Assembly (NCBI GenBank): GCA_020446425.1
Contig: JAGRES010000030.1
Span: forward strand, 1-64,000
Source of the DNA: Sphingobium sp.
GTDB lineage: Bacteria > Pseudomonadota > Alphaproteobacteria > Sphingomonadales > Sphingomonadaceae
Reading direction: 5' to 3'
DNA length: 64,000 nucleotides
The position numbers were made by a program, and so were the translations under genes. The first letter of the stretch is position 1, and every line of letters begins with the position of its first letter. Shown piece by piece: positions 1-64,000 of this stretch. The notes beneath the pieces are model-generated. The model saw only the letters and a program-made list of their open reading frames with translations, was not told the DNA's origin and searched no databases.

Positions 1-18
1 AGAGGGCCGGTGCGGAAC

Positions 19-37
19 GTTTCAGCATAGCTGAAAC
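19..37. repeat. Short perfect hairpin upstream of the PBP1A gene
   Basis: GTTTCAGC and GCTGAAAC flank a 3-nt ATA loop. No T-run follows, so it does not look like a standard intrinsic terminator. It may be the 3' end structure of a gene outside the window or an operator. A closely related palindrome (GTTTCGGCATGCTGAAAC) lies at 27029-27046. The first 119 bases hold nothing else I can identify. Confidence 0.5.
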
Positions 38-119
38 TGACTCACCGCAAGTGCTGCTTGCCGCCGATTCCGTGGCGAGCTAAGGCGTGTAGATTCAATC
101 GGGTGGACTGAAACACAAC

Positions 120-2243
120 ATGGCGATGCCGCAAAAGGTGAAGATCTGGTTCTGGCGGCTGTTCAAGATCGGCCTGGGGCTCGGCGCGGCAGGCCTGATT
201 GCGCTGGTCGCCGCCGTTGTCGTCGCGATGCAGTCGCTGCCCAGCTTCGAGAGCCTGAAATCCTCGACCAACGGCCAGATGATCCGCGTCCACGCCGCCG
301 ACGGCACGGTCATCGTCTCGCTCGGCCCCAGCTTTGGCCGCTGGCTCGGCTATGACGAGATACCCCGGACGATGAAAAGCGCCATCGTCGCGGTCGAGGA
401 CAAGAGATATCGTTATCACCCCGGCGTCGATCCGGTTGGCATGGCGCGCGCTGCTGTCTTCGCGTTCAACAATCGCGGCACAGGACGCCGCATGCAGGGC
501 GCATCGACGATCACGCAGCAGCTGGCGCGCAATATCTTCCTGAACAACAGCTATTCCATGGGCCGCAAGGTCCGGGAAATGATCCTCGCGCTGGCGCTGG
601 AACGGAAATTCTCGAAGGACCAGATTCTGGAGCTGTATCTGAACAAGGTCTATTTCGGCGGCGGTGCCTATGGCATCGACGCCGCCAGCCGCCGCTTCTT
701 CGGCCATCCCGGCACAAAATTGAGCCTAAGCGAAGCCGCCATCGTCGCCGGGCTGGTGAAAGCACCATCCTATTACAGCCCGACGGCAGACAGCGAAGCC
801 GCGCTGGCCCGCGCGAAGGTGGTGCTGGACGTTATGCGCTCCAACGGCGTGATTTCCGACAGCCAGCGGGAAGGCGCCAACCTCGCCACGGTCAAGATGA
901 CACCGGAAGCGCCGCAAAACAGTGTGCGCTATTTCACCGACTGGGCCCTGCCGCAGCTCGACCTGCTGATCGACGAGCCCAATGAACCGCTTGAGGTATA
1001 TACCACCATTGACCTGAAGATGCAGAAGGCGGCGACAGCCTCTCTGCGCGCCGCCGCGCCCAAGGGAACGCAGGCCGCAATGGTGTCGATGGACCGCGAC
1101 GGTGCAGTGCGTGCGATGGTGGGCGGGCTGGATTATGTCACGTCCAACTATAACCGCGCGACGACGGCGGTGCGCCAGCCCGGATCGGCATTCAAGCTGT
1201 TCGTGTATCTCTCCGCGCTGGAAGGCGGCTATACGCCGGAAACCGGCATAGTCGACGAGCCCGTAGACATTGAGGGATGGAGCCCGCGCAACAGCAATGG
1301 CCGTTATGCCGGTGAAATCAATATCCGCACCGCCTTCGCCTATTCGGTCAATACGGTCGCGGCCAAGTTGGGGCAGGATGTCGGCTTTGGCACCATTGCC
1401 AGCATGGCGCGCCGCTTCGGCGTGACGACCCCGGTCAACACGCGGCCCTCAATGGTGCTCGGCACGTCCGACGTGCGCCTGATCGACATGACCCGCGCCT
1501 TTGCCTCGGTCGCGCGCAAGGGCATCGCCGTCGTGCCCTATGGCATCACCAGAGTCACCACCGCCGATGGCCGCGAGCTGTACAAGCACAGGGACGACAC
1601 GAGCCGCGTACTCGTCGCGCCGTGGGTGGCGGCGGGCATCACCGACCTGCTGCAGACCGCGGTCAACACTGGCACGGGCCGCGCCGCGCAGATCGGCCGC
1701 CCGGTTGCAGGCAAGACCGGCACGACGAGCAGCAACAAGGATGGATGGTTCCTCGGTTTTTCCAGCGGCATCACCACCGGCGTGTGGATGGGCAAGGACA
1801 ATGCAAAGCCGGTAAGCGGCCTTTCCGGCGGTACAGCGCCTGCGCGCGCCTTTGCCAGCTATATGAAAGTGGCAGTGGCCGGTCGCCCGGTCGAGAAATT
1901 CGATACCGAGGTGACCCTGCCCGAATGGCAGCTGGAACCGGATAATGAAGCCTATTTCGGCAGTCCCGACGACCTGCAATATGTGGACGAGGATGGCTAT
2001 CCGATCCCCGGCGTGGTGACGGACCCCGCCTATCCGACCCAGCCCTATGAGGAAGAGAGCGTGGACGACATAATGCCGGATGCGCCTCCCGCACGTATTG
2101 ACCAGGAATGGATCGACAATGTGCTGGGCCGCACGCCGGGACAGAGCGCGCCACCGAAACCCGCCGAACCGAAACCCACGCCGAACAGGCCGCAACCCTC
2201 TGCGCCCGCATCAGGTTCAACCCAGCAGCAGCCTAGGCCGTGA
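120..2243 (+). CDS. Class A penicillin-binding protein (PBP1A family)
   Basis: Bifunctional peptidoglycan synthase: the N-terminal glycosyltransferase polymerises lipid II and the C-terminal transpeptidase cross-links the peptides, on the periplasmic face of the inner membrane. A membrane anchor spans about residues 15-37. The GT51 domain follows, with the catalytic Glu in VEDKRYRYHPG (E93) and the QGASTITQQLARN motif near 126-138. The transpeptidase has the nucleophile motif SAFK (S356, K359), SVN (409-411) and KTGT (532-535). The last 60 or so residues are a Pro-rich, probably disordered tail. The length of 707 aa is normal for the family. A second ATG two codons in is an alternative start. 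The 3' end overlaps the convergent metalloprotease gene by 11 bp. Confidence 0.95.
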   Translation: MAMPQKVKIWFWRLFKIGLGLGAAGLIALVAAVVVAMQSLPSFESLKSSTNGQMIRVHAADGTVIVSLGPSFGRWLGYDEIPRTMKSAIVAVEDKRYRYHPGVDPVGMARAAVFAFNNRGTGRRMQGASTITQQLARNIFLNNSYSMGRKVREMILALALERKFSKDQILELYLNKVYFGGGAYGIDAASRRFFGHPGTKLSLSEAAIVAGLVKAPSYYSPTADSEAALARAKVVLDVMRSNGVISDSQREGANLATVKMTPEAPQNSVRYFTDWALPQLDLLIDEPNEPLEVYTTIDLKMQKAATASLRAAAPKGTQAAMVSMDRDGAVRAMVGGLDYVTSNYNRATTAVRQPGSAFKLFVYLSALEGGYTPETGIVDEPVDIEGWSPRNSNGRYAGEINIRTAFAYSVNTVAAKLGQDVGFGTIASMARRFGVTTPVNTRPSMVLGTSDVRLIDMTRAFASVARKGIAVVPYGITRVTTADGRELYKHRDDTSRVLVAPWVAAGITDLLQTAVNTGTGRAAQIGRPVAGKTGTTSSNKDGWFLGFSSGITTGVWMGKDNAKPVSGLSGGTAPARAFASYMKVAVAGRPVEKFDTEVTLPEWQLEPDNEAYFGSPDDLQYVDEDGYPIPGVVTDPAYPTQPYEEESVDDIMPDAPPARIDQEWIDNVLGRTPGQSAPPKPAEPKPTPNRPQPSAPASGSTQQQPRP

Positions 2244-2943
2244 CGGCGTGAAGGCTGGCGGCATGGCGCCTGAGCCATGCACGCGCCGGCGCGGGATCTT
2301 CCCCCAGCAAGCGCGCATGCGCGGCATGAAAAGCGGGGCTATGGTCCATATGCAGCAGATGCGCGACCTCATGCGCGACAGTAGCCCGGCGCACATCAGG
2401 CGGCGCCAGAATGAGACGCCAGCTATAGCGTATCTCGCCATTGCAGGAGCAACTGCCCCAGCGGCTGCGCGGGTCGCCAATACGGACGGACGCGACCTTC
2501 AGCCCTTCCCTGGCGGCAAATTCATGCGTTTCATCGGTCAGCACGCTGAGAGCGCGCTGCCGCAACCAGCGCATAATGCGCGGCCCAACCGATGCTTCGG
2601 GGCCACCCACATATAATTTCCCACCGGATATTTGGGGGGTGCGGGGGAGGGGCTGGTCCCACATGATCTCATGATTCACCCCCTCAAACGGCACCATCAT
2701 GCCCGGCATCAGGTTGCGCGGCTGTTCCGTCCTGGCAATTTGCCCGCGCACCCATGCCGCCTGTTCCTGCGCCCATCGCACGGCATTTTTCTCATTGCCG
2801 TGCATCGGCATGGAAAGGTTCAGCGCGCCGCACCGGCCGTCATAACGCAAGCGATAGCCGCGCGAGCGGGCATAGCGGCGCACCCGCAGCGGAACCGGCG
2901 TGCCATCAATGTCGATGCTCCACTCAGATTTCGCGCTCGACAA
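2233..2943 (-). CDS. YgjP/SprT-like M48-type metallopeptidase (DUF45)
   Basis: Predicted cytosolic zinc metallopeptidase of the YgjP/WLM-related family. HEVAH (residues 191-195) is the zinc-binding and catalytic motif, and the SRWGSCS motif (160-166) is typical of these proteins. I chose the TTG at 2943 as start because GGAGG sits six bases upstream of it; this gives 236 aa and a 20-bp overlap with the end of the upstream ycgN-like gene. A longer frame reaching ATG at 3030 would be almost wholly inside that gene. The two genes probably form a translationally coupled pair. The substrate is unknown. Confidence 0.88.
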   Translation of the reverse strand: MSSAKSEWSIDIDGTPVPLRVRRYARSRGYRLRYDGRCGALNLSMPMHGNEKNAVRWAQEQAAWVRGQIARTEQPRNLMPGMMVPFEGVNHEIMWDQPLPRTPQISGGKLYVGGPEASVGPRIMRWLRQRALSVLTDETHEFAAREGLKVASVRIGDPRSRWGSCSCNGEIRYSWRLILAPPDVRRATVAHEVAHLLHMDHSPAFHAAHARLLGEDPAPARAWLRRHAASLHAVTA

Positions 2944-3364
2944 GATGGTCCTCCAGATCCTGTCCGTCCGCTTCGTCGACTGTCCAGCCGCGCACCGATT
3001 CCCCGGCGCGGTGCACCGCCTCCCGGTCACCGCATATCAGATAATGCCAGTCGGGCAGCGATTGTCCCTCATGGCGCAGGCGATAGGCGCATGTTTTCGG
3101 CAGCCAGACGATATCGCCCACCGTATCGGGCGTCAGCGATACGCAATCGGGCACATGGTCGCGGCGGTCGGCATAGCTGGTGCAACAGGCCCGGTCCTTG
3201 TCGAGCAAGCGGCAGCATATATTGGTGAAATAGATACGGCCCGTATCCTCGTCTTCGGCCTTGTGCAGGCAACATTTGCCGCAACCGTCGCACAGGGCTT
3301 CCCACTCCGCCGCGCTGAGCGCATCCAATGGCATGGTCCAGAAATTGGGACGGAGAGGCTCCAT
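2924..3364 (-). CDS. YcgN family cysteine-cluster protein (UPF0260)
   Basis: Small cytosolic protein of 146 aa with a conserved cysteine cluster: C25, C28, C31, C32, C50, C51, C60, C61 and C74. The family is thought to bind zinc or an iron-sulphur cluster, but its function is not established. Length and the CDGCGKCCLH motif match YcgN/UPF0260. It lies six bases downstream of the SCO gene and overlaps the metalloprotease gene, so the three are likely one leftward operon. Confidence 0.88.
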   Translation of the reverse strand: MEPLRPNFWTMPLDALSAAEWEALCDGCGKCCLHKAEDEDTGRIYFTNICCRLLDKDRACCTSYADRRDHVPDCVSLTPDTVGDIVWLPKTCAYRLRHEGQSLPDWHYLICGDREAVHRAGESVRGWTVDEADGQDLEDHLVEREI

Positions 3365-3370
3365 AGCGGC

Positions 3371-4012
3371 CTATTTCACCCAGCGATCAAGCGCCTTTGC
3401 CACTTCCCCGGCGCTGCCTTCGTCGATATCCGGCGTGGTGGGATCATCGACAGGGATGAGCGCAATCGGATCGCCTTTCGGCCCGAACAGATAGGGCGTG
3501 CGCGTGTGGCTGACCAGATATTCGGACGCGCCTTCGCTGTCCTCCTTCGAGTAGACGACGACGAACTGTTTCGCGACCGCAGCGATTTGATCCTCTGTAC
3601 CTGTCAGGCCGACAAGGCGCGGATGAAAGGCGGATACATAATTTTTGACAACGTCCGGCGTATCGCGGGCCGGGTCGAGCGTAATGAATATCGGCTGTAC
3701 CCTGGCTGCGCGGTCCGGCGCACTTTTCTCGAACTGGCGGAAACCCTGCGCAATGCGCTGCAGGTCGATCGGGCAGACATCGGGGCAATAGGTATAGCCA
3801 AAATAAAGGAGCCGGTACTGCCCGTCAAAATCGCTCCAGCTGCGCGGTTTGCCGTCCTGATCAGTGAGGGTGAAAGGCCCGCCGATATGCGCGCCAACCA
3901 GGCTGCCCTGGTCCTGCGTGTCCGAAACGGACTGATTATCACTGGTGGAAGGGCTGCATCCGGCGAGCAGCAGAACGCCCAAACCGGCGGAAATCATCAT
4001 CCTGTTCATCAT
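3371..4012 (-). CDS. SCO1/SenC family copper chaperone, lipoprotein
   Basis: Thioredoxin-fold protein that delivers copper to the CuA centre of cytochrome oxidase and may have a thiol redox role. The metal ligands are visible: CPDVC (C76, C80) and H169 in VSHTRTPYLFG. The start at 4012 (MMNRMM...) gives a classical lipoprotein signal with lipobox LLLAGC (C19), so the mature protein should be anchored on the periplasmic face of a membrane. The upstream AAGG is suitably placed; the second ATG at 4009 is equally possible. An in-frame start at 4108 would add 32 residues before the signal peptide and is unlikely. 213 aa. No cytochrome oxidase genes are nearby. Confidence 0.93.
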   Translation of the reverse strand: MMNRMMISAGLGVLLLAGCSPSTSDNQSVSDTQDQGSLVGAHIGGPFTLTDQDGKPRSWSDFDGQYRLLYFGYTYCPDVCPIDLQRIAQGFRQFEKSAPDRAARVQPIFITLDPARDTPDVVKNYVSAFHPRLVGLTGTEDQIAAVAKQFVVVYSKEDSEGASEYLVSHTRTPYLFGPKGDPIALIPVDDPTTPDIDEGSAGEVAKALDRWVK

Positions 4013-4110
4013 GCCGCCAGCCTTGCCGTGATAGAGCGGGCTTGGCAATTGCAAATAGCCGTCTAAAATCGCAGCAAGATGTTTCATTATGCAGGATTGA
4101 AGTGCCAACC

Positions 4111-4716
4111 ATGAAGATCAAGTCCAGCCTGTGCCTCGCGCTCGCCTTCACACTGGCCAGCCCCACCGTGGCGTTGGCGCAATTTTCGGACAGCTATAAT
4201 TTCCTGAAAGCGGTGCGCGACAAGGACGGCGGGAAAGTGACGGAAATCACTGGCAAGCCCGGATCGACCATCGTCAACACCCGCGATCGTTCCACCGGCG
4301 AGACCGCGCTGCACATCGTTACGCAGCGGCGCGACGTCGCATGGCTGGACTTCATGATCGCCAAGGGCGCCAATCCGAACCTGACCGACAATGAAGGCAC
4401 CACGCCGCTGATGCTGGCCACGCGCCTGCGGTTTGTCGAGGGAGCGGAAAAGCTGATCGCGGGCGGCGCGCAGGTCGACAAAACCAACAACAGCGGTGAA
4501 ACCCCGCTCATCCGGGCTGTACAGATGCGCGACATGCCCCTTATCCGCCTGCTGGTCAGCAAGGGCGCTAACCCGAACAAGGCCGATGCCCTCGCGGGCA
4601 TGTCGGCGCGCGATTATGCTGTGCGCGACGGCCGCAGCCAGGCGATCATCGATATTCTCGATTCTGCGGACAAGAAGGCAAAACCCAAGGGCCCGGTGCA
4701 GGGCCCTGTGTTCTGA
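4111..4716 (+). CDS. Exported ankyrin-repeat protein
   Basis: 201 aa from ATG 4111. A signal peptide with a likely cleavage after ALA (residue 23) is followed by about four ankyrin repeats from residue 60 to 185; TGETALHIV, EGTTPLMLA and SGETPLIRA are the recognisable repeat cores. Ankyrin repeats bind proteins; the partner is unknown. The gene is divergent from the SCO gene (98 bp apart) and is the only rightward gene between 2.2 and 11.5 kb. It ends 21 bp from the convergent cell wall hydrolase gene. Function beyond fold is not predictable. Confidence 0.85.
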   Translation: MKIKSSLCLALAFTLASPTVALAQFSDSYNFLKAVRDKDGGKVTEITGKPGSTIVNTRDRSTGETALHIVTQRRDVAWLDFMIAKGANPNLTDNEGTTPLMLATRLRFVEGAEKLIAGGAQVDKTNNSGETPLIRAVQMRDMPLIRLLVSKGANPNKADALAGMSARDYAVRDGRSQAIIDILDSADKKAKPKGPVQGPVF

Positions 4717-4737
4717 CCATTATTGCCCTGAGGGTTC

Positions 4738-5421
4738 TCAGCGATAGAAGATATGGTTGTCGATAACCGCCAGCTTGGCGCGCGTGCGCCAGGCAGGGGA
4801 AACATAGCGCGCATGGAAATAGAGCGCGCCTTCCGCTTCGCTTTCCCATCCGTTGCTCTGCGCGATACGCGCAATCGCCACAGCTTTTTTCCAGGCCGGA
4901 CGGCGGGTTTTCGGCGCTGGCAGACGCCCGCCGCGAACGAAGCTGAACTGCTTGGGCTGCAAAATGACCGCGCACAGGCTGTTGGCGAAGCGCGGTGAGT
5001 GCGAACGGTTAATGATAACACGTGCGACCGCAAGCTGCCCTTCGAGGCTTTCGCTGCGCGATTCATAGAAAACCGCAGTCGCGAGACAATGGGTCTCGGC
5101 ATCTAGCGCCGCCGAGGTATCGGTGTTGCGGACCAGCGCCGCCAGCGACATGTGGCGCGGGGCGCTCAGCAGATCGGCGGGAGTGGACTCTTGTGCGTCA
5201 CCAATCGGCTGCACCACCTCTTTGGCGGGCGCGAAGACAATCTGCTTCTTTTCGGATTCGATGACAGGAATATCGGAATTCGTCCGGGTCGGCTCAACGG
5301 CGCTCTGGGCCGGAACCGTGGGGATGGTTTCATCCGCGTTGGAAACACCGCTGGCGATGACAGCCGTGCAGGAAAACAGGAAAAGCCCCGCCACTACGGC
5401 GGACTTCGAACGGAAGCTCAT
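4738..5421 (-). CDS. SleB-like cell wall hydrolase
   Basis: 227-aa exported protein. Residues 1-30 form a hydrophobic signal sequence. The C-terminal 100 residues are a Hydrolase_2/SleB domain; CLATAVFYESRSESLEGQ contains the conserved glutamate expected for a lytic transglycosylase or amidase-like active site. In spore formers SleB digests cortex; in alphaproteobacteria such proteins are presumed to remodel ordinary peptidoglycan. The middle (30-110) is low complexity. It stands alone, convergent with the ankyrin gene. The 170 bp upstream (5422-5595) shows nothing distinctive. Confidence 0.85.
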   Translation of the reverse strand: MSFRSKSAVVAGLFLFSCTAVIASGVSNADETIPTVPAQSAVEPTRTNSDIPVIESEKKQIVFAPAKEVVQPIGDAQESTPADLLSAPRHMSLAALVRNTDTSAALDAETHCLATAVFYESRSESLEGQLAVARVIINRSHSPRFANSLCAVILQPKQFSFVRGGRLPAPKTRRPAWKKAVAIARIAQSNGWESEAEGALYFHARYVSPAWRTRAKLAVIDNHIFYR

Positions 5422-5595
5422 ATATTTTCAACATTATGCGGTTGGTCGGCCCAAACGCCGCATCCTCTTTTATCTTATCAGACGCTGCGCCGCCCCCCGT
5501 CTGCGTGTTTACCGCTGTCCGTCCCCTGTGACGGCACCCGGCAACCTGCGCGTGGGTTATGCTCGCGGGCCCTATTGAGGATGGAGAGATTAAAG

Positions 5596-5940
5596 TCAAC
5601 AGTCGGTTAAAAGACTCGCGGCGAGCTGTTCTGCGTTCGCGACATCAAGTTCGATCAGCCATAAATCGGGATCGGTTTTGCAGCGACGATCAATATATTG
5701 TGCCAGTTCCTCAGCATTGCCACTATATTTGGCGGCTACCGGAAGAAGCTGGTATCCTCCTGAAAAATCAGGGACTCTTTCGTAAACGCTGGGTTCGCCA
5801 CCACGATGGGCAATTTGCACCATGATGATTCCGCTGATGGCGTCGCCTTTGTGCAACACCGTCGCGAAACCGCCCTCCGCATGCGTCTTGCGGATCAGGG
5901 ATTGTATCAAAATGGAACTGGTGAGCCGCGCCATGATCAA
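5596..5940 (-). CDS. DUF1491 family protein
   Basis: 114-aa cytosolic protein. I recognise the DUF1491 pattern (RLTSSILIQSLIRKTHAEGGFATVLHKGD... and ...DPDLWLIELD). This family is common in alphaproteobacteria and has no known function. A second ATG at 5934 (MARLTS) is an equally good start. It lies 21 bp after the thioesterase gene on the same strand and is probably cotranscribed with it. Confidence 0.8.
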   Translation of the reverse strand: MIMARLTSSILIQSLIRKTHAEGGFATVLHKGDAISGIIMVQIAHRGGEPSVYERVPDFSGGYQLLPVAAKYSGNAEELAQYIDRRCKTDPDLWLIELDVANAEQLAASLLTDC

Positions 5941-5961
5941 AAAATACGCATGGCCGGCATA

Positions 5962-6441
5962 TTAGCCAGCCTGATATCCCGGCAGAGAAGACAGTTCGTG
6001 CTGGGATCGCATGAATGTTCCGGTCCCGCGACCGATCTCTTCCCCGCTGGAATCGACAAGCGCCGCTTCGGCCACATATACCCGTCGCCGTCCGCTGACC
6101 CAGCGGCCCTCGGCGCGAACGCGACCCGCACGCAAAGGCCGGGTGAAGAGCAGGTTGAAACCGGTTGTCAGCAGGAAACGATCGCTCACCAAGCTGTTCG
6201 CGGCATAAAAGGCGGCGTCGTCCAGCATCTTGAAATAGACGGTGCCATGCACCGCCCCGGCAGCGTGATAAACGCTTTCATCGACATCGAATTCGATGAT
6301 CGAATGACCTGCCGACGGAATGACAAGGCTCGATGAAAATTTCCGGTTTATCGGTGCGGACGAATATAACCGCTCAAGCGCGCGAAAATGGGCTTCCTCG
6401 CCGCTTGGAGCAGGCGGCGCATCACCTTCAGGCGGCGTCAC
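5962..6441 (-). CDS. Hot-dog fold acyl-CoA thioesterase (PaaI/4HBT type)
   Basis: 159-aa protein with the hot-dog thioesterase pattern. The HGTVYFKMLDDAAFYAANS segment matches the helix carrying the catalytic acidic residue, and RPLRAGRVRAEGRWVSGRRRVYVAEA matches the strands after it. It likely hydrolyses an acyl- or aryl-CoA; the substrate cannot be told. The start is GTG at 6441 with GAGG just upstream, and it overlaps the end of ptsN by 14 bp, so it is probably translated by coupling. Confidence 0.85.
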   Translation of the reverse strand: MTPPEGDAPPAPSGEEAHFRALERLYSSAPINRKFSSSLVIPSAGHSIIEFDVDESVYHAAGAVHGTVYFKMLDDAAFYAANSLVSDRFLLTTGFNLLFTRPLRAGRVRAEGRWVSGRRRVYVAEAALVDSSGEEIGRGTGTFMRSQHELSSLPGYQAG

Positions 6442-6895
6442 GCGCCTCGTCTCCGGCCAACAGGGCCATCAACGCTTCATCCGAACCCGCGCCGCGCATG
6501 CAGGCGATATTATGGCCGCTACGCAAATAGCGGGAAACCCGCGCAAGGGTCTTCAGATGCTCCGCGCCGCTGTCGACCGGCGACAACAGCGAAAAGACGA
6601 TATCCACGGGTGCGTCGTCAACCGCATCGAAAGCAATCGGTTCTTCGAGACGCAATACGAGGCCGCGCACCTGATCCAGCCCATCGAGCTTGGCATGCGG
6701 AATCGCGATTCCGCCACCAAAACCGGTGGAGCCCAAGCGCTCGCGTTCCATCAGGCGGTCAAAAATTTCTGCCTCATCCAAGCCATAAGCGTCGGACGCA
6801 AGCTCAGCCAGCTTCTGGAACAATTGCTTTTTTCCGGCTACCGGTACCTTGATACGTACCGTTTCCGGAACCAATAAATCATTGAAATCGACCAT
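6428..6895 (-). CDS. ptsN: PTS IIA-like nitrogen regulatory protein PtsN
   Basis: EIIA-Ntr, the terminal phospho-acceptor of the nitrogen PTS. It is phosphorylated on a histidine by NPr and regulates potassium transport and stress signalling in proteobacteria. The active-site segment GFGGGIAIPHAKLDGL contains the phosphorylated His. The start at 6895 (MVDFNDLL) gives 155 aa, normal for PtsN; an ATG at 6922 would add nine residues. It follows hpf on the same strand, the usual proteobacterial neighbourhood, though rpoN is not in this window. Confidence 0.93.
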   Translation of the reverse strand: MVDFNDLLVPETVRIKVPVAGKKQLFQKLAELASDAYGLDEAEIFDRLMERERLGSTGFGGGIAIPHAKLDGLDQVRGLVLRLEEPIAFDAVDDAPVDIVFSLLSPVDSGAEHLKTLARVSRYLRSGHNIACMRGAGSDEALMALLAGDEARDAA

Positions 6896-7056
6896 TAATT
6901 TGCTCTTGTTGCGGTCGAGCATCGCTCGTCCTACAACGCCAACCGCCCCCGCAGCGGCGTTAATGAAACTTAACTCAGGCCCGCGCGCATAAGCGCACAA
7001 GCGCGCCACGTCAACCACGGGCGGGCTCCAATAGCACCTATCTTGTTAAAAAGCCG

Positions 7057-7659
7057 TCAACCGCGCGGCTCCACCCAACCGATCGAACCATCATGGCGGC
7101 GATAGACCATATTGTAGGATGAAGTACCCGCGTTGATGAATAGCAACGCATTGGTATTGCGCAGATCCAGCATCATCACCGCGTCTGAAACCGATGCTTC
7201 GGGAATATCCACCTTGGTTTCGGCGATGATGAGGGGTGCATCTTCTCCCGCCTCATCCTCGTCAGCAGACGCCGCGAAGATGCGATAGGCCGCATCATCA
7301 AGATCGAATCCGTTGAGTCCGGCTTCAGGGTTGCGCGCGGCCTCGGCAGCGGCGGCCTGCTGGTGCCGGTCCTTGAGGCGGCGCATATAACGGCGCAACT
7401 GCTTCTCGATACGGTCGGCCGCCTGATCGAAACAGACATGCGCATCCTGCGCCTCACCCGCGCCTTTCAGTATCAGTCCGGACATCACATGGCAGACGAT
7501 ATCGCAATGAAAGGCGCCATGCGGCGCAGGCCGGAAGGTTACATGAGACGATATCGTCTTGGAGAAATATTTGTCAGCGATGGATTCCAATCGGGTCGAG
7601 ACATGCTGCTGCAGCGCTTCGCCAGTGTCGACTTGATGACCGGAAATACGAATATCCAT
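7057..7659 (-). CDS. hpf: Ribosome hibernation-promoting factor, long form
   Basis: Binds the 30S decoding region and promotes 100S ribosome dimers in stationary phase or starvation. Residues 1-100 form the S30AE domain (MDIRISGHQVDTGEALQQHV...). Residues 140-200 are the C-terminal dimerisation domain (VMMLDLRNTNALLFIN and YRRHDGSIGWVEP), which makes this the long form. The start has a strong AAGGAG about eight bases upstream. It is followed by ptsN after 161 bp. Confidence 0.95.
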   Translation of the reverse strand: MDIRISGHQVDTGEALQQHVSTRLESIADKYFSKTISSHVTFRPAPHGAFHCDIVCHVMSGLILKGAGEAQDAHVCFDQAADRIEKQLRRYMRRLKDRHQQAAAAEAARNPEAGLNGFDLDDAAYRIFAASADEDEAGEDAPLIIAETKVDIPEASVSDAVMMLDLRNTNALLFINAGTSSYNMVYRRHDGSIGWVEPRG

Positions 7660-7719
7660 CTTTTTTCTCCTTGGTATTGCGAAGCCCGGCGGGCGCCGGA
7701 CATCGAGAGGTTTACGGCG

Positions 7720-7796
7720 CTAGTGTGGTGGATTTGAAATACGCCGCATTATGCGGCCTGATCGAGAGCGTATTTCAAATCCATAAACCACACTAG
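7720..7796. repeat. CTAG-bounded imperfect palindrome, copy 1 (77 bp)
   Basis: Left arm 7720-7744 (25 nt) and right arm 7768-7796 (29 nt) are perfect complements except that the right arm carries four extra bases after its outer 10 bp. The loop is 23 nt and contains its own small hairpin, GCCGCA-TTA-TGCGGC. Both ends read CTAGTG inward. It shares architecture and 19 of 29 arm positions with copy 2, which lies in the opposite orientation. It looks like a small non-autonomous palindromic element (REP or MITE type). The parent is unknown. Confidence 0.75.
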
Positions 7797-7809
7797 AATC
7801 CTATAGTTG

Positions 7810-7885
7810 CTAGTGACCCTGATGAATCTGAAGTTCGTTCAACCCTCACAGATATATCAGACGAACTTCAGATTCGGGTCACTAG
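7810..7885. repeat. CTAG-bounded imperfect palindrome, copy 2 (76 bp)
   Basis: Left arm 7810-7838 (29 nt) and right arm 7861-7885 (25 nt) pair perfectly apart from a four-base extra segment after the outer 10 bp of the left arm; the loop is 22 nt. The outer CTAG on the right contains the TAG stop codon of dnaQ, so the element defines the dnaQ C-terminus. It may also act as the 3' end structure of the dnaQ operon, but no T-run follows. Confidence 0.75.
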
Positions 7886-8598
7886 CCCGTCTTGCTGTCC
7901 TCGAAGGACCAGAGGGGATCGCTCAATGTCTCCACAAATTTGCGATGCCTCTGCTGTTCTTCGGGTGAAACGGAAAATAGTCTGGGCGGACGGCTGGGTC
8001 TTTGCGCCGCGTCAATCGTCACATGATTTTCGGAATTCTCGTTCGCCTCTTCCGTGGATTCATCGTCGGCAAAACCCAGGCCGATCTGCCGCCCGCCAGT
8101 CAGCTCGATATAGACCTGCGCCAGAAGTTCGGCGTCGAGAAGCGCGCCATGCTTGACGCGATGACTGCGGTCGATGCCATAGCGCGTGCACAGCGCATCC
8201 AGGCTGTGTTTCGCGCCGGGATGCGCGGTACGGGCCATCGCCACCGTGTCGATCATGCGGTCGAGCGATATTTCCGGGCGGCTGCACAGCTTCAGCTCAT
8301 GATTGAGAAAGCCGAAATCGAACCGCGCATTGTGCGCAACCAGCATCGAATCTTCGAGAAACTCGAGCAGCTCTTCCACCCTGTCGGCAAATAGCGGCTT
8401 GTCGGAGAGAAAGGTCTCGGAAAGGCCATGCACGGCCTGCGCGGAAGCGGGCATGTTGCGCTGTGGATTGAAATAGCAATGATAGGTCGCGCCGGAGGGC
8501 ACCCGGTTGATCAGTTCAATGCATCCGATCTCTACAAGGCGGTCGCCCGTCAGAGGATCAAAACCTGTTGTTTCCGTGTCGAAAATGATTTCGCGCAT
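7882..8598 (-). CDS. dnaQ: DNA polymerase III epsilon subunit (proofreading exonuclease)
   Basis: 3'-5' exonuclease of the replicative polymerase core. Exo I is IIFDTETTGFDP (Asp and Glu metal ligands, residues 4-13), Exo II is in VAHNARFDFGFLNHEL, and Exo III epsilon is HGALLDAELLAQVY. The C-terminal 60 residues (after ADDESTEEANENSEN) correspond to the polymerase-binding tail. 238 aa. It is last in the leftward operon ppsR-maf-aroE-coaE-dnaQ. Its TAG stop lies in the terminal CTAG of the palindromic element at 7810-7885. Confidence 0.96.
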   Translation of the reverse strand: MREIIFDTETTGFDPLTGDRLVEIGCIELINRVPSGATYHCYFNPQRNMPASAQAVHGLSETFLSDKPLFADRVEELLEFLEDSMLVAHNARFDFGFLNHELKLCSRPEISLDRMIDTVAMARTAHPGAKHSLDALCTRYGIDRSHRVKHGALLDAELLAQVYIELTGGRQIGLGFADDESTEEANENSENHVTIDAAQRPSRPPRLFSVSPEEQQRHRKFVETLSDPLWSFEDSKTG

Positions 8599-8624
8599 CG
8601 ACTCTGAGACTCAATCTTTCGCCA

Positions 8625-9221
8625 TTATCTGCCTGCTTTACGCAGAAGGCAAGCAAGGAGCGCACGAACCTGCATGCGCGTGCGATGAAATGTCGTGCCG
8701 GTGTCGATGATATGATCGGCCCGCCGCCGCTTGATCGCATCGGGCATCTGCAAATCCCGGATCCGGCGGAATTTCGCTTCGCTCATGCCCGGCCGGGCAA
8801 GCACACGCTTTCGCTGTTTCCAGGCCGGGGCGGTAACGACGATCACACCGTCGACCTTTCTCTCACCATGCGTTTCAAACAGCAGCGGAATATCGAGTAT
8901 GACGAGCGGGCGTGAGGCATGACGGCGTAAAAAATCTGCGCGTTCAGCTTGCACCATCGGGTGGATAATTGCTTCGAGCGCCTTGCGCTCATGCGGATGG
9001 GCGAGCACGATTTCAGCCATCTTCGCCCGGTCGAGCCCCTGCGGACTGGTCGTGCCGGGAAACCGGGCCTCTATCGCGGGCAAGGCCTTGCCGCCCGGCC
9101 CCTGCATCTTGTGCACCTGCGCATCCGCGTCGAAAACCGGCACGCCCAGGCGCTGGAACATCGCGGCGACCGCGCTCTTGCCCATGCCGATGGAACCGGT
9201 GAGACCGTAAATCCTGGCCAT
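8625..9221 (-). CDS. coaE: Dephospho-CoA kinase
   Basis: Last step of coenzyme A synthesis: phosphorylates the 3'-OH of dephospho-CoA using ATP. The P-loop GSIGMGKSAV is at residues 9-18, and VILDIPLLFETHGERKVD contains the conserved LLFE motif. 198 aa, typical length. It sits three bases after aroE and 26 bp before dnaQ in the same operon. Confidence 0.96.
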   Translation of the reverse strand: MARIYGLTGSIGMGKSAVAAMFQRLGVPVFDADAQVHKMQGPGGKALPAIEARFPGTTSPQGLDRAKMAEIVLAHPHERKALEAIIHPMVQAERADFLRRHASRPLVILDIPLLFETHGERKVDGVIVVTAPAWKQRKRVLARPGMSEAKFRRIRDLQMPDAIKRRRADHIIDTGTTFHRTRMQVRALLACLLRKAGR

Positions 9222-9224
9222 GGC

Positions 9225-10049
9225 CTATCCTGCCGCCGTCAATCGCGCGCGCAGCTCATCGTCATATTCGCGCGGGGCGGGGGCATCGAAAAATATATCG
9301 AAGGCGAGCGCCGCCTGACCGATCAGCATTTCCAGCCCGTCGATAGTGCGCAGATCGCGCGCGCGGGCTTGCACCAGCAAAGGCGTATCGAGCGGCGCAT
9401 AGACGATGTCATAGACGACCGCTTCAGGCGGCAACGGCGACAGGTCGATAGCCAGCGGCGGCTGACCCGTCATGCCCAATGGGCTGCTGTTGACCAACAG
9501 CTCGGCAGAGGGCAGCGCCTCATCCATGGCGATGACGGTGCCCTGAACGCCTGCGCGATCCAGCAAGGCCTGCCCCTTGGCGGTGTCGCGCACCATGATT
9601 GTGATGTCGCTTACACCCATCTGATCGAGCGCATAGAGTATCGCGCGCGCCGCACCACCCGCACCGATAATGACCGCGCTTTTGCCGCTCCATTCCATCG
9701 CCTGAAGCGGTGCGAGAAACCCGCCGGCATCGGTATTGGTGCCGATCAGCGGACCTCCGGTCTCGCACGCAATGGTATTCATCGCGCCGATCAGGCCACC
9801 GACATTGCCGGGGTCGGTCACATAATCCATCACCGCCACCTTGTGCGGTATGGTGACATTGCACCCCAGCCAGTCCGGGTCTGCGCGGCGTTTGAGGAAA
9901 TAGGCGGCCAGTTCTTCCGGCTTTACATGGGTTTTGCGATATTCCGCCTCTATCTCCAGCTTTTCCAGCCAGAATCCGTGGATCACCGGCGATTTGCTGT
10001 GCGCAATCGGATCGCCGATTACTTCGGCATAGGGAAGCGTGTCTGTCAT
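9225..10049 (-). CDS. aroE: Shikimate dehydrogenase
   Basis: NADPH-dependent reduction of 3-dehydroshikimate to shikimate in aromatic amino acid synthesis. The substrate-binding SKSP is near residues 18-21, the catalytic Lys is in NVTIPHK, and the nucleotide-binding loop is GAGGAARAI. NSSPLGM is the family's NATPLGM motif. 274 aa. The start overlaps the end of maf by four bases. Confidence 0.96.
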   Translation of the reverse strand: MTDTLPYAEVIGDPIAHSKSPVIHGFWLEKLEIEAEYRKTHVKPEELAAYFLKRRADPDWLGCNVTIPHKVAVMDYVTDPGNVGGLIGAMNTIACETGGPLIGTNTDAGGFLAPLQAMEWSGKSAVIIGAGGAARAILYALDQMGVSDITIMVRDTAKGQALLDRAGVQGTVIAMDEALPSAELLVNSSPLGMTGQPPLAIDLSPLPPEAVVYDIVYAPLDTPLLVQARARDLRTIDGLEMLIGQAALAFDIFFDAPAPREYDDELRARLTAAG

Positions 10050-10651
10050 AGGGGCACAACGCCGCGAACGCGCAAAAAGTCAAGCAAAGCGAGCAAAGGC
10101 AGGCCCTGAATCGTGAAATGCGTGCCGTCTATCGCGGAAAACAGCTGCGCGCCCGGCCCCTCGATACGGTAACATCCCACACACCAGCGGCAATTTTCCC
10201 AATCGCCATCCAGATATTGAGTGATGAAGTCATCGCTCAGGGGTCGCATGGTCATGCGCGCAGTATCAATATGACGCCAGACGGGCATGCCATTCTCACA
10301 GATCACGGCGGCACTGTGCAACTTGTGACGATTGCCCGAAAGAAGGCGCAGGATCCGGGCCGCATCGTCCCTGTCCGTGGCCTTGTCGATCATCGAGCCA
10401 TCTTCCAGCTCCAGAGTCTGGTCGCATCCCAGAACCAGAGCACCGGGAACCCGGGACGAGAGCTTCAACGCCTTCATTTCCGCCAGCGCATCAGCCAGTT
10501 GCCGCGCATTACGGCCTTCGGCGCGCAGGCCATCTTTCAGCGCCTCCTCATCTATATTGGGCGATACATAATGAAAGGGAACCCCGGCAGCTTCCAGCAT
10601 CTTACGCCGGCTGCTGCTTTGCGACGCCAGAATAAGCTCAGGTGGATTCAA
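10046..10651 (-). CDS. maf: Maf family nucleoside triphosphate pyrophosphatase
   Basis: House-cleaning enzyme that hydrolyses non-canonical or modified NTPs. The N-terminal LILASQSSSRRKMLEAAG motif is diagnostic, and VLGCDQTLELEDG contains the conserved acidic residue of the active site. 201 aa. Four-base overlaps with both ppsR and aroE indicate translational coupling. The exact nucleotide preference cannot be read from sequence. Confidence 0.93.
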   Translation of the reverse strand: MNPPELILASQSSSRRKMLEAAGVPFHYVSPNIDEEALKDGLRAEGRNARQLADALAEMKALKLSSRVPGALVLGCDQTLELEDGSMIDKATDRDDAARILRLLSGNRHKLHSAAVICENGMPVWRHIDTARMTMRPLSDDFITQYLDGDWENCRWCVGCYRIEGPGAQLFSAIDGTHFTIQGLPLLALLDFLRVRGVVPL

Positions 10652-11463
10652 TGGCTGATCTCGCGGTCGTTGAACAGGTTGATGATCGCTGCAGCCGCTT
10701 CCTCGATAGAGCGTCGGGTCATGTCGATTGTCGGCCAGTCCTGATCCGCGATCATCCGGCGGGCAAAGGTCATTTCTTCCTGCACGCGCTCAATATCGAC
10801 ATAAGCGGTTTCCGGCGACTGGTTGAGCGAGAGCAGGCGGTTGCGTCGGATCTGCACCAGCCGTTCCGGGTTGATGGTCAGGCCCACCACCATGGGATGC
10901 CGCAGCTGAAACAGGCTATTCGGCGGCGGCGATTCCGGCACGACCGGAATATTGGCGGTCTTGTACCCGCGATTGGCGAGATAGATGGACGTTGGCGTTT
11001 TCGAGGTGCGCGACACACCCACCAATATGATGTCGGCCTCCTCCCAATTTTCCGGCCCGACGCCATCGTCATGCGCAATAGTATATTGAATCGCCTCAAT
11101 CCGCGCGAAATAGGCCTCGTCCAATATATGCTTACGCCCCGGCCGGTTGCGCGTTTCCTGACCCAATATGTTCGACATAGCGTCGCTTGTGCTGTCGAGC
11201 GGCGCGACATGGGGCAAGCCCAGCGCGCGGCACTGATGCTCCAGCTTGCGGCGCAGCAGCGGGTTGGAGAGGGTGAACAGCACCAGGCCGGGATTGCTCG
11301 ATATTTCCTGCAATATGCGCTCGAGATGGTCTTCGGATCGAACCATCGGCCAGAAATGCCGTATCGCCTCGACATCCTCGAACTGGCCGATGGCCGCTTT
11401 GGCGATGCTCTCAAGAGTTTCGCCGGTGGAATCCGACAGGAGATGAAGGTGCAGGCGCGTCAT
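10648..11463 (-). CDS. ppsR: Pyruvate, phosphate/water dikinase regulatory protein (DUF299)
   Basis: Bifunctional kinase/phosphorylase that switches PEP synthase or pyruvate phosphate dikinase off and on using ADP and phosphate. The P-loop-like GVSRTSKTPTSIYLANRG is near residue 150. Starting at ATG 11463 (MTRLHLHLLSDSTGETL) gives 271 aa, normal for the family; an ATG at 11532 would add 23 residues and run across the DnaA boxes. First gene of the leftward operon leaving oriC. DUF299 next to hemE across the origin is the order known in Caulobacter and Rickettsia. Confidence 0.93.
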   Translation of the reverse strand: MTRLHLHLLSDSTGETLESIAKAAIGQFEDVEAIRHFWPMVRSEDHLERILQEISSNPGLVLFTLSNPLLRRKLEHQCRALGLPHVAPLDSTSDAMSNILGQETRNRPGRKHILDEAYFARIEAIQYTIAHDDGVGPENWEEADIILVGVSRTSKTPTSIYLANRGYKTANIPVVPESPPPNSLFQLRHPMVVGLTINPERLVQIRRNRLLSLNQSPETAYVDIERVQEEMTFARRMIADQDWPTIDMTRRSIEEAAAAIINLFNDREISH

Positions 11464-11710
11464 GGGATGACTGTGTTGGGGAGCTGTGGATAAATCAAGG
11501 GAGAGAATGGTGGATAATTGGACCTCATGCATTTTTGCCCGTTTTAACGATGGTTACCCACAGGTCGTGCACCGTGGCATAAATTCATCCACAGGGGGTG
11601 GATAATGGGGAAGAATGAGTCAGAAACACGCAAATTTGCTGTTTTTTCGATGGAAGAAATGTTGGCAAATCGGGGGATAATGCATAAACCCCACAATCAA
11701 CAGACCAACA

Positions 11711-11750
11711 TCTTAATCAATTATTAATATATATTAATAGAATATTTAGG
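11711..11750. other. AT-rich DNA unwinding element of oriC
   Basis: Forty bases with about 85% A+T, starting tcttaatcaattattaata, the most AT-rich stretch I see in the window. It lies between the DnaA boxes and hemE, as expected for the duplex region melted at initiation. The hemE ribosome binding sequence (TTAGGA) is at its right end. Confidence 0.75.
11713..11727. promoter_or_regulatory. Perfect CtrA-type binding motif within oriC
   Basis: TTAA-TCAATTA-TTAA matches the CtrA full site TTAA-N7-TTAA exactly. A third TTAA follows at 11734-11737 with a six-base spacing. In Caulobacter, CtrA bound at the origin represses initiation and also controls the hemE-side promoter. Whether CtrA acts here is inferred from motif and position only. 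Confidence 0.7.
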
Positions 11751-11756
11751 ACTTCC

Positions 11757-12812
11757 ATGAGCGCGGTTCCCGTCAAACCCCTGCTTGCGGTTCTCAACGG
11801 GGAACGGCAGGCTCTGGCACCCAAATGGATGATGCGTCAGGCTGGACGCTATCTGCCGGAATATCGAGAACTGCGCTCTGAAAAGGGCGGTTTCCTCGAG
11901 CTGGTCTATGATAGCGCGGCAGCGGCCGAGATTACATTACAACCGCTGGCTCGTTTTGGTGTGGGCAAGGGTGGTCTGGATGCGGCCATTCTTTTCTCCG
12001 ACATATTGATCGTGCCTTATGCCATGGGCCAGAAACTGTGGTTCGAGGCGGGCGAGGGGCCGCGTCTCGCACCGATATTGGCGGAAACGGATGTTGCGGA
12101 ACTGACACCTGACTGGTCGCGTTATGAAGCGATCTATGAAACGGTGCGGCATGTGAAGGCGCGCCTCAGCCCGGAAGCGACATTTCTCGGTTTTGCCGGC
12201 AGCCCCTGGACCATCGCGACCTATATGGTGGCGGGGCAGGGCAGCAAGGATCAGGCCGCGGCGCGGCGGCTAGCCTATGGCGATCCCGATCGTTTTCAGG
12301 CGATTATAGACGCGATTATCGACGCGACCGTGCCGTATCTTGTCGGTCAGATTGATGCGGGCGTGGATGCGGTGCAGTTGTTCGACAGCTGGGCAGGCAG
12401 CCTATCCCCGGCGCAATTCGAGCAATGGGTGATCGCGCCCAATCGCACCATCGTGGAAAAGCTGCGCGCCGCGCGCCCGGGCGTACCCATTATCGGTTTT
12501 CCCAAAGGGGCGGGGGCCAAGCTGGCGCGCTATGCTGCCGAAACCGGCGTCGATGCGGTTGGGCTGGATGAGACGGTTGATCCCGTATGGGCCAATGAGG
12601 TGCTGCCTAAAGGACTGCCCGTGCAGGGCAATCTCGATCCGCTGGCGCTGATCGCGGGCGGCGAAGCGCTTGACGGCGCGATAGACCGCATCCTTGCGGC
12701 TTTTCCCGAACGGCCCCATATCTTCAATCTCGGGCATGGCATTGTACTCGACACCCCGATTGCCCATGTGGAGCATATGCTTGCACGACTGGGAGGAGGA
12801 AGCACAGCATGA
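11757..12812 (+). CDS. hemE: Uroporphyrinogen decarboxylase
   Basis: Decarboxylates the four acetate groups of uroporphyrinogen III to give coproporphyrinogen III in haem synthesis. The N-terminal WMMRQAGRYLPEYRELR (residues 22-38) is the diagnostic motif, and GFAGSPWTIATYMV follows near 135. 351 aa, normal length. TTAGGA lies at a good distance before the ATG. It overlaps hemJ by four bases, so the two haem genes are coupled. It starts immediately at the edge of oriC. Confidence 0.97.
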   Translation: MSAVPVKPLLAVLNGERQALAPKWMMRQAGRYLPEYRELRSEKGGFLELVYDSAAAAEITLQPLARFGVGKGGLDAAILFSDILIVPYAMGQKLWFEAGEGPRLAPILAETDVAELTPDWSRYEAIYETVRHVKARLSPEATFLGFAGSPWTIATYMVAGQGSKDQAAARRLAYGDPDRFQAIIDAIIDATVPYLVGQIDAGVDAVQLFDSWAGSLSPAQFEQWVIAPNRTIVEKLRAARPGVPIIGFPKGAGAKLARYAAETGVDAVGLDETVDPVWANEVLPKGLPVQGNLDPLALIAGGEALDGAIDRILAAFPERPHIFNLGHGIVLDTPIAHVEHMLARLGGGSTA

Positions 12813-13249
12813 GTTTTCTGGGTGCCGCCTATCTCTGGGTGAAGGCCGCGCACATCATATTCGTCATCTTTCTGATGGCAGGTATGTTCATGATGCCGCG
12901 CTTTTTCATCTATCATCAGGAATGCGCGGTCGGATCGGACGAGGACCGCAAGTGGATTATGCGTGAGGACAAGCTGCGGCGCATCATCCTCAACCCGTCG
13001 CTTGTCATTGTGTGGATTTTCGGCCTGATGCTGATGGTGGAAACGCGCGCATGGGAAATGGGCTGGTTTCATGCCAAGCTGCTGCTTGTGCTTTTATTAT
13101 CCGGCTATCATGGCTGGATGATCGGTTATGTGAAGAAACTGGCGCGCGGTGAGCGTCCGCTTAGCGACAAGAAGCTGCGCATGATAAACGAAATTCCCGG
13201 CATCATGGTGGCATTCGTCGTAATATTGGCGGTGACCAGACCTTTTTGA
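12809..13249 (+). CDS. hemJ: Protoporphyrinogen IX oxidase HemJ
   Basis: Four-helix inner membrane protein of 146 aa that oxidises protoporphyrinogen IX to protoporphyrin IX in bacteria lacking HemG or HemY-type oxidases. The first helix WVKAAHIIFVIFLMAGMFMMPRFFIYH has the conserved His and the MPRFF motif; KLLLVLLLSGYHGWM contains a second conserved His. The overlap with hemE supports a haem role. Such genes are sometimes labelled CopD-like. Confidence 0.9.
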   Translation: MSFLGAAYLWVKAAHIIFVIFLMAGMFMMPRFFIYHQECAVGSDEDRKWIMREDKLRRIILNPSLVIVWIFGLMLMVETRAWEMGWFHAKLLLVLLLSGYHGWMIGYVKKLARGERPLSDKKLRMINEIPGIMVAFVVILAVTRPF

Positions 13250-13250
13250 G

Positions 13251-13279
13251 CCAAGTGGAGCGAGTCCCGCTTGACTTGG
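13251..13279. terminator. Hairpin after hemJ
   Basis: CCAAGT/ACTTGG and AGCG/CGCT pair around a 5-nt loop, with a two-base internal mismatch between the two stems, starting one base after the hemJ stop. No T-run follows, so it may be a weak or Rho-assisted transcript end or an mRNA 3' stabiliser. Confidence 0.4.
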
Positions 13280-13400
13280 AATAAGCAGAGTCCTAACGCG
13301 TGCGAATAGCGCGGCGCTCATAGTTGCGCTCCAGACCTCAGCCGAAATATCGGCACTTTCCACACAAAAACATCTTTCCATTTCTTTGGATCATCACTCG

Positions 13401-14657
13401 ATGCACCTTAAAGACCTTAAAAAGCATACACCCGCTGAACTCGTCACCATGGCCGAAGAACTGGGCGTGGAGGGCGCATCGACGCTCCGCAAGCAGGACC
13501 TGATGTTCGCCATATTGAAGGCGGAGGCCGAAAATGGCGAACAGATCATGGGGCTGGGCACGATCGAGGTGCTGCCGGACGGCTTTGGATTTCTGCGTTC
13601 GCCGGAAGCCAATTATCTCGCCGGACCGGACGATATTTATGTGTCGCCTAACCAGGTGCGTAAATATGGCCTGCGTACCGGTGATACGGTCGAAGGGGAA
13701 ATTCGCGCACCCAAGGATGGAGAGCGCTATTTTGCCCTCACAAAGCTCACCAGCGTCAATTTCGACGATCCGGAGGCTGTGCGCCATCGCGTCAATTTCG
13801 ATAACCTGACGCCGCTCTATCCGACCCAGAAGCTGCGTCTCGATACGCTCGACCCGACCATCAAGGACAAGTCGGCCCGCGTGATCGACATCATATCGCC
13901 GCAGGGCAAGGGCCAGCGCGCGCTGATCGTCGCGCCGCCGCGCACCGGTAAGACTGTGCTGCTGCAGAATATCGCCAAGGCGATCACCGACAATCATCCG
14001 GAAGTATTCCTGATCGTGTTGCTGATCGACGAGCGCCCGGAAGAAGTCACCGACATGCAGCGCAGCGTGAACGGCGAAGTCGTGTCCTCGACCTTCGACG
14101 AGCCTGCGGCGCGCCACGTGCAGGTTGCGGAAATGGTGATCGAAAAGGCCAAGCGTCTGGTCGAGCACAAGCATGACGTCGTCATCCTGCTCGATTCCAT
14201 CACCCGTCTGGGCCGCGCCTATAACACCGTGGTTCCCAGCTCCGGCAAGGTGCTGACCGGCGGTGTCGACGCCAATGCGCTGCAGCGCCCCAAGCGCTTC
14301 TTCGGCGCCGCGCGCAATATCGAGGAAGGCGGATCGCTCTCGATCATCGCGACCGCACTGATCGACACCGGCAGCCGCATGGACGAAGTCATTTTTGAAG
14401 AGTTCAAGGGTACGGGCAACAGCGAAATCGTGCTGGACCGCAAGGTTGCCGACAAACGCATCTTCCCGGCGCTCGATGTCGGCAAGAGCGGCACGCGCAA
14501 GGAAGAGCTGTTGGTCGAGAAGGGCACACTCAGCAAGATGTGGGTGCTGCGCCGTATCCTCATGCAAATGGGCACGGTCGATGCTATGGAATTCCTGCTC
14601 GACAAGATGAAAAATTCGAAGACCAATGAGGATTTCTTCGATTCCATGAACCAATAA
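13401..14657 (+). CDS. rho: Transcription termination factor Rho
   Basis: Hexameric RNA helicase that terminates transcription. Residues 1-45 are the Rho N domain ([27 protein letters not shown]), then a cold-shock RNA-binding domain ([16 protein letters not shown]), then the ATPase core with the Walker [12 protein letters not shown] and Walker [20 protein letters not shown] at 13401 gives 418 aa, the usual size; a TTG five codons earlier is also possible. A 438-aa open frame exists on the opposite strand but is a shadow. Confidence 0.97.
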
Positions 14658-14679
14658 ACGCCGGAGACGTTAAAGCCTG

Positions 14680-15399
14680 ATGCTGGAATTTCTTGCCGTT
14701 GCCGCCGGTTCGGCCCCGGCTACAGGGTCGCTTGCCGATATCTGGGCGCATATCGTCGCCGATTTCACCAACATAGGTTCTCCGTCCGCTCTGGCCGCTT
14801 TCGGTCAGGTGTTGATGATTGATATCTTGCTGGCGGGCGACAATGCGATTGTTGTTGGCGCGCTGGCCGCCGGGCTGCCGGATGCACAGCGCAAGAAAGT
14901 CATCATGATCGGCATCATCGCGGCGCTGGTGCTGCGTATCGGTTTTGCGCTGGTCGTGACTCAGCTAATGCAGATTGTGGGTCTCATCTTCGCAGGTGGC
15001 TTGCTGCTGCTGTGGGTCAGCTGGAAAATGTGGCGTGAGCTGCACCATGCCGGAGAAAGCCCCGGTTCGCCCGAAATGGTGGGCGATGAGCATAGCGGCA
15101 TCAGGGCAGGTAAAAGCTTTGCCGCTGCCGCCTGGGCCGTTGCCATTGCCGATGTGTCTATGAGTCTGGATAATGTGCTCGCCGTTGCCGGTGCGGCGCG
15201 CGAGCATCCCGGTATTCTCATCATCGGGCTTATTCTCTCCGTGGCGCTGATGGGCATCGCGGCCAATTTCATCGCCAAATATATCGAGCGCTATCGCTGG
15301 ATTGCCTATCTTGGCCTTGCTGTTATTCTCTACGTCGCCGCAACGATGATCTATGAAGGATTTGTCGACCGGCATGTAGGCGTAATGACGCTTTTTTAA
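14680..15399 (+). CDS. TerC/YjbE family integral membrane protein
   Basis: 239-aa protein with about seven membrane helices. The paired motifs ILLAGDNAIVVGALAAGLP (residues 49-66) and SMSLDNVLAVAGAA (164-177), each with an Asp-Asn pair in a helix, are characteristic of the TerC superfamily. Relatives act in manganese efflux or metal loading of exported proteins and in tellurite resistance. The ion here is not determined. It starts 22 bp after rho. Confidence 0.87.
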   Translation: MLEFLAVAAGSAPATGSLADIWAHIVADFTNIGSPSALAAFGQVLMIDILLAGDNAIVVGALAAGLPDAQRKKVIMIGIIAALVLRIGFALVVTQLMQIVGLIFAGGLLLLWVSWKMWRELHHAGESPGSPEMVGDEHSGIRAGKSFAAAAWAVAIADVSMSLDNVLAVAGAAREHPGILIIGLILSVALMGIAANFIAKYIERYRWIAYLGLAVILYVAATMIYEGFVDRHVGVMTLF

Positions 15400-15447
15400 T
15401 CGGGTATGGGCAATAAGGGCCTGAACCGGACATAAGGGGCCAGCACA

Positions 15448-15717
15448 ATGAAATTCACGGTCAACGTCGATTGCACTCCCGAAGAAGCACGCTCATTCCT
15501 GGGTTTGCCGGATCTTGCGCCAATCCATGACAAATATATCGAGACCATGCTGTCGTCGATGGACGGCGCGGGTAGCATGGAACAGATGGGCAAGATGATC
15601 GCCGCATTCGCGCCAATGGGTGACGCAAGCCTGAAACTGTTTCAGCAAATGATGGATATGGGCATCAGTGCGGCAACTGGTGGCGGTTCTTCAGGTGGCA
15701 GTGGCGGCAAAAGCTGA
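15448..15717 (+). CDS. DUF6489 family small protein
   Basis: 89-aa cytosolic protein. MKFTVNVDCTPEEARSFLGLPDLAP at the N terminus and a Met-rich middle (residues 40-75) match a family I know mainly from sphingomonads and relatives, annotated only as DUF6489. The last 15 residues are Gly/Ser-rich. An inverted repeat in the coding sequence (CTGAAACTGTTTCAG, near 15638) is probably fortuitous. It is 11 bp upstream of mnmE. Function unknown. Confidence 0.75.
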   Translation: MKFTVNVDCTPEEARSFLGLPDLAPIHDKYIETMLSSMDGAGSMEQMGKMIAAFAPMGDASLKLFQQMMDMGISAATGGGSSGGSGGKS

Positions 15718-15728
15718 CACTTTGTGAA

Positions 15729-17030
15729 GTGAGTGATACAATATTTGCCCTTTCCAGCGGTCGTCCGCCTGCTGGTATCGCTGTCATTCGCATAAGCGGA
15801 CAATTATCGTTTTATATCAATGGTTTATTTGCGAACAACGATGATCCACCGTTGCGGGTTGCACAACTGCGTACATTGCGGAAGCCTGGCTCAGGTGACA
15901 TATTGGATCAGGTTCTGGTGCTGGGGTTTCGCGGACCCCATAGCGCTACTGGCGAGGATGTCATCGAATGGCACTGTCATGGCGGACAGGCCGTGGTGCG
16001 CGCTATATTGGATGCGCTTCATGGTCAGACAGCAGATATGGATCTGCGCGAGGCGCAACCCGGTGAGTTCACCCGGCGCGCTTTCGAGAATGGCCGGATA
16101 GACTTGAACGAAGCGGAAGGGCTGGCCGACCTGCTTTCCGCCGAGACGGAGACACAGCGCCGTTCGGCACTGCTGATGGCGGAAGGGCATTTCTCCCGCC
16201 GGTTGGATGGGTGGCGTACAGACCTGTTGCGCTGTGCGGCATTGACGGAATCGCTGCTCGATTTCTCTGATGAGGACGATGTGCCCGATGAAGGAGCGGT
16301 GGGAGAGCTGAAGAGCAGCTTGTGTCGACTAGGCGATGATATGCAGGCGCAACTTGCCGCGCCGTCGGCCGAGCGCTTGAACGATGGGATTCGTGTCGTG
16401 CTGGCCGGGCCACCCAATGCAGGAAAATCGACGTTGCTCAATGCGCTGGCGGGACGCGACGCGGCAATCGTCTCCGACATCGCCGGAACCACGCGGGACC
16501 GCATAGATGTGCCGGTTAGTCTGAACGGCATCGCGTTCACGCTGACCGATACTGCTGGCCTCAATGAGAAGAGTGAAGACCGGATCGAGCAGATCGGCAT
16601 TGATCGGGCACGCGTGGCGATTGATCAGGCCGACATATTATTGTGGTTGGGAGCGCCATCGGATTGCCCGCGCGAGGACGCGGTAAGAGTGTCGGCACAG
16701 ATGGATCGTGTGGATTGGCAAGCGGATGGGGGGACCGACCTGGCAGTGTCAGCGGTGACCGGTGAGAATATGGATAAGCTGGTCGATCTGCTCTGCGAAC
16801 AGGCTTCTCATCTTATTCCGGCTGAAGGCAGCTATGCACTGCATGCACGGCAAAGAGAGTCCGTTTCTCGAATGAAAGCGGAAATTGCGCAAGCTTTGAC
16901 ACAAGACGATCTCCTTATTGTTGCCGAGCATTTGCGCATGGCATTGGGAGAAATGGACAGGCTGGTGGGCCGAGCTGGTGTCGAGGATATGCTGGACACT
17001 TTGTTCGGGCGGTTTTGCATCGGCAAGTGA
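15729..17030 (+). CDS. mnmE: tRNA modification GTPase MnmE
   Basis: With MnmG, installs the carboxymethylaminomethyl group on U34 of certain tRNAs. GTG start. N-terminal formyl-THF-binding domain (1-120), helical domain, and inserted G domain with G1 GPPNAGKS (227-234) and G3 DTAG (274-277). The C terminus ends FCIGK, with the catalytic Cys. The usual G4 NKxD motif is not clear: the aligned region at about 323-326 reads AQMD. 433 aa. The next gene along is mnmG, with a parS site between them. Confidence 0.95.
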   Translation: MSDTIFALSSGRPPAGIAVIRISGQLSFYINGLFANNDDPPLRVAQLRTLRKPGSGDILDQVLVLGFRGPHSATGEDVIEWHCHGGQAVVRAILDALHGQTADMDLREAQPGEFTRRAFENGRIDLNEAEGLADLLSAETETQRRSALLMAEGHFSRRLDGWRTDLLRCAALTESLLDFSDEDDVPDEGAVGELKSSLCRLGDDMQAQLAAPSAERLNDGIRVVLAGPPNAGKSTLLNALAGRDAAIVSDIAGTTRDRIDVPVSLNGIAFTLTDTAGLNEKSEDRIEQIGIDRARVAIDQADILLWLGAPSDCPREDAVRVSAQMDRVDWQADGGTDLAVSAVTGENMDKLVDLLCEQASHLIPAEGSYALHARQRESVSRMKAEIAQALTQDDLLIVAEHLRMALGEMDRLVGRAGVEDMLDTLFGRFCIGK

Positions 17031-17042
17031 TCTGCACGGTGA

Positions 17043-17058
17043 TGTTTCACGTGAAACA
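17043..17058. other. parS centromere site 1
   Basis: TGTTTCACGTGAAACA, a perfect 16-bp palindrome identical to the conserved parS consensus bound by chromosomal ParB. It lies in the mnmE-mnmG gap, 5.3 kb from oriC and 3.3 kb from parB. Confidence 0.95.
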
Positions 17059-17112
17059 GAGATGCGCTGAATCGTTTTGACGCTTGGGTCCACGCTCTAT
17101 ATGGGCGGCAGC

Positions 17113-18966
17113 ATGCATTCCGATTTCGATGTCATCATTGTCGGCGGCGGTCACGCCGGGTGCGATGCTGCGGCTGCAGCGGCGCGCAAAGGCGCACGCA
17201 CGGCACTGGTGACATTTGATCCTGACATGATTGGCGCGATGTCATGTAACCCTGCCATTGGCGGATTGGGCAAGGGACACCTGGTGCGAGAGGTCGATGC
17301 GCTTGACGGTATCATTGCCCGCGCGTCGGATGATGCCGCCATCCATCACCGCATGCTCAACGCCAGCAAAGGCAAGGCAGTGCAGGGCCCGCGCATCCAG
17401 GCCGACCGAATATTGTTTCGCGCATCGGTGCAGCGTCAGATCGAGACCATTTCCAACCTGACGGTAATTGCGGGGGAGGCGGATGATCTGATTGTAGAAG
17501 GCACTTCCGTTCGTGGCGTCCATCTCGCCAATGGTACGCAACTGGCATGCCGTGCGGTGGTGTTGGCGACGGGCACCTTTCTGGGCGGCAAGCTGTTTCG
17601 TGGAGAAGAGAGCTTTGTTGGCGGGCGCGTTGAAGAGCGAGCAGCGACACGGCTGGGCGAGCGGCTGCGCGATCTTGGCCTGCCGCTTGGCCGCCTGAAA
17701 ACCGGCACGCCGCCGCGTCTGGATGGCAGGACTATTGACTGGGCGGCTCTGGAAATACAGCCATCGGATAGCGGCGAGTGGACGATGAGCGCCATGTCCA
17801 GGAAGCGTATTCTGCCGCAGCTATCCTGTGCGATCACACGTACCAATGCGCAAACCCATGATATCATTCGCAGCGGGCTTGACCGGTCGCCACTGTTCAG
17901 TGGCGCGATAGAGGGCAGGGGGCCGCGCTATTGCCCTTCTATAGAGGATAAGATTCACCGCTTCGGCGATCGGGATGGACATCAGATATTCCTCGAGCCG
18001 GAGGGGCTGTCGACGCATCTTGTCTATCCCAACGGTATCAGCACATCCCTGCCGGTCGATGTGCAGCTCGCCATGGTGCGCTCAATGAAGGGGCTGGAGC
18101 GGGTCGTAATGGAGGTGCCCGGCTATGCGGTCGAATATGATTATCTTGACCCGAGAGCACTGGATCGCACACTGGCGCTTCCTGCGTTGGCGGGGCTTTA
18201 TTGCGCTGGCCAGCTGAATGGCACGACCGGATATGAGGAAGCTGCCGCACAGGGTCTGGTCGCCGGCGCCAATGCTGCGTCTCATGCGCTCGATCAGGAC
18301 GCGCTGATCCTCGACAGGGTGGACAGCTATATTGGCGTCATGATCGACGACCTGATCCTTCATGGCGTCACCGAGCCCTATCGAATGCTGACCGCGCGGG
18401 CGGAGTATCGGCTGAGGCTGCGCGCCGACAATGCGACGACGCGACTGACACAGCTCGCCGTCGATCATGGATTGGCAGGGGCGGCGCGGCGGCGCTGGTT
18501 TGCGGATCGGTGTGGCCAGCGCGATCACATGATGGCGGCGCTTGGCGCTCAGGCGACGGCGTCGGAACTGAAGCGGCAGGGGATTGATATACGCCAGGAC
18601 GGGTCGCGCCGTTCGCTGTTTGAGTGGGCGCGGTTCCCCGAAGTAGGGGAAGATGCGCTCCTGAACCTGGCGCCGGAATTGGCGGAGGTCGATCCCGGCC
18701 TGCGCGCCGAGATCTGGGAGGATGCGCATTATGCGCCTTATCTGGAGCGGCAGGCATCGGAGCTGGCAGAGTTGCGTCGGAACGAAGCGATCCGTGTTCC
18801 TGCCGATCTGGATTATGGCAGCATCGGTGGCCTTTCCAATGAAATGCAGGAAAAGCTGAACGCAGCCCGTCCGGAGACATTGGCGGCGGCATCACGCGTG
18901 GCGGGCATAACACCTGCTGCGCTGGCAGCGATACTCGTGCATTTGCGCCGCAAGGCCGCAGCCTGA
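17113..18966 (+). CDS. mnmG: tRNA uridine-5-carboxymethylaminomethyl modification enzyme MnmG
   Basis: FAD-dependent partner of MnmE. The N-terminal dinucleotide fold is [23 protein letters not shown], and the [17 protein letters not shown]-type motif appears as [19 protein letters not shown] chose ATG 17113 ([12 protein letters not shown]), giving 617 aa as in other MnmG proteins; upstream in-frame ATG 17101 and TTG 17077 exist. The C-terminal helical region ends at the start of rsmG with no gap. Confidence 0.96.
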
Positions 18967-19614
18967 ATGACCGAGGAAGAAGCGAAGAACTGGATATGCG
19001 ATCATTTCGATGTTTCACGTGAAACATGGGCGCGGCTTGAGAGATATGTCGCTTTGCTGCTCGACGAAGCAGAGCGGCAAAACCTGATCTCCGCGTCCAC
19101 GAAGGACCATGTCTGGTCCCGCCATATAGTGGACAGCGCGCAATTGCTCTTGCATGCACCGGGCTCGGATGAGCCGTCTTTATGGGTGGATCTTGGCGCG
19201 GGGGCAGGGTTGCCCGGTATCGTGATCGCCATACTCTCCGATTATCGCGTCGCGATGATCGAAATGCGCAGAAAGCGCGTCGAATTTCTTCAGTCTGTGA
19301 TTGATCATCTCAATCTTACCAATGCCAGTGTGCATCTTTCCAAGGTCGAAAATATCAGACCGCAGCTACTTGGCGGGGGTGCGGCGTTGATCATCAGTGC
19401 CCGCGCCTATGCGCCGATGGAGCGCCTTGTCGCATCTGCGCATCACCTTGCGGACAAACAGACTGTCTGGCTGCTTCCCAAGGGACAAAATTATGAAAAT
19501 GAGTTGGCCATTGCCCAGCGGCTATGGCAGAGTGATGCACATGCCGTTCAGAGCGTGACTGCACCGGACAGCGCAATATTGGTTCTTCGAAACATTCGCA
19601 AGCGAGGTAACTGA
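18967..19614 (+). CDS. rsmG: 16S rRNA (guanine527-N7)-methyltransferase RsmG
   Basis: Methylates G527 of 16S rRNA using S-adenosylmethionine. The SAM-binding motif is WVDLGAGAGLPGIVIAIL (residues 75-92). The N-terminal FDVSRETWARLERY segment is encoded across a perfect parS site (19011-19026), so the conserved VSRET peptide and the ParB site share the same bases. 215 aa. It begins immediately after mnmG and ends four bases before parA. Confidence 0.96.
   Translation: MTEEEAKNWICDHFDVSRETWARLERYVALLLDEAERQNLISASTKDHVWSRHIVDSAQLLLHAPGSDEPSLWVDLGAGAGLPGIVIAILSDYRVAMIEMRRKRVEFLQSVIDHLNLTNASVHLSKVENIRPQLLGGGAALIISARAYAPMERLVASAHHLADKQTVWLLPKGQNYENELAIAQRLWQSDAHAVQSVTAPDSAILVLRNIRKRGN
19011..19026. 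other. parS centromere site 2, inside rsmG
   Basis: A second perfect TGTTTCACGTGAAACA, within the rsmG coding sequence (codons 15-20). It is 1,968 bp from site 1 and 0.6 kb upstream of parA. Confidence 0.95.
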
Positions 19615-19618
19615 AGCC

Positions 19619-20398
19619 ATGATCCGCATCGCCATCGCCAATCAGAAGGGGGGCGTGGGGAAAACCACGACCGCAATCAATCTGGCGACGGCGCTGGCCG
19701 CCACAGGGCAGCGGACCTTGCTGATTGATCTTGACCCGCAGGGCAATGCATCGACCGGCCTTGGCATTGGCCTGGCTGCGCGTGAATATTCCAGCTACGA
19801 TCTGCTGATCGGTTCTGTGCCGCTGCGTGAGGCGGTAATGCACAGCAAGGTGCCCAAGCTCGACATCGTACCCGCCACGCAGGACCTTTCGGGCGCGGAG
19901 ATTGAGCTGATAGATATCGAGGAGCGCACGCATCGCCTGAAAAACTGTCTCGACGATGCGGACGGGCAGTGGGACATTTGCCTGATCGACTGCCCGCCTT
20001 CACTGGGTCTGCTGACGGTCAATGCGATGGTCGCCGCGGAATCGTTGCTGGTGCCGTTGCAGTGTGAGTTTTTCGCGCTCGAAGGCCTGTCGCAGTTGCT
20101 CAACACGGTCGAGCGCATTCGCGGACGCTTCAACCCGACGCTCTCGATCATGGGTGTCGCGCTGACCATGTATGACCGTCGCAATCGCCTGACTGATCAG
20201 GTGGCGGACGATGTTCGCGCGTGCCTCGGCAATCTCGTGTTCGAAACGGTCATTCCGCGCAATGTGCGCCTGTCCGAAGCGCCGAGCCATGGCCTGCCTG
20301 CTTTGATCTACGATCATCGCTGCGTCGGGTCGGAAGCCTATATGGCGCTGGCACGTGAACTTATTGGCCGCCTGCCGCAGAAGGACATGGCGGCATGA
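19619..20398 (+). CDS. parA: Chromosome partitioning ATPase ParA
   Basis: Walker-type ATPase that moves ParB-parS complexes away from the pole or old origin. The deviant Walker A is QKGGVGKTTTAINLA (residues 9-23), followed by LLIDLDPQGNASTGLG and the Walker B-type ICLIDCPPSLG. There is no N-terminal HTH, so it is the chromosomal (Soj-like) type. 259 aa. Its stop overlaps the parB start (ATGA). Confidence 0.97.
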   Translation: MIRIAIANQKGGVGKTTTAINLATALAATGQRTLLIDLDPQGNASTGLGIGLAAREYSSYDLLIGSVPLREAVMHSKVPKLDIVPATQDLSGAEIELIDIEERTHRLKNCLDDADGQWDICLIDCPPSLGLLTVNAMVAAESLLVPLQCEFFALEGLSQLLNTVERIRGRFNPTLSIMGVALTMYDRRNRLTDQVADDVRACLGNLVFETVIPRNVRLSEAPSHGLPALIYDHRCVGSEAYMALARELIGRLPQKDMAA

Positions 20399-21369
20399 GC
20401 GTGGAAGACAAAGTCATGGCCGATACTACGGGACAGGAAGAGGGCCGCAAGGCGCCCAATCGCCGTCAGCACGGGCTTGGCCGCGGCCTATCCGCGCTTC
20501 TGGGCGACAGCATGAAGGAAGAGCCGGTGGCAGGGTCGTCTGCGCCGGATGGGCAATCTTCTGAACGCCTGAAATCAGTACAACTCGTTGATATATCACG
20601 GATTTCTCCGCACCCGGACCAGCCGCGCCGTCATTTCGATGAGGATGCGCTCCAGGAGCTGAGTGACAGTATTCTGCAACGTGGCGTGATCCAGCCGATC
20701 ATTGTGCGCAAGCGTGGCGATGACAGTTTTCAGATCGTCGCGGGCGAGCGCCGCTGGCGCGCAGCCCAGCGTGCCCGGCTGCACCAGATACCGGCGATCA
20801 TACGCGACTTCACCGATGCGGAAACGCTCGAGATCGCGCTCATCGAAAATGTACAGCGTGAAGACCTGAACCCGGTCGAAGAGGCTGAGGCCTATTCGCG
20901 GCTGGTCGCGCAATTCGGCCATAGCCAGGAAGCGCTCGGCAAGCTGGTCGGCAAATCACGCAGCCATGTCGCTAACCTGATGCGCTTGCTCGACCTGCCG
21001 GGTTCTGTTCTGGATGCGGTCAAGAATGGCAAGCTGACCATGGGGCATGCCCGTACGCTGGTCGGCATGGACAATGCAGCGCAGATCGCGCGGCAGATTA
21101 TCGACAAGGGCCTCTCCGTTCGTCAGGCCGAAAAACTGGCGCAACAGGCCAAGGGCAAGGCCGATTCCGGTTCGAAAGCGTCCTCTGCATCCGCAGGCAA
21201 GGGGCGGGATGCGGATATTGTAGCGCTGGAGCAGCATCTGGCCGACCTGATCGGGGTCAAGGTCGTCATCGACCATGGTGCCAATGGCGGTGGCACCCTG
21301 TCCCTCAGCTATTCGACACTCGATCAGCTGGATATGCTGTGCCAGCGCCTGTCAGGCGAGACTTTCTGA
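20395..21369 (+). CDS. parB: Chromosome partitioning protein ParB
   Basis: CTP-dependent DNA clamp that loads at parS. The ParB/Srx-like N domain has IVAGERRWRAAQRARL, which includes the CTP-binding GERRxRA box, preceded by ISPHPDQPRRHFDEDALQEL. The HTH for parS recognition is SQEALGKLVGKSRSHVANLMRLLDLP, and the C-terminal dimerisation domain ends the protein. ATG 20395 overlaps parA; the ATG at 20416 is an alternative. 324 aa. Last gene of the mnmE-mnmG-rsmG-parA-parB group. Confidence 0.97.
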   Translation: MSVEDKVMADTTGQEEGRKAPNRRQHGLGRGLSALLGDSMKEEPVAGSSAPDGQSSERLKSVQLVDISRISPHPDQPRRHFDEDALQELSDSILQRGVIQPIIVRKRGDDSFQIVAGERRWRAAQRARLHQIPAIIRDFTDAETLEIALIENVQREDLNPVEEAEAYSRLVAQFGHSQEALGKLVGKSRSHVANLMRLLDLPGSVLDAVKNGKLTMGHARTLVGMDNAAQIARQIIDKGLSVRQAEKLAQQAKGKADSGSKASSASAGKGRDADIVALEQHLADLIGVKVVIDHGANGGGTLSLSYSTLDQLDMLCQRLSGETF

Positions 21370-21420
21370 TCGCTTGACTGCGCCGCTGCTTAGTTCATCT
21401 CGAAAATCATTGGAGTTCAC

Positions 21421-22002
21421 ATGCCGGAACGGATCGCCGAATACCCGATTATGCCCCAGTTTACAGACCGGTGGTCGCCACGTGCATTTGCCCCTAAGCC
21501 AATGGAGAAGGAGCAGCTTCTCTCACTGTTTGAGGCGGCTCGCTGGGCCCCGTCAGCTTCCAATATTCAGCCGTGGCGATTTGCCTATGCATTGAATGGT
21601 GATGCGCATTGGCAGGATTTTTTCGCCACGCTGATACCCTTTAATCAATCCTGGGCGAGTAATGCATCGGCGCTTGTTTTTATAACATCCGATACATTAA
21701 TGGGCAGGGGGGATGATCTGAAACCCTCTCATTCCCACAGCTTTGATACAGGTGCGGCCTGGATGGCGCTTGCGTTGCAGGCGTCAAGCATGGGCCTGAT
21801 CGTGCATGGCATGCTGGGTGTTGATATGGATGCGGCGCGCGCCCTGCTGAAGCTTTCCGACCGTTATCGCATCGAAGCTGCGGTTGCCATTGGGTATCAG
21901 GGAGAGAAGTCGTCCTTGCCCGACGGTTTGCAGGAGCGGGAGTCGCCCAGCGACCGCCGTCCTGTGTCGGAATCAATCTTTCACGGTCCTGCCAATATCT
22001 GA
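21421..22002 (+). CDS. Nitroreductase family protein
   Basis: Predicted FMN-dependent oxidoreductase of 193 aa. RWSPRAFAPKPMEKEQLLSLFEAARWAPSASNIQPWRF is the typical N-terminal segment with the FMN-binding Arg and the SASNxQPW motif. GAAWMALALQASSMGLIVHGM is the conserved central helix. These enzymes use NAD(P)H to reduce quinones or nitro compounds; the natural substrate here is unknown. It stands alone, 51 bp after parB. Confidence 0.9.
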   Translation: MPERIAEYPIMPQFTDRWSPRAFAPKPMEKEQLLSLFEAARWAPSASNIQPWRFAYALNGDAHWQDFFATLIPFNQSWASNASALVFITSDTLMGRGDDLKPSHSHSFDTGAAWMALALQASSMGLIVHGMLGVDMDAARALLKLSDRYRIEAAVAIGYQGEKSSLPDGLQERESPSDRRPVSESIFHGPANI

Positions 22003-22017
22003 ATTGCCAGGAGTGAG

Positions 22018-22042
22018 GGGCGCGGCTGATTCCGCCGCGCCC
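22018..22042. terminator. GC-rich hairpin between convergent nitroreductase and tonB genes
   Basis: GGGCGCGGC and GCCGCGCCC form a perfect 9-bp stem with a 7-nt loop, placed between two converging genes. There is no T-run on either side, so it may act weakly in both directions. Confidence 0.5.
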
Positions 22043-22051
22043 AGCCAGGCT

Positions 22052-22735
22052 TCATGCTATATCGTCCAGGCGGAAGCGTACAGTCATCACCTGCTCGCTG
22101 GTTATTGCGACGCCGTCGCGTGTCGCTGGCTTGAAGCGCCAATATCTGAGCGCCTGCTTGCGTGTCGCTTCCCAGAACGCCGGGTTCGTGGCTTCAACCA
22201 GCTCCACCGACTGAACACGGCCATCAGCACCGATTAGTACGCGCACCTTGACCACACCTTCCATTTGCGCGCGGATCATGGTGCCCGGATAGTCGGGCTG
22301 AAAATGGCGCATATAGCGCGTATCCGGCTTGGCTTTGATCAGGATCGGCAGCGGGGGTATATAGGGATCGGCGATGGTACCGCTGCCCGGCAGCACTATG
22401 CCTTCGTCTGCATCATTGGATGCGAATATCGGACCAGGGCTTGAAACACCGCTATCGACGATGGGGTCGACAGCGGTCGGTTTACTATCCTGGATATCAT
22501 TCTTCGGCGGCGGAGGCGGATCGAGTGGCCCCGGATCCGGTTCGCTCGGGATATGGGTTGTGTGGATGGGGTCCCATGTTTCTGGTTTCATAACCTTTAC
22601 CGCCGGCATTAAAACTATAGCGCCTGCTACAATGATGTGAATGCCAATGGTAGCCGCCAGAGCGGCAGGGGATTTACTGTTGTTGGAATAGCCCCGAAGA
22701 GCGGGCTGTTCGTTCGCATGCATAAGCCATTGCAT
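22052..22735 (-). CDS. TonB-like energy transducer
   Basis: Couples the proton motive force to TonB-dependent outer membrane receptors. One N-terminal membrane helix (about residues 25-45, AALAATIGIHIIVAGAIVLM), a Pro-rich periplasmic spacer (PLDPPPPPKND), and a C-terminal TonB domain (YPGTMIRAQMEGVVKVRVLIGADGRVQSVELVEAT... ALRYWRFKPATRDG). GGAGG lies six bases before the ATG at 22735, so I prefer it to the ATG at 22741, which abuts the Shine-Dalgarno. 227 aa. No exbB or exbD nearby. A Zur-like operator precedes it. Confidence 0.92.
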   Translation of the reverse strand: MQWLMHANEQPALRGYSNNSKSPAALAATIGIHIIVAGAIVLMPAVKVMKPETWDPIHTTHIPSEPDPGPLDPPPPPKNDIQDSKPTAVDPIVDSGVSSPGPIFASNDADEGIVLPGSGTIADPYIPPLPILIKAKPDTRYMRHFQPDYPGTMIRAQMEGVVKVRVLIGADGRVQSVELVEATNPAFWEATRKQALRYWRFKPATRDGVAITSEQVMTVRFRLDDIA

Positions 22736-22776
22736 CTGCATCCTCCTCTATGATTGCGTTCTATGACGCACGAATA

Positions 22777-22793
22777 ATGTTATAACATAACAT
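22777..22793. promoter_or_regulatory. Zur-like zinc operator upstream of the tonB-like gene
   Basis: ATGTTAT-AAC-ATAACAT is a perfect 17-bp dyad, 41 bp before the start codon. It matches the enterobacterial Zur consensus ATGTTATANTATAACAT at all but one defined position. It overlaps AT-rich sequence that could hold the -10 element, which suits repression. Confidence 0.65.
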
Positions 22794-22856
22794 ACAAAGA
22801 GGCTAGAGGGTAAATACGCGTCCCGAATTCATGGATAAATATTTTAATTCAATGAC

Positions 22857-24188
22857 TTAATGAGATTTAAGGCGCGTCAGAGCCTGTTCACGCCCGATCA
22901 GCGGCAGCAGTGCATTCATGTCCGGCCCGTGATCGAGTCCCGTCAGCGCACGGCGTAGCGGCAGAAACAGCGCCTTGCCCTTGCGCCCGCTCGATTGTTT
23001 GAGTGCGTCCGTCAGCGCGCGCCAGATGCCCTCACCAAAGGGCAGGCCAGCCAGCGTCTCAGCAGCAGATGCGACGAAGTTGCGATCATCATCGTCCAGC
23101 TCGGCAGGCTCGATAGGGCCGGTCACGATCCGCCACCAATTCCCTACATCCGAGAGTTTTTCCAGATTGGGCCGCAGTGCCAGCCATGCGGCTTCGTCAA
23201 TGCCCTCGGGAAGGTGAGTCAGCACCGTGTCATAATCGAGCATATGCACGATTTTCTGATTGAGCAGCGCCAGCTCCTGCTCATCGAAGCGGGCTGGGGC
23301 GCGGCCAAAATGCGCAAAATCGAAACTTTCAATGAGCGGCTCGGCGTCGGTAACCGGGATCACCGGATCGCTGGTGCCGATCCGCGCGAGCAACGCGATC
23401 AGCGAAATCGCCTCGATACCCTGCTCACGAAACGCCGAGATACCAAGCGAACCCAGGCGCTTGCTGAGCTTGCCCTCGCTGCCGACCAGCAACGCTTCAT
23501 GCGCGAAGGTCGGCGGTTGCGCGCCCAGCGCCGTGAACATCTGAATCTGTGCCGCCGTATTGGACACATGATCTTCGCCGCGCACGACATGGGTGATGGC
23601 CATGTCGATATCGTCGATCACCGAGGGCAGCATATAGAGCCAGCTGCCGTCTTCGCGGCGGATGACAGGGTCGGACAGCAGCTTCGGGTCGAAATGCTGG
23701 GCGCCGCGCACCATATCATCCCATTCGATCATGACGTCATGATCCAGCTTGAAGCGCCAGTGCGGTGTGCGCCCCTCGGCTTCATAGGCGGCGATTTCGT
23801 CTGCCGTCAGGTTCAGCGCGGCGCGGTCATATACCGGGGGCAGCCCGCGCCCCAGCAAGACCTTGCGGCGCAAATCGAGCTCCTGCGCGGTTTCATAGCA
23901 GGGATAAACCCGTCCTGCCGCGCGCAATTCCTCGAACCGCTGCTCATAGAGCGCGAACCGGTCGGACTGCTTCACCTCATCATCCGGCGTCATGCCCAGC
24001 CAGTCGAGATCGTCGCGAATCCCCTGCGCATATTCCTCACGCGACCGTTGTGTATCCGTATCGTCGAGGCGGAGCAGGAACGTGCCGCCATTCCTGCGCG
24101 TCCACATCCAGTTATGGATGGCGGTGCGCAGATTGCCGACATGCAACTGACCGGTGGGCGAGGGCGCGAAACGGGTAATGATGGTCAT
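22857..24188 (-). CDS. gltX: Glutamyl-tRNA synthetase
   Basis: Class I aminoacyl-tRNA synthetase charging tRNA-Glu (and possibly tRNA-Gln in organisms using the amidotransferase route). The HIGH-like motif is in RFAPSPTGQLHVGNLRTA (residues 6-23), and the KMSKS-like motif is KLSKR in GSEGKLSKRLGSLG. 443 aa, slightly shorter than E. coli GltX. Alphaproteobacteria often carry two gltX paralogues; this may be either. Six bases separate it from nadE upstream. Confidence 0.94.
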   Translation of the reverse strand: MTIITRFAPSPTGQLHVGNLRTAIHNWMWTRRNGGTFLLRLDDTDTQRSREEYAQGIRDDLDWLGMTPDDEVKQSDRFALYEQRFEELRAAGRVYPCYETAQELDLRRKVLLGRGLPPVYDRAALNLTADEIAAYEAEGRTPHWRFKLDHDVMIEWDDMVRGAQHFDPKLLSDPVIRREDGSWLYMLPSVIDDIDMAITHVVRGEDHVSNTAAQIQMFTALGAQPPTFAHEALLVGSEGKLSKRLGSLGISAFREQGIEAISLIALLARIGTSDPVIPVTDAEPLIESFDFAHFGRAPARFDEQELALLNQKIVHMLDYDTVLTHLPEGIDEAAWLALRPNLEKLSDVGNWWRIVTGPIEPAELDDDDRNFVASAAETLAGLPFGEGIWRALTDALKQSSGRKGKALFLPLRRALTGLDHGPDMNALLPLIGREQALTRLKSH

Positions 24189-24194
24189 GGCGGC

Positions 24195-25850
24195 TCAGGA
24201 TGTGCGGAATGCGTTGGTGATGGGATAGCGGCGGTCGCGGCCGAAATTGCGGCTGCCCAGCTTGACGCCGGGCGGTGCCTGCCGTCTTTTGTATTCGGCG
24301 ATATATAATAGGCGTTCGATCCGTGCGACAGTCTCATGCTCGAAACCGCGCGCGACCAGCGTATCGACCGACAACTCATTTTCGACCAGCCCGTGCAGAA
24401 TCGGATCGAGCACTTCATAAGGCGGTAGGCTGTCCTCGTCCTTCTGATCTTCGCGTAGCTCAGCAGTCGGCGGCTTGGTAATGACACGCTCCGGCATCAC
24501 CGGGCCCGCCTTGCCCAGGCCGATGGCGGGCTTGTTTTCGTTGCGCCAGCGGGACAGGTCGAACACGGTCGTCTTGTACGCGTCCTTCAATACGGAATAG
24601 CCGCCCGCCATGTCGCCATAAATGGTGGCGTAACCGACAGACATCTCGCTCTTGTTACCGGTGGTGAGCAGCATGTGACCGAATTTGTTACTGAGCGCCA
24701 TCAAGGTAACGCCGCGTATGCGCGACTGGATATTTTCCTCCGTGATGTCGCTCCCGCGCCCGGTAAAGACATCGGCCAGCATGGTGTCGAAAGCGTCCAT
24801 CGCGGGTTCGATCGCGATGGTATCGAGCCGTACGCCCAGCATTTTGGCGCACCCTGCCGCATCGTCGAGACTGTCCTGGCTGGTGAAGCGCGACGGCATC
24901 ATCACGCACCACACCCGGTCCGCGCCCAATGCGTCGACTGCGACTGCAGCTGACAAGGCGCTGTCGATACCGCCTGATAAGCCCAGCACCACGCCGGGAA
25001 AGCGGTTGCGGTTCACATAGTCGCGCAGGCCGACGATCATCGCGCTGTAGACATCTTCGGGATAGGGGCAGAGCGGGGCAATGTCGCCGGGCACGCAGTG
25101 CCATGTGTCGTCCTCACGCTCCCAATGCGTAATGCGCAATTCTTCGCGCCAGTCCGGCACCTGGTGCACTAGCACGCCGTCACCGTTCATTACGAAGGAC
25201 GCGCCGTCAAAGGCCAGTTCGTCTTGCCCGCCAACGCGGTTGAGATAGGCGATGGGAAGGCCGGTTTCCTGCACCCGCGCCGCGCAGACATGGGCTATGC
25301 GGCGCTCGTCCTTGTCGATTTCATAGGGGCTGCCATTGGGCGTGATCAGGATTTCCGCGCCCTTTTGCTTGAGATGCGCGCAGACAAAGGGGTACCAGAC
25401 ATCCTCGCATATCGGCACGCCGATCTTCACGCCGCGAAAATCAATGGGATCGGGCATCGGCCCAGGCGCGAACAGGCGTTTTTCATCGAAAGTCCCGTAA
25501 TTGGGCAGCTCGCGCTTTTGCCGTACGGTCTTGATCTCGCCTTCATCGAGTAGTGCGACACAGTTGAACAGCACGCCCCGATTGGCGATCACGGTGCCGA
25601 CCAGCATGGCCGGGCCGCCGTCGCCAGTCGCCTTGGCGAGCCGCAACAGCTCGTCGCCCGCGCGTTCAATGAGTGCGGGCTTGAGCACCAGATCTTCGGG
25701 CGGATAACCGATCAGCTGAAGTTCGGGAAAGACGATCAGGTCCGCATCCTGCGCCTTGGCGCGCCATTCCAGCATGGCATCGGCATTGCCGGAAAGGTCT
25801 CCCACCGACTGGGTGGTTTGTGCCAGAGCTATCGTCAGGGTCTGCGTCAT
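24195..25850 (-). CDS. nadE: Glutamine-dependent NAD+ synthetase
   Basis: Makes NAD+ from deamido-NAD+, ATP and glutamine. The N-terminal nitrilase-fold glutaminase domain (1-270) has the Glu in FPELQLIGYPPEDL, the Lys in KRELPNYGTFDEKR and the Cys in GVPICEDVWYPF. The C-terminal synthetase domain has the ATP pyrophosphatase loop VLGLSGGIDSALSA. 551 aa. It is first in a leftward pair with gltX, divergent from prs. Confidence 0.97.
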   Translation of the reverse strand: MTQTLTIALAQTTQSVGDLSGNADAMLEWRAKAQDADLIVFPELQLIGYPPEDLVLKPALIERAGDELLRLAKATGDGGPAMLVGTVIANRGVLFNCVALLDEGEIKTVRQKRELPNYGTFDEKRLFAPGPMPDPIDFRGVKIGVPICEDVWYPFVCAHLKQKGAEILITPNGSPYEIDKDERRIAHVCAARVQETGLPIAYLNRVGGQDELAFDGASFVMNGDGVLVHQVPDWREELRITHWEREDDTWHCVPGDIAPLCPYPEDVYSAMIVGLRDYVNRNRFPGVVLGLSGGIDSALSAAVAVDALGADRVWCVMMPSRFTSQDSLDDAAGCAKMLGVRLDTIAIEPAMDAFDTMLADVFTGRGSDITEENIQSRIRGVTLMALSNKFGHMLLTTGNKSEMSVGYATIYGDMAGGYSVLKDAYKTTVFDLSRWRNENKPAIGLGKAGPVMPERVITKPPTAELREDQKDEDSLPPYEVLDPILHGLVENELSVDTLVARGFEHETVARIERLLYIAEYKRRQAPPGVKLGSRNFGRDRRYPITNAFRTS

Positions 25851-26016
25851 GAGACAGGCGGTAGAGTATTTTTTCGCGCGGCAAAAGCGCTGATAGCGCC
25901 TCTGACCAGCGCGAATTGGAGAAAAGCGCGTTGCACTTTGCGCTCTGGCCGTTAAAGGGTCGGCTATACCGGTCTCGCATTATAATGGCACCCTTAGGGT
26001 CGAGGAGCGCATTTTC

Positions 26017-26952
26017 ATGAAATTGATGACGGGCAACAGCAATATGCCGCTGGCCAAGGCGATTGCGGAATATCTCGAACTGCCCCTCACCAATGCCAGC
26101 GTTCGCCGTTTTGCTGACGAGGAAGTGTTCGTCGAGGTGCATGAAAATGTGCGCGGCGAGGATGTGTTCCTGATCCAGTCGACCAGCTATCCGACCAATG
26201 ACAATCTGATGGAGCTGCTGATCTGCATCGACGCGCTTCGGCGCGCGTCTGCACGGCGGATTACGGCTGTGCTGCCCTATTTCGGCTATGCCCGGCAGGA
26301 TCGCAAACCCGGGCCGCGCACGCCGATTTCGGCCAAGCTGGTCGCGAACCTGATTACGGTGGCAGGTGCTGACCGCGTGTTGTGCGTCGATCTGCATGCC
26401 GGTCAGATTCAGGGCTTCTTCGATATTCCGACCGATAACCTGTTCGCAGCACCCGTGATGTCCGCCGATATTCAGGCGCGTTTCGGTGACAAGAATATCA
26501 TGGTTGTCTCGCCGGACGTGGGCGGCGTGGTGCGCGCCCGCGCGCTGGCCAAGCGCCTCGACAACGCGCCGCTGGCCATTGTCGACAAACGCCGCGAGCG
26601 GGCCGGTGAATCCGAAGTGATGAACATCATCGGCGATGTGTCCGGCCGTTTCTGCGTGCTGATCGACGATATCGTCGATTCCGCCGGGACGCTCTGCAAT
26701 GCCGCCGTCGCGCTCAAGGAAGCGGGCGCGGAGGATGTCGTCGCCTATGTCACGCATGGCGTATTGTCCGGCGGGGCGGTTGCGCGCGTCGATGGCTCGC
26801 AACTGCATGAGCTGGTGATCACCGACTCCATCATGGGTAATGATCTGGTGCAGAATTCCGCCAAGATCCGGCATCTGCCCATGGCCCCGTTGCTGGGTGA
26901 GGCGATCAAGCGTATTGCCGACGAAAGCTCCGTCTCGTCGCTATTTGACTGA
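26017..26952 (+). CDS. prs: Ribose-phosphate pyrophosphokinase
   Basis: Makes PRPP from ribose 5-phosphate and ATP for purine, pyrimidine, histidine and NAD synthesis. The divalent cation site is [19 protein letters not shown], and the PRPP-binding loop is [17 protein letters not shown] (about residues 213-229). 311 aa, normal. Divergent from nadE, an NAD-synthesis gene whose pathway uses PRPP. Three palindromes follow its 3' end. Confidence 0.97.
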
Positions 26953-26968
26953 TACTAATGGGTAAAAT

Positions 26969-27046
26969 CTGACGTCACAGCGTCAGGGTGGCGATGACGT
27001 CATAGTTGCGCCGCGCAACTTTGATTTGGTTTCGGCATGCTGAAAC
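26969..27046. repeat. Cluster of three short palindromes after prs
   Basis: CTGACG-n6-CGTCAG (26969-26986), GTTGCG-CCG-CGCAAC (27005-27019) and GTTTCGGCATGCTGAAAC (27029-27046, imperfect). None has a following T-run. An 18-bp copy of the second (AGTTGCGCCGCGCAACTT, 27004-27021) also occurs at 48363-48380 inside the aminopeptidase gene; the third resembles the hairpin at 19-37. They may be REP-like sequences or mRNA end structures for prs. Confidence 0.5.
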
Positions 27047-27082
27047 GGGCCGGTACCGCTTATCCGTATGAGCGGATCAAGA

Positions 27083-27322
27083 TCACGCGGGCATCAACAC
27101 CAACGGCACGGACAGCAGTAATGCGATGCAAGCGGCGGCGCGCTGTTTGCCATTGAGCAAATCCGAGAGCGGCGGGATTTTCCACACTGCCGGGCATGCA
27201 AAGAAGCTGGCCGCGAACAGTCCGGTCGAGAGCGTCTCGCCCAGCGCGCGCGGCAGGTCGTTCTGGGCCGTAACGCCGCCCAGAAATGTTCCGATGCAGA
27301 TGATCCAGGCGAGTGCCGCCAT
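27083..27322 (-). CDS. Hypothetical small membrane protein
   Basis: 79 aa with three hydrophobic segments (about residues 3-19, 32-49 and 62-79), so likely an inner membrane protein. GAGGGAG lies 7 bases before the ATG, a good ribosome binding site, which is the main reason to believe the gene. I do not recognise a family. It sits alone between convergent prs and divergent hisN. Confidence 0.65.
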   Translation of the reverse strand: MAALAWIICIGTFLGGVTAQNDLPRALGETLSTGLFAASFFACPAVWKIPPLSDLLNGKQRAAACIALLLSVPLVLMPA

Positions 27323-27428
27323 GTCCAGTCTCCCTCATCCCTCTATAACGGATCAGGGTTAAGGGAATTTAGCGGCTTATGCTTATCAGGGGCTTGCGCT
27401 GGGGTACGCGCTGGATCAAGGAAGAGGT

Positions 27429-28214
27429 ATGAGCCTCACCGACGATCTTGCACTCGCCAACCGCCTTGCCGACGCGGCGGCGGATGCCATTCGCCCTTTC
27501 TTTCGCGCCGCATTCCAGACCGATTATAAATCGGACTCTTCTCCCGTGACCGAGGCTGACCAGGCAGCCGAATCCGCCATTCGGTCGATATTGGAGCAGG
27601 AACGGCCTGACGATGGCATCATTGGCGAGGAATATGGCGCAGTTCGCGAGGATGCCGAGCGTGTGTGGATTCTCGATCCCATCGACGGGACGAAAAGCTT
27701 TATCGCGGGCCGACCCATCTTCGGATCGCTGATTGCGTTGACCCAGGCGGGCTGGCCGGTGCTCGGCATTATCGACCAGCCCATTGCGGGCGAGCGTTGG
27801 GCTGGGCTGACCGGGCAGGGCACCACTTTCAACGGCAAGCCGGTCAGCACGCGTCGCTGCCGCGAACTGTCCGATGCGATATTGGCGAGCACCGCGCCGC
27901 AGCTTTTCCCCGGCTGCACCGGCGAGCATTTCTCGCTACTGGCGCGCGATTGCCGCGATACGATCTGGGGCGGGGACTGCTATAATTATGGCCTTGTCGC
28001 GTCCGGCCATATCGACATCGTTGTCGAAGCGGGCCTCAAGCTGCATGATATCGCCGCGCTGGTGCCTGTGGTCGAAGGCGCGGGGGGCCGCATGTGCGAC
28101 TGGTCCGGCGATCCGCTCACCCATGACAGCGACGGGCAGGTCATCGCCATTGGCGACCCGGCACGTCTCGACGATGTGCTGGAGGCGCTCAATGCCGGAC
28201 ATGAACATCACTAA
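27429..28214 (+). CDS. hisN: Histidinol-phosphatase, inositol monophosphatase family
   Basis: Mg2+-dependent phosphatase of 261 aa. Metal ligands are in EEYG (residues 66-69, IIGEEYGAV) and in WILDPIDGTKSFIAGRP (about 78-94); the GGDCYNYGLVASGHIDIVVEAGLKLHDIAAL segment holds the C-terminal Asp. The FIAGRPIFGSLIAL wording fits HisN-type histidinol-phosphatases better than inositol phosphatases or CysQ. hisC is elsewhere in this window at 40.1 kb. It is followed two bases later by a GNAT gene. Confidence 0.85.
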   Translation: MSLTDDLALANRLADAAADAIRPFFRAAFQTDYKSDSSPVTEADQAAESAIRSILEQERPDDGIIGEEYGAVREDAERVWILDPIDGTKSFIAGRPIFGSLIALTQAGWPVLGIIDQPIAGERWAGLTGQGTTFNGKPVSTRRCRELSDAILASTAPQLFPGCTGEHFSLLARDCRDTIWGGDCYNYGLVASGHIDIVVEAGLKLHDIAALVPVVEGAGGRMCDWSGDPLTHDSDGQVIAIGDPARLDDVLEALNAGHEHH

Positions 28215-28216
28215 GC

Positions 28217-28729
28217 ATGATTGAAACGGAGCGCCTCGTTCTGCGGCCTTATGAGCTGGCAGACTTCGAGGCCTATCGCGCAATCGTGTCCGATCCCTAT
28301 GTCATGCGTTTCATTGGCGGCGCGCCATTGACCGCTGAGGATGCGTGGAGCCGTATCCTGCGGTATGCGGGACACTGGCAATTGCTAAACTTTGGCGTGT
28401 TCGCGGTACGTGACAAGGCATCGGGTGAGCTGATCGGCGAGACCGGGCTGTTCGACTACAGGCGCGGGTTGGGGGAAGATTTCGATCATTTTCCTGAAAT
28501 AGGCTGGATCTTCCGCACCGATATTCAAGGCAGGGGCTATGCTTATGAAGCTGTACAGGCGGCGCATGGCTGGCTCGATGCCAATCGAGGTCAGGCGAGG
28601 ACCGTATGCATGATTGATCCCGAAAACACACCGTCGATGCGGCTGGCGGCAAAACTCGGCTATGCGCCATTCGGTCAGCGGCGCTACAAGGATCACGATG
28701 TGATCGTGCTGGAACGTTTGCCGGATTAG
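28217..28729 (+). CDS. GNAT family N-acetyltransferase (RimJ/RimL-like)
   Basis: 170-aa acetyltransferase. The N-terminal TERLVLRPYELADFEAYRAIVSDPYVMRFIGG is typical of the RimJ/RimL subgroup, and the acetyl-CoA-binding region is RTDIQGRGYAYEAVQAAHGWL. DPENTPSMRLAAKLGYAPFG is motif B. The substrate is unknown. Two bases separate it from hisN, so they are cotranscribed. Confidence 0.87.
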   Translation: MIETERLVLRPYELADFEAYRAIVSDPYVMRFIGGAPLTAEDAWSRILRYAGHWQLLNFGVFAVRDKASGELIGETGLFDYRRGLGEDFDHFPEIGWIFRTDIQGRGYAYEAVQAAHGWLDANRGQARTVCMIDPENTPSMRLAAKLGYAPFGQRRYKDHDVIVLERLPD

Positions 28730-28733
28730 AGCG

Positions 28734-28925
28734 TCAGGCCGAGAATTTCCCGATCATCTGTTTCGCGGCATACCAGCTGACCGGGATTGCCAGCACAAAG
28801 CCGATGGCCGCAGCTATGGAAATGGGCTGCCATGTGCCTTTGCCTATCGAAAGCACGATGACGACGCCGATACCCATCAATACCGTCGCGACCATTGAGA
28901 ATAATATCATCATCAACCGGATCAT
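28734..28925 (-). CDS. Small two-helix membrane protein
   Basis: 63 aa from ATG 28925, which follows GGAGGGG at a suitable distance. Two hydrophobic segments (about 5-26 and 34-53) end in a short cytoplasmic or periplasmic tail. Its pattern, with IGVVIVL and a WQPISIAAAIGFVLAIPVSW core, resembles small alphaproteobacterial proteins that databases often mislabel CTP synthetase. Function unknown. In-frame ATGs upstream at 28937 and 28982 are less likely starts. Confidence 0.65.
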   Translation of the reverse strand: MIRLMMILFSMVATVLMGIGVVIVLSIGKGTWQPISIAAAIGFVLAIPVSWYAAKQMIGKFSA

Positions 28926-29014
28926 CTGCCCCTCCATATTCTTTATGGCAGGAAGGCTGTGCCTGTCGAATTGTCCGCGCATTGACCGGGATCAATGAAA
29001 TAGGTTTCCGTGTT

Positions 29015-29941
29015 TCAGCGCATCATTTCATATAAGCGCGCCACATCGGCCGGATCGCACAAATCCGTCCCCGGCGTCAGCACAGCGGCGGAGCCTGCCG
29101 CCATACCGTGAAGGAAAGCGTTGCGCGGTTCCCATCCCTGCATCAGGGCGTGCACCATTCCGGCAACGAAACTGTCGCCCGCGCCGGTGGCGCTTTTCAC
29201 GGGAACATCGGGCGGCGTGCAATGGAAATGCCCTTCGGCGTCGGCATAGACCGCACCGAGATGGCCCATGGTAACGGCGATCATTTCCGCTTTGCCCTGC
29301 CGGGCAAGGGTGCTGGCCACCTCGCCAATGTCCGCCGGGCCCTCGCATTTCTGTCCGATCAGCGCTTCGAACTCGCCCTGGCTTGGTTTCACCAGCCAGA
29401 GACCGCCCGCATCTATCGCCTTGGCTAGCGCCGCGCCGGACGTGTCCAGCACCACACGGCCGCCATAGGCGCGTATTTTTTCGGTCAGCTGTGCGTAAAA
29501 ATCATCTGGAATACCGGGCGGCAGGGAGCCGCTGGCAATTAGGACCGACGGCTGCCTTTCCGCAATGACGTCAATCGCCTGACGCCACTCCGCTTCGCTG
29601 ACATGCGGGCCTTCGGGCACGAAACGATATTCCTTGCCGATCGAGCGTTCGTAAATGGCATGGCTGATACGACTGTCGTCATGGATCGGGATGTCGATAC
29701 GCGCCACCCCGCATTGGTCGATCAGCCTGTCGAGCAGTGCGCCGGTCACACCGCCGGACAGGTAGCAGGCGGTGACCGGGTCCCCGAACCGCGTTAGCAC
29801 CCGCGCGACGTTGATGCCGCCGCCACCGGGATCGTAACGCTCATTCGATGTGCGGATCTTGTGCGTGTGGCGGACGGTGTCCGCTTCGCACGCGCCGTCA
29901 ATGCATGGATTGAGCGTCAGGGTGACGATATCGCCGGTCAT
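29015..29941 (-). CDS. pfkB: PfkB family hexose/phosphosugar kinase
   Basis: Ribokinase-fold sugar kinase of 308 aa, close to 6-phosphofructokinase II and 1-phosphofructokinase. TLTLNPCIDGACEAD opens the protein, GGGGINVARVLTRFG (37-51) is the substrate-binding motif, and the anion hole with catalytic Asp is ATGAGDSFVAGMVHAL near 245-260. The start and context do not distinguish fructose 6-phosphate from tagatose 6-phosphate or fructose 1-phosphate. It stands alone. Confidence 0.85.
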   Translation of the reverse strand: MTGDIVTLTLNPCIDGACEADTVRHTHKIRTSNERYDPGGGGINVARVLTRFGDPVTACYLSGGVTGALLDRLIDQCGVARIDIPIHDDSRISHAIYERSIGKEYRFVPEGPHVSEAEWRQAIDVIAERQPSVLIASGSLPPGIPDDFYAQLTEKIRAYGGRVVLDTSGAALAKAIDAGGLWLVKPSQGEFEALIGQKCEGPADIGEVASTLARQGKAEMIAVTMGHLGAVYADAEGHFHCTPPDVPVKSATGAGDSFVAGMVHALMQGWEPRNAFLHGMAAGSAAVLTPGTDLCDPADVARLYEMMR

Positions 29942-30028
29942 CGCGCAGTGCTTCTCCCGCCTTTGTAACTATGTTTTCCTATCCCGGAAGGGCGCGGGCT
30001 TACAACCGCACTTTCCCGAGGATTTTCC

Positions 30029-30057
30029 TTGCCTTCCGCGCGTTCGCCTCCTATAGG
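30029..30057 (+). promoter_or_regulatory. Predicted sigma-70-type promoter of rpmI-rplT
   Basis: TTGCCT, 17 bases, TATAGG. This predicts a leader of about 100 nt before rpmI. The leader contains a perfect 8-bp hairpin, CATCCCAT/ATGGGATG at 30073-30097. Confidence 0.55.
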
Positions 30058-30168
30058 CGCGCCTTCGCGTGGCATCCCATGCGATTCTGATGGGATGGAC
30101 GGGCCAGTAGGGCTGCCTTGTTCATCTGCAACCGTCAAAGGCTTAAGGCCTTCAAAAAGGAGACGAAA

Positions 30169-30372
30169 ATGCCCAAGCTCAAGACCAAGAGCGGTGTGAA
30201 GAAGCGCTTCAAATTCACCGCTTCCGGCAAGGTGAAGCATGGCGTCGCTGGCAAGCGTCACCGCCTCATCAGCCATAATGCGAAATATATCCGCCAAAAC
30301 CGTGGCACCGATGTGCTGTCCGATGCCGACGTTGCGCACGTCCGCCTCTGGGCGCCCTACGGCCTGAAGTAA
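30169..30372 (+). CDS. rpmI: 50S ribosomal protein L35
   Basis: 67-aa basic protein, MPKLKTKSGVKKRFKFT at the start, complete and typical. ATG 30169 follows GGAG at a good distance. It precedes rplT by 13 bp. The usual upstream partner infC is not adjacent; pfkB lies upstream on the other strand. Confidence 0.97.
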   Translation: MPKLKTKSGVKKRFKFTASGKVKHGVAGKRHRLISHNAKYIRQNRGTDVLSDADVAHVRLWAPYGLK

Positions 30373-30385
30373 GGAGTAGAGGACT

Positions 30386-30745
30386 ATGGCACGCGTAAAA
30401 CGGGGCACCACCACCCGCGCCAAGCATAACCGCATCCTGAAGGACGCGAAGGGTTATTATGGCCGCCGCAAGAATACGATCCGCATTGCTCGTCAGGCGG
30501 TCGAAAAGGCTGGTCAGTACGCCTATCGCGACCGCAAGGTAAAGAAGCGGAGCTTCCGCGCACTCTGGATTCAGCGCATCAACGCCGCCGTTCGTATGGA
30601 AGGCCTGACCTATGGCCAGTTCATGCACGGGCTGAAGCTTGCCGGCGTCGAGCTGGACCGCAAGGTTCTGGCCGACATCGCGATGCACGAAGGCGAAGCG
30701 TTTAAGGGCATCGTGGCTCAGGCCAAGAGCGCCCTTCCGGCCTGA
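30386..30745 (+). CDS. rplT: 50S ribosomal protein L20
   Basis: 119-aa 23S rRNA-binding assembly protein. [30 protein letters not shown] is the conserved N-terminal extension that threads into rRNA. In other bacteria L20 represses its own operon by binding the leader. AGGAG precedes the ATG. A strong terminator follows. Confidence 0.98.
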
Positions 30746-30767
30746 GGCGCAGAGACAAGAATATTGG

Positions 30768-30804
30768 AAGGGCGTCGGGGACATCTCCGGCGCCCTTTTC
30801 CTTT
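30768..30804 (+). terminator. Intrinsic terminator after rplT
   Basis: GGGCG-TCGGGGA and TCTCCGG-CGCCC form a GC-rich stem, followed by TTTTCCTTT. This is the clearest rightward Rho-independent terminator in the window. Confidence 0.85.
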
Positions 30805-30825
30805 GGTACTGTAATATGCTCTATC

Positions 30826-30856
30826 GTCGTTCCCGCGTAGGCGGGAACCCATCTCC
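30826..30856 (-). repeat. 31-bp palindromic repeat, copy A (minus orientation)
   Basis: Read on the minus strand: an 8-base head GGAGATGG, then a hairpin with a TTCCCGC/GCGGGAA stem and a short loop, then CGAC. It forms an inverted pair with copy B, 26 bases apart, heads facing each other. The pattern is of the widespread proteobacterial repeat whose frame translation reads VIPAKAGI. Confidence 0.8.
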
Positions 30857-30882
30857 CAACGGTTAGCCTTATCGACAGGACT

Positions 30883-30913
30883 GGAGATGGATCCCCGCGT
30901 TCGCGGGGATGAC
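30883..30913 (+). repeat. 31-bp palindromic repeat, copy B
   Basis: Head GGAGATGG, stem TCCCCGCG/CGCGGGGA, end TGAC. Stem changes relative to copies A and C are compensated on both sides. It lies just upstream of the GIY-YIG gene; an ATG inside it (30887) is in frame with that gene. Confidence 0.8.
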
Positions 30914-30928
30914 ATAAATGAGGATGCT

Positions 30929-31258
30929 ATGCGCGATGGCTTTCAACTAACTGTCTACATTCTCGCCAGTCATCGCAACGGTACATTATATATTGGTGTC
31001 ACGTCTGATCTTGTTCAGCGCCTGTACCAACATCGTGCAGGCTTGATCGAAGGGTTCACGAAAGATTATGGCGTCAAGCGGCTGGTCTGGTTTGAGCGGG
31101 GCGCATCAATGGAAGAGGCTATCGGCCGGGAAAAGCAGCTTAAGAAGTGGCAAAGGCAATGGAAAATCAATCTGATCGAGCGGGAAAATCCCGATTGGCG
31201 GGATCTGGCTGTTGACTTGGAGCTGGAGATGCTCTCCGAGAACCGGCGTATAGATTGA
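30929..31258 (+). CDS. Small GIY-YIG family nuclease
   Basis: 109 aa from ATG 30929. The GIY-YIG domain fills the protein: VYILASHRNGTLYIGVTSDL carries the two motif elements (as VYI and YIG) and the Arg in LVQRLYQHR; the conserved Glu is in ERGASMEEAIGREKQLKKWQRQWK. It belongs to the small single-domain type (UPF0213/YhbQ-like relatives) that also appears as an excinuclease-like domain. An upstream in-frame ATG at 30887 would add a peptide encoded by repeat copy B and is unlikely. The gene is bracketed by repeats B and C. Confidence 0.88.
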   Translation: MRDGFQLTVYILASHRNGTLYIGVTSDLVQRLYQHRAGLIEGFTKDYGVKRLVWFERGASMEEAIGREKQLKKWQRQWKINLIERENPDWRDLAVDLELEMLSENRRID

Positions 31259-31267
31259 CCCAGAGCA

Positions 31268-31298
31268 GGAGATGGATTCCCGCCTTCGCGGGAATGAC
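31268..31298 (+). repeat. 31-bp palindromic repeat, copy C
   Basis: Same head GGAGATGG with stem TTCCCGC/GCGGGAA and end TGAC, starting nine bases after the GIY-YIG stop and ending nine bases before pheS. Direct orientation relative to copy B. It separates the GIY-YIG gene from pheS and may lie in the pheS leader. Confidence 0.8.
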
Positions 31299-31306
31299 GG
31301 GGTAAT

Positions 31307-32401
31307 ATGACAGACATCGCATCATTGAAGGCCGGGTTGCTGGCCGACATCGCAAAGGCCGGCACGCTGGGCGAAGTGGAAGAGCTGCGCGTTGGTGCGC
31401 TCGGCAAGTCGGGCGTGGTGACGGCGCTTTTGAAGACGCTGGGCGGCATGTCGCCTGACGAGCGCCAGGAAAAAGGGCCGCCGATACAGGATTTGCGCCA
31501 GAGCGTGGCGGATACGATCGCTGCGAAAAAGGCGGCGCTGGAAGAGGCGGAACTGAATGCGCGCCTTGCCAGCGAAAAGCTGGATATGACGCTCCCCGTC
31601 GATGCCCTGCCGCAGGGCAGCGTGCATCCGGTCAGTCAGGTGATGGACGAGCTGGCAGAAATCTTCGCCGACCTCGGCTTTGCCGTCGCCACCGGCCCGG
31701 AGATCGAGGACGACTGGCGCAACTTCACCGCGCTCAACATCCCGGAAACCCACCCCGCGCGCGCGATGCACGACACTTTCTATTTCCCGGACAAGGATGC
31801 GGAAAGCCGTGACATGCTGCTGCGCACGCATACCTCGCCGGTGCAGATCCGCACGATGACGTCTCAGGAACCGCCGATCCGCATCATCGCACCCGGTCGT
31901 GTCTACCGCAGCGACAGCGACGCGACGCATACACCGATGTTCCACCAGATCGAAGGACTGGTGATCGACAAGGGTATCCATTTGGGCCATCTCAAATGGA
32001 CGCTGGAGACGTTCCTGAAAGCATTTTTCGAGCGCGACGACATTACGCTGCGCCTGCGCCCCAGCTATTTCCCGTTCACCGAGCCTTCGGTCGAGGTCGA
32101 TGTTGGTTACACCGTCGAGAAGGGACAGCGCGTCATTGGCGGCAGCGGCGACGCGCCCGGCGGCGGCTGGATGGAGGTGCTCGGTTCCGGCATGGTTCAC
32201 CGCCGCGTGATCGAGGCGTGCGGGCTGGACCCCGATGAATGGCAAGGCTTTGCCTTCGGTACCGGCGTGGACCGGCTCGCTATGCTCAAATATGGGATGA
32301 ACGATTTGCGCGCCTTCTTCGATGGTGACCTGCGCTGGCTGCGCCATTACGGGTTCAGTGCGCTCGATGTGCCCACGCTTTCGGGGGGAGTCGGCGCATG
32401 A
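31307..32401 (+). CDS. pheS: Phenylalanyl-tRNA synthetase alpha subunit
   Basis: Catalytic subunit of the heterotetrameric class II synthetase. The N-terminal coiled coil (1-90) contacts tRNA. Motif 2 is in [12 protein letters not shown] and [25 protein letters not shown], and motif 3 is [17 protein letters not shown]. 364 aa. Its stop overlaps the pheT start by four bases. Confidence 0.97.
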
Positions 32402-34797
32402 AATTCACCCTTTCGTGGCTCAAGGAGCATCTCGATACACAGGCGAGCCTTGCCGACATTCTCGTGGCGCTCAACAATATCGGCCTTGAGGTCGAAGGCG
32501 TCGAAAATCCGGCGGAGAAAATGGCCGGGTTCAAGGTCGCCAAGGTGCTGACCGCCGCGCTGCATCCCGATGCCGACAAACTGCAGGTGCTGACTGTCGA
32601 TTCTGGCGACGGCAATCCGCTGCAGGTTGTATGCGGCGCACCCAATGCGCGCGCTGGTCTCGTCGGTGTGTTCGGCGTTGAGGGCGCGACCGTGCCCGCC
32701 AATGGCATGGTGCTGCGCAAGGCGGCGATTCGCGGCGTCGAGTCCAACGGCATGATGTGCTCCAGCCGCGAACTGGAGATGGGCGACGATCATGACGGCA
32801 TCATTGAGCTGCCCGAAGATGCGGTAGTCGGAACGGATTTCGCCGATTATGCTGGGCTGGACGATCCGGTTATTGATGTGTCGATCACACCCAACAAGCA
32901 GGACTGCATGGGCGTGCGCGGCATCGCGCGCGATCTGGCGGCGGCGGGTATTGGCACGCTCAAGCCGCTCGCCGAAGTCTATCGCATGACCAATGGCCCG
33001 ATAGCGGGCGAGGGCCCGGGCCCGGATGTCCGCACGGACGATCCGGAGGGCTGCCCTGCCTTTTTCGGGCAGGAAGTGCGTGGTGTGAAGAATGGCATGG
33101 CGCCGCAATGGATGGCCGCCAAGCTCAAAGCGATCGGGCAAAAGCCGATCTCGGTTCTGGTCGACATCACCAATTTCGTGATGATTGATCTGGGCCGCCC
33201 GCTGCACGTCTATGACAAGGCAAAGCTGACCGGTGGGCTCGTCGCGCGCAAGGCGAAGGCGGGTGAGCAGGTGCTGGCCCTCAATGGCAAGACTTACACG
33301 CTCGATGATACGATGACGGTGATCGCCGACGAGGCCCATGTGCATGACATTGGCGGCATCATGGGCGGCGAGGATTCGGGCGTCAGCGATACAACGAGCG
33401 ACGTCGTTATCGAATGTGCCTATTTCACGCCGGAATCCATTGCGCGCACGGGCCAGAAGCTCAACCTGACCTCCGACGCGCGCCAGCGTTTCGAGCGCGG
33501 TGTCGACCCCGCCTTTCTTGACGACGGCCTCGCCATAGCGACCTGGCTGGTCGTCGAGCATTGCGGCGGCACGGCAAGCGGGGTTGCGCGTTCGGGCACG
33601 CCGCCGACCGCGCCGCGCAGCATCACCTATGATCCGGCGCACTGTCTGTCGCTGGCGGGTGTGGATGTCAGCGCGGATCAGCAGCGCAAGACACTGGAAG
33701 CACTGGGTTTCGGCGTCGCGGACGACTGGACCGTCACCATCCCGACATGGCGGCGTGACGTCGATGGCCCTGCCGACCTTGTCGAAGAAGTGGTGCGCAT
33801 TTTCGGCCTCGATAATGTGCCCTCGACGCCATTGCCGCGCGCGCCTGGTGTCGCCAAACCGACCGCTACGCCGCAGCAGATGATTGAGCGCCGCGCGCGC
33901 CGCGCCGCCGCTGCACGCGGCCTTAATGAAGCGGTCAACTGGTCCTTCATTTCGGAAAAGGAAGCGGCCAGTGTCGGTGGTGGCGAATGGATATTGGCCA
34001 ACCCGATCAGCGAAGACCTCAAGGTCATGCGCTCCTCGCTTTTGCCGGGGCTACTAGCTGCGGCTCAGCGCAATATGGATCGTGGTGCAACCTCCGTGCG
34101 CCTGTTCGAGATCGGTCGCCGTTATTTCAAGGCGGAGGATGGCAGCAGCGACGAGAAGCTGACGCTTGGCCTCGTGTTGGCGGGTGACAAGGCGCCGCGC
34201 GGCTGGCGCAGCGGCAAGGCGCAGTCTTTCGATGCCTATGATGTGAAGGCCGAGGCGATAGCGCTGCTCGAAGCGGCAGGCGCGCCGGCGGCCAATCTTC
34301 AGATGATGGGTGAAGCGGGGGACTCCTATCATCCCGGCCAGTCGGGTACGCTGCGGCTCGGCCCGAAGAACATCCTCGCCGAATATGGCGTGCTGCATCC
34401 CAGCCTCGCTAAAGCGTTCGACCTCAAAGGCCCGGTCGTCGCGGCGCAACTCTTCCTCGATGTGATCCCAGCCAAGCGCAAGAACGGTTTCATGCGTGCG
34501 CCCTATGCACCGCCCGCCCTGCAGGCAGTGACCCGCGATTTCGCGTTCGTCGTGCCCGAGGAACTGGAAGCCGAAGCGCTGGTGCGTGCCGTGAAAGGCG
34601 CGGACAAGAAGACTATTGTCGATGCGCGCCTGTTCGACCTGTTCACCGGTGCGGGCGTCGAGCCGGGCACCAAATCTTTGGCGGTCGAGATCACGCTGCA
34701 ACCCGGCGAGAAAAGCTTCACCGAGGAAGAGCTGAACGCAATCAGCACATCGGTGGTGAAGGCGGCGGAAAAGCTGGGCGGAACCCTGCGCGGCTGA
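32398..34797 (+). CDS. pheT: Phenylalanyl-tRNA synthetase beta subunit
   Basis: 799-aa partner of PheS carrying editing and tRNA-binding domains. Order: N-terminal domain [14 protein letters not shown], tRNA-binding EMAP-like domain (39-150, [20 protein letters not shown]), B3/B4 editing domain (about 210-390), B5 domain (400-470), catalytic-like core, and FDX-ACB anticodon-binding domain at the C terminus ([20 protein letters not shown]...). Coupled to pheS by an ATGA overlap. Confidence 0.97.
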
Positions 34798-34878
34798 AAA
34801 GCCTTACCCGCGTCTCAACCATTATCCTGCACCGCCGCTTAACGGCTTCCGGGCGATAGCGGCGGGCAGGAATTCGCC

Positions 34879-35304
34879 ATGATAGCAATAGGCACAGCTT
34901 TATCGGGTCTGCAGGCCAGCATGATGCGCTTGAACGCAAGCGCGTCGAATGTTGCCAATATCGAGAGCACAGGGCCGGTTCCTCCCGTTTCTCCGGCGCA
35001 GCCCATACCGCCGCGCCAGCAGCCGAACCAGCCATCGGTCTATCAAGCTATTCGCGCGCAGCAGAGCGATGTGAAGGGCGGCGGCACGATCGCCACCTAC
35101 AAGCCGGTATCGCCCTCCTATCGCCTGCGCCCCGACCCCACCTCTCCGCATGCCAATGCGCAGGGGCTGGTTGCTGCGCCCAATGTCGACCTGGCGGGCG
35201 AGCTGACCGAGCAATTGAGCGCGCAGCTCGCGTTCAAGGCGAATCTCAAGGTGATCGAGACCGCCAACCGCCTGCACGACTCCATGTTCGAACGCTGGGC
35301 CTGA
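34879..35304 (+). CDS. Flagellar basal-body rod protein-like (FlgC-like), orphan
   Basis: 141 aa, the size of FlgC. The N terminus GTALSGLQASMMRLNASASNVANIEST carries the rod-protein motif (ALSGL...ASNVAN). The C terminus ELTEQLSAQLAFKANLKVIETANRLHDSMFE is a rod C-terminal domain. Between them lies a Pro- and Gln-rich stretch (35-65). Rod proteins build the flagellar drive shaft by type III export. There is no other flagellar gene in this window; neighbours are pheT and prfC. It could be a remnant or a separately located motility gene. Confidence 0.75.
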   Translation: MIAIGTALSGLQASMMRLNASASNVANIESTGPVPPVSPAQPIPPRQQPNQPSVYQAIRAQQSDVKGGGTIATYKPVSPSYRLRPDPTSPHANAQGLVAAPNVDLAGELTEQLSAQLAFKANLKVIETANRLHDSMFERWA

Positions 35305-35417
35305 GCGCAGCGGCGCATTTCCTCACAAAGCTTGCGAACAGAGGGCGATCTTCTCTATAGGGGCCGCGCCTGCCGTGCGGAATTCCGCCGGCGGCTCTTT
35401 TCAAGAAAGCCCGAGCC

Positions 35418-36998
35418 GTGTCTATCCCCTCCCGTCGTACCTTTGCCATCATCTCGCATCCTGACGCGGGCAAGACCACGCTGACCGAGAAGCTGTTGCT
35501 CGAAGGCGGTGCGATCCATCTGGCAGGCGAGGTGAAGGCGCGCGGCGCGAACCGGCGTGCCCGTTCCGACTGGATGAAGATAGAGCAGCAGCGCGGCATT
35601 TCCGTCACTAGCTCGGTGATGACGTTCGAGCGGCCGGACAAGGACGGCAATATTATCGTCTTCAACCTGCTCGATACGCCGGGCCACGAGGATTTCAGTG
35701 AGGACACCTATCGCACGCTGACCGCCGTCGACAGCGCGGTGATGGTGATCGACGCCGCCAAAGGCATTGAGCCGCAGACGCGCAAGCTGTTCGAGGTGTG
35801 CCGGTTGCGCAATGTGCCGATCATTACCTTTGTCAACAAGGTGGATCGCGAAGGGCGGGATCCTTTTGCGCTGCTCGACGAAGTCGCCGACGCGCTGGCG
35901 CTCGATGTCTGCCCGATGAGCTGGCCCGTGGGCATGGGCGGCACGTTTGAGGGCATTTACGACTTTTCGACCAATATGTTGCGCCAGCCCAGCGGGCCGT
36001 CGAAGGAATTTGAAGGAAGCACTACACAATATAGCGGAACCGACGATTCCGGGCTGGAATCGGTGCTTTCCGCCGATGGCCTGACGCATCTGCGTGAAGA
36101 AGGCGCGCTGGCGCAGGCGGGCTATGAGCCCTTTGACCTTGAGGCCTATCGTCACGGCGACCTGACGCCGGTCTATTTCGGGTCGGCGCTCAAATTGTTC
36201 GGCGTCACCGAACTGCTTGACGCACTCACCGCTTTTGCGCCGCCGCCACGCGAGCAGCCTGCCGAGCCTGAACCGATTTCGCCCGAACGCGGGGACGTGA
36301 CCGGCTTCATCTTCAAGGTGCAAGCCAATATGGACCCGCAACACCGTGACCGCATCGCCTTCATGCGCCTGTGCTCCGGCAAGTTCAGACGTGGCATGAA
36401 GCTGACGCCCAGTGGGTCGGGCAAGCCGATGGCGGTACACTCGCCGATCCTTTTCTTCGCGCAGGACCGCGAGCTGGCCGACGAAGCCTATCCCGGCGAT
36501 ATTATCGGTATTCCCAATCATGGCACATTGCGTGTCGGCGATACGCTCTCCGAAAAGGCGGACGTGCGCATCACCGGCCTGCCCAATTTCGCACCGGAGA
36601 TATTGCGCCGGGTGGCGCTCAAGGACCCGACCAAGACCAAGCAATTGCGCAAGGCGCTCGACGACCTGAGCGAAGAGGGCGTGATTCAGGTGTTCTACCC
36701 CGAAATCGGCAGCCAGTGGATCATCGGCGTGGTGGGCCAGCTACAGCTCGACGTGCTGATCTCGCGGCTGGAGGCGGAATATAAGGTCGAGGCGCTGCTC
36801 GAAGCCTCGCCGTTCGATACTGCGCGCTGGCTTATTGGCGCTGATGCGGCATTGAAAAACTTTGAGGAGTTTAACCGCGCGAATCTGGCCAAGGATCGCG
36901 ATGGACACCCCGTATTCATGGCGAAATCGGCCTGGGATGTCGGGTATCAGGAAGAGAAGAACCCGGATCTCAAATTCAGCGCGACCAAGGAACGCTGA
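35418..36998 (+). CDS. prfC: Peptide chain release factor 3
   Basis: GTPase that recycles RF1 and RF2 after termination. G1 is SHPDAGKTTL (residues 13-22); the RF3-type switch region QQRGISVTSSVM, G3 DTPGHEDF and NKVD (G4) follow. Full translational GTPase domain set, 526 aa. The start is GTG at 35418. It is monocistronic as far as can be seen. Confidence 0.96.
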   Translation: MSIPSRRTFAIISHPDAGKTTLTEKLLLEGGAIHLAGEVKARGANRRARSDWMKIEQQRGISVTSSVMTFERPDKDGNIIVFNLLDTPGHEDFSEDTYRTLTAVDSAVMVIDAAKGIEPQTRKLFEVCRLRNVPIITFVNKVDREGRDPFALLDEVADALALDVCPMSWPVGMGGTFEGIYDFSTNMLRQPSGPSKEFEGSTTQYSGTDDSGLESVLSADGLTHLREEGALAQAGYEPFDLEAYRHGDLTPVYFGSALKLFGVTELLDALTAFAPPPREQPAEPEPISPERGDVTGFIFKVQANMDPQHRDRIAFMRLCSGKFRRGMKLTPSGSGKPMAVHSPILFFAQDRELADEAYPGDIIGIPNHGTLRVGDTLSEKADVRITGLPNFAPEILRRVALKDPTKTKQLRKALDDLSEEGVIQVFYPEIGSQWIIGVVGQLQLDVLISRLEAEYKVEALLEASPFDTARWLIGADAALKNFEEFNRANLAKDRDGHPVFMAKSAWDVGYQEEKNPDLKFSATKER

Positions 36999-37060
36999 AC
37001 AAAATACCATATTGACGGAAACATATGGCCGCGCATGCATTGGTTCATCAGGAGAGACCC

Positions 37061-37276
37061 ATGCATGAGAAAACCGATACATCACGACAGAACATGTGGG
37101 CGGCCAATCCCCTGATAGCATTCTGGTCGATCCCCTATGTCATGGCGCAGACATGGATGAAGCTGTGCCTGGGCATGGGTGCGCGCCCCGATGCGGTTGA
37201 GCGCAATTCCGACCATGGCCAGATACCCGTTCCGCCCAATTTGCAGGACAGCAAGGACAAGGATCTGTTCGCATAA
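37061..37276 (+). CDS. Hypothetical small protein
   Basis: 71 aa from ATG 37061, preceded by GAGAG. It has one moderately hydrophobic segment (NPLIAFWSIPYVMAQTWMKLCLGMG, about residues 16-40) and a charged C-terminal tail ending KDKDLFA. I do not recognise a family. The codon usage looks like the neighbouring genes. An ATG 12 codons earlier (37025) is possible but lacks a clear ribosome binding site. Confidence 0.6.
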   Translation: MHEKTDTSRQNMWAANPLIAFWSIPYVMAQTWMKLCLGMGARPDAVERNSDHGQIPVPPNLQDSKDKDLFA

Positions 37277-37306
37277 AAAGCGGATGAAAGAGCGCTGATC
37301 CGCTTA

Positions 37307-37474
37307 TTAATCACCGAAAGCGTGTGCCAGAGCCGCAGCGTCCCGCTGGTCAACGGGCTGGTCGCCCTCATTGTCCGCACCGACGAAATCGACCGCTAGC
37401 CAGACTATGCCGACCGCCCACAGCAGCGCCATCCAGCGGCTCCGGAATATAGATGAGAGTTTCGGCCCGAACAT
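37307..37474 (-). CDS. Putative small membrane-anchored protein (55 aa)
   Basis: Reads MFGPKLSSIFRSRWMALLWA at the start, then one hydrophobic segment (about residues 14-31) and an acidic C-terminal tail. The basic N terminus followed by one helix suggests a single-pass membrane peptide. I believe similar short peptides (basic, RSRWxALLWA) occur in sphingomonads but cannot verify it. It lies alone between the 71-aa gene and metW. No convincing ribosome binding site. Confidence 0.5.
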   Translation of the reverse strand: MFGPKLSSIFRSRWMALLWAVGIVWLAVDFVGADNEGDQPVDQRDAAALAHAFGD

Positions 37475-37523
37475 GAGCGCATAATGCGCGCGAATGATTA
37501 GGAAATGGTAGCGAAGAAGCGGA

Positions 37524-38117
37524 TCAGCTTCTCAGAAGAAATACCGCATGTTCGGCGAACAGGTTGGCGTTGGTATGGGTCGTGGCCCTGCCCTTGTTGA
37601 GGAACCATTGGCCTTCGACACTCCATCCGCGTTCCTGCACCAGCGTCCGGAAATCGTCGATGGTCAGGTGGTGAATATTGGGCGTATCATACCAGCGTTC
37701 GGGCAGCAGCTTGGTCACCGGCATGCGCCCGCCAAAAGCCAGAGACAGCCGCCCGCGCCAATGCGCGAAGTTGGGAAAGCTGACAAAGGCATGGCTCGCA
37801 ATGCGCAGCAGCTCGCTCATTACCAGGTCTGGTCTTCGCGTTGTCTGCAGCGTCTGGCTCAGGATCGCATAGTCGAAGCTGTCATCGGGATAATAGCCAA
37901 GGTCAGTATCGGCGTCTCCCTGCACCACCGATAGCCCGCGCGCGACGGCGGTGGCGACATTGGCCGGGTCGATCTCCAGCCCACGCAGGTCCATGCCGGG
38001 CTTGTCCTTGAGTGCGGCGAGTAGCGCGCCGTCGCCGCAGCCGACATCCAATATGCGCGCCGCGTCAGGAATATGACCGGCGATCACCGCCAGGTCGGGG
38101 CGCAGCTGGTCGTTCAT
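37524..38117 (-). CDS. metW: Methionine biosynthesis protein MetW
   Basis: 197-aa class I methyltransferase-fold protein required with MetX for homoserine acetyltransferase function. SAM-like motif I is [17 protein letters not shown] (residues 17-33). [21 protein letters not shown] is typical of MetW. The start overlaps the metX stop (ATGA), the usual metXW operon. Confidence 0.95.
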
Positions 38118-39250
38118 AGCGCGCCCGCTTTCAGGAAGCCGTCGATCACCCGGTTCATCTCCGGCGCCTCGAGCAGGAAAGCATCATGACCAAAAGGGCT
38201 GGACAGTTCGACGAAGCTGGCCGGCGCGCCCGCCGCATTGAGGGCGTGGACGATATGGCGCGATTCCTCCGTCGGGTAGAGCCAGTCTGTGTCAAAGCTG
38301 ATGATGCAGAAGCGCGTATCGCGGCATTTCCCAAAAGCCTTCGCCAATGTTCCGCCGTGATTTTCCGCCAGGTCGAAATAATCCATAGCCCGCGTTATAT
38401 AAAGATAGCTGTTGGCGTCGAACCGCTCGACGAAGCTGATCCCCTGATGGCGCAAATAGCTTTCGATCTGAAAATCCGCGTCGAAACCGAAGGTCTTGGC
38501 TTCTCTCCCTTGCAGGCGGCGGCCGAATTTTTCGGTGAGGCCCGCTTCGGACAGATAGGTGATATGTGCGGCCATACGCGCCACCGCCAAACCGGCGCTG
38601 GGTGCTTCGCCGTCATAATAGGCGCCGCCCTGCCAGCGCGGATCGGCCATGATCGCCTGTCTGCCGACCTCGTGAAAGGCGATATTCTGTGCGCTGTGCC
38701 GTGCGGTCGATGCAATGACGATGGCGCTTTCCACGCGTTCGGGAAACAATACTGGCCAGCTCAATGCCTGCATGCCGCCCATCGAACCACCGATAACGGC
38801 GTTCAGCCGCTCGACGCCCAGATGATCGAGCAGCATGGCCTGCGCGCGTACCATGTCGGCGACCGTGATGACCGGGAACCGCATGCCCCATTTGTCGCCG
38901 GTTGCAGGATCTACCGCCGAGGGCCCTGACGATCCCAGGCAGCTGCCCAGCACATTGATACAGATGATGAAATGCCGCTCCGGGTCCAGCGGCTTGCCGG
39001 AGCCGATAATCCGCTCCCACCATCCCGGTTTGCCCGTGATCGGATGCTGCGAGGCGACATATTGGTCGCCCGTCAATGCGTGGCAGATCAGGATTGCGTT
39101 GGACCGCTCGCTGTTCAGCGTTCCATAGGTTTCATAGGCGAAATCGACGGGGGTCAGGCTGGCGCCGCTGTCCAGCGGCAATGGTCCGGCGAGGCGTACA
39201 TGCCGGTCCAGCCCGAACAGGTCGTCATGGGATTGAGCATGCGCGTCCAT
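38114..39250 (-). CDS. metX: Homoserine O-acetyltransferase
   Basis: Alpha/beta hydrolase that activates homoserine in methionine synthesis. The nucleophile is in [20 protein letters not shown] (GGSMGG), the Asp is in SFDTDWLYP and the His is in [10 protein letters not shown]. 378 aa. No obvious Shine-Dalgarno precedes the ATG, which lies in the 3' arm of a hairpin (39246-39281). Coupled to metW; upstream pilZ ends 44 bp away on the same strand. Some relatives use succinyl-CoA instead. Confidence 0.95.
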
Positions 39251-39281
39251 AGAAAGCTGGCGCTAGGCCGCTTTCCATGGA
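39246..39281 (-). promoter_or_regulatory. Hairpin covering the metX start codon
   Basis: On the metX strand: TCCAT, a mismatch, GAAAGC, GGC pair with GCC, an A bulge, GCTTTC, mismatch, ATGGA. About 14 base pairs in all; the 3' arm contains the metX ATG. It could be an mRNA structure controlling metX translation, or the 3' end structure of the pilZ transcript. Confidence 0.5.
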
Positions 39282-39294
39282 CTTGTCAATCGCC

Positions 39295-39951
39295 TCAGTC
39301 CTCGGGCTGGTGATCTTCCAGCCAGCGCGCAAGGTCGGAGAAAGTCATCGGCATGTCGAAATGCAGGCCGATCATCTCTTCGCGCATCCAGCGTATGGCG
39401 GCGCTCCGTGCCGGCAGGCCGGAAATGCGGACGACGACATGATCGTCGATCTTGGCCTTGTCGAGCGTTTTTACGCACAGGCCATGGAGCGAGATATTGA
39501 CCAGATCGCCGGACATGATGCCATGATCATGCTCCATATGGACCTGGGCCTTGGCCAGGAAGCGGGGTGCGCGGGGCAATTTGCGCAGCACGCTGCGGTT
39601 GGAGCGGCCCTGCAACAGATCCGTGACGTCGACGGGCTCGTCGAACTGGATACCGGCGGCATGATCGCCGACCCAACGTACCGTGCCGGTGACGAGCTTG
39701 TCGGAACGCAGTTCGATCGTGATCTTCTGGTCCTTGGTCACGCCATGATACATGTCGAGCTTGGCGCCGTCGCGTGACATATTGCGGACCAGACAGAGCT
39801 GGTCATGACCGTCGACCACGGCGCGGCCCACTTTCAGGACCGTGACATAGCGTTCAGACTCACGGCGATCTTTTTGTGTCTGAACATCCTCGGCATCAGA
39901 ACCGTTCGAGGCGACCCCCGGTTCTCCTGCAGTTATCTTGCTGTGTAGCAT
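39295..39951 (-). CDS. Protein with two PilZ domains
   Basis: 218 aa. PilZ domain 1 (about 28-115) starts with RRESERY and has the NMSRDGAKL segment, fitting the RxxxR and (D/N)xSxxG c-di-GMP motifs. Domain 2 (about 120-215) has KLPRAPRFLAKA and DLVNISLHGLCVK; its NISLHG matches the second motif, the first less so. It probably acts as a c-di-GMP receptor. A TTAA-N7-TTAG sequence at 40044-40058, one base off a CtrA site, lies in its 185-bp upstream region shared with hisC. Confidence 0.83.
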   Translation of the reverse strand: MLHSKITAGEPGVASNGSDAEDVQTQKDRRESERYVTVLKVGRAVVDGHDQLCLVRNMSRDGAKLDMYHGVTKDQKITIELRSDKLVTGTVRWVGDHAAGIQFDEPVDVTDLLQGRSNRSVLRKLPRAPRFLAKAQVHMEHDHGIMSGDLVNISLHGLCVKTLDKAKIDDHVVVRISGLPARSAAIRWMREEMIGLHFDMPMTFSDLARWLEDHQPED

Positions 39952-40136
39952 ATGTTTTTTCCTGGGCTATTAGCGCGGGCGAAACCCGGCCTCATTCTCC
40001 CATTCATAGGATATAATGTTGATTTCATGATTGCCGGATGTAGTTAATTGCGCATTAGGGCCATAATTATGCTCTCTCCCCGAGAAGCCGGGCCATTTCT
40101 CTTTTCGCGCCTTCACATTGCAGCTAAGGCGGGGCG

Positions 40137-41255
40137 ATGAGCACGCTCCGAAATTCTGCTGGCCCGGTTCCCAAGGAATGGATCTCCGCCATAGCGGCCT
40201 ATGTTCCGGGCAAGGCGAAAAGCGATGACGGCAGGGAAGTCATCAAGCTGTCCGCCAATGAGAATCCGGCGGGTACCGGCGAGGCCGCGCGCTGCGCCTT
40301 CGCGCAGGCCAGTCATGACCTGGCGGCATACCCCGATCCCGGAGCGGCAATGCTGCGCGAAGCCATTGCGAAGCGTCATGGGCTCGACCCGGCGCGGGTC
40401 ATCTATGGCACGGGGTCTGATGAGTTGCTTCACATCGCGGCCAGCGCCTATGCGGGACCGGGCGATGAGATCATCTATGTGCGGTACGGGTTCGCGGTCT
40501 ATGACATTGCAGCGCGCCGGGTCGGCGCGGTTCCGGTCATCGCGCCGGACAAGGATTATGGCACCGATGTCGATGCGCTGCTCGCCTGCGTGACGGACAA
40601 GACGAAGGTTGTCTTTCTCGCCAATCCCAACAATCCGACGGGCACGATGACGCCGCGCGCGGAAATTGCGCGGTTGCACGCCGCGTTGCCCAGCGATGTC
40701 CTGTTCGTGCTGGACCAGGCCTATGCGGAATATCTGACGCAGGAAGAGGATGATGGCGGGCTGGAACTGGCGGCGAATGCGTCCAACGTTCTGGTCACAC
40801 GCACATTCTCCAAAATTCACGGGCTGGCGGCGGAGCGTATCGGCTGGGGCTATGGTGCAGCCGAAATCATTGAGGCACTGCACCGTATCCGTGCACCGTT
40901 CAACGTCACGACAGCGGGGCAGGCCGCCGCCGCTGCGGCCATTGCCGATGTCGAATGGGTCGAGGCCTGCCGCGAAAGCAACAGCCGCGAGCGTGACCGG
41001 TTCAGTGATGCGATGAACGCGCTGGGCAATCATGGCATTTCGGTGGTGCCCAGCAAGGCGAACTTCATACTGGTGCTTTTTGAAGGCGCGCTGTCGGCTG
41101 AGCAGGCCTATCAGGAGCTGATGGCGGCGGGCTATGCAGTGCGCTGGCTGCCGGGGCAGGGGCTGCCCAATGCGCTGCGCATCACCATCGGTACGCAGGC
41201 GCAGATGGGCGATGTCGCCCGGATCGTGCGCGAAATGGCGGAAAGCGCAGGTTAG
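40137..41255 (+). CDS. hisC: Histidinol-phosphate aminotransferase
   Basis: PLP-dependent class II aminotransferase for histidine synthesis, and in some bacteria aromatic amino acids. The PLP lysine is in [19 protein letters not shown]. The N terminus [16 protein letters not shown] and [10 protein letters not shown] are typical. 372 aa. It converges on, and overlaps by three bases, a TyrA-family gene, which suggests a possible dual role in tyrosine synthesis. Confidence 0.94.
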
Positions 41256-41980
41256 GTGTCGGTTTTCGCAAGCAGCTCCCTGGCCTGAGCCACAAATTCA
41301 TCGACCACGCCGCGCGCAAACGGGTTCATCGTCTGGATTGCGGTGAACAGCTCGAAACTGTCATTGCCGATCAGGCCAGTCATATCCAGCAGATGCTGAT
41401 AGGTCTGCGTCTTGAGCGACTCATCGGGAATATCCATCGCGGATAAGCTGCGCCCGATCAGGTGGGTCAGCGCCTGCACATAGGCCATTTCCCGGTCATG
41501 CTCTTCGGCGGTCGTAATGCGCACGCGCAGGCCCAGCTCTTCGCCCAGAGCTGCGACCTTGAGATGCTGTTCGCCCCGGATCGGGCATATGACCAGCTGC
41601 CGCCCCGCCAGGCCGTCGCGCGCTGCGCTTTGCGGGCCGAACAACGGATGCGTGGCGACAATATGCGTGGCGGCAGGCAGGTGATCGCTCAGCCACCGGG
41701 ACGGCAGCATCTTGACCGAGGCGACGTCAATCACGGTCGCGCCGGGGCGCACCATTGGCGCTATATCGAGAATAAGACGTTCCAGCACCTGAACCGGCAC
41801 GGCGAGGAGCACCACATCGCATGCAGCCGCCTTTTCCAGCGGCAGCGGAGAAAAGCCCGCCGACCGGATATCCGCGTCGCCAAGCTGCGCATCATATATG
41901 CCGATGTCGAACCGGTCTGCGAGCGTAGCGGCGGCCAAACGGCCAAACTGGCCGAAACCGATGATTCCCAAAGTCTTCAT
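41252..41980 (-). CDS. Prephenate/arogenate dehydrogenase (TyrA family)
   Basis: Oxidative decarboxylation of prephenate or arogenate in tyrosine synthesis. The N-terminal NAD(P)-binding fold has [16 protein letters not shown] (GxGxxG), and [17 protein letters not shown] contains the catalytic-type His segment. 242 aa, short: only the dehydrogenase domain is present, with no ACT or chorismate mutase part. GFGQFG resembles arogenate dehydrogenases of plants more than E. coli TyrA, but specificity is not provable here. The stop overlaps convergent hisC. Confidence 0.82.
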
Positions 41981-41993
41981 CGCTGACCGCCTA

Positions 41994-42725
41994 TCATGTC
42001 GGGGGCGCTTGTCTATCCCCCGCGGGATCGTTCAGGGCGTTGATGGCCGCGTGAACGCGCGCCTCGGCTTCGCCGCGCGGCAGGCCGGGCGGAATGATCT
42101 CCCCAACCTTATAGTGTATCGTGCCCGGCTTCTTGATGAAGCTGCGGCGCGGGGAATAAAGCCCGCTGTCGACGGCAATCGGCACAACCGGCAGCTTGAG
42201 CAGCTGGTAAAGCGCGGCAAATCCGGCCTTGACCGGCGGGGCCTCGCCATGGGGTACGCGGGTGCCTTCGGGGAACAGGCAAATCGGCCTGCCTGTCGCG
42301 CGCACCATTTTTGCCTGTTTCTGAAGATGGCGCAGCGCGCTGGCGCCAGCCGAGCGGTGCAGGCCGATCATGCCGTGGCGGCGGGCGATCCAGCCCCAAG
42401 CGGGAATGTTGAGCAGCTCCTGCTTGGCGATGACGACGGGCGCGTCGATCATGCACAGCATGTCTATCGTCTCGAACATCGACTCATGCTTGAAGACATA
42501 GAGCATCTGGCCTTTGGGCAGTGCGCCGACGATCTGCGTTTTTTGCCGCAGAACCATTCTGCACAGCAGGCGGTGGGATTGCGCCCATGACGTCACAATC
42601 CGGTGCATCGGGCGATCGCCGAAAAGACCGCCTATGGCGGCAAGGGTCACATAAATCGCGGTTATCGGGTAAAAAAGGACCGCAAATATAGAGGAGCGCA
42701 CGAGCCGTACGGGCAGGGAGGCCAT
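41994..42725 (-). CDS. plsC: 1-acyl-sn-glycerol-3-phosphate acyltransferase
   Basis: Makes phosphatidic acid from lysophosphatidic acid at the inner membrane. An N-terminal hydrophobic segment (10-35) is followed by the acyltransferase motif KHESMFETIDML, an H-x4-E variant of the usual H-x4-D, and FPEGTRVPHGE (151-161). 243 aa. It is last in the leftward group ftsE-ftsX-ydcF-plsC, four bases after ydcF. Confidence 0.88.
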   Translation of the reverse strand: MASLPVRLVRSSIFAVLFYPITAIYVTLAAIGGLFGDRPMHRIVTSWAQSHRLLCRMVLRQKTQIVGALPKGQMLYVFKHESMFETIDMLCMIDAPVVIAKQELLNIPAWGWIARRHGMIGLHRSAGASALRHLQKQAKMVRATGRPICLFPEGTRVPHGEAPPVKAGFAALYQLLKLPVVPIAVDSGLYSPRRSFIKKPGTIHYKVGEIIPPGLPRGEAEARVHAAINALNDPAGDRQAPPT

Positions 42726-42729
42726 GACG

Positions 42730-43260
42730 TCAAATGCCGATCAGCGCAGCGATGCGGCGCAATATATATTTGTGATATTCCTTGAACAATGTGCCGAAAC
42801 TGGGCCGGCTGGGCACGGCATCGTACACCATAACGATGTTGGCGGGCAGCGTCTGCTCCAGCTCGAACGCGGCGCGGCGCATATGCCAGTCCGACGTGAT
42901 GAGGCGCACCGTGTCATATCCCCGCTTTTCCAGCCAGCGCGCTGTTTCAATGCCATTGGAGCGTGTGTCGATGGCTTCCCGGCCCAAGGTGACGCAGCAA
43001 TTCAGCAACTTGTCCGGCACATCATATTGCACCGCCAGCTCATGCGGGCGTACGGACCTGTCGACGCCGGAAATCAGCATGCGCTTGGCCGCACCGGCCT
43101 GCATCAGTTCCAGGCCCCGGTCGATGCGCCCGCCGCTGCCGGTCAGCACGACAATGGCGTCGGTCGTGCGCCCGTCGAGCGGTTGGGGCAGGAAGATGGC
43201 GAACCATGCAAAACCCAGCGCCCAGACAAGGGCGATAAAGGCGGCAAAACGGGTTATCAC
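42730..43260 (-). CDS. YdcF/DUF218 family membrane-anchored protein
   Basis: 176 aa. One N-terminal transmembrane segment (residues 5-25) and a DUF218 domain with DAIVVLTGSGGRIDRGLELMQAG and the NGIETARWLEKRGYDTVRLITSDWHMRRA motif. Members such as SanA and ElyC affect the envelope barrier or peptidoglycan precursor use; the role here is inferred from family only. Start overlaps the ftsX stop (ATGA). Confidence 0.87.
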   Translation of the reverse strand: MITRFAAFIALVWALGFAWFAIFLPQPLDGRTTDAIVVLTGSGGRIDRGLELMQAGAAKRMLISGVDRSVRPHELAVQYDVPDKLLNCCVTLGREAIDTRSNGIETARWLEKRGYDTVRLITSDWHMRRAAFELEQTLPANIVMVYDAVPSRPSFGTLFKEYHKYILRRIAALIGI

Positions 43261-44177
43261 AGGCTACGCTCCAGTGTGCGCTGCACCGTGAGGCGCGCGA
43301 CCAGCACGGCATAGAGAACGCCGGCTATCGGTATCATCACGATGATGCCCCAATAGAAAAGCGGCAGGGTCATCATCCCCATCAGCTCGGATTGCGCGGC
43401 GTTGATCCGGTTGCCGAGCAGCCATAAAAGCGGGAGCGCGGCGGCAAGCGCAACCGCTCCGCCGAACAGCGCGTCGAACGCCATGCGCCGCTGGAACAGC
43501 CGCGCGACCTGAATATCGGTAGCGCCGAGCAGATGCATGATGTCGATCGTGGGGCGGTGGGTTTCATGGGCGCTACGCATCGCCAGCGTAACGACTGCTC
43601 CGGTCACAAATATCATCAGAACCACCAACGCGACCGCGAGCCACATCATGACGCGCATCGTTTCTTCGACGGGCGCGAGGTAGCTCTGATGCGCGTCCAC
43701 GCGCGCCGATGGCGCGGCCTGCCTGATGGCCTTGGTCATGGTCGTGATCTGCTGCTGACCGGTGCCTTGCTTGACGGTTACGTCGATCAGTGCGGGTATC
43801 GGCAGCTCGTCCTGCGCCAATGCGCCGCCGATCCAGGGTTCGAGCTGTTTCTGCAACTGCGCGCGTGGAACGACGTCGAAATGCTCGATGTTCGCATCCT
43901 CGTTCAGAAACCCTTTGAGCGCTTCGACCTGCGCGTCCCGTTTTGCCGCGTCGGCCTCGACGAGCTGGATGGTATATCCACCCGCCAGCTCTCCGCGCAT
44001 CTGGGAAAGTGCGTGACCCAGGCCAAGAGCGGCGGCGGCGGATAATATCGTCAGGAACAATATGATCGCGATGATCCACGGCATCGGGCCGCGCCGCCCT
44101 TCCGGCAGCCAGCGGCTCCGTGCCTTGCGGGCGATGCGCTCCGATGCGCCGAAGGAGGACAGGATCGCGTTCATCAT
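43257..44177 (-). CDS. ftsX: Cell division protein FtsX
   Basis: Permease-like partner of FtsE that activates periplasmic peptidoglycan hydrolases at the septum. 306 aa: a cytoplasmic N terminus, TM1 (about 33-55), a periplasmic domain (60-175) and three C-terminal helices (about 177-300) including the FtsX motif MHLLGATDIQVARLFQRRMA. The start overlaps ftsE by four bases. Confidence 0.93.
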   Translation of the reverse strand: MMNAILSSFGASERIARKARSRWLPEGRRGPMPWIIAIILFLTILSAAAALGLGHALSQMRGELAGGYTIQLVEADAAKRDAQVEALKGFLNEDANIEHFDVVPRAQLQKQLEPWIGGALAQDELPIPALIDVTVKQGTGQQQITTMTKAIRQAAPSARVDAHQSYLAPVEETMRVMMWLAVALVVLMIFVTGAVVTLAMRSAHETHRPTIDIMHLLGATDIQVARLFQRRMAFDALFGGAVALAAALPLLWLLGNRINAAQSELMGMMTLPLFYWGIIVMIPIAGVLYAVLVARLTVQRTLERSL

Positions 44178-44917
44178 CCGGGTTTGCCCAGGGCGCGCCC
44201 TTCCTCATGGCCCGACTGCGCTTGCCCTGGCGGATAGCGCAGTGATCCCGTAGGGTCGATCAGCCGCCCCTTGTCCAGCCGCATCAGTTGGGCCTGCGGC
44301 ACCATGGAAATCAGCGGCAGGTCGTGCGTGGCGATGACAATGGTGGTGCCCAGCCGGTTGAGTGCTTCAAACAGGCCGAGCAACCTCTTGGCCATCTCCG
44401 GGTCGACGTTGCCGGTGGGTTCGTCGGCCACCAATATGTCGGGACGGCTGATGACCGCGCGCGCTATAGCAATACGCTGCTGCTCACCGCCCGATAGTGC
44501 GGCGGGCAGGGCGTCGGCGCGGGCGCCAAGCCCGACCCAGCCCAGCATTTCCTCAACCGGACCGGCCAGCTCGAACTCGTCCATGCCCGACAGGCGCAGT
44601 GGCAGGGCGATATTGTCATAGGCGGAAAGATGCGGCACCAGCCGGAAATCCTGGAACACCACGCCGATGCGGCGGCGGAATCCGGGCAGGCGATCCCGGT
44701 GCATCATCACCACATCTTCGCCGAACAGCTTGAGCACGCCGCGCGATGGCCGCTGTGCCAGATAGAGCAGCTTGAGCAGCGATGTCTTGCCTGCGCCCGA
44801 CGCGCCCGTGAGGAAATAGAAGCCGCCGGTCAGCAAGGAAAAGCTGATATCGGAGAGAATGTCGGTGTCCGCGCCATAGCGCAGCCCGATATTTTCAAAC
44901 TCGATAATCCCGCTCAT
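44174..44917 (-). CDS. ftsE: Cell division ATP-binding protein FtsE
   Basis: ABC ATPase of the FtsEX complex. Walker A is [15 protein letters not shown], the signature is [14 protein letters not shown], Walker B is [12 protein letters not shown] and the switch His follows. I chose ATG 44917 ([15 protein letters not shown], preceded by GGGG), giving 247 aa; an ATG at 44995 would add 26 residues not seen in the family. First gene of ftsE-ftsX-ydcF-plsC. Confidence 0.93.
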
Positions 44918-45034
44918 TTGCCCCAAGCATGTCCCAATGCGATGTAGCGGTTTCATCGCATATGGCCCGGTGCGCGTAAAGCGCCCAGTGCACAACGGAT
45001 CATATCGGATATTACAAAGATATTAATTCAACAT

Positions 45035-45078
45035 GCGCAAGACGCTTGCGCACGAGTCCGCTGCGCGCTTAATAAGCG
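45035..45078. repeat. Two palindromes before the zinc-ribbon gene
   Basis: GCGCAAG-ACG-CTTGCGC (45035-45051) and CGCTTA-A-TAAGCG (45066-45078), the second ending two bases before ATG 45081. With no visible Shine-Dalgarno, the second hairpin may affect translation, or one of the two may be an operator in the ftsE divergent region. Confidence 0.4.
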
Positions 45079-45080
45079 AC

Positions 45081-45980
45081 ATGATCCTCGTCTGCCCCAA
45101 CTGCGCGACACGCTATATTGTTCCCGACGAGGCCATAGGCGTAAACGGTCGCCAGGTGCGATGCGCGTCGTGCAAGCATAGCTGGTTTCAGGATGGCCCC
45201 AGGCTGGAAACGCGCGAGGAGGCGGCCGCTACAGCCAGTGCCGCTGCGCCGCCGCCAGCTCCTGCTTCGGCTGTGCCGGTATCGGATTCTCCTACGGTTC
45301 CAGCCGCAGATGCACAGGGCGCGGCGCCTTCGCCTGGTGAAGAAGGTGCGGTTAAATCAGCTGCGGACGAATATGGTTTCGATACCACGCCCGGTGCAGA
45401 CGATCAGCCGCGCGGCGAGGTAAAGACTGTCGATGTCAGCAATGTGGAACATCCCAATCCGCGTATCATGGGGGCAGTGGGAAGCGAAGGCATTGAGGCA
45501 TTCGATTCTGGTGTGGCGACCGAAGAGGAAGAGGTTCCATTCCGTCCGCGCCGCAACCCTGCCAAATTATGGACTTATGCGGCAATAGCGTTCTTCGTTG
45601 TGGTTGCGACCGCTGGCGCTGCCCTTACCTATTTCGGCCCGCCGCAATGGGCTGTCAGCGCTGGCCTGCTGGCGGATAATGACGAACCGGCGCTGGTTTT
45701 CTATCTGGTGAAACAGCCGGAGCGGCGGCGTCTGCCCAACGGGTCGGAATATTTCGCCTTTAGCGCACGCATCGTCAACAGCGGTTCGGAATCGATGTCG
45801 GTTCCACCGGTCGAGGTACAGCTGCGCGACCGGCAGGATCGTCTGGTTTTCAGCTGGACAACCAAATCGGACAAGCAATCATTAAAGCCTGGCGAGGAAG
45901 CCAGCATCAACGAAAGCCGTCTCGACATCCCCAAAAATGCCGAAAATCTGTCGCTTACCTTTGTCGACAGCAGCGGCTGA
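45081..45980 (+). CDS. MJ0042-type zinc-ribbon membrane protein (DUF3426-like)
   Basis: 299 aa. The N-terminal [35 protein letters not shown] has two CxxC pairs forming a zinc ribbon. A Pro/Ala-rich linker (45-170) follows, then one membrane helix (about 174-197) and a C-terminal extracytoplasmic DUF3426-like domain. Such proteins are widespread in alphaproteobacteria and of unknown function. Divergent from ftsE. An in-frame ATG at 45033 is less likely because the zinc ribbon normally starts at the N terminus. Confidence 0.8.
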
Positions 45981-46107
45981 ACGCCACGCACCACGCTATT
46001 TCCATCTTTGTCGCATCATCGGCTTGCATGGCCGCAAACCCTTTGCTAATGGCCAGCGCCTGCCAGGTGCCGACCCGCAGATATGGGGCGGCTTCCTTCT
46101 CTGATGT

Positions 46108-46194
46108 GCGGTCGTGGCGGAACTGGTAGACGCGCAACGTTGAGGTCGTTGTGGCCGAAAGGCCGTGGAAGTTCGAGTCTTCTCGACCGCACCA
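46108..46194 (+). tRNA. tRNA-Leu (anticodon GAG)
   Basis: 87 nt including an encoded CCA. Acceptor GCGGTCG/CGACCGC, anticodon stem CAACG/CGTTG with loop TTGAGGT giving anticodon GAG, a long variable arm GGCC-GAAA-GGCC, and T arm with loop TTCGAGT. Reads CUC and CUU. Two hairpins follow it (46199-46222 and 46221-46251). Confidence 0.95.
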
Positions 46195-46316
46195 ATCTGG
46201 CCTGTCAGTGGTCTGGCAGGCCGTTTCACATCACCACATTGTTCGAAACGGCCCCGTGGCGAAGTGCGCCATGGCATCTGATGCCTTCTTTAGCCGGGAC
46301 GACGATGAGATAAAAG

Positions 46317-46391
<75 letters not shown>

Positions 46392-46437
46392 GTACCGGGC
46401 AGGGGCGCGAGAGTCATTTGCGCGACCGGAGCCGGGC

Positions 46438-46466
46438 CTATGGCCACACGCCACGCGCATTGTCAA
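46438..46466 (-). promoter_or_regulatory. Predicted promoter of tRNA-Thr
   Basis: On the minus strand TTGACA, 17 bases, CCATAG. The -35 is a perfect consensus, as often seen for stable RNA genes. Transcription would start roughly 40 nt before the tRNA. Confidence 0.55.
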
Positions 46467-46510
46467 GTGAGGGCTTGAGCCACGCCTGCGTTTTTGGTTA
46501 ACGCCCCTAT

Positions 46511-46639
46511 ATGCAGGAAAAGGAAACAGATCGTAAAAAACGGCTTGCCGAACAGCTGCGCGCCAATTTGCGGCGCCGCAAGGCGCAATCGCGAGAGGTG
46601 GAAAGTGATTCCGCCAGGAATGAAGCGCGCGACGACTAA
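46511..46639 (+). CDS. Short basic protein, conserved-looking, function unknown
   Basis: 42 aa, beginning MQEKETDRKKRLAEQLRANL and continuing RRRKAQSREVESD. Highly charged, predicted helical, no membrane segment. I believe short proteins with the KKRLAEQLRANLxRRKAQ pattern are common in sphingomonads, so this is likely a real gene despite its size. Its stop overlaps the stop of the convergent aminopeptidase gene by four bases. Confidence 0.65.
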   Translation: MQEKETDRKKRLAEQLRANLRRRKAQSREVESDSARNEARDD

Positions 46640-48420
46640 ACCGGTGCGCAGGCCGCGCTCAGCCATTGTCGCGCATCGCCTTCAAGCAGGGGCGCAAGGC
46701 GGCGCTCGGTTTCGGTATGATAGGCGTTCAGCCATTCGCGCTCGGCGATGGTCAGCATATCGGCGTCGATCAGGGCGCGCTCGATGGGAACATAGCTTAG
46801 TGTCTCGAAACCCAGCATCGGCTTTTCCGCGTCTGGCATCTCTTTTTCTGTAACTAACACTAAGTTTTCAATGCGGATGCCATATTCGCCGGTTTTGTAA
46901 TAGCCTGGCTCGTTGGAGAGAAACATGCCGGGACGCAGAGGTTCGTCACCGCCGCCAAAGGTTGCAATGCGCTGAGGCCCTTCATGGACGGAGAGGAAGC
47001 TGCCGACGCCGTGCCCTGTACCATGAGCATAATCGAGCCCTTCCTGCCACAGCGCCTGGCGCGCCAATATGTCGAGCTGGCTACCGCGCGTACCCGCCGG
47101 GAACAGGGCGGTGGCGATGGCGATATGGCCTTTCAGCACCTGCGTGAAGCGGCGGCGCATTTCGTCGCTCGGCGTGCCAATGGCAATGGTGCGCGTGATA
47201 TCGGTGGTGCCGTCGCGATATTGCCCGCCGGAATCGACCAGATAGAGCATGTCCGGTTCGATCTGCCGATCGGTCTTTTCCTCAACGCGATAATGCACCA
47301 CCGCGCCATTGGGGCCAGCACCGCTGATCGTATCGAAGCTGAGGTCGATCAGCTTGCCGGTTTCCTCGCGGAATTGCCGCAGACGTGCGGCGGCGGACAG
47401 CTCGGTTTGCGACCCTTTGGGGCCCTCAATACTGATCCAGTGCAGGAAACGCGCAAGCGCGGCATTGTCGCGCAGCTGCGCCGCATGATGGCCCGCGATT
47501 TCCGCCGGATTCTTGACCGCTTTCGCCAGCACGACCGGATCGCGTATCGCATCAATGCGTGCGCCCCCGCTGTCCAGCGCCTCGAAAATGGCGGCGACCG
47601 CCCGTTCGGGGTCTGCGGCAACCGCCTTTCCATCAAACTCATTCTGTAGCGTAAGCTCAAATAATGCACGGTCACGGATGGCAACGCGATTGCCCAGATG
47701 CGCGCGCAGCTCCGCCGTCACCTTTTCCGGCGCGATGAACAGGTCGACCGTGCCGTCCGCGCGCGCCAGCGCATAGCTCAGCGCTACGGGTGTGCGCGCG
47801 ACATCGCTGCCGCGGATATTGAGCGCCCAGGCGATGGAATCGAGCGCGGACAGCACGACCGCATCGTCGCCGCGCTCCTTGAGCCATGTGGCGATATCAT
47901 CCAGCTTTTCCTCATGGCTTTTGCCGGAAAATTCGAGGGGGTGGGGGAGCGCCGCCGCCAGACTTGGCGCAGGCCTGTCCTGCCAAATTGCATCAATCGG
48001 ATTATCCTCGACCGCTACCAGCTCCGCGCCTTTGGCGGTGAGCCGCGCGCGCGTGACGGCTACCCAGTCGCGCGTATGCAGCCATGGATCATAACCGATG
48101 CGGTCGCCTTCGCTCACCTGCCGGGCAATCCACTGCGCGGGCAGGGTGGCGGGATAGTCGCAATAGTCATAGAGCGCGCCATCGACCTGATCGCGCACCT
48201 GCAGCGTATAGCGGCCGTCGATGAAGATCGCTGCCTTTCCGGCCAAAACCACCGCCGTTCCCGCCGATCCGCCGAAACCCGTCAGCCATTGCAGGCGCTG
48301 GGCATATTCGCCGACATATTCGCTCATATGCTCATCGGTCAGCGGTATGACGAAACCCGACAAGTTGCGCCGCGCAACTTCCGCGCGCAGGGCGGCGATA
48401 CGGTCTGCTGATATGGACAC
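46636..48420 (-). CDS. Xaa-Pro aminopeptidase (aminopeptidase P, M24B)
   Basis: Removes N-terminal residues next to proline. 594 aa from GTG 48420, which is preceded by AAGGA at a good distance; an ATG at 48459 gives 607 aa but no ribosome site. Two creatinase N-like domains (about 1-300) precede the pita-bread catalytic domain. Metal ligands are in YLVDSGGQYRDGTTDITRT, HGTGHGVGSFLSVHEGPQ and NEPGYYKTGEYGIRIENL. The size matches the long eukaryote-like three-domain aminopeptidase P. An 18-bp palindrome near the 5' end (48363-48380) also occurs at 27004-27021. Confidence 0.92.
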   Translation of the reverse strand: MSISADRIAALRAEVARRNLSGFVIPLTDEHMSEYVGEYAQRLQWLTGFGGSAGTAVVLAGKAAIFIDGRYTLQVRDQVDGALYDYCDYPATLPAQWIARQVSEGDRIGYDPWLHTRDWVAVTRARLTAKGAELVAVEDNPIDAIWQDRPAPSLAAALPHPLEFSGKSHEEKLDDIATWLKERGDDAVVLSALDSIAWALNIRGSDVARTPVALSYALARADGTVDLFIAPEKVTAELRAHLGNRVAIRDRALFELTLQNEFDGKAVAADPERAVAAIFEALDSGGARIDAIRDPVVLAKAVKNPAEIAGHHAAQLRDNAALARFLHWISIEGPKGSQTELSAAARLRQFREETGKLIDLSFDTISGAGPNGAVVHYRVEEKTDRQIEPDMLYLVDSGGQYRDGTTDITRTIAIGTPSDEMRRRFTQVLKGHIAIATALFPAGTRGSQLDILARQALWQEGLDYAHGTGHGVGSFLSVHEGPQRIATFGGGDEPLRPGMFLSNEPGYYKTGEYGIRIENLVLVTEKEMPDAEKPMLGFETLSYVPIERALIDADMLTIAEREWLNAYHTETERRLAPLLEGDARQWLSAACAPV

Positions 48421-48491
48421 TCTGCTATTCCTTGCACCATGGGGTGTTTCCCCCCACATAGGCGCATCGGCAGGCCGCCGCTACTCTCTCC

Positions 48492-50588
48492 ATGACCGGA
48501 CATATAATGAAACACGCCCAGACGATGAATACGCCGCCCATTGCCGAACGCCGCCAGCACAGCATCAGCCATCATGGCCACACGATAGACGATCCCTATG
48601 CCTGGCTGTGCGATCCGGGCTACCCCAAGGTGACGGACAAGGATGTGCTGGCCTATCTGGAGGCGGAAAATGCGTGGTTCGAGCAGGAAATGGCTCCGCA
48701 CAAGCCGGTAGTCGATGCGCTATTCGAGGAGATGAAGGGACGCATCAAGGAGGATGACAAGTCCGTTCCACAAAAGGATGGCGACTGGATCTACTGGCGC
48801 GCGTTTGAAAAGGGTGCGCAATATCGCAAATGGTATCGCAAGCCGGTTGCGGGCGGTGATGGGGTGTTGATCCTCGATGAACCTGCACTGGCGGAGGGGC
48901 ATGACTATTTTCGCCTTGGCGCGGTATCGGTGTCGCCATGTGGGCGCTATCTCGCCTATGCGACCGATACAGACGGCAGCGAGCGGTTCGAGGCGCGCAT
49001 CAAGGATCTTGAGACCGGTGAGATGTTGCCCGATGTCATTCCCGGCACCCTGTCGGCGCTGGTATGGACCAGCGACAGCAAGGCAATCCTCTACAGCCTC
49101 GCCAATGAAAATTGGCGCACCGACAATGCACGCGTGCACATGCTGGGCACACCCGTTGAGCAGGATCGCGAGATTTTTCACGAGGATGACGAGGGCTTCC
49201 GGGTTTCCATCGGACTTTCGTCATCGGAAAAGTGGATTGTCATCGGCACCGGCGATCATGTCACAAGCGAAGCATGGCTGGTGCCCGCCGATGATCCGCT
49301 CGCACCGCTGCGCCAAGTTTCTGCACGTTTGCCGGGCCGCGAATATGATGTCGATGAACATGAAGGCACGCTCTATATCCGCACCAACGACACCCATCCC
49401 AATTTCCGGTTGGTGAAAGCCGCACTGGACACGCCGGACCAGTGGGAAGAGGTAATTGGTGCCGATCCGCATTTCTACCTGACTGATTTCAACCTGTTCA
49501 AAGGCTTTTATGTGACCGAAGGCCGGCTCGACGGCCTCGACCAGATCGAGATCAGGGATTACGCGACCCATACGCCCAAAAGGCTGGAATTTCCCGAGGC
49601 GAGCTACTCCGCATCGCTCGACGATAATCCCGAATATGATGTGACGAAAATCCGCATCGGCTATGAGTCGATGGTCACGCCCGACACCATTTATGACTAT
49701 GATCTCGATACCGGAGAGTGGGAGCTCCTGAAGGTGCAGGAAATCCCGTCCGGCTATGACGCTTCGCGCTATGCGACGCAGCGGATCATGGTTCCGGCGC
49801 GCGATGGCACCGATATTCCGGTTTCCATTGTTTATCCCAAAGGCTTTCCGATGGACGGCAGCGGCAAGCTGCACCTCTATGGCTATGGCGCCTATGGCAT
49901 CGCGATAGAGCCCGGTTTCTCGACCAGCCGCCTGTCGCTGCTCGACCGTGGCTTCGCTTATGCCATCGCCCATATCCGTGGCGGCGACGATCTGGGCCAG
50001 CAATGGTATCTGGATGGCAAGCGCGAAAAGCGCACCAATACATTCACCGATTTCGTGGATGTGGCCAAGGGGCTGATCGAACGCGGTTTCACTGGCACAG
50101 GCCAGATCAGCATTTCGGGCGGGTCCGCCGGAGGTGAGCTGATGGGTGCGGTGATCAACAGCGACCCGGCGCTATGGGGCGCGGTGGTGGCGCATGTCCC
50201 CTTCGTCGATGTGCTCAATACGATGTTGGATGCGTCATTGCCGCTGACGCCGGGCGAGTGGCCGGAATGGGGTAACCCGATAGAGGACGCAAAAGCGTTT
50301 GACCTGATCGCATCCTACTGCCCCTATCAGAACGTGAAACCTCAGGATTATCCGCCGCTGATGGTTACGGCGGGGCTTAATGATCCGCGCGTTACCTATT
50401 GGGAACCGGCCAAATGGGTGGCGAAGCTGCGCGCGGTGCGCACCAACGACGCTGCATTATTGCTCAAGACCAATATGGGCGCGGGCCATGGCGGAAAGTC
50501 GGGCCGGTTCGAGAGCTTGCGCGAAATCGCCGAGGAATTCGCCTTCATCCTGTGGCAGCTCGGCAATGCGGAGGCAAAAGCGGCCTGA
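48492..50588 (+). CDS. ptrB: Oligopeptidase B (S9A prolyl oligopeptidase family)
   Basis: Serine peptidase cutting oligopeptides after Lys/Arg. An N-terminal beta-propeller (about 75-400) gates the active site; the C-terminal alpha/beta hydrolase has the nucleophile in ISISGGSAGGELMG, the Asp in MVTAGLNDPRVTYWEP and the His in GAGHGGKSGR. 698 aa. An ATG five codons in (48507) is also possible. Divergent from aminopeptidase P, with 71 bp between. Confidence 0.93.
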   Translation: MTGHIMKHAQTMNTPPIAERRQHSISHHGHTIDDPYAWLCDPGYPKVTDKDVLAYLEAENAWFEQEMAPHKPVVDALFEEMKGRIKEDDKSVPQKDGDWIYWRAFEKGAQYRKWYRKPVAGGDGVLILDEPALAEGHDYFRLGAVSVSPCGRYLAYATDTDGSERFEARIKDLETGEMLPDVIPGTLSALVWTSDSKAILYSLANENWRTDNARVHMLGTPVEQDREIFHEDDEGFRVSIGLSSSEKWIVIGTGDHVTSEAWLVPADDPLAPLRQVSARLPGREYDVDEHEGTLYIRTNDTHPNFRLVKAALDTPDQWEEVIGADPHFYLTDFNLFKGFYVTEGRLDGLDQIEIRDYATHTPKRLEFPEASYSASLDDNPEYDVTKIRIGYESMVTPDTIYDYDLDTGEWELLKVQEIPSGYDASRYATQRIMVPARDGTDIPVSIVYPKGFPMDGSGKLHLYGYGAYGIAIEPGFSTSRLSLLDRGFAYAIAHIRGGDDLGQQWYLDGKREKRTNTFTDFVDVAKGLIERGFTGTGQISISGGSAGGELMGAVINSDPALWGAVVAHVPFVDVLNTMLDASLPLTPGEWPEWGNPIEDAKAFDLIASYCPYQNVKPQDYPPLMVTAGLNDPRVTYWEPAKWVAKLRAVRTNDAALLLKTNMGAGHGGKSGRFESLREIAEEFAFILWQLGNAEAKAA

Positions 50589-51563
50589 TTATTCTTCCTT
50601 GGCTTCGGCCTTGGGATCGGGCGTGGCCATCACCGCAGGCGGCGGCGGTGCGGCCTGAACATTGGTTTGTCCTGCAGGGCGTGCAGTAACCGGTATAGAG
50701 CGCGGTTCGAGAATCGCAGCCGCCTCGATCACATCGAGGGCGCGGCGCGCTTCATTATATTTACGCGCCATTTGCAGCCATTCATCGGCTTCCTCGCGGT
50801 CGGGCAGGCGTTCAATTTCCTCGACAGCATTGTCGACGCGTTCGGCGGACAGCAGCAATTTGGCGCGCTCGATCGCTTTTTGTGGCACGGGAGATTCTTC
50901 GCCCGCCTTGCGGATGACGATAAGGTTGGCCAGCTCTTTCTTGGCGGCTGTCCACCAATCACGTTTTTCGCTGGTTCCGGTCAGCAATGGAGCCACCTCG
51001 TCCAGCCCGGATTGCAGGTCCGCCAGTGTGACGGGCGAATTGGCGGTGTTGATGATAGTGGAGACGGCGCGGGGTTGCGAACCGCCGAAGCGCAGGCGCA
51101 GTTCGCCTTCCAGATACCCCAGCGGCGAGCCCCGGTCCAATGCGCGCCGGGTCGCAAAAGCGATCAGCAGCCCTTCCGCGCGCGCTGCATTGCCGCCCGC
51201 GCCATCGGCTTGCGTCGAAATGGCGTCGAGCCTGGCCGAAACGGCGGCGAGGCGGGCTTCCAGTGCTGCAACTTCCATCGAGCTGGGCGGTGGCGCGGTT
51301 TGTTGCGTTTTGCCGTCTTCCGTGTCCTCGCTCAGCAGCGCCTGGGCAGCGTTGTCGGCGCTGGCGACGGTTTCATCGCCATTCCACCAGCGCTTTGCCG
51401 CCGGCAGGGCCCACAGCGTTGCGACTATTCCGCCCGCGAAGGCGAACAGCAGCAATATAAGGGTGAAGCCGCCGCGGGAGCCGGAGCTCCGCGAGGGGGC
51501 GGTCGTTTGCATATGGTCCAGATCGCGAGAAGCCGGATTGGGTGCGCCGAAATCGCTGTTCAT
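50589..51563 (-). CDS. Mic60/mitofilin-like inner membrane protein (COG4223)
   Basis: 324 aa: short N-terminal cytoplasmic part, one membrane helix (about residues 32-52), a periplasmic coiled-coil region (about 92-125, MEVAALEARLAAVSARLDAI), and a C-terminal mitofilin-like domain (about 200-275, RDWWTAAKKELANLIVIRK). The gene lies directly after hemC-hemD, the location known for alphaproteobacterial Mic60, the relative of the mitochondrial crista-junction protein. It probably bends or tethers the inner membrane; this is inferred from the family. 35 bp separate it from hemD. Confidence 0.8.
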   Translation of the reverse strand: MNSDFGAPNPASRDLDHMQTTAPSRSSGSRGGFTLILLLFAFAGGIVATLWALPAAKRWWNGDETVASADNAAQALLSEDTEDGKTQQTAPPPSSMEVAALEARLAAVSARLDAISTQADGAGGNAARAEGLLIAFATRRALDRGSPLGYLEGELRLRFGGSQPRAVSTIINTANSPVTLADLQSGLDEVAPLLTGTSEKRDWWTAAKKELANLIVIRKAGEESPVPQKAIERAKLLLSAERVDNAVEEIERLPDREEADEWLQMARKYNEARRALDVIEAAAILEPRSIPVTARPAGQTNVQAAPPPPAVMATPDPKAEAKEE

Positions 51564-51598
51564 ATCGTCACTGGTTCTTCATTTCCCCCAAGGCACTG

Positions 51599-52276
51599 TC
51601 ATGTGTGGCATATTTGCCGGGCCAATGCCAGCATTGCCGCGTCGGAGGGCTCTTCTGCGGCTTGTGCGGATTTCCAATCGCCGCCGCACGCCTCCAGTGC
51701 TGTCCCGGATATGGCGATGACAGGGATGCTTTGGCGCTGTTCGGATGTGGTCAGCGCCACCAGTCGTTCGCCCGCACGGGGGGAGTGCACCAGCACGATA
51801 GGCGCATGCGTCAAATGAGCAGCGAGCCCTGCCGCATCTCCTGCATCGGCCGCATGATAGACCGGAAGCCTGACTATGTTCAGTCCCTTTGGATCATAGG
51901 GCCGGACATGGTGGCCGGACAGGTGCAGGACATTTGTGTAACCCGCATTATGAATGGAAGTGATCAGGGCTTGCGCATTGGGACCGCAGATCCTGATATC
52001 CTGAAATCCGGCCTTTTCCGCTGCCTCCGCCGTGGCGTCTCCGACGGCGAACGCGGGCAAAGACGCGTATTGTTTCACAGCATCCCCGCCGTGGCGCAGG
52101 GCATTGGCGCTGGTCAGCATGATAGCATCGAACGATTCCGGGGCGGGAGCTGCCCATGTCAGCGGTTCCACCGAGAAGAGCGGATAGACAATAGCGTCCA
52201 TGCCCAGCGTTTCCACGCGCTTGGCCGTAGTGTCGGCGCCGGGGTGCGGGCGGCAGATCAGGACCGGACGCGTCAT
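51599..52276 (-). CDS. hemD: Uroporphyrinogen-III synthase
   Basis: Cyclises hydroxymethylbilane with inversion of ring D. 225 aa; the family is poorly conserved, but LICRPHPGADTTAKRVETLGMDAIVYPLFSVEPL, FDAIMLTSANALRHGG and FAVGDATAEAAEKAGF are the expected motifs. It is five bases after hemC and followed by the Mic60-like gene. Confidence 0.9.
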   Translation of the reverse strand: MTRPVLICRPHPGADTTAKRVETLGMDAIVYPLFSVEPLTWAAPAPESFDAIMLTSANALRHGGDAVKQYASLPAFAVGDATAEAAEKAGFQDIRICGPNAQALITSIHNAGYTNVLHLSGHHVRPYDPKGLNIVRLPVYHAADAGDAAGLAAHLTHAPIVLVHSPRAGERLVALTTSEQRQSIPVIAISGTALEACGGDWKSAQAAEEPSDAAMLALARQICHT

Positions 52277-52281
52277 CCCGA

Positions 52282-53217
52282 TTACCCCTCAAACAGTGCG
52301 CGAAGAGAGGGGCTGGCCTGCGACAACAGCTTTTGCCCTATCGCGTGTGCTGCTTCTTCATCGCCCCGGCCGATGCGCTGCGCCTCGTGCACATGTTCTT
52401 TCCCATCGGGCGAGAGAATTTCCGCCTCTATCATGATCTGACCGCCGTCGATCTGCGCCAGAGCGGCGATGGGTGAGTGGCAGGTGCCGCCCAGCGCTTT
52501 CAGCACGGCGCGTTCGGCGCGGACACAGTCGCTCGTCGCGCTATCGTCGATGCCCGCAAGCAAGTCTCGAACGATTGCGTTGTTGCGCAGCGTCTCCATG
52601 CCGACGGCGCCCTGCGCCGGAGCGGGCAGCATGACATCTATCGGCACAGGCGTGCCGATCTCCGGCTGCCTCAGACGTTCAAGCCCCGCTGCCGCCAGCA
52701 ATGTCGCATGGGCGACGCCGGCCTCCAGCTTGCCAAGACGCGTAGCCACATTGCCGCGAAACAAGGTGATGGAAAGATCGGGGCGCAAGCGGCGGATCTG
52801 TGCGGAGCGGCGCGGCGAACTGGTGCCGAATATGCCGCCGTGCGGGATCGCGTCGATAGAAGGCGCGCCGACCAGACTGTCGCGCACATCGGCGCGCGGC
52901 AGCATCGCGGCGATGATGAAATCGTCGGGCCGGATGGTCTCGACATCCTTCATCGAATGCACGGCGGCGTCGATCTCGCCGCTGAGCAACCATGCGTCCA
53001 GTTCCTTGGTCCACAATGCCTTGCCGCCGATGTCCGCCAATGGCCGGTCGAGTATCTTGTCGCCGCTTGCGGTTACTGGAACGATTTCCACCGCATCCTC
53101 TGCCCAGCCATGGGCGTCGAGCAGCGCCGCCTTGACCAGCTCGACCTGGGCGATGGCGAGCGGGGAGGATCGCGTACCGAGGCGCAGCGGGCGAGGGAAG
53201 GGCGGGGTGTCTGGCAT
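52282..53217 (-). CDS. hemC: Porphobilinogen deaminase (hydroxymethylbilane synthase)
   Basis: Polymerises four porphobilinogens to hydroxymethylbilane. LRLGTRSSPLAIAQVELVKAAL opens the protein, the catalytic Asp is in AAVHSMKDVE, and the dipyrromethane cofactor Cys is in LGGTCHSPIAALA. 311 aa, typical. Divergent from tsaD. With hemE-hemJ near oriC, the window carries four haem genes. Confidence 0.96.
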   Translation of the reverse strand: MPDTPPFPRPLRLGTRSSPLAIAQVELVKAALLDAHGWAEDAVEIVPVTASGDKILDRPLADIGGKALWTKELDAWLLSGEIDAAVHSMKDVETIRPDDFIIAAMLPRADVRDSLVGAPSIDAIPHGGIFGTSSPRRSAQIRRLRPDLSITLFRGNVATRLGKLEAGVAHATLLAAAGLERLRQPEIGTPVPIDVMLPAPAQGAVGMETLRNNAIVRDLLAGIDDSATSDCVRAERAVLKALGGTCHSPIAALAQIDGGQIMIEAEILSPDGKEHVHEAQRIGRGDEEAAHAIGQKLLSQASPSLRALFEG

Positions 53218-53263
53218 ATAGGCCTTGCTCTAATCGCCCCGGCCATTAGAGGAAAGAGCCGAA

Positions 53264-54298
53264 ATGACCATCATCCTTGGCCTGGAATCGAGCTGCGACG
53301 AGACAGCCGCCGCGCTTGTGGCGAACGATGGCACGGTGCTGGCGCATAAACTCGCGACGCAGGAGGCCGAGCATCGCCCTTATGGCGGGGTCGTGCCGGA
53401 GATTGCAGCACGCGCGCATGCCGAGGCGCTGATGCCGCTGGTCGATGCTGCCTTTCGCGAAGCGGGTCTAGGCCTGCGCGATATCGATGCGATAGCCGCA
53501 ACGGCGGGCCCGGGCCTGATCGGCGGGGTCATGGTGGGGCTGGTGAGCGGCAAGGCGCTGGCGCATGCGGCGGGCAAGCCGCTGATCGCCATCAATCATC
53601 TGGAAGGCCATGCGCTTTCGCCCCGGCTTGCCGATCCGTCGCTGCAATTTCCCTATCTGCTGCTGCTGGTATCCGGTGGCCACTGCCAGCTCCTGCGCGT
53701 CGAGGGGGTAGGGCGGTACAGGCGGCTGGCGACGACCATCGACGATGCGGCGGGCGAGGCTTTCGACAAGACGGCGAAAATGCTGGGATTGGGTTATCCC
53801 GGCGGGCCGCAGGTCGAAAAGGCTGCGCAGACCGGTGACCCGGCGGTAGTCCCGTTACCGCGCCCGCTGGTGGGAAGCGGCGAGCCGCATTTCTCGTTCG
53901 CGGGCCTCAAAAGCGCGGTGATGCGTGCGCATCAATCGGGGGAATATAGTACGCAGGATATCGCGGCGAGCTTTACGCAGGCCGTGGTCGATTGCCTTGT
54001 CGACCGGACGGAGCGCGCACTGGATACGGGCGGGCCGGTCAGCGCGCTGGTCGTGGCGGGCGGCGTCGCCGCGAATATGACCATAAGGCAGGCGCTGGCC
54101 GGGCTGGCTGCCCGCCGTGATATGCCTTTTATCGCCCCTCCGCTATGGTTATGCACGGACAATGCGGCAATGATCGCGTGGGCCGGGCTGGAGCATTTTC
54201 GTGAGGGCCATGAGGATGGCATGAACGTACCGGCGCGTCCGCGCTGGCCGCTCGACCCGGATGCCGAAAAAGTGCGCGGCGCAGGCGTAAAGGCATGA
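53264..54298 (+). CDS. tsaD: tRNA N6-adenosine threonylcarbamoyltransferase TsaD
   Basis: Transfers threonylcarbamoyl to A37 of ANN-decoding tRNAs. The ATPase fold has [16 protein letters not shown] at the N terminus, the metal-binding His residues in [12 protein letters not shown] and [12 protein letters not shown], and [23 protein letters not shown]. 344 aa. It is 22 bp upstream of gpsA, the usual pair in alphaproteobacteria. Confidence 0.96.
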
Positions 54299-54320
54299 GC
54301 CGCGCGAAGGAGAAGAGGGT

Positions 54321-55295
54321 ATGAGGATCGGCGTGGTTGGCGGCGGCGCCTGGGGAACCGCTCTTGCCCAGACATTGGCGTCTGATGGTGAGACGATACT
54401 GCTTTGGGCCTATGAAGAGGAGGTTACCGCTTCTATCAACACTGCCCATGTCAATCAGAGCTACCTACCGACCATCCCGCTCTCTCCCTCGTTGCACGCC
54501 ACCAGCGCTATGGCCGATATGGCCGCATGCGATGCTTTGCTGATCGTGTGCCCTGCTCAGCATCTGCGCGGTATCGTGGGACAATTGCCCAACCCTCAAA
54601 GCCCGTTGATCCTGTGTGCCAAGGGCATTGAGGCGGAAACCGGCAAGCTGATGTCGCAGGTGGCGCACGAAGCCGCGCCTGCCGCACCGATTGCTGTGCT
54701 TTCGGGTCCGACGTTCGCGCATGAAGTTGCGACAGGCTTGCCGGCCGCAGTGACCCTGGCATGCGAAGATGGCGAACTGGGCCAGGCGCTGGTGGCGCAG
54801 ATCGCCCGCCCGCATTTCCGGCCCTATCTATCCGATGACGTGGTCGGCGCGGAAATCGGCGGCGCGGTCAAGAATGTGCTCGCCATCGCCTGCGGTGTGG
54901 CGGACGGCGCAGGGCTGGGGCTCAATGCGCGTGCCGCCCTCATCAGCAGGGGCTTTGCGGAGATGACCCGTTTCGGGCTGAAACTCGGCGCGCGCGCAGA
55001 GACATTGGCCGGGCTTTCGGGGCTGGGAGATCTGGTGCTGACCTGCTCGTCGACCAATTCGCGCAACTTTTCGCTGGGCAAGGGGCTCGGCGAAGGCAAG
55101 CCCGCCAGTGCATTGATGGAAAACCGCCGCACCATTGCGGAAGGTGCCTTTACCGCCCCGATATTGCGCAATGTTGCGCGCACGCAGGGTGTGGATATGC
55201 CGATTGTCGAGGGCGTATGCGCTTTGCTGGATGGCGAGGTGGGCGTTGCCGCTATGATCGACGCGCTGATGTCGCGCCCGTTACGCAGCGAATAA
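54321..55295 (+). CDS. gpsA: NAD(P)+-dependent glycerol-3-phosphate dehydrogenase
   Basis: Makes sn-glycerol 3-phosphate for phospholipid synthesis. Dinucleotide fold IGVVGGGAWGTALAQTLA (residues 3-20), then LSGPTFAHEVATGLPAAVTLA and the substrate-binding GGAVKNVLAIACGVADGAGLGLNARAAL with the catalytic Lys. 324 aa. Cotranscribed with tsaD. Confidence 0.96.
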   Translation: MRIGVVGGGAWGTALAQTLASDGETILLWAYEEEVTASINTAHVNQSYLPTIPLSPSLHATSAMADMAACDALLIVCPAQHLRGIVGQLPNPQSPLILCAKGIEAETGKLMSQVAHEAAPAAPIAVLSGPTFAHEVATGLPAAVTLACEDGELGQALVAQIARPHFRPYLSDDVVGAEIGGAVKNVLAIACGVADGAGLGLNARAALISRGFAEMTRFGLKLGARAETLAGLSGLGDLVLTCSSTNSRNFSLGKGLGEGKPASALMENRRTIAEGAFTAPILRNVARTQGVDMPIVEGVCALLDGEVGVAAMIDALMSRPLRSE

Positions 55296-55376
55296 GCGCC
55301 GGTGTTCATTGACGATATACAAGGCGCCTTGCCTCGCTTATGCTCAGCATCCGATACATAATGAGGGACTGACGGT

Positions 55377-56894
55377 TTGACGAAAGACGAGCCGGACAGC
55401 GCGGCAGCGCGGGAGAATGAGGATATAGCTGCGCTCGCCAAGGGGGGGCGGACCAATATATTCGGCTTTCTTCTTCGGCTGGCCGCCCGATTGCCCTTTC
55501 TGTTCATTGCGGGCCGCATTTATGGGCCGGAAGTCCTGGGCCGCTTCGCCTATGCCATATTGGTGATCGAGTTTGCGGCGCAGATCGCGACGCTGGGCCT
55601 CAAACGCGGGCTGGCCGGAGCATTGGCGCAGACGCAGCGCGATGAAAATCATGTGCTGGCCGACGCATTGCTGCTGACCCTGATCGTATCACTGGCTGCG
55701 GCGGCTATTTTGATGGTCTTTCCCTATGCGATGTTCCCCAATAGCGGCATCAATGGTCTGGACCGGCTATTGCCGCTCATCATCATCGCGGTGGCAGGGT
55801 CGGACGTTGCGCTCGCGGCCTGCGCCTGGCGGTACGATATTGGCGCGACCGTGCGCGCGCGCGCCATCATCGAGCCCTGGACGATCAGCATCGGCGCGTG
55901 GATCTTCTCCTATTATTCGCTGCGTGACGGTTTGATCCTCTCCTATGTGCTGTCGATGATCGCGGCGCTGGCAGCGTCCTTGTGGCCGATGGCCCGTCAT
56001 TTCGGATGGCCCAAGGGCTGGACTCCTCATCCGCTGCGGTTGTGGCGCATGGCGCGCATCAATACGCCGCTGGCCGCCGCCGATGCCGTCGAATGGGGAT
56101 CGCGCCGTCTCGACCTCGCGATTTTGGGGCTTTTCGTCAGCCCGGCGGTCGTTGGCATCTATTATGTGGCGCAGCAGGTGGCCTCGCTGCCGCAAAAGCT
56201 CAAGACCAGTTTCGAGCCGATATTGGGCCCGGTCATCACAAAGAATCTGTCCGTTAAAAACTATGCTGCCATTGCGCGGCAGGTCAGCCAGGTCGGTTTC
56301 TGGATCATTGCGGCGCAGGCGGGCGTGGCGCTTGCGCTTGGAATCCCCGGCGAAGCGGTGATGGGCCTTGTGGGCCCGGAATTCGTGGCCGGTGCGTTGG
56401 CACTGGGGTGCCTGTTGCTGGCGGAGGTGGTGGCCGCGACCGCTGTCGTGAGTGAAAGCGCGCTTATCTATATGGCGCGCCACCGCAACCTGATGATCTC
56501 ATTGGGGATGATCGGCGTGCAGGCAGCGCTCAGCTTTATATTGATCCTGCTGGTGCGCAATGCGGGCTATGGTGCGCAGGTGCTGGCCGCCGCTCCGGCG
56601 CTGGCGCTGGCATTGGCGCTGGGGTCGAGCTCATTCGTGAAATCGCGGCTTTTGCAGCGCCTGCTGGAACATGACATTAGCATATGGCGTCCCGCGCTGA
56701 TTATTGCAGCCTGCGTCGCTGTCATTGCCGGCAGCCTCTTTGTCGCGCTTCCTCCGGCCTATGAATGGGTAGAGCTGGTATTCGGCGTGCCTGTCATATT
56801 GGCGGCCTATTGCGTGATCATATGGCGCTTCGGTTTTGGACCGGATGATCGTGAACTGTTCCGGCGGCGCAAGAATGAGGAAGCGCTGGCCTAG
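55377..56894 (+). CDS. Polysaccharide/O-antigen flippase-like membrane protein
   Basis: 505 aa with about 12-14 hydrophobic segments from residue 20 to 490, and the N-terminal LLRLAARLPFLFIAGRIYGPEVLGRFAYAILVIEF expected of the polysaccharide transporter (Wzx/MATE-like) superfamily. It should flip lipid-linked glycans across the inner membrane, but no glycosyltransferase genes are nearby, so the glycan is unknown. The start is TTG at 55377, with GAGGG upstream. It follows gpsA by 81 bp. Confidence 0.82.
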   Translation: MTKDEPDSAAARENEDIAALAKGGRTNIFGFLLRLAARLPFLFIAGRIYGPEVLGRFAYAILVIEFAAQIATLGLKRGLAGALAQTQRDENHVLADALLLTLIVSLAAAAILMVFPYAMFPNSGINGLDRLLPLIIIAVAGSDVALAACAWRYDIGATVRARAIIEPWTISIGAWIFSYYSLRDGLILSYVLSMIAALAASLWPMARHFGWPKGWTPHPLRLWRMARINTPLAAADAVEWGSRRLDLAILGLFVSPAVVGIYYVAQQVASLPQKLKTSFEPILGPVITKNLSVKNYAAIARQVSQVGFWIIAAQAGVALALGIPGEAVMGLVGPEFVAGALALGCLLLAEVVAATAVVSESALIYMARHRNLMISLGMIGVQAALSFILILLVRNAGYGAQVLAAAPALALALALGSSSFVKSRLLQRLLEHDISIWRPALIIAACVAVIAGSLFVALPPAYEWVELVFGVPVILAAYCVIIWRFGFGPDDRELFRRRKNEEALA

Positions 56895-56970
56895 GGGTCT
56901 GACCTGGAAGTGGTTTCGGGTAAGATCGAATATGCACAGTTCGGAGATTCCGATCCGGCCTCCATCAGAT

Positions 56971-57007
56971 AAAGCAAGAGGCCGCGACCCTTGCGGATCG
57001 CGGCCTC
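56971..57007 (-). terminator. Intrinsic terminator of the porin gene
   Basis: On the minus strand a perfect 10-bp stem GAGGCCGCGA/TCGCGGCCTC with a 10-nt loop is followed by TTGCTTT. It is also positioned to serve the convergent flippase transcript weakly. Confidence 0.8.
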
Positions 57008-57029
57008 CCGATTTCATTCAATCAGCGAA

Positions 57030-57746
57030 TTAGAAGCTGACGGAAAGAGTAGCAACAACGGTGTCGTCGGTCAGCTCGTCGATGTGCGTGCCTTCAACGC
57101 CGGTGTACATCACGCCGAACGACAGGTTGTCGGTGATGGAATAGTCAGCACCGAGCGACCAGTCCCAGCTGGTGCCGTCCGGGTCGAACGACAGAACACC
57201 GTCGGTGTAGCCCAGGTGGCCGGAGAAGGCCAGCGGTACGCCGGGGATGCCGAAGCCGAGATCGGTGTAGAGGTACAGGTTGTCCTGGCTGGCCAGCGAA
57301 TCCTGATCGGGCGCATAGGCTACGCCGAACGTGGCTTCAACCGGACCAAGGGTGGTGCCGATGGAAGCATAGGGCTCCCAATAGTCGAAATCGCCGTCAG
57401 GGGCATTCGGATAGGCATAGTAGAGAACGCCGATGTCAGCGGTAACGCCTTCAGCGATGTCGCCGCTCCAGCCGCCATAGATGTCCAGCTCGGTGTGGCC
57501 GAAACCGAGGTCTTCTTCGATCGAAGAAGCCCAGGTGCCGACATAGAAACCGCTTTCATGGCCCAGGTCGATGCCGCCCTGAATGGCCACGTCGCCCTTG
57601 GAAAGGCTGACGCCGCGGAAACGATAGTCGGTCGTGATGGCTGCATTGCCGCTGACCGAGAAGCCGCCCAGATCGTCTTCAGCGAGAGCGGGCGTGGCTA
57701 CAGCTGCCAGCGCGATGGCCGACATGCCAAGAATGATGTTACGCAT
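57030..57746 (-). CDS. TorF-family putative outer membrane porin
   Basis: 238 aa from ATG 57746, with AAGGGAAG upstream. The signal peptide MRNIILGMSAIALAAVATPALAEDD ends near residue 22. The rest is an alternating beta pattern (VSGNAAITTDYRFRGVSLSKGDVAIQGGIDLGH...) ending in SVSF, with the C-terminal aromatic residue of outer membrane barrels. NAAITTDYRFRGVSLS is typical of the TorF/conserved hypothetical CHP02001 porins. Substrate unknown. Only this gene uses the 283-bp upstream region, which has a promoter-like pair and a CtrA motif. Confidence 0.88.
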   Translation of the reverse strand: MRNIILGMSAIALAAVATPALAEDDLGGFSVSGNAAITTDYRFRGVSLSKGDVAIQGGIDLGHESGFYVGTWASSIEEDLGFGHTELDIYGGWSGDIAEGVTADIGVLYYAYPNAPDGDFDYWEPYASIGTTLGPVEATFGVAYAPDQDSLASQDNLYLYTDLGFGIPGVPLAFSGHLGYTDGVLSFDPDGTSWDWSLGADYSITDNLSFGVMYTGVEGTHIDELTDDTVVATLSVSF

Positions 57747-57769
57747 AGATAGTCTTCCCTTCGTAGAGT

Positions 57770-57783
57770 CGATCAATTGATCG
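57770..57783. repeat. 14-bp perfect palindrome in the porin leader
   Basis: CGATCAATTGATCG lies 23 bp upstream of the porin start codon. It could be an operator or a short mRNA hairpin in the 5' untranslated region. Confidence 0.4.
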
Positions 57784-57856
57784 TCCCACCTGCGTCCGGG
57801 CCGCTGCCTCTGTGGAATGCTCGAAAAGAGCTGGGCCGGTCACCGCGAACGCCATT

Positions 57857-57885
57857 TAGATGGCTGCATCTTTCGCGTTGCACAA
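57857..57885 (-). promoter_or_regulatory. Possible porin promoter
   Basis: On the minus strand TTGTGC, 17 bases, CATCTA. Would give a leader of about 100 nt. A modest match only. Confidence 0.35.
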
Positions 57886-57977
57886 GAAAAAAACGTTCTG
57901 TGAGCACGAAATTGCGACACCAGTGTTGCCTGCTTGCAACATTGCGATCAGGCAGGGCATTAAAGGCCAGCAAATGG

Positions 57978-57992
57978 TTAATAATTCGTTAA
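57978..57992. promoter_or_regulatory. CtrA-type binding motif upstream of the porin gene
   Basis: TTAA-TAATTCG-TTAA, followed by C, matching TTAA-N7-TTAAC exactly. It lies about 230 bp before the porin start and about 95 bp upstream of the proposed -35. The metC gene ends nearby but reads in the same direction as the porin, so the porin is the only candidate target. Confidence 0.5.
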
Positions 57993-58029
57993 CCGCTATA
58001 TTGCGCAAGCAATTACAAGGTTTTCCGGC

Positions 58030-59238
58030 CTATTCGTGTAATTTTCGGAAAGCCTGTTCGAGATCTTCGATGAGGTCTTCGCAGTTTTCAAGGCCAATAT
58101 GCAAGCGAATGAGCGGTTCTTGCACCGTCCATTTTTTTGCGGTGCGAATAGAATGCAGGTCTACCGGCAGCGCCAGACTTTCATAGCCACCCCAGCTATA
58201 GCCGATACCGAAATGGCGCAGACTGTCGATGAAGAGGGTACGCTCCGAATCTCCGTCATTGCGCAGCGAAAAGCTGAACAGTCCTGAAGCGCCCGAAAAG
58301 TCGCGCTGCCAATGTTCATAGCCGGGGCAAGAGGGGAGCGCGGGGTGCAGCACTGTTCCCACTTCCGGGCGTTGCGCGAGCCACTGGGCGATCGCCAGCG
58401 CGCTTTCCTGATGCTGTTTGAGGCGCAGCGCCAATGTGCGCAGGCCACGCAGCGCCAACGACGCATCGTCCGGACTGCTCATCTGGCCGAACATCCAGGC
58501 CGTCGACTGTATCTTCGGCCACAACGCGGCGTTGGCTGTCACCGAGCCCATCATCACGTCGCTGTGCCCGCAGATATATTTGGTGCAGGCAAGGATGGAG
58601 ATGTCCACATCATGGCCAAGCGCCTGAAAAAAGAGCGGCGTCGCCCAGGTATTGTCGATCATCGTCACAATGCCACGGTCACGGGCGATGGCGGTGATCG
58701 CCGGCACATCCTGCACTTCCATTGTCAGGCTGCCCGGGCTTTCCATAAAAATGGCGCGGGTCCGGTCGGTTATAAGATCTTCGATCCCGGCGCCGACCAG
58801 CGGGTCATAATAGACAGTGTCGATGCCCAGCGGCCGGAGCATCTTTTCACAAAAGCTGCGCGTGGGGTCATAGGCGCTGTCGACCATCAGCAACTCGTCA
58901 CCGGGTTTCAGCACCGCCATCAGAGCGCAGGCTATCGCCGCGACGCCCGATGGGAACAGCATCGTGCCTTCCGCGCCCGGTTCCATTTCGGTGAGGGCGT
59001 CGGCCAGCGCCCATTGCGTCGGTGTACCTTTGCGCCCGTAAAACCATTTCTGATGCTGGTCCGTGCGCGCAGCGCGCAAATGGGCAACATCGTCATATAA
59101 TATGGTCGATGCGCGCCAGACGGGAGGATTGACGACGCCGCCGGGCTGGCCGGGGATGCCGGTCCATTCCGCTTTGCGCCCGGCTTCGCTCAGCCGCGTT
59201 TCCGGCTTGCGATTATCGTCGTCGCTTCCGCCCGTCAT
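58030..59238 (-). CDS. metC: Cystathionine beta-lyase
   Basis: PLP-dependent trans-sulphuration enzyme splitting cystathionine to homocysteine. The PLP lysine is in SILACTKYICGHSDVMMGS; LFPSGVAAIACALMAVLKPGDELLMVDSAYDPTRSF is the cofactor phosphate region. ATG 59238 overlaps the sseA stop (ATGA), giving 402 aa; an ATG at 59280 is possible but lies within sseA. With metXW the window carries two methionine-pathway loci. Cystathionine gamma-lyase cannot be excluded by sequence alone. Confidence 0.9.
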   Translation of the reverse strand: MTGGSDDDNRKPETRLSEAGRKAEWTGIPGQPGGVVNPPVWRASTILYDDVAHLRAARTDQHQKWFYGRKGTPTQWALADALTEMEPGAEGTMLFPSGVAAIACALMAVLKPGDELLMVDSAYDPTRSFCEKMLRPLGIDTVYYDPLVGAGIEDLITDRTRAIFMESPGSLTMEVQDVPAITAIARDRGIVTMIDNTWATPLFFQALGHDVDISILACTKYICGHSDVMMGSVTANAALWPKIQSTAWMFGQMSSPDDASLALRGLRTLALRLKQHQESALAIAQWLAQRPEVGTVLHPALPSCPGYEHWQRDFSGASGLFSFSLRNDGDSERTLFIDSLRHFGIGYSWGGYESLALPVDLHSIRTAKKWTVQEPLIRLHIGLENCEDLIEDLEQAFRKLHE

Positions 59239-60077
59239 GCAGGTCCGGTCGCCTTGGGCGTCTTGGGATCCGCGCCCCATTCCGACCAGCTGCCGTCATA
59301 GAGGGTCACATCCTTCTTGCCGAGCAGACGCGCGCCGAAAAGCACGGCTGCTGCCGTCACCCCGCTGCCGCAGGTTGTGATCATCGGCTTGTCGATATCA
59401 ATCCCGGCCTCGATGAACAGTCCGCGCAGCTCAAAGCCGCGCTTCCATGTGCCGTCGGCGTTGAACAGCTTCGAATAGGGCAGGCAGACCGATCCGGGGA
59501 TATGCCCGGACGCCATACCCGCGCGAATTTCCGGTTCCTCGGCGGTGAAGCGGCTCATCGTGCGTGCATCGACAACCTGCGACGCCTTGCTGCCGATATT
59601 GGCGAGAATCTGGTCCTTGGTGACGATCGCCTTGTCGTCCCGCCAGACGGTGAAATGGCGATGGCGCAGCTGATTCTTGCCGCTTTCGGTTTTGCGTCCT
59701 TCCGCCAGCCACTTTTCCATGCCGCCATCGAGTATGGCGATATTGGGAGCGCCAAAAACCTCGAACAGCCACCAGGCGCGTGCGGCGGTTTTGAGCGGGC
59801 TGTTGTCATAGAGGACGATGCGGCTGCCGTCGCCAAGGCCCAGTGCCTGCATGCGGCTGGCGAATTTTTCCGGCGGCGGCACCGTATTGGGCAGGCTGCT
59901 GCCGGGATCGACCAGCTCGGCGAGGTTGAGGAAAACGGCGCCCTCTATATGTTTGGCTTCATATTCGGCGGCGGCGTCGCGGCCCATTTCCGGCAGGAAA
60001 TAGGTGGCATCGACTATGCGCAGATCGCTCGCGCCCATATTTTCCGCCAGCCAGTCCGTGCTCACCAATATGTCCAT
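59235..60077 (-). CDS. sseA: 3-mercaptopyruvate sulfurtransferase
   Basis: Two rhodanese domains (about 1-140 and 150-280). The catalytic loop ITTCGSGVTAAAV has Cys followed by GSGVTA, the MST signature, rather than the CRKGVT of thiosulphate sulfurtransferases. ATG 60077 (MDILVSTDWLAENMG) gives 280 aa, the normal size; the longer frame to 60209 runs through an inverted repeat. Coupled to metC by a four-base overlap. Confidence 0.93.
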   Translation of the reverse strand: MDILVSTDWLAENMGASDLRIVDATYFLPEMGRDAAAEYEAKHIEGAVFLNLAELVDPGSSLPNTVPPPEKFASRMQALGLGDGSRIVLYDNSPLKTAARAWWLFEVFGAPNIAILDGGMEKWLAEGRKTESGKNQLRHRHFTVWRDDKAIVTKDQILANIGSKASQVVDARTMSRFTAEEPEIRAGMASGHIPGSVCLPYSKLFNADGTWKRGFELRGLFIEAGIDIDKPMITTCGSGVTAAAVLFGARLLGKKDVTLYDGSWSEWGADPKTPKATGPA

Positions 60078-60132
60078 TATCGCGCCATTCCTGTCTGTTT
60101 GATCCGAAACGCTGCGTTTCGCATATACCGCA

Positions 60133-60201
60133 CCAGCCCTCTCCCCCACCCAACCGCCCATATTGTACCCTATCGGGTGGTTGGGTGGGGGAGAGGGCTG
60201 G
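60133..60201. repeat. 27-bp near-perfect inverted repeat upstream of sseA
   Basis: Arms 60133-60159 and 60175-60201 differ by one mismatch; the loop is 15 nt. The left arm is a C-rich string (CCAGCCCTCTCCCCCACCC...). It lies in the 202-bp gap between divergent sseA and queF. The rest of that gap shows no clear promoter. Confidence 0.85.
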
Positions 60202-60279
60202 CACCGCAACCCCTAAAGAAGAGCCGCGCGTCTTTCCAGCCCCTTTGCGCACCGCGTGCCATGCTCTATAGGCGGCCCT

Positions 60280-60726
60280 ATGAATCCGATCCATCTTGGC
60301 CAGTCCAGCGCCTTGCCCGCGTCTCCGCAGGAGGCGGTGCTCGATTATGTTCCCAATCCGCGGAAAGGTGCGCGCTATATGGTGCGTTTCGCCGCGCCGG
60401 AATTCACCTCGCTGTGCCCGGTGACCGGCCAGCCGGATTTCGCACATCTGGTGATTGATTATGTACCAGACGATATAATAGTAGAGTCTAAATCGCTGAA
60501 GCTGTTCCTGGGGTCGTTCCGCAATCATGCGGCCTTTCATGAGGACTGCACGGTCGGCATCGGCCAGCGCCTGTTCGACGAGATGAAACCGGTATGGCTG
60601 CGCATCGGCGGATATTGGTATCCGCGCGGCGGCATACCCATTGATGTGTTCTGGCAGTCAGGTGTGCCGCCGGCTGACGTCTGGATTGCTGAGCAGGACG
60701 TGCCGGGATACCGCGGACGGGGATAG
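60280..60726 (+). CDS. queF: NADPH-dependent 7-cyano-7-deazaguanine reductase (preQ0 reductase)
   Basis: Reduces the nitrile of preQ0 to preQ1 in queuosine synthesis. Short (type I) form of 148 aa from ATG 60280. The catalytic Cys is in [15 protein letters not shown] (C46) with D53 close by; the NADPH-binding [22 protein letters not shown] motif includes the zone with conserved Glu and His. A GTG eight codons earlier is possible. Monocistronic. Confidence 0.94.
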
Positions 60727-60757
60727 AAAAAGGGCGCGAAGGTTTCCCGCCGCGCCC
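60727..60757 (-). terminator. Intrinsic terminator of ppa
   Basis: On the minus strand GGGCGCG pairs with CGCGCCC around a 12-nt loop and is followed by TTTTTCT. It lies in the convergent gap with queF. Confidence 0.8.
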
Positions 60758-60781
60758 CTATCGACCGATTATTTCAGGAAA

Positions 60782-61324
60782 TCAGGCGGCTTTCTTGGCC
60801 TGCTCGTAGCGCGCAATGGCTTCCAGGGTCACACGCGCGGCTTCTTCCGCATTGCCCCAGGTGCCGATACGCACCCATTTCTCGGCTTCCAGATCCTTGT
60901 AGTGCGTAAAGAAATGCTCGATCTGGCTGAACACGATGTCGGGCAGGTCGGCCTTTTCCTTCACATTGGAATAATAGGGGAAGGTCGCATCGTCGGGCAC
61001 GCACACCAGCTTCTCATCGCCGCCATGCTCATCTTCCAGGTTCAGCACCGCAATCGGGCGGGCGCGAACGACGCAGCCGGGAATGAACGGAGAGCGCGCC
61101 ACCACCAGCGCGTCGAGCGGATCGCCATCGGGCGACAGCGTGTGCGGCACAAAACCGTAATTGGCCGGGTAGCGCATCGGCGTGTGCAGAATGCGATCCA
61201 CGATCAGCGCCCCTGATTCCTTGTCGAATTCATATTTGACCGGCTCGCCGCCGGTGGGGACTTCGATGATGACGTTCAGATTGTGCGGCGGGTCTTCGCC
61301 CACCGGGATCATATCGATTCTCAT
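60782..61324 (-). CDS. ppa: Inorganic pyrophosphatase
   Basis: Family I soluble pyrophosphatase, 180 aa. VIIEVPTGGEPVKYEFDKESGALIVDRIL and RYPANYGFVPHTLSPDGDPLDALVV contain the metal ligands (the DGDPLD loop). Drives biosynthetic reactions by removing pyrophosphate. Ends at a terminator; the M61 peptidase gene is 38 bp upstream on the same strand. Confidence 0.97.
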   Translation of the reverse strand: MRIDMIPVGEDPPHNLNVIIEVPTGGEPVKYEFDKESGALIVDRILHTPMRYPANYGFVPHTLSPDGDPLDALVVARSPFIPGCVVRARPIAVLNLEDEHGGDEKLVCVPDDATFPYYSNVKEKADLPDIVFSQIEHFFTHYKDLEAEKWVRIGTWGNAEEAARVTLEAIARYEQAKKAA

Positions 61325-61362
61325 AGTACAGCCTGACTTTTTTGGCGTGATTGCAAGGGTGT

Positions 61363-63291
61363 TTATGTTTTTGGTTGGAGCAGCCGGTCGAGACTGCCCT
61401 CACCCTCTCCTGTTTTTTCGAGGCGCGGATAGCGCAAGCCGAGAGAATAATCGAGCTTTAAGGTGCGATAATTTTTATCCTGCTTCACGATCAGCTCTAT
61501 CGGCTTCCGGTCCTGCTTGGCTTGAGTCAGCGCTTCCTTGAAGCGATCGCCGGAAAATTCAACGCCATTAACCGCGATAATGTCCATGCCCACCGCAAGA
61601 TCGGCCTTGAATGCGGCGCTGTCCCAGATGACGCTGATGATATCGCCGCTGTTCTTGACCATCAGGCCGATGCCATAGCTTTGATCCACGCCTCCGATCG
61701 ATTTCTCGATATCCTTGGTTTTTGAGTTGGGCGTGTCACCGTAGACAAGGCGATATCCGCCCAGTGCGAATCCAGCCTTGGGCGCTTCGTTTGTAGGGTT
61801 GTCGACATGGCTGGCGAGGAAGCCGGCCCAGTCATAGGGGTGCACGGCGTTCAGCGTGTCGATTACATCTTGGCGGGTGTACGTAACCTGCCCCCAATCG
61901 CCGTCGCGTCCGCCGAAGAAGGCAAGCGCGAAGTCGTCGAGCCCCTTTGCGCCGCCGCTTTCGTTCCGGATGATGCCATCGGCCTCCAGCCACATAAGCA
62001 GGCCTTCATTATAATAATCCTCGGCCCGCTGCCAGCTCGACCATGCCTTGGGGCGGCGCGCGGCGATGATCGGGTCATGTGTGGTGTCGGCCAGAGCGCG
62101 CCACGAGCGCCCTACCGCCGTGTCGAGGCGCGCCGCGATAGAGGCATAGGCATCGAGCGTTTGCTCCTTGGTATAAAGGCCGGACCGCGCGCCCAGCACA
62201 TAGCCCCAGAATTGCGTCTGCCCTTCATAGACCCAGAGCAGATCGTCCTGCATCTGCGTGCGGTAATCGGGCGTCCACAACAGATCCGGGCGGCGATATT
62301 TGCCGTTCCAGCTATGGACGAACTCATGCGGCAGCAGGTTGCGCTCGCCCGGTCCGTCGTTCCATTTGATGAAATAGCCGGGATCGACGCCATTTTCCGA
62401 CGAGCGATGATGCTCCAGGCCGATGCTGCCCATTTCGTCGGTGATCGACAGCAGAAAATCATAATGGTCGAAATGCTTTGCGCCGAACAGCGCGAGGGCT
62501 TCATCGACGAGTTTCGTATGCTGGCCGATCTGTTCCGGCGTGGCGGCGAGCTCTGCGGGCCGGTCCGCGATGACGTCAAGAGTGACGTCATGACCCAGAT
62601 TGAATATCTTGCTGTATTTGCCTGCAAAAATGGGCGAATCGACCAATGTTTCATAATCGGTGACGTCATAGCTGTAGGTCGCGCCGGTCCGCTTGCCGCG
62701 CAGCGCGGTAAAGGCCGTCCACCCGGCGGGATAGGTGACGCTGGCCTGCACCGGAACTTGTCGCACATAATAGCCTGCCGGATAGAAGGAGACAGTCTCG
62801 AACTGCAGGTTCATCATCTTGTCGGTGACGGCAATGCGCCCCTGATTGCCGGACGTGGGGTTGAGGAACTGGAACTCCAGCACGACCTCACGCGCGCCCT
62901 CGGGCACATTCACATGAAAGGCGTAAACGTCGGTGGAACTGCGCCGCCAGCCGATATCCTGCCCATTGGCGGTGATGCGCAGCCCCGCGACTTTCTCGAT
63001 CTGGCCGCGCGGCGCATGCTTGCCCGGCAGCCATTCGGGATAGAGCAATGTCAGCGGCCCGGATGAGGAGACCGGAATGGTCTGCTTCACACGCCAGATG
63101 CGCTGGGTCGTGTCGGTCGCATCGACCTCGAGCAGCATCGTGCCGGGATAGGGGATGTCGCGGGCGGGCTGGACGGTGTCGATCACCGGCTGGGCCACCG
63201 GCATGGAGCGCATGGCGGCTGCGTCCTGCGCGAGGGCGGGAGCGGCCATGGCCGTGGAAAGAATAAGGGAAACGGATAACAGACGATGCAT
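61363..63291 (-). CDS. M61 family metallopeptidase (glycyl aminopeptidase type) with PDZ domain
   Basis: Exported zinc peptidase. The signal peptide MHRLLSVSLILSTAMAAPALA is cleaved near residue 21. The catalytic motif HEFVHSWN (322-329) and the downstream Glu in LLWVYEGQTQFWGY fit gluzincins of the M61 family. A PDZ domain near the C terminus (about 525-610, GIGLMVKNSGDIISVIWDSAAFKADLAVGMDIIAVNG). ATG 63291 gives 642 aa; the ATG at 63387 would precede the signal peptide. Substrate unknown, probably periplasmic glycine- or alanine-rich peptides. Confidence 0.92.
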   Translation of the reverse strand: MHRLLSVSLILSTAMAAPALAQDAAAMRSMPVAQPVIDTVQPARDIPYPGTMLLEVDATDTTQRIWRVKQTIPVSSSGPLTLLYPEWLPGKHAPRGQIEKVAGLRITANGQDIGWRRSSTDVYAFHVNVPEGAREVVLEFQFLNPTSGNQGRIAVTDKMMNLQFETVSFYPAGYYVRQVPVQASVTYPAGWTAFTALRGKRTGATYSYDVTDYETLVDSPIFAGKYSKIFNLGHDVTLDVIADRPAELAATPEQIGQHTKLVDEALALFGAKHFDHYDFLLSITDEMGSIGLEHHRSSENGVDPGYFIKWNDGPGERNLLPHEFVHSWNGKYRRPDLLWTPDYRTQMQDDLLWVYEGQTQFWGYVLGARSGLYTKEQTLDAYASIAARLDTAVGRSWRALADTTHDPIIAARRPKAWSSWQRAEDYYNEGLLMWLEADGIIRNESGGAKGLDDFALAFFGGRDGDWGQVTYTRQDVIDTLNAVHPYDWAGFLASHVDNPTNEAPKAGFALGGYRLVYGDTPNSKTKDIEKSIGGVDQSYGIGLMVKNSGDIISVIWDSAAFKADLAVGMDIIAVNGVEFSGDRFKEALTQAKQDRKPIELIVKQDKNYRTLKLDYSLGLRYPRLEKTGEGEGSLDRLLQPKT

Positions 63292-63446
63292 TATTATAGA
63301 GCCTTCAAAATCTGGATGTGCCCGTGGCGGGCGAATGGCGCGCACAATGGCGATGTTCGCACTATCCGTCCACCCCCGCATAGCCACAACCCGCCGTGCG
63401 CATCGCAGGTTCCCTTGCAGCGCATTTGGCGCTAGAGGCGCGCATT

Positions 63447-64000
63447 ATGGCGAAAACAGAAACACCGCGCCCCATCAGGGGCACACAGGATATGCTGGGC
63501 GGCACGCCCGACAGTCTGTCCGACCGCTTCACCCATGTGGTCGAGACGTTCGAGCGCGTGCGCAGGCTTTATGGCTTTCGCCGTATCGAGGTGCCGGTGT
63601 TCGAGCAGACGGCGGTATTCGCGCGCTCGCTGGGCGAAACCACCGATGTCGTCGCCAAGGAAATGTACACGTTCGAGGATCGCGGCGGGGACAGTGTGAC
63701 GCTGCGCCCCGAATTCACCGCCGGAATCGCGCGTGCCTATATCACCGAGGGCTGGCAGCAATATGCGCCCTTGAAGGTTGCGACGCACGGGCCGCTGTTC
63801 CGCTATGAGCGCCCGCAAAAAGGGCGATACCGCCAGTTCCACCAGGTCGATGCCGAGATTATCGGCGCGGCGGAACCGCTGGCGGATGTGGAGCTGCTGT
63901 GTTTCGCCGACCAGCTTCTGAAAGAGCTGGGCGTGGCCGAAGGCGTCACGCTGACGCTCAACACGCTGGGCGACGCGCAAAGCCGCGACGCGTGGCGCGA
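63447..64000 (+). CDS. hisS: Histidyl-tRNA synthetase (partial, runs off the right edge)
   Basis: First 184 codons of a class II synthetase. [13 protein letters not shown] opens the protein, [16 protein letters not shown] is the TLRPE motif that binds histidine and ATP, and [23 protein letters not shown] is motif 2. ATG 63447 starts 155 bp from the divergent M61 gene. The anticodon-binding part lies beyond the window. Confidence 0.95.

Follow-up and report, generated by a model that had tools for sequence, protein, structure and literature searches.

A predicted chromosomal replication origin of the hemE type, with a conserved promoter-like block, in Sphingobium

The intergenic region between ppsR and hemE (293 bp) in a 64,000-nucleotide stretch of Sphingobium sp. 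DNA, referred to here as the window, is with little doubt the chromosomal origin of replication, oriC, and belongs to the known alphaproteobacterial hemE type. We favor this reading because the region combines a cluster of DnaA boxes with the lowest-GC stretch of its contig, lies at a local skew minimum and has a pair of parS sites nearby, and because the location between ppsR and hemE is kept in relatives and the GC skew changes sign at hemE in a genome of the same order that is assembled as one contig. The basis for the assignment consists of sequence features, conservation, local skew and parS positions, and the same observations support the original prediction, which had proposed an oriC here from the letters of the DNA alone. 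Hence, we can assign the origin of this genome to the known hemE locus with good confidence, and the family gains conservation data. A hemE-side location of the origin in the Sphingomonadaceae is already published, as parts of PMC4741004 make clear; the region is very probably an ordinary origin whose position matches that in known relatives, with the promoter-like block as the part that deserves follow-up.

Flanking genes, DnaA boxes and their conservation

The two genes that delimit the region (Table 1) were identified with NCBIfam profiles. Specifically, the product encoded to the left passes the cut-off of the PEP synthase/PPDK regulator subfamily and scores below that of the narrower PpsR equivalog. 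With ppsR on the minus strand and hemE on the plus strand the pair is divergent, and the profile matches on both sides agree with the earlier statements that the boxes lie between these genes and that gene direction reverses here. To the right, hemE is followed by a hemJ-like gene (below the family cut-off), rho and mnmE, and then by frames that, read by eye, are mnmG-like and rsmG-like. We take COG1806/DUF299 to be the PpsR family; on this assumption, the NCBIfam matches place the region between hemE and a COG1806 gene. According to parts of PMC1914354, the published origins of Caulobacter and Rickettsia are flanked by hemE on one side and by COG1806, a DUF299 gene, on the other, and to this extent the proposed match with the gene order of those two genera holds.

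Table 1. Positions in the window of the predicted origin, its candidate elements and the neighboring features.
Feature	Position	Strand	Basis or remark
Predicted oriC, ppsR–hemE intergenic region	11464..11756		Flanking-gene identities, boxes, AT content
ppsR, PEP synthase/PPDK regulator	10648..11463	-	NCBIfam profile
hemE, uroporphyrinogen decarboxylase	11757..12812	+	NCBIfam equivalog cut-off passed
DnaA box 1, exact TTATCCACA	11485..11493	-	9/9 columns invariant, window and seven close relatives
DnaA box 2, TTATCCACC, one mismatch	11509..11517	-	5/9 columns invariant
DnaA box 3, TTACCCACA, one mismatch	11554..11562	+	8/9 columns invariant
DnaA box 4, TCATCCACA, one mismatch	11585..11593	+	6/9 columns invariant
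DnaA box 5, TTATCCACC, one mismatch	11597..11605	-	2/9 columns invariant, worst kept
Single GANTC site of the region (GAGTC)	11617..11621		Motif scan
Conserved block TGTTGGC-N18-TAAACC, candidate hemE promoter	11660..11690	+	Proposed reading
Candidate -35 (TTGGCA), 17 bp, candidate -10 (TAAACC)	11662..11667, 11685..11690	+	Proposed reading
Weak DnaA-like match, TTATCCCCC, two mismatches	11672..11680	-	Inside the conserved TGTTGGC block
AT-rich stretch, candidate duplex unwinding element	11707..11746		Lowest-GC 40-mer of contig C26
CtrA-type full site TTAA-N7-TTAA	11713..11727		Weakly supported
parS, exact	17043..17058		Consensus scan; 5.3 kb from region
parS, exact	19011..19026		Consensus scan; 7.3 kb from region

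A scan with TTATCCACA recovered the same six boxes that had been tallied originally (one exact, four with one mismatch, one weaker), distributed over both strands as had been claimed and spanning 196 bp, which is within the 200 bp first given. The region has five boxes that differ from TTATCCACA by no more than one base, whereas 5000 dinucleotide shuffles average 0.15 such boxes, never exceed three and hence never reach five; the region thus contains several DnaA boxes beyond chance, as is looked for in an alphaproteobacterial origin between hemE and COG1806. These five are part of the 13 matches of this quality in the whole window, a total that one in 100 shuffles reached. The assembly of this genome comprises 2.73 Mb in 36 unordered contigs, and on the contig that carries the region (C26, 74,373 bp) the densest 200-bp stretch is this region, with its five boxes. 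Boxes 1 and 2 conform to a pattern, GTGGATAA-N(2-32)-GTGGATAA, with a single occurrence in the 2.73-Mb assembly (11486–11517), although the pattern was derived from the window and its uniqueness speaks of rarity, not of function. Across the assembly, one-mismatch boxes (157 + 143) are not commoner than matches to the reversed word (148 + 143), and it is therefore the clustering that counts. A search of five genomes for pairs of exact boxes on the same strand, no more than 30 bp apart, found none, a result that says little.

Relatives were gathered by a HemE search, and the best 80 of its 476 confirmed loci were compared. A divergent ppsR adjoins hemE in 77 of these best 80 of 476. L062, L066 and L069 were left out, as they had no ppsR match in the stretch examined (in L069 that stretch held only 133 bases before hemE), and the denominators used here are therefore 77 relatives or, when the window is included, 78 regions. 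Among these 77 of the best 80 of 476 loci, the region contains one box in six loci, two in eight, three in 36, four in 19, five in five and six in three. In the same 77 of the best 80 of 476, the regions total 24,543 bp and hold 249 boxes, whereas the 507,821 bp of flanking DNA hold 85, which amounts to a box density 60.6 times as high in the regions. Likewise, in 77 of 77 relatives (best 80 of 476) the region outnumbers any 300 bp of the flanks, where the maximum is two boxes per 300 bp. An alignment of the window with the seven relatives picked as nearest by HemE identity (80–83%) shows an uneven spread of invariant columns: they make up 30 of 45 in the boxes and 30 of 44 at 11659–11702, compared with 7 of 40 for the AT-rich stretch and 27 of 164 for the remainder, with boxes 1 and 3 the best preserved.

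The AT-rich 40 bp noted earlier as adjacent to the boxes are readily found, with 4 G/C in 40, the lowest value across the 74,373-bp contig. Within this stretch, a scan with the IHF consensus gives a single match, at 11715, which has one mismatch. We also considered whether CtrA controls this origin in the Caulobacter manner; the perfect site at 11713 was promising, but a full TTAA-N7-TTAA site is present in 4 of 78 regions (best 80 of 476), and in 1.4% of mononucleotide-shuffled regions, and the idea was set aside as a main claim. The genome has a ctrA gene (NF045991, above cut-off), and parts of PMC8116508 report no effect on growth from the loss of CtrA in Sphingomonas melonis.

A conserved promoter-like block upstream of hemE

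A conserved block separates the last good box from the AT-rich stretch; on balance, we read this block as the hemE promoter, the transcript of which would cross the AT-rich unwinding region. We prefer this reading because the block is placed upstream of hemE such that a transcript would run over the AT-rich stretch, and because there is precedent in Caulobacter, where hemE transcription is described as important to replication (parts of PMC8959179) and a promoter within Cori as essential for it (parts of PMC4287350). Among the best 80 of 476 loci, TGTTGGC is present in 76 of 78 regions and the reversed word in 0 of 78; in the same set, TAA follows after exactly 18 bases in 66 of the 76, after 19 in three, and is absent within 14–22 bases in seven. 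In a set of 50 non-redundant blocks TGTTGGC is invariant by selection, as it was the word used for finding them, and the fair count is the 76 of 78 (best 80 of 476). TTGGCA and TAAACC resemble the Caulobacter RpoD consensus, given as TTGNCNS / GCTANAWC in parts of PMC8144410, although imperfectly, with A for S after TTGGCA, C for W in the -10 and the GC one base off.

It is possible, if not what we expect, that the block is instead the binding site of an origin regulator or a hairpin, either of which would be compatible with oriC. The retention of TGTTGGC in 76 of 78 regions (best 80 of 476) would suit a binding site, and a sigma-70 scan of 11300–11900 returned no promoter; the constant distance of 18 bases to TAA in 66 of 76 (best 80 of 476), however, resembles that between -35 and -10 elements, the block lies upstream of hemE, and TTGGCA fits the TTGNCN of the Caulobacter -35 (parts of PMC8144410). 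As for a hairpin, GGGG and CCCC flank a GCATAAA stretch in the near clade and could pair, but a covariation screen gave scattered pairs, the 15 best of which showed no nested helix, and there was no Rfam match with E up to 1 in 11300–11900, such that both the hairpin and an RNA element were rejected as candidates.

GAGTCAANNTGTTGGC is present in 2 of 385 genomes of the class, in both on a contig other than that of hemE, and its wider spread therefore looks like chance. GTCAANNTGTTGGC occurs, at any location, in 67 of 147 genomes of the order; the copy in this genome is on contig C3, away from the origin, and the count is not used as evidence. Among the papers listed in literature searches on the motif or on GANTC at origins, we recognized none as describing the block, which is no proof that it is unpublished.

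It is also worth considering the block in light of GANTC methylation. GANTC occurs 411 times in the 78 regions (best 80 of 476), versus 93.6 after mononucleotide shuffling and 26 for the control word CTNAG; within this set the count per region is one in the window, one to four in the seven nearest relatives and up to 11 in a Sphingomonas region. A protein with a RAMA domain, which we expect in CcrM, is present as a candidate CcrM in 20 of the 21 genomes searched, this one included. Upstream of TGTTGGC, GTCAA-N2 is found in 66 of 78 regions and GAGTCAA-N2 in 58 of 78 (best 80 of 476); the latter is missing in the window and in its seven nearest relatives. As a kind of observation, GANTC enrichment is not new, since the origins of C. 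crescentus and closely related species are reported to contain several such motifs (parts of PMC3973325) and enrichment in alphaproteobacterial intergenic regions is known (parts of PMC8116508).

These patterns invite a speculation that we regard as rather unlikely in its full form: that Sphingomonadaceae origins carry a lineage-specific GAGTCAA-N2-TGTTGGCA-N17-TAA, in which a GANTC (CcrM methylation) site would be coupled to a hemE promoter that fires through the unwinding region, and that re-initiation would be gated by how the site is methylated once it has been replicated. In the window and its seven nearest relatives the candidate promoter core is retained, but the methylation site is missing at this position, probably through loss. 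If the proposal is true, this clade and the others would offer a natural comparison of ungated and gated origins; if the block and GANTC work as proposed, methylation control of initiation would be testable outside Caulobacter.

parS sites, GC skew and the position of dnaA

The assembly was scanned with the parS consensus, and the two sites in Table 1 are its only places within two mismatches of that consensus, both being exact. The first is just past mnmE (which ends at 17030), and the second is about 600 bases ahead of a parA-like gene at 19619. On C26, the cumulative GC skew reaches its minimum at 11.0–11.25 kb and the keto skew at 10.5 kb; to the left of the region the contig extends for only 11 kb, over which the slope is shallow.

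The skew was examined over longer distances in two other genomes. In G016, which belongs to the same order and is a single contig of 3.85 Mb, 20 stretches of 20 kb were sampled: the four of four before hemE (437,883) are negative, the 11 at 438 kb–2.32 Mb are positive and the five from 2.5 Mb are negative. The sampled skew moves from -0.102 to +0.070 across hemE and turns negative again between 2.3 and 2.5 Mb, which is the pattern that an origin at hemE would produce with the terminus on the opposite side of the chromosome. In G003:C1 (same genus, 2.67 Mb, 18 stretches) there is no clean flip at hemE; the stretches directly to its left and right are both negative (-0.080 and -0.035), positive values come from three at 1.08–1.42 Mb and from the seven lying further to the right, and the six lying further to the left vary in sign. 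The skew of G003 either counts against the oriC reading or reflects a weak, rearranged skew.

The gene dnaA is on a different contig, at C31:66799, which agrees with a published statement that in the Sphingomonadales a location of this gene near ori is not conserved (parts of PMC8116508). The local skew minimum of C31 (-403, at 36 kb, then a steep rise) is deeper than that of C26 (-148, at 11 kb).

It is very unlikely that the ppsR–hemE region is a DnaA-regulated promoter or a DnaA-titrating site with the true origin elsewhere, for example near dnaA. No 200-bp stretch of C31 has more than one box, the parS sites of the assembly are near ppsR–hemE and not on C31, and the G016 skew flips at hemE; the reported lack of conservation of dnaA near the Sphingomonadales ori (parts of PMC8116508) points the same way. 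These observations outweigh what such a reading has in its favor, namely that DnaA acts in transcriptional regulation as well in Caulobacter (parts of PMC3193534) and that dnaA sits on the contig with the deeper skew minimum.

Away from hemE, G016 has four boxes per 300 bp in L179 (C1:3000001-3020000) and three in L172 (C1:1500001-1520000), which are possible DnaA-titrating or regulatory sites; box clusters alone are therefore no proof of an origin. That the cluster described here is an inactive remnant or a product of chance is scarcely credible, as five boxes arose in 0 of 5000 shuffles, boxes 1 and 3 are kept, in contrast to most of the bases around them, and the box count exceeds that of any 300 bp of flank in 77 of 77 relatives (best 80 of 476), even if conservation is incomplete in boxes 2, 4 and 5 (5, 6 and 2 of 9 columns, respectively) and three- and four-box clusters per 300 bp exist elsewhere in G016.

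A proposed course of initiation and the known origins

With the ppsR–hemE region as oriC, we infer a course of initiation in which DnaA-ATP would bind the box cluster at 11485–11605 and bring about opening of the AT-rich 11707–11746 beside hemE. Helicase would be loaded at the opened stretch, and two forks would depart from it in opposite directions; ParB bound to the two parS sites 5–7 kb away would segregate the new origins. The promoter-like block probably drives hemE transcription across the unwinding region, and this may aid opening, in keeping with the described importance of hemE transcription to replication in Caulobacter.

The arrangement is that of known systems. Caulobacter crescentus Cori is alike in its flanking genes, clustered DnaA boxes, AT-rich stretch and hemE side (parts of PMC1914354 and PMC8959179), a likeness at the level of arrangement. 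Cori has five CtrA sites, whereas the window has one TTAA-N7-TTAA, which is mostly missing in relatives (best 80 of 476). The predicted origins of Sphingopyxis granuli TFA, a member of another genus than that of the window, and of other Sphingomonadaceae belong to the same family and share the hemE side, conserved boxes and a putative unwinding element (parts of PMC4741004).
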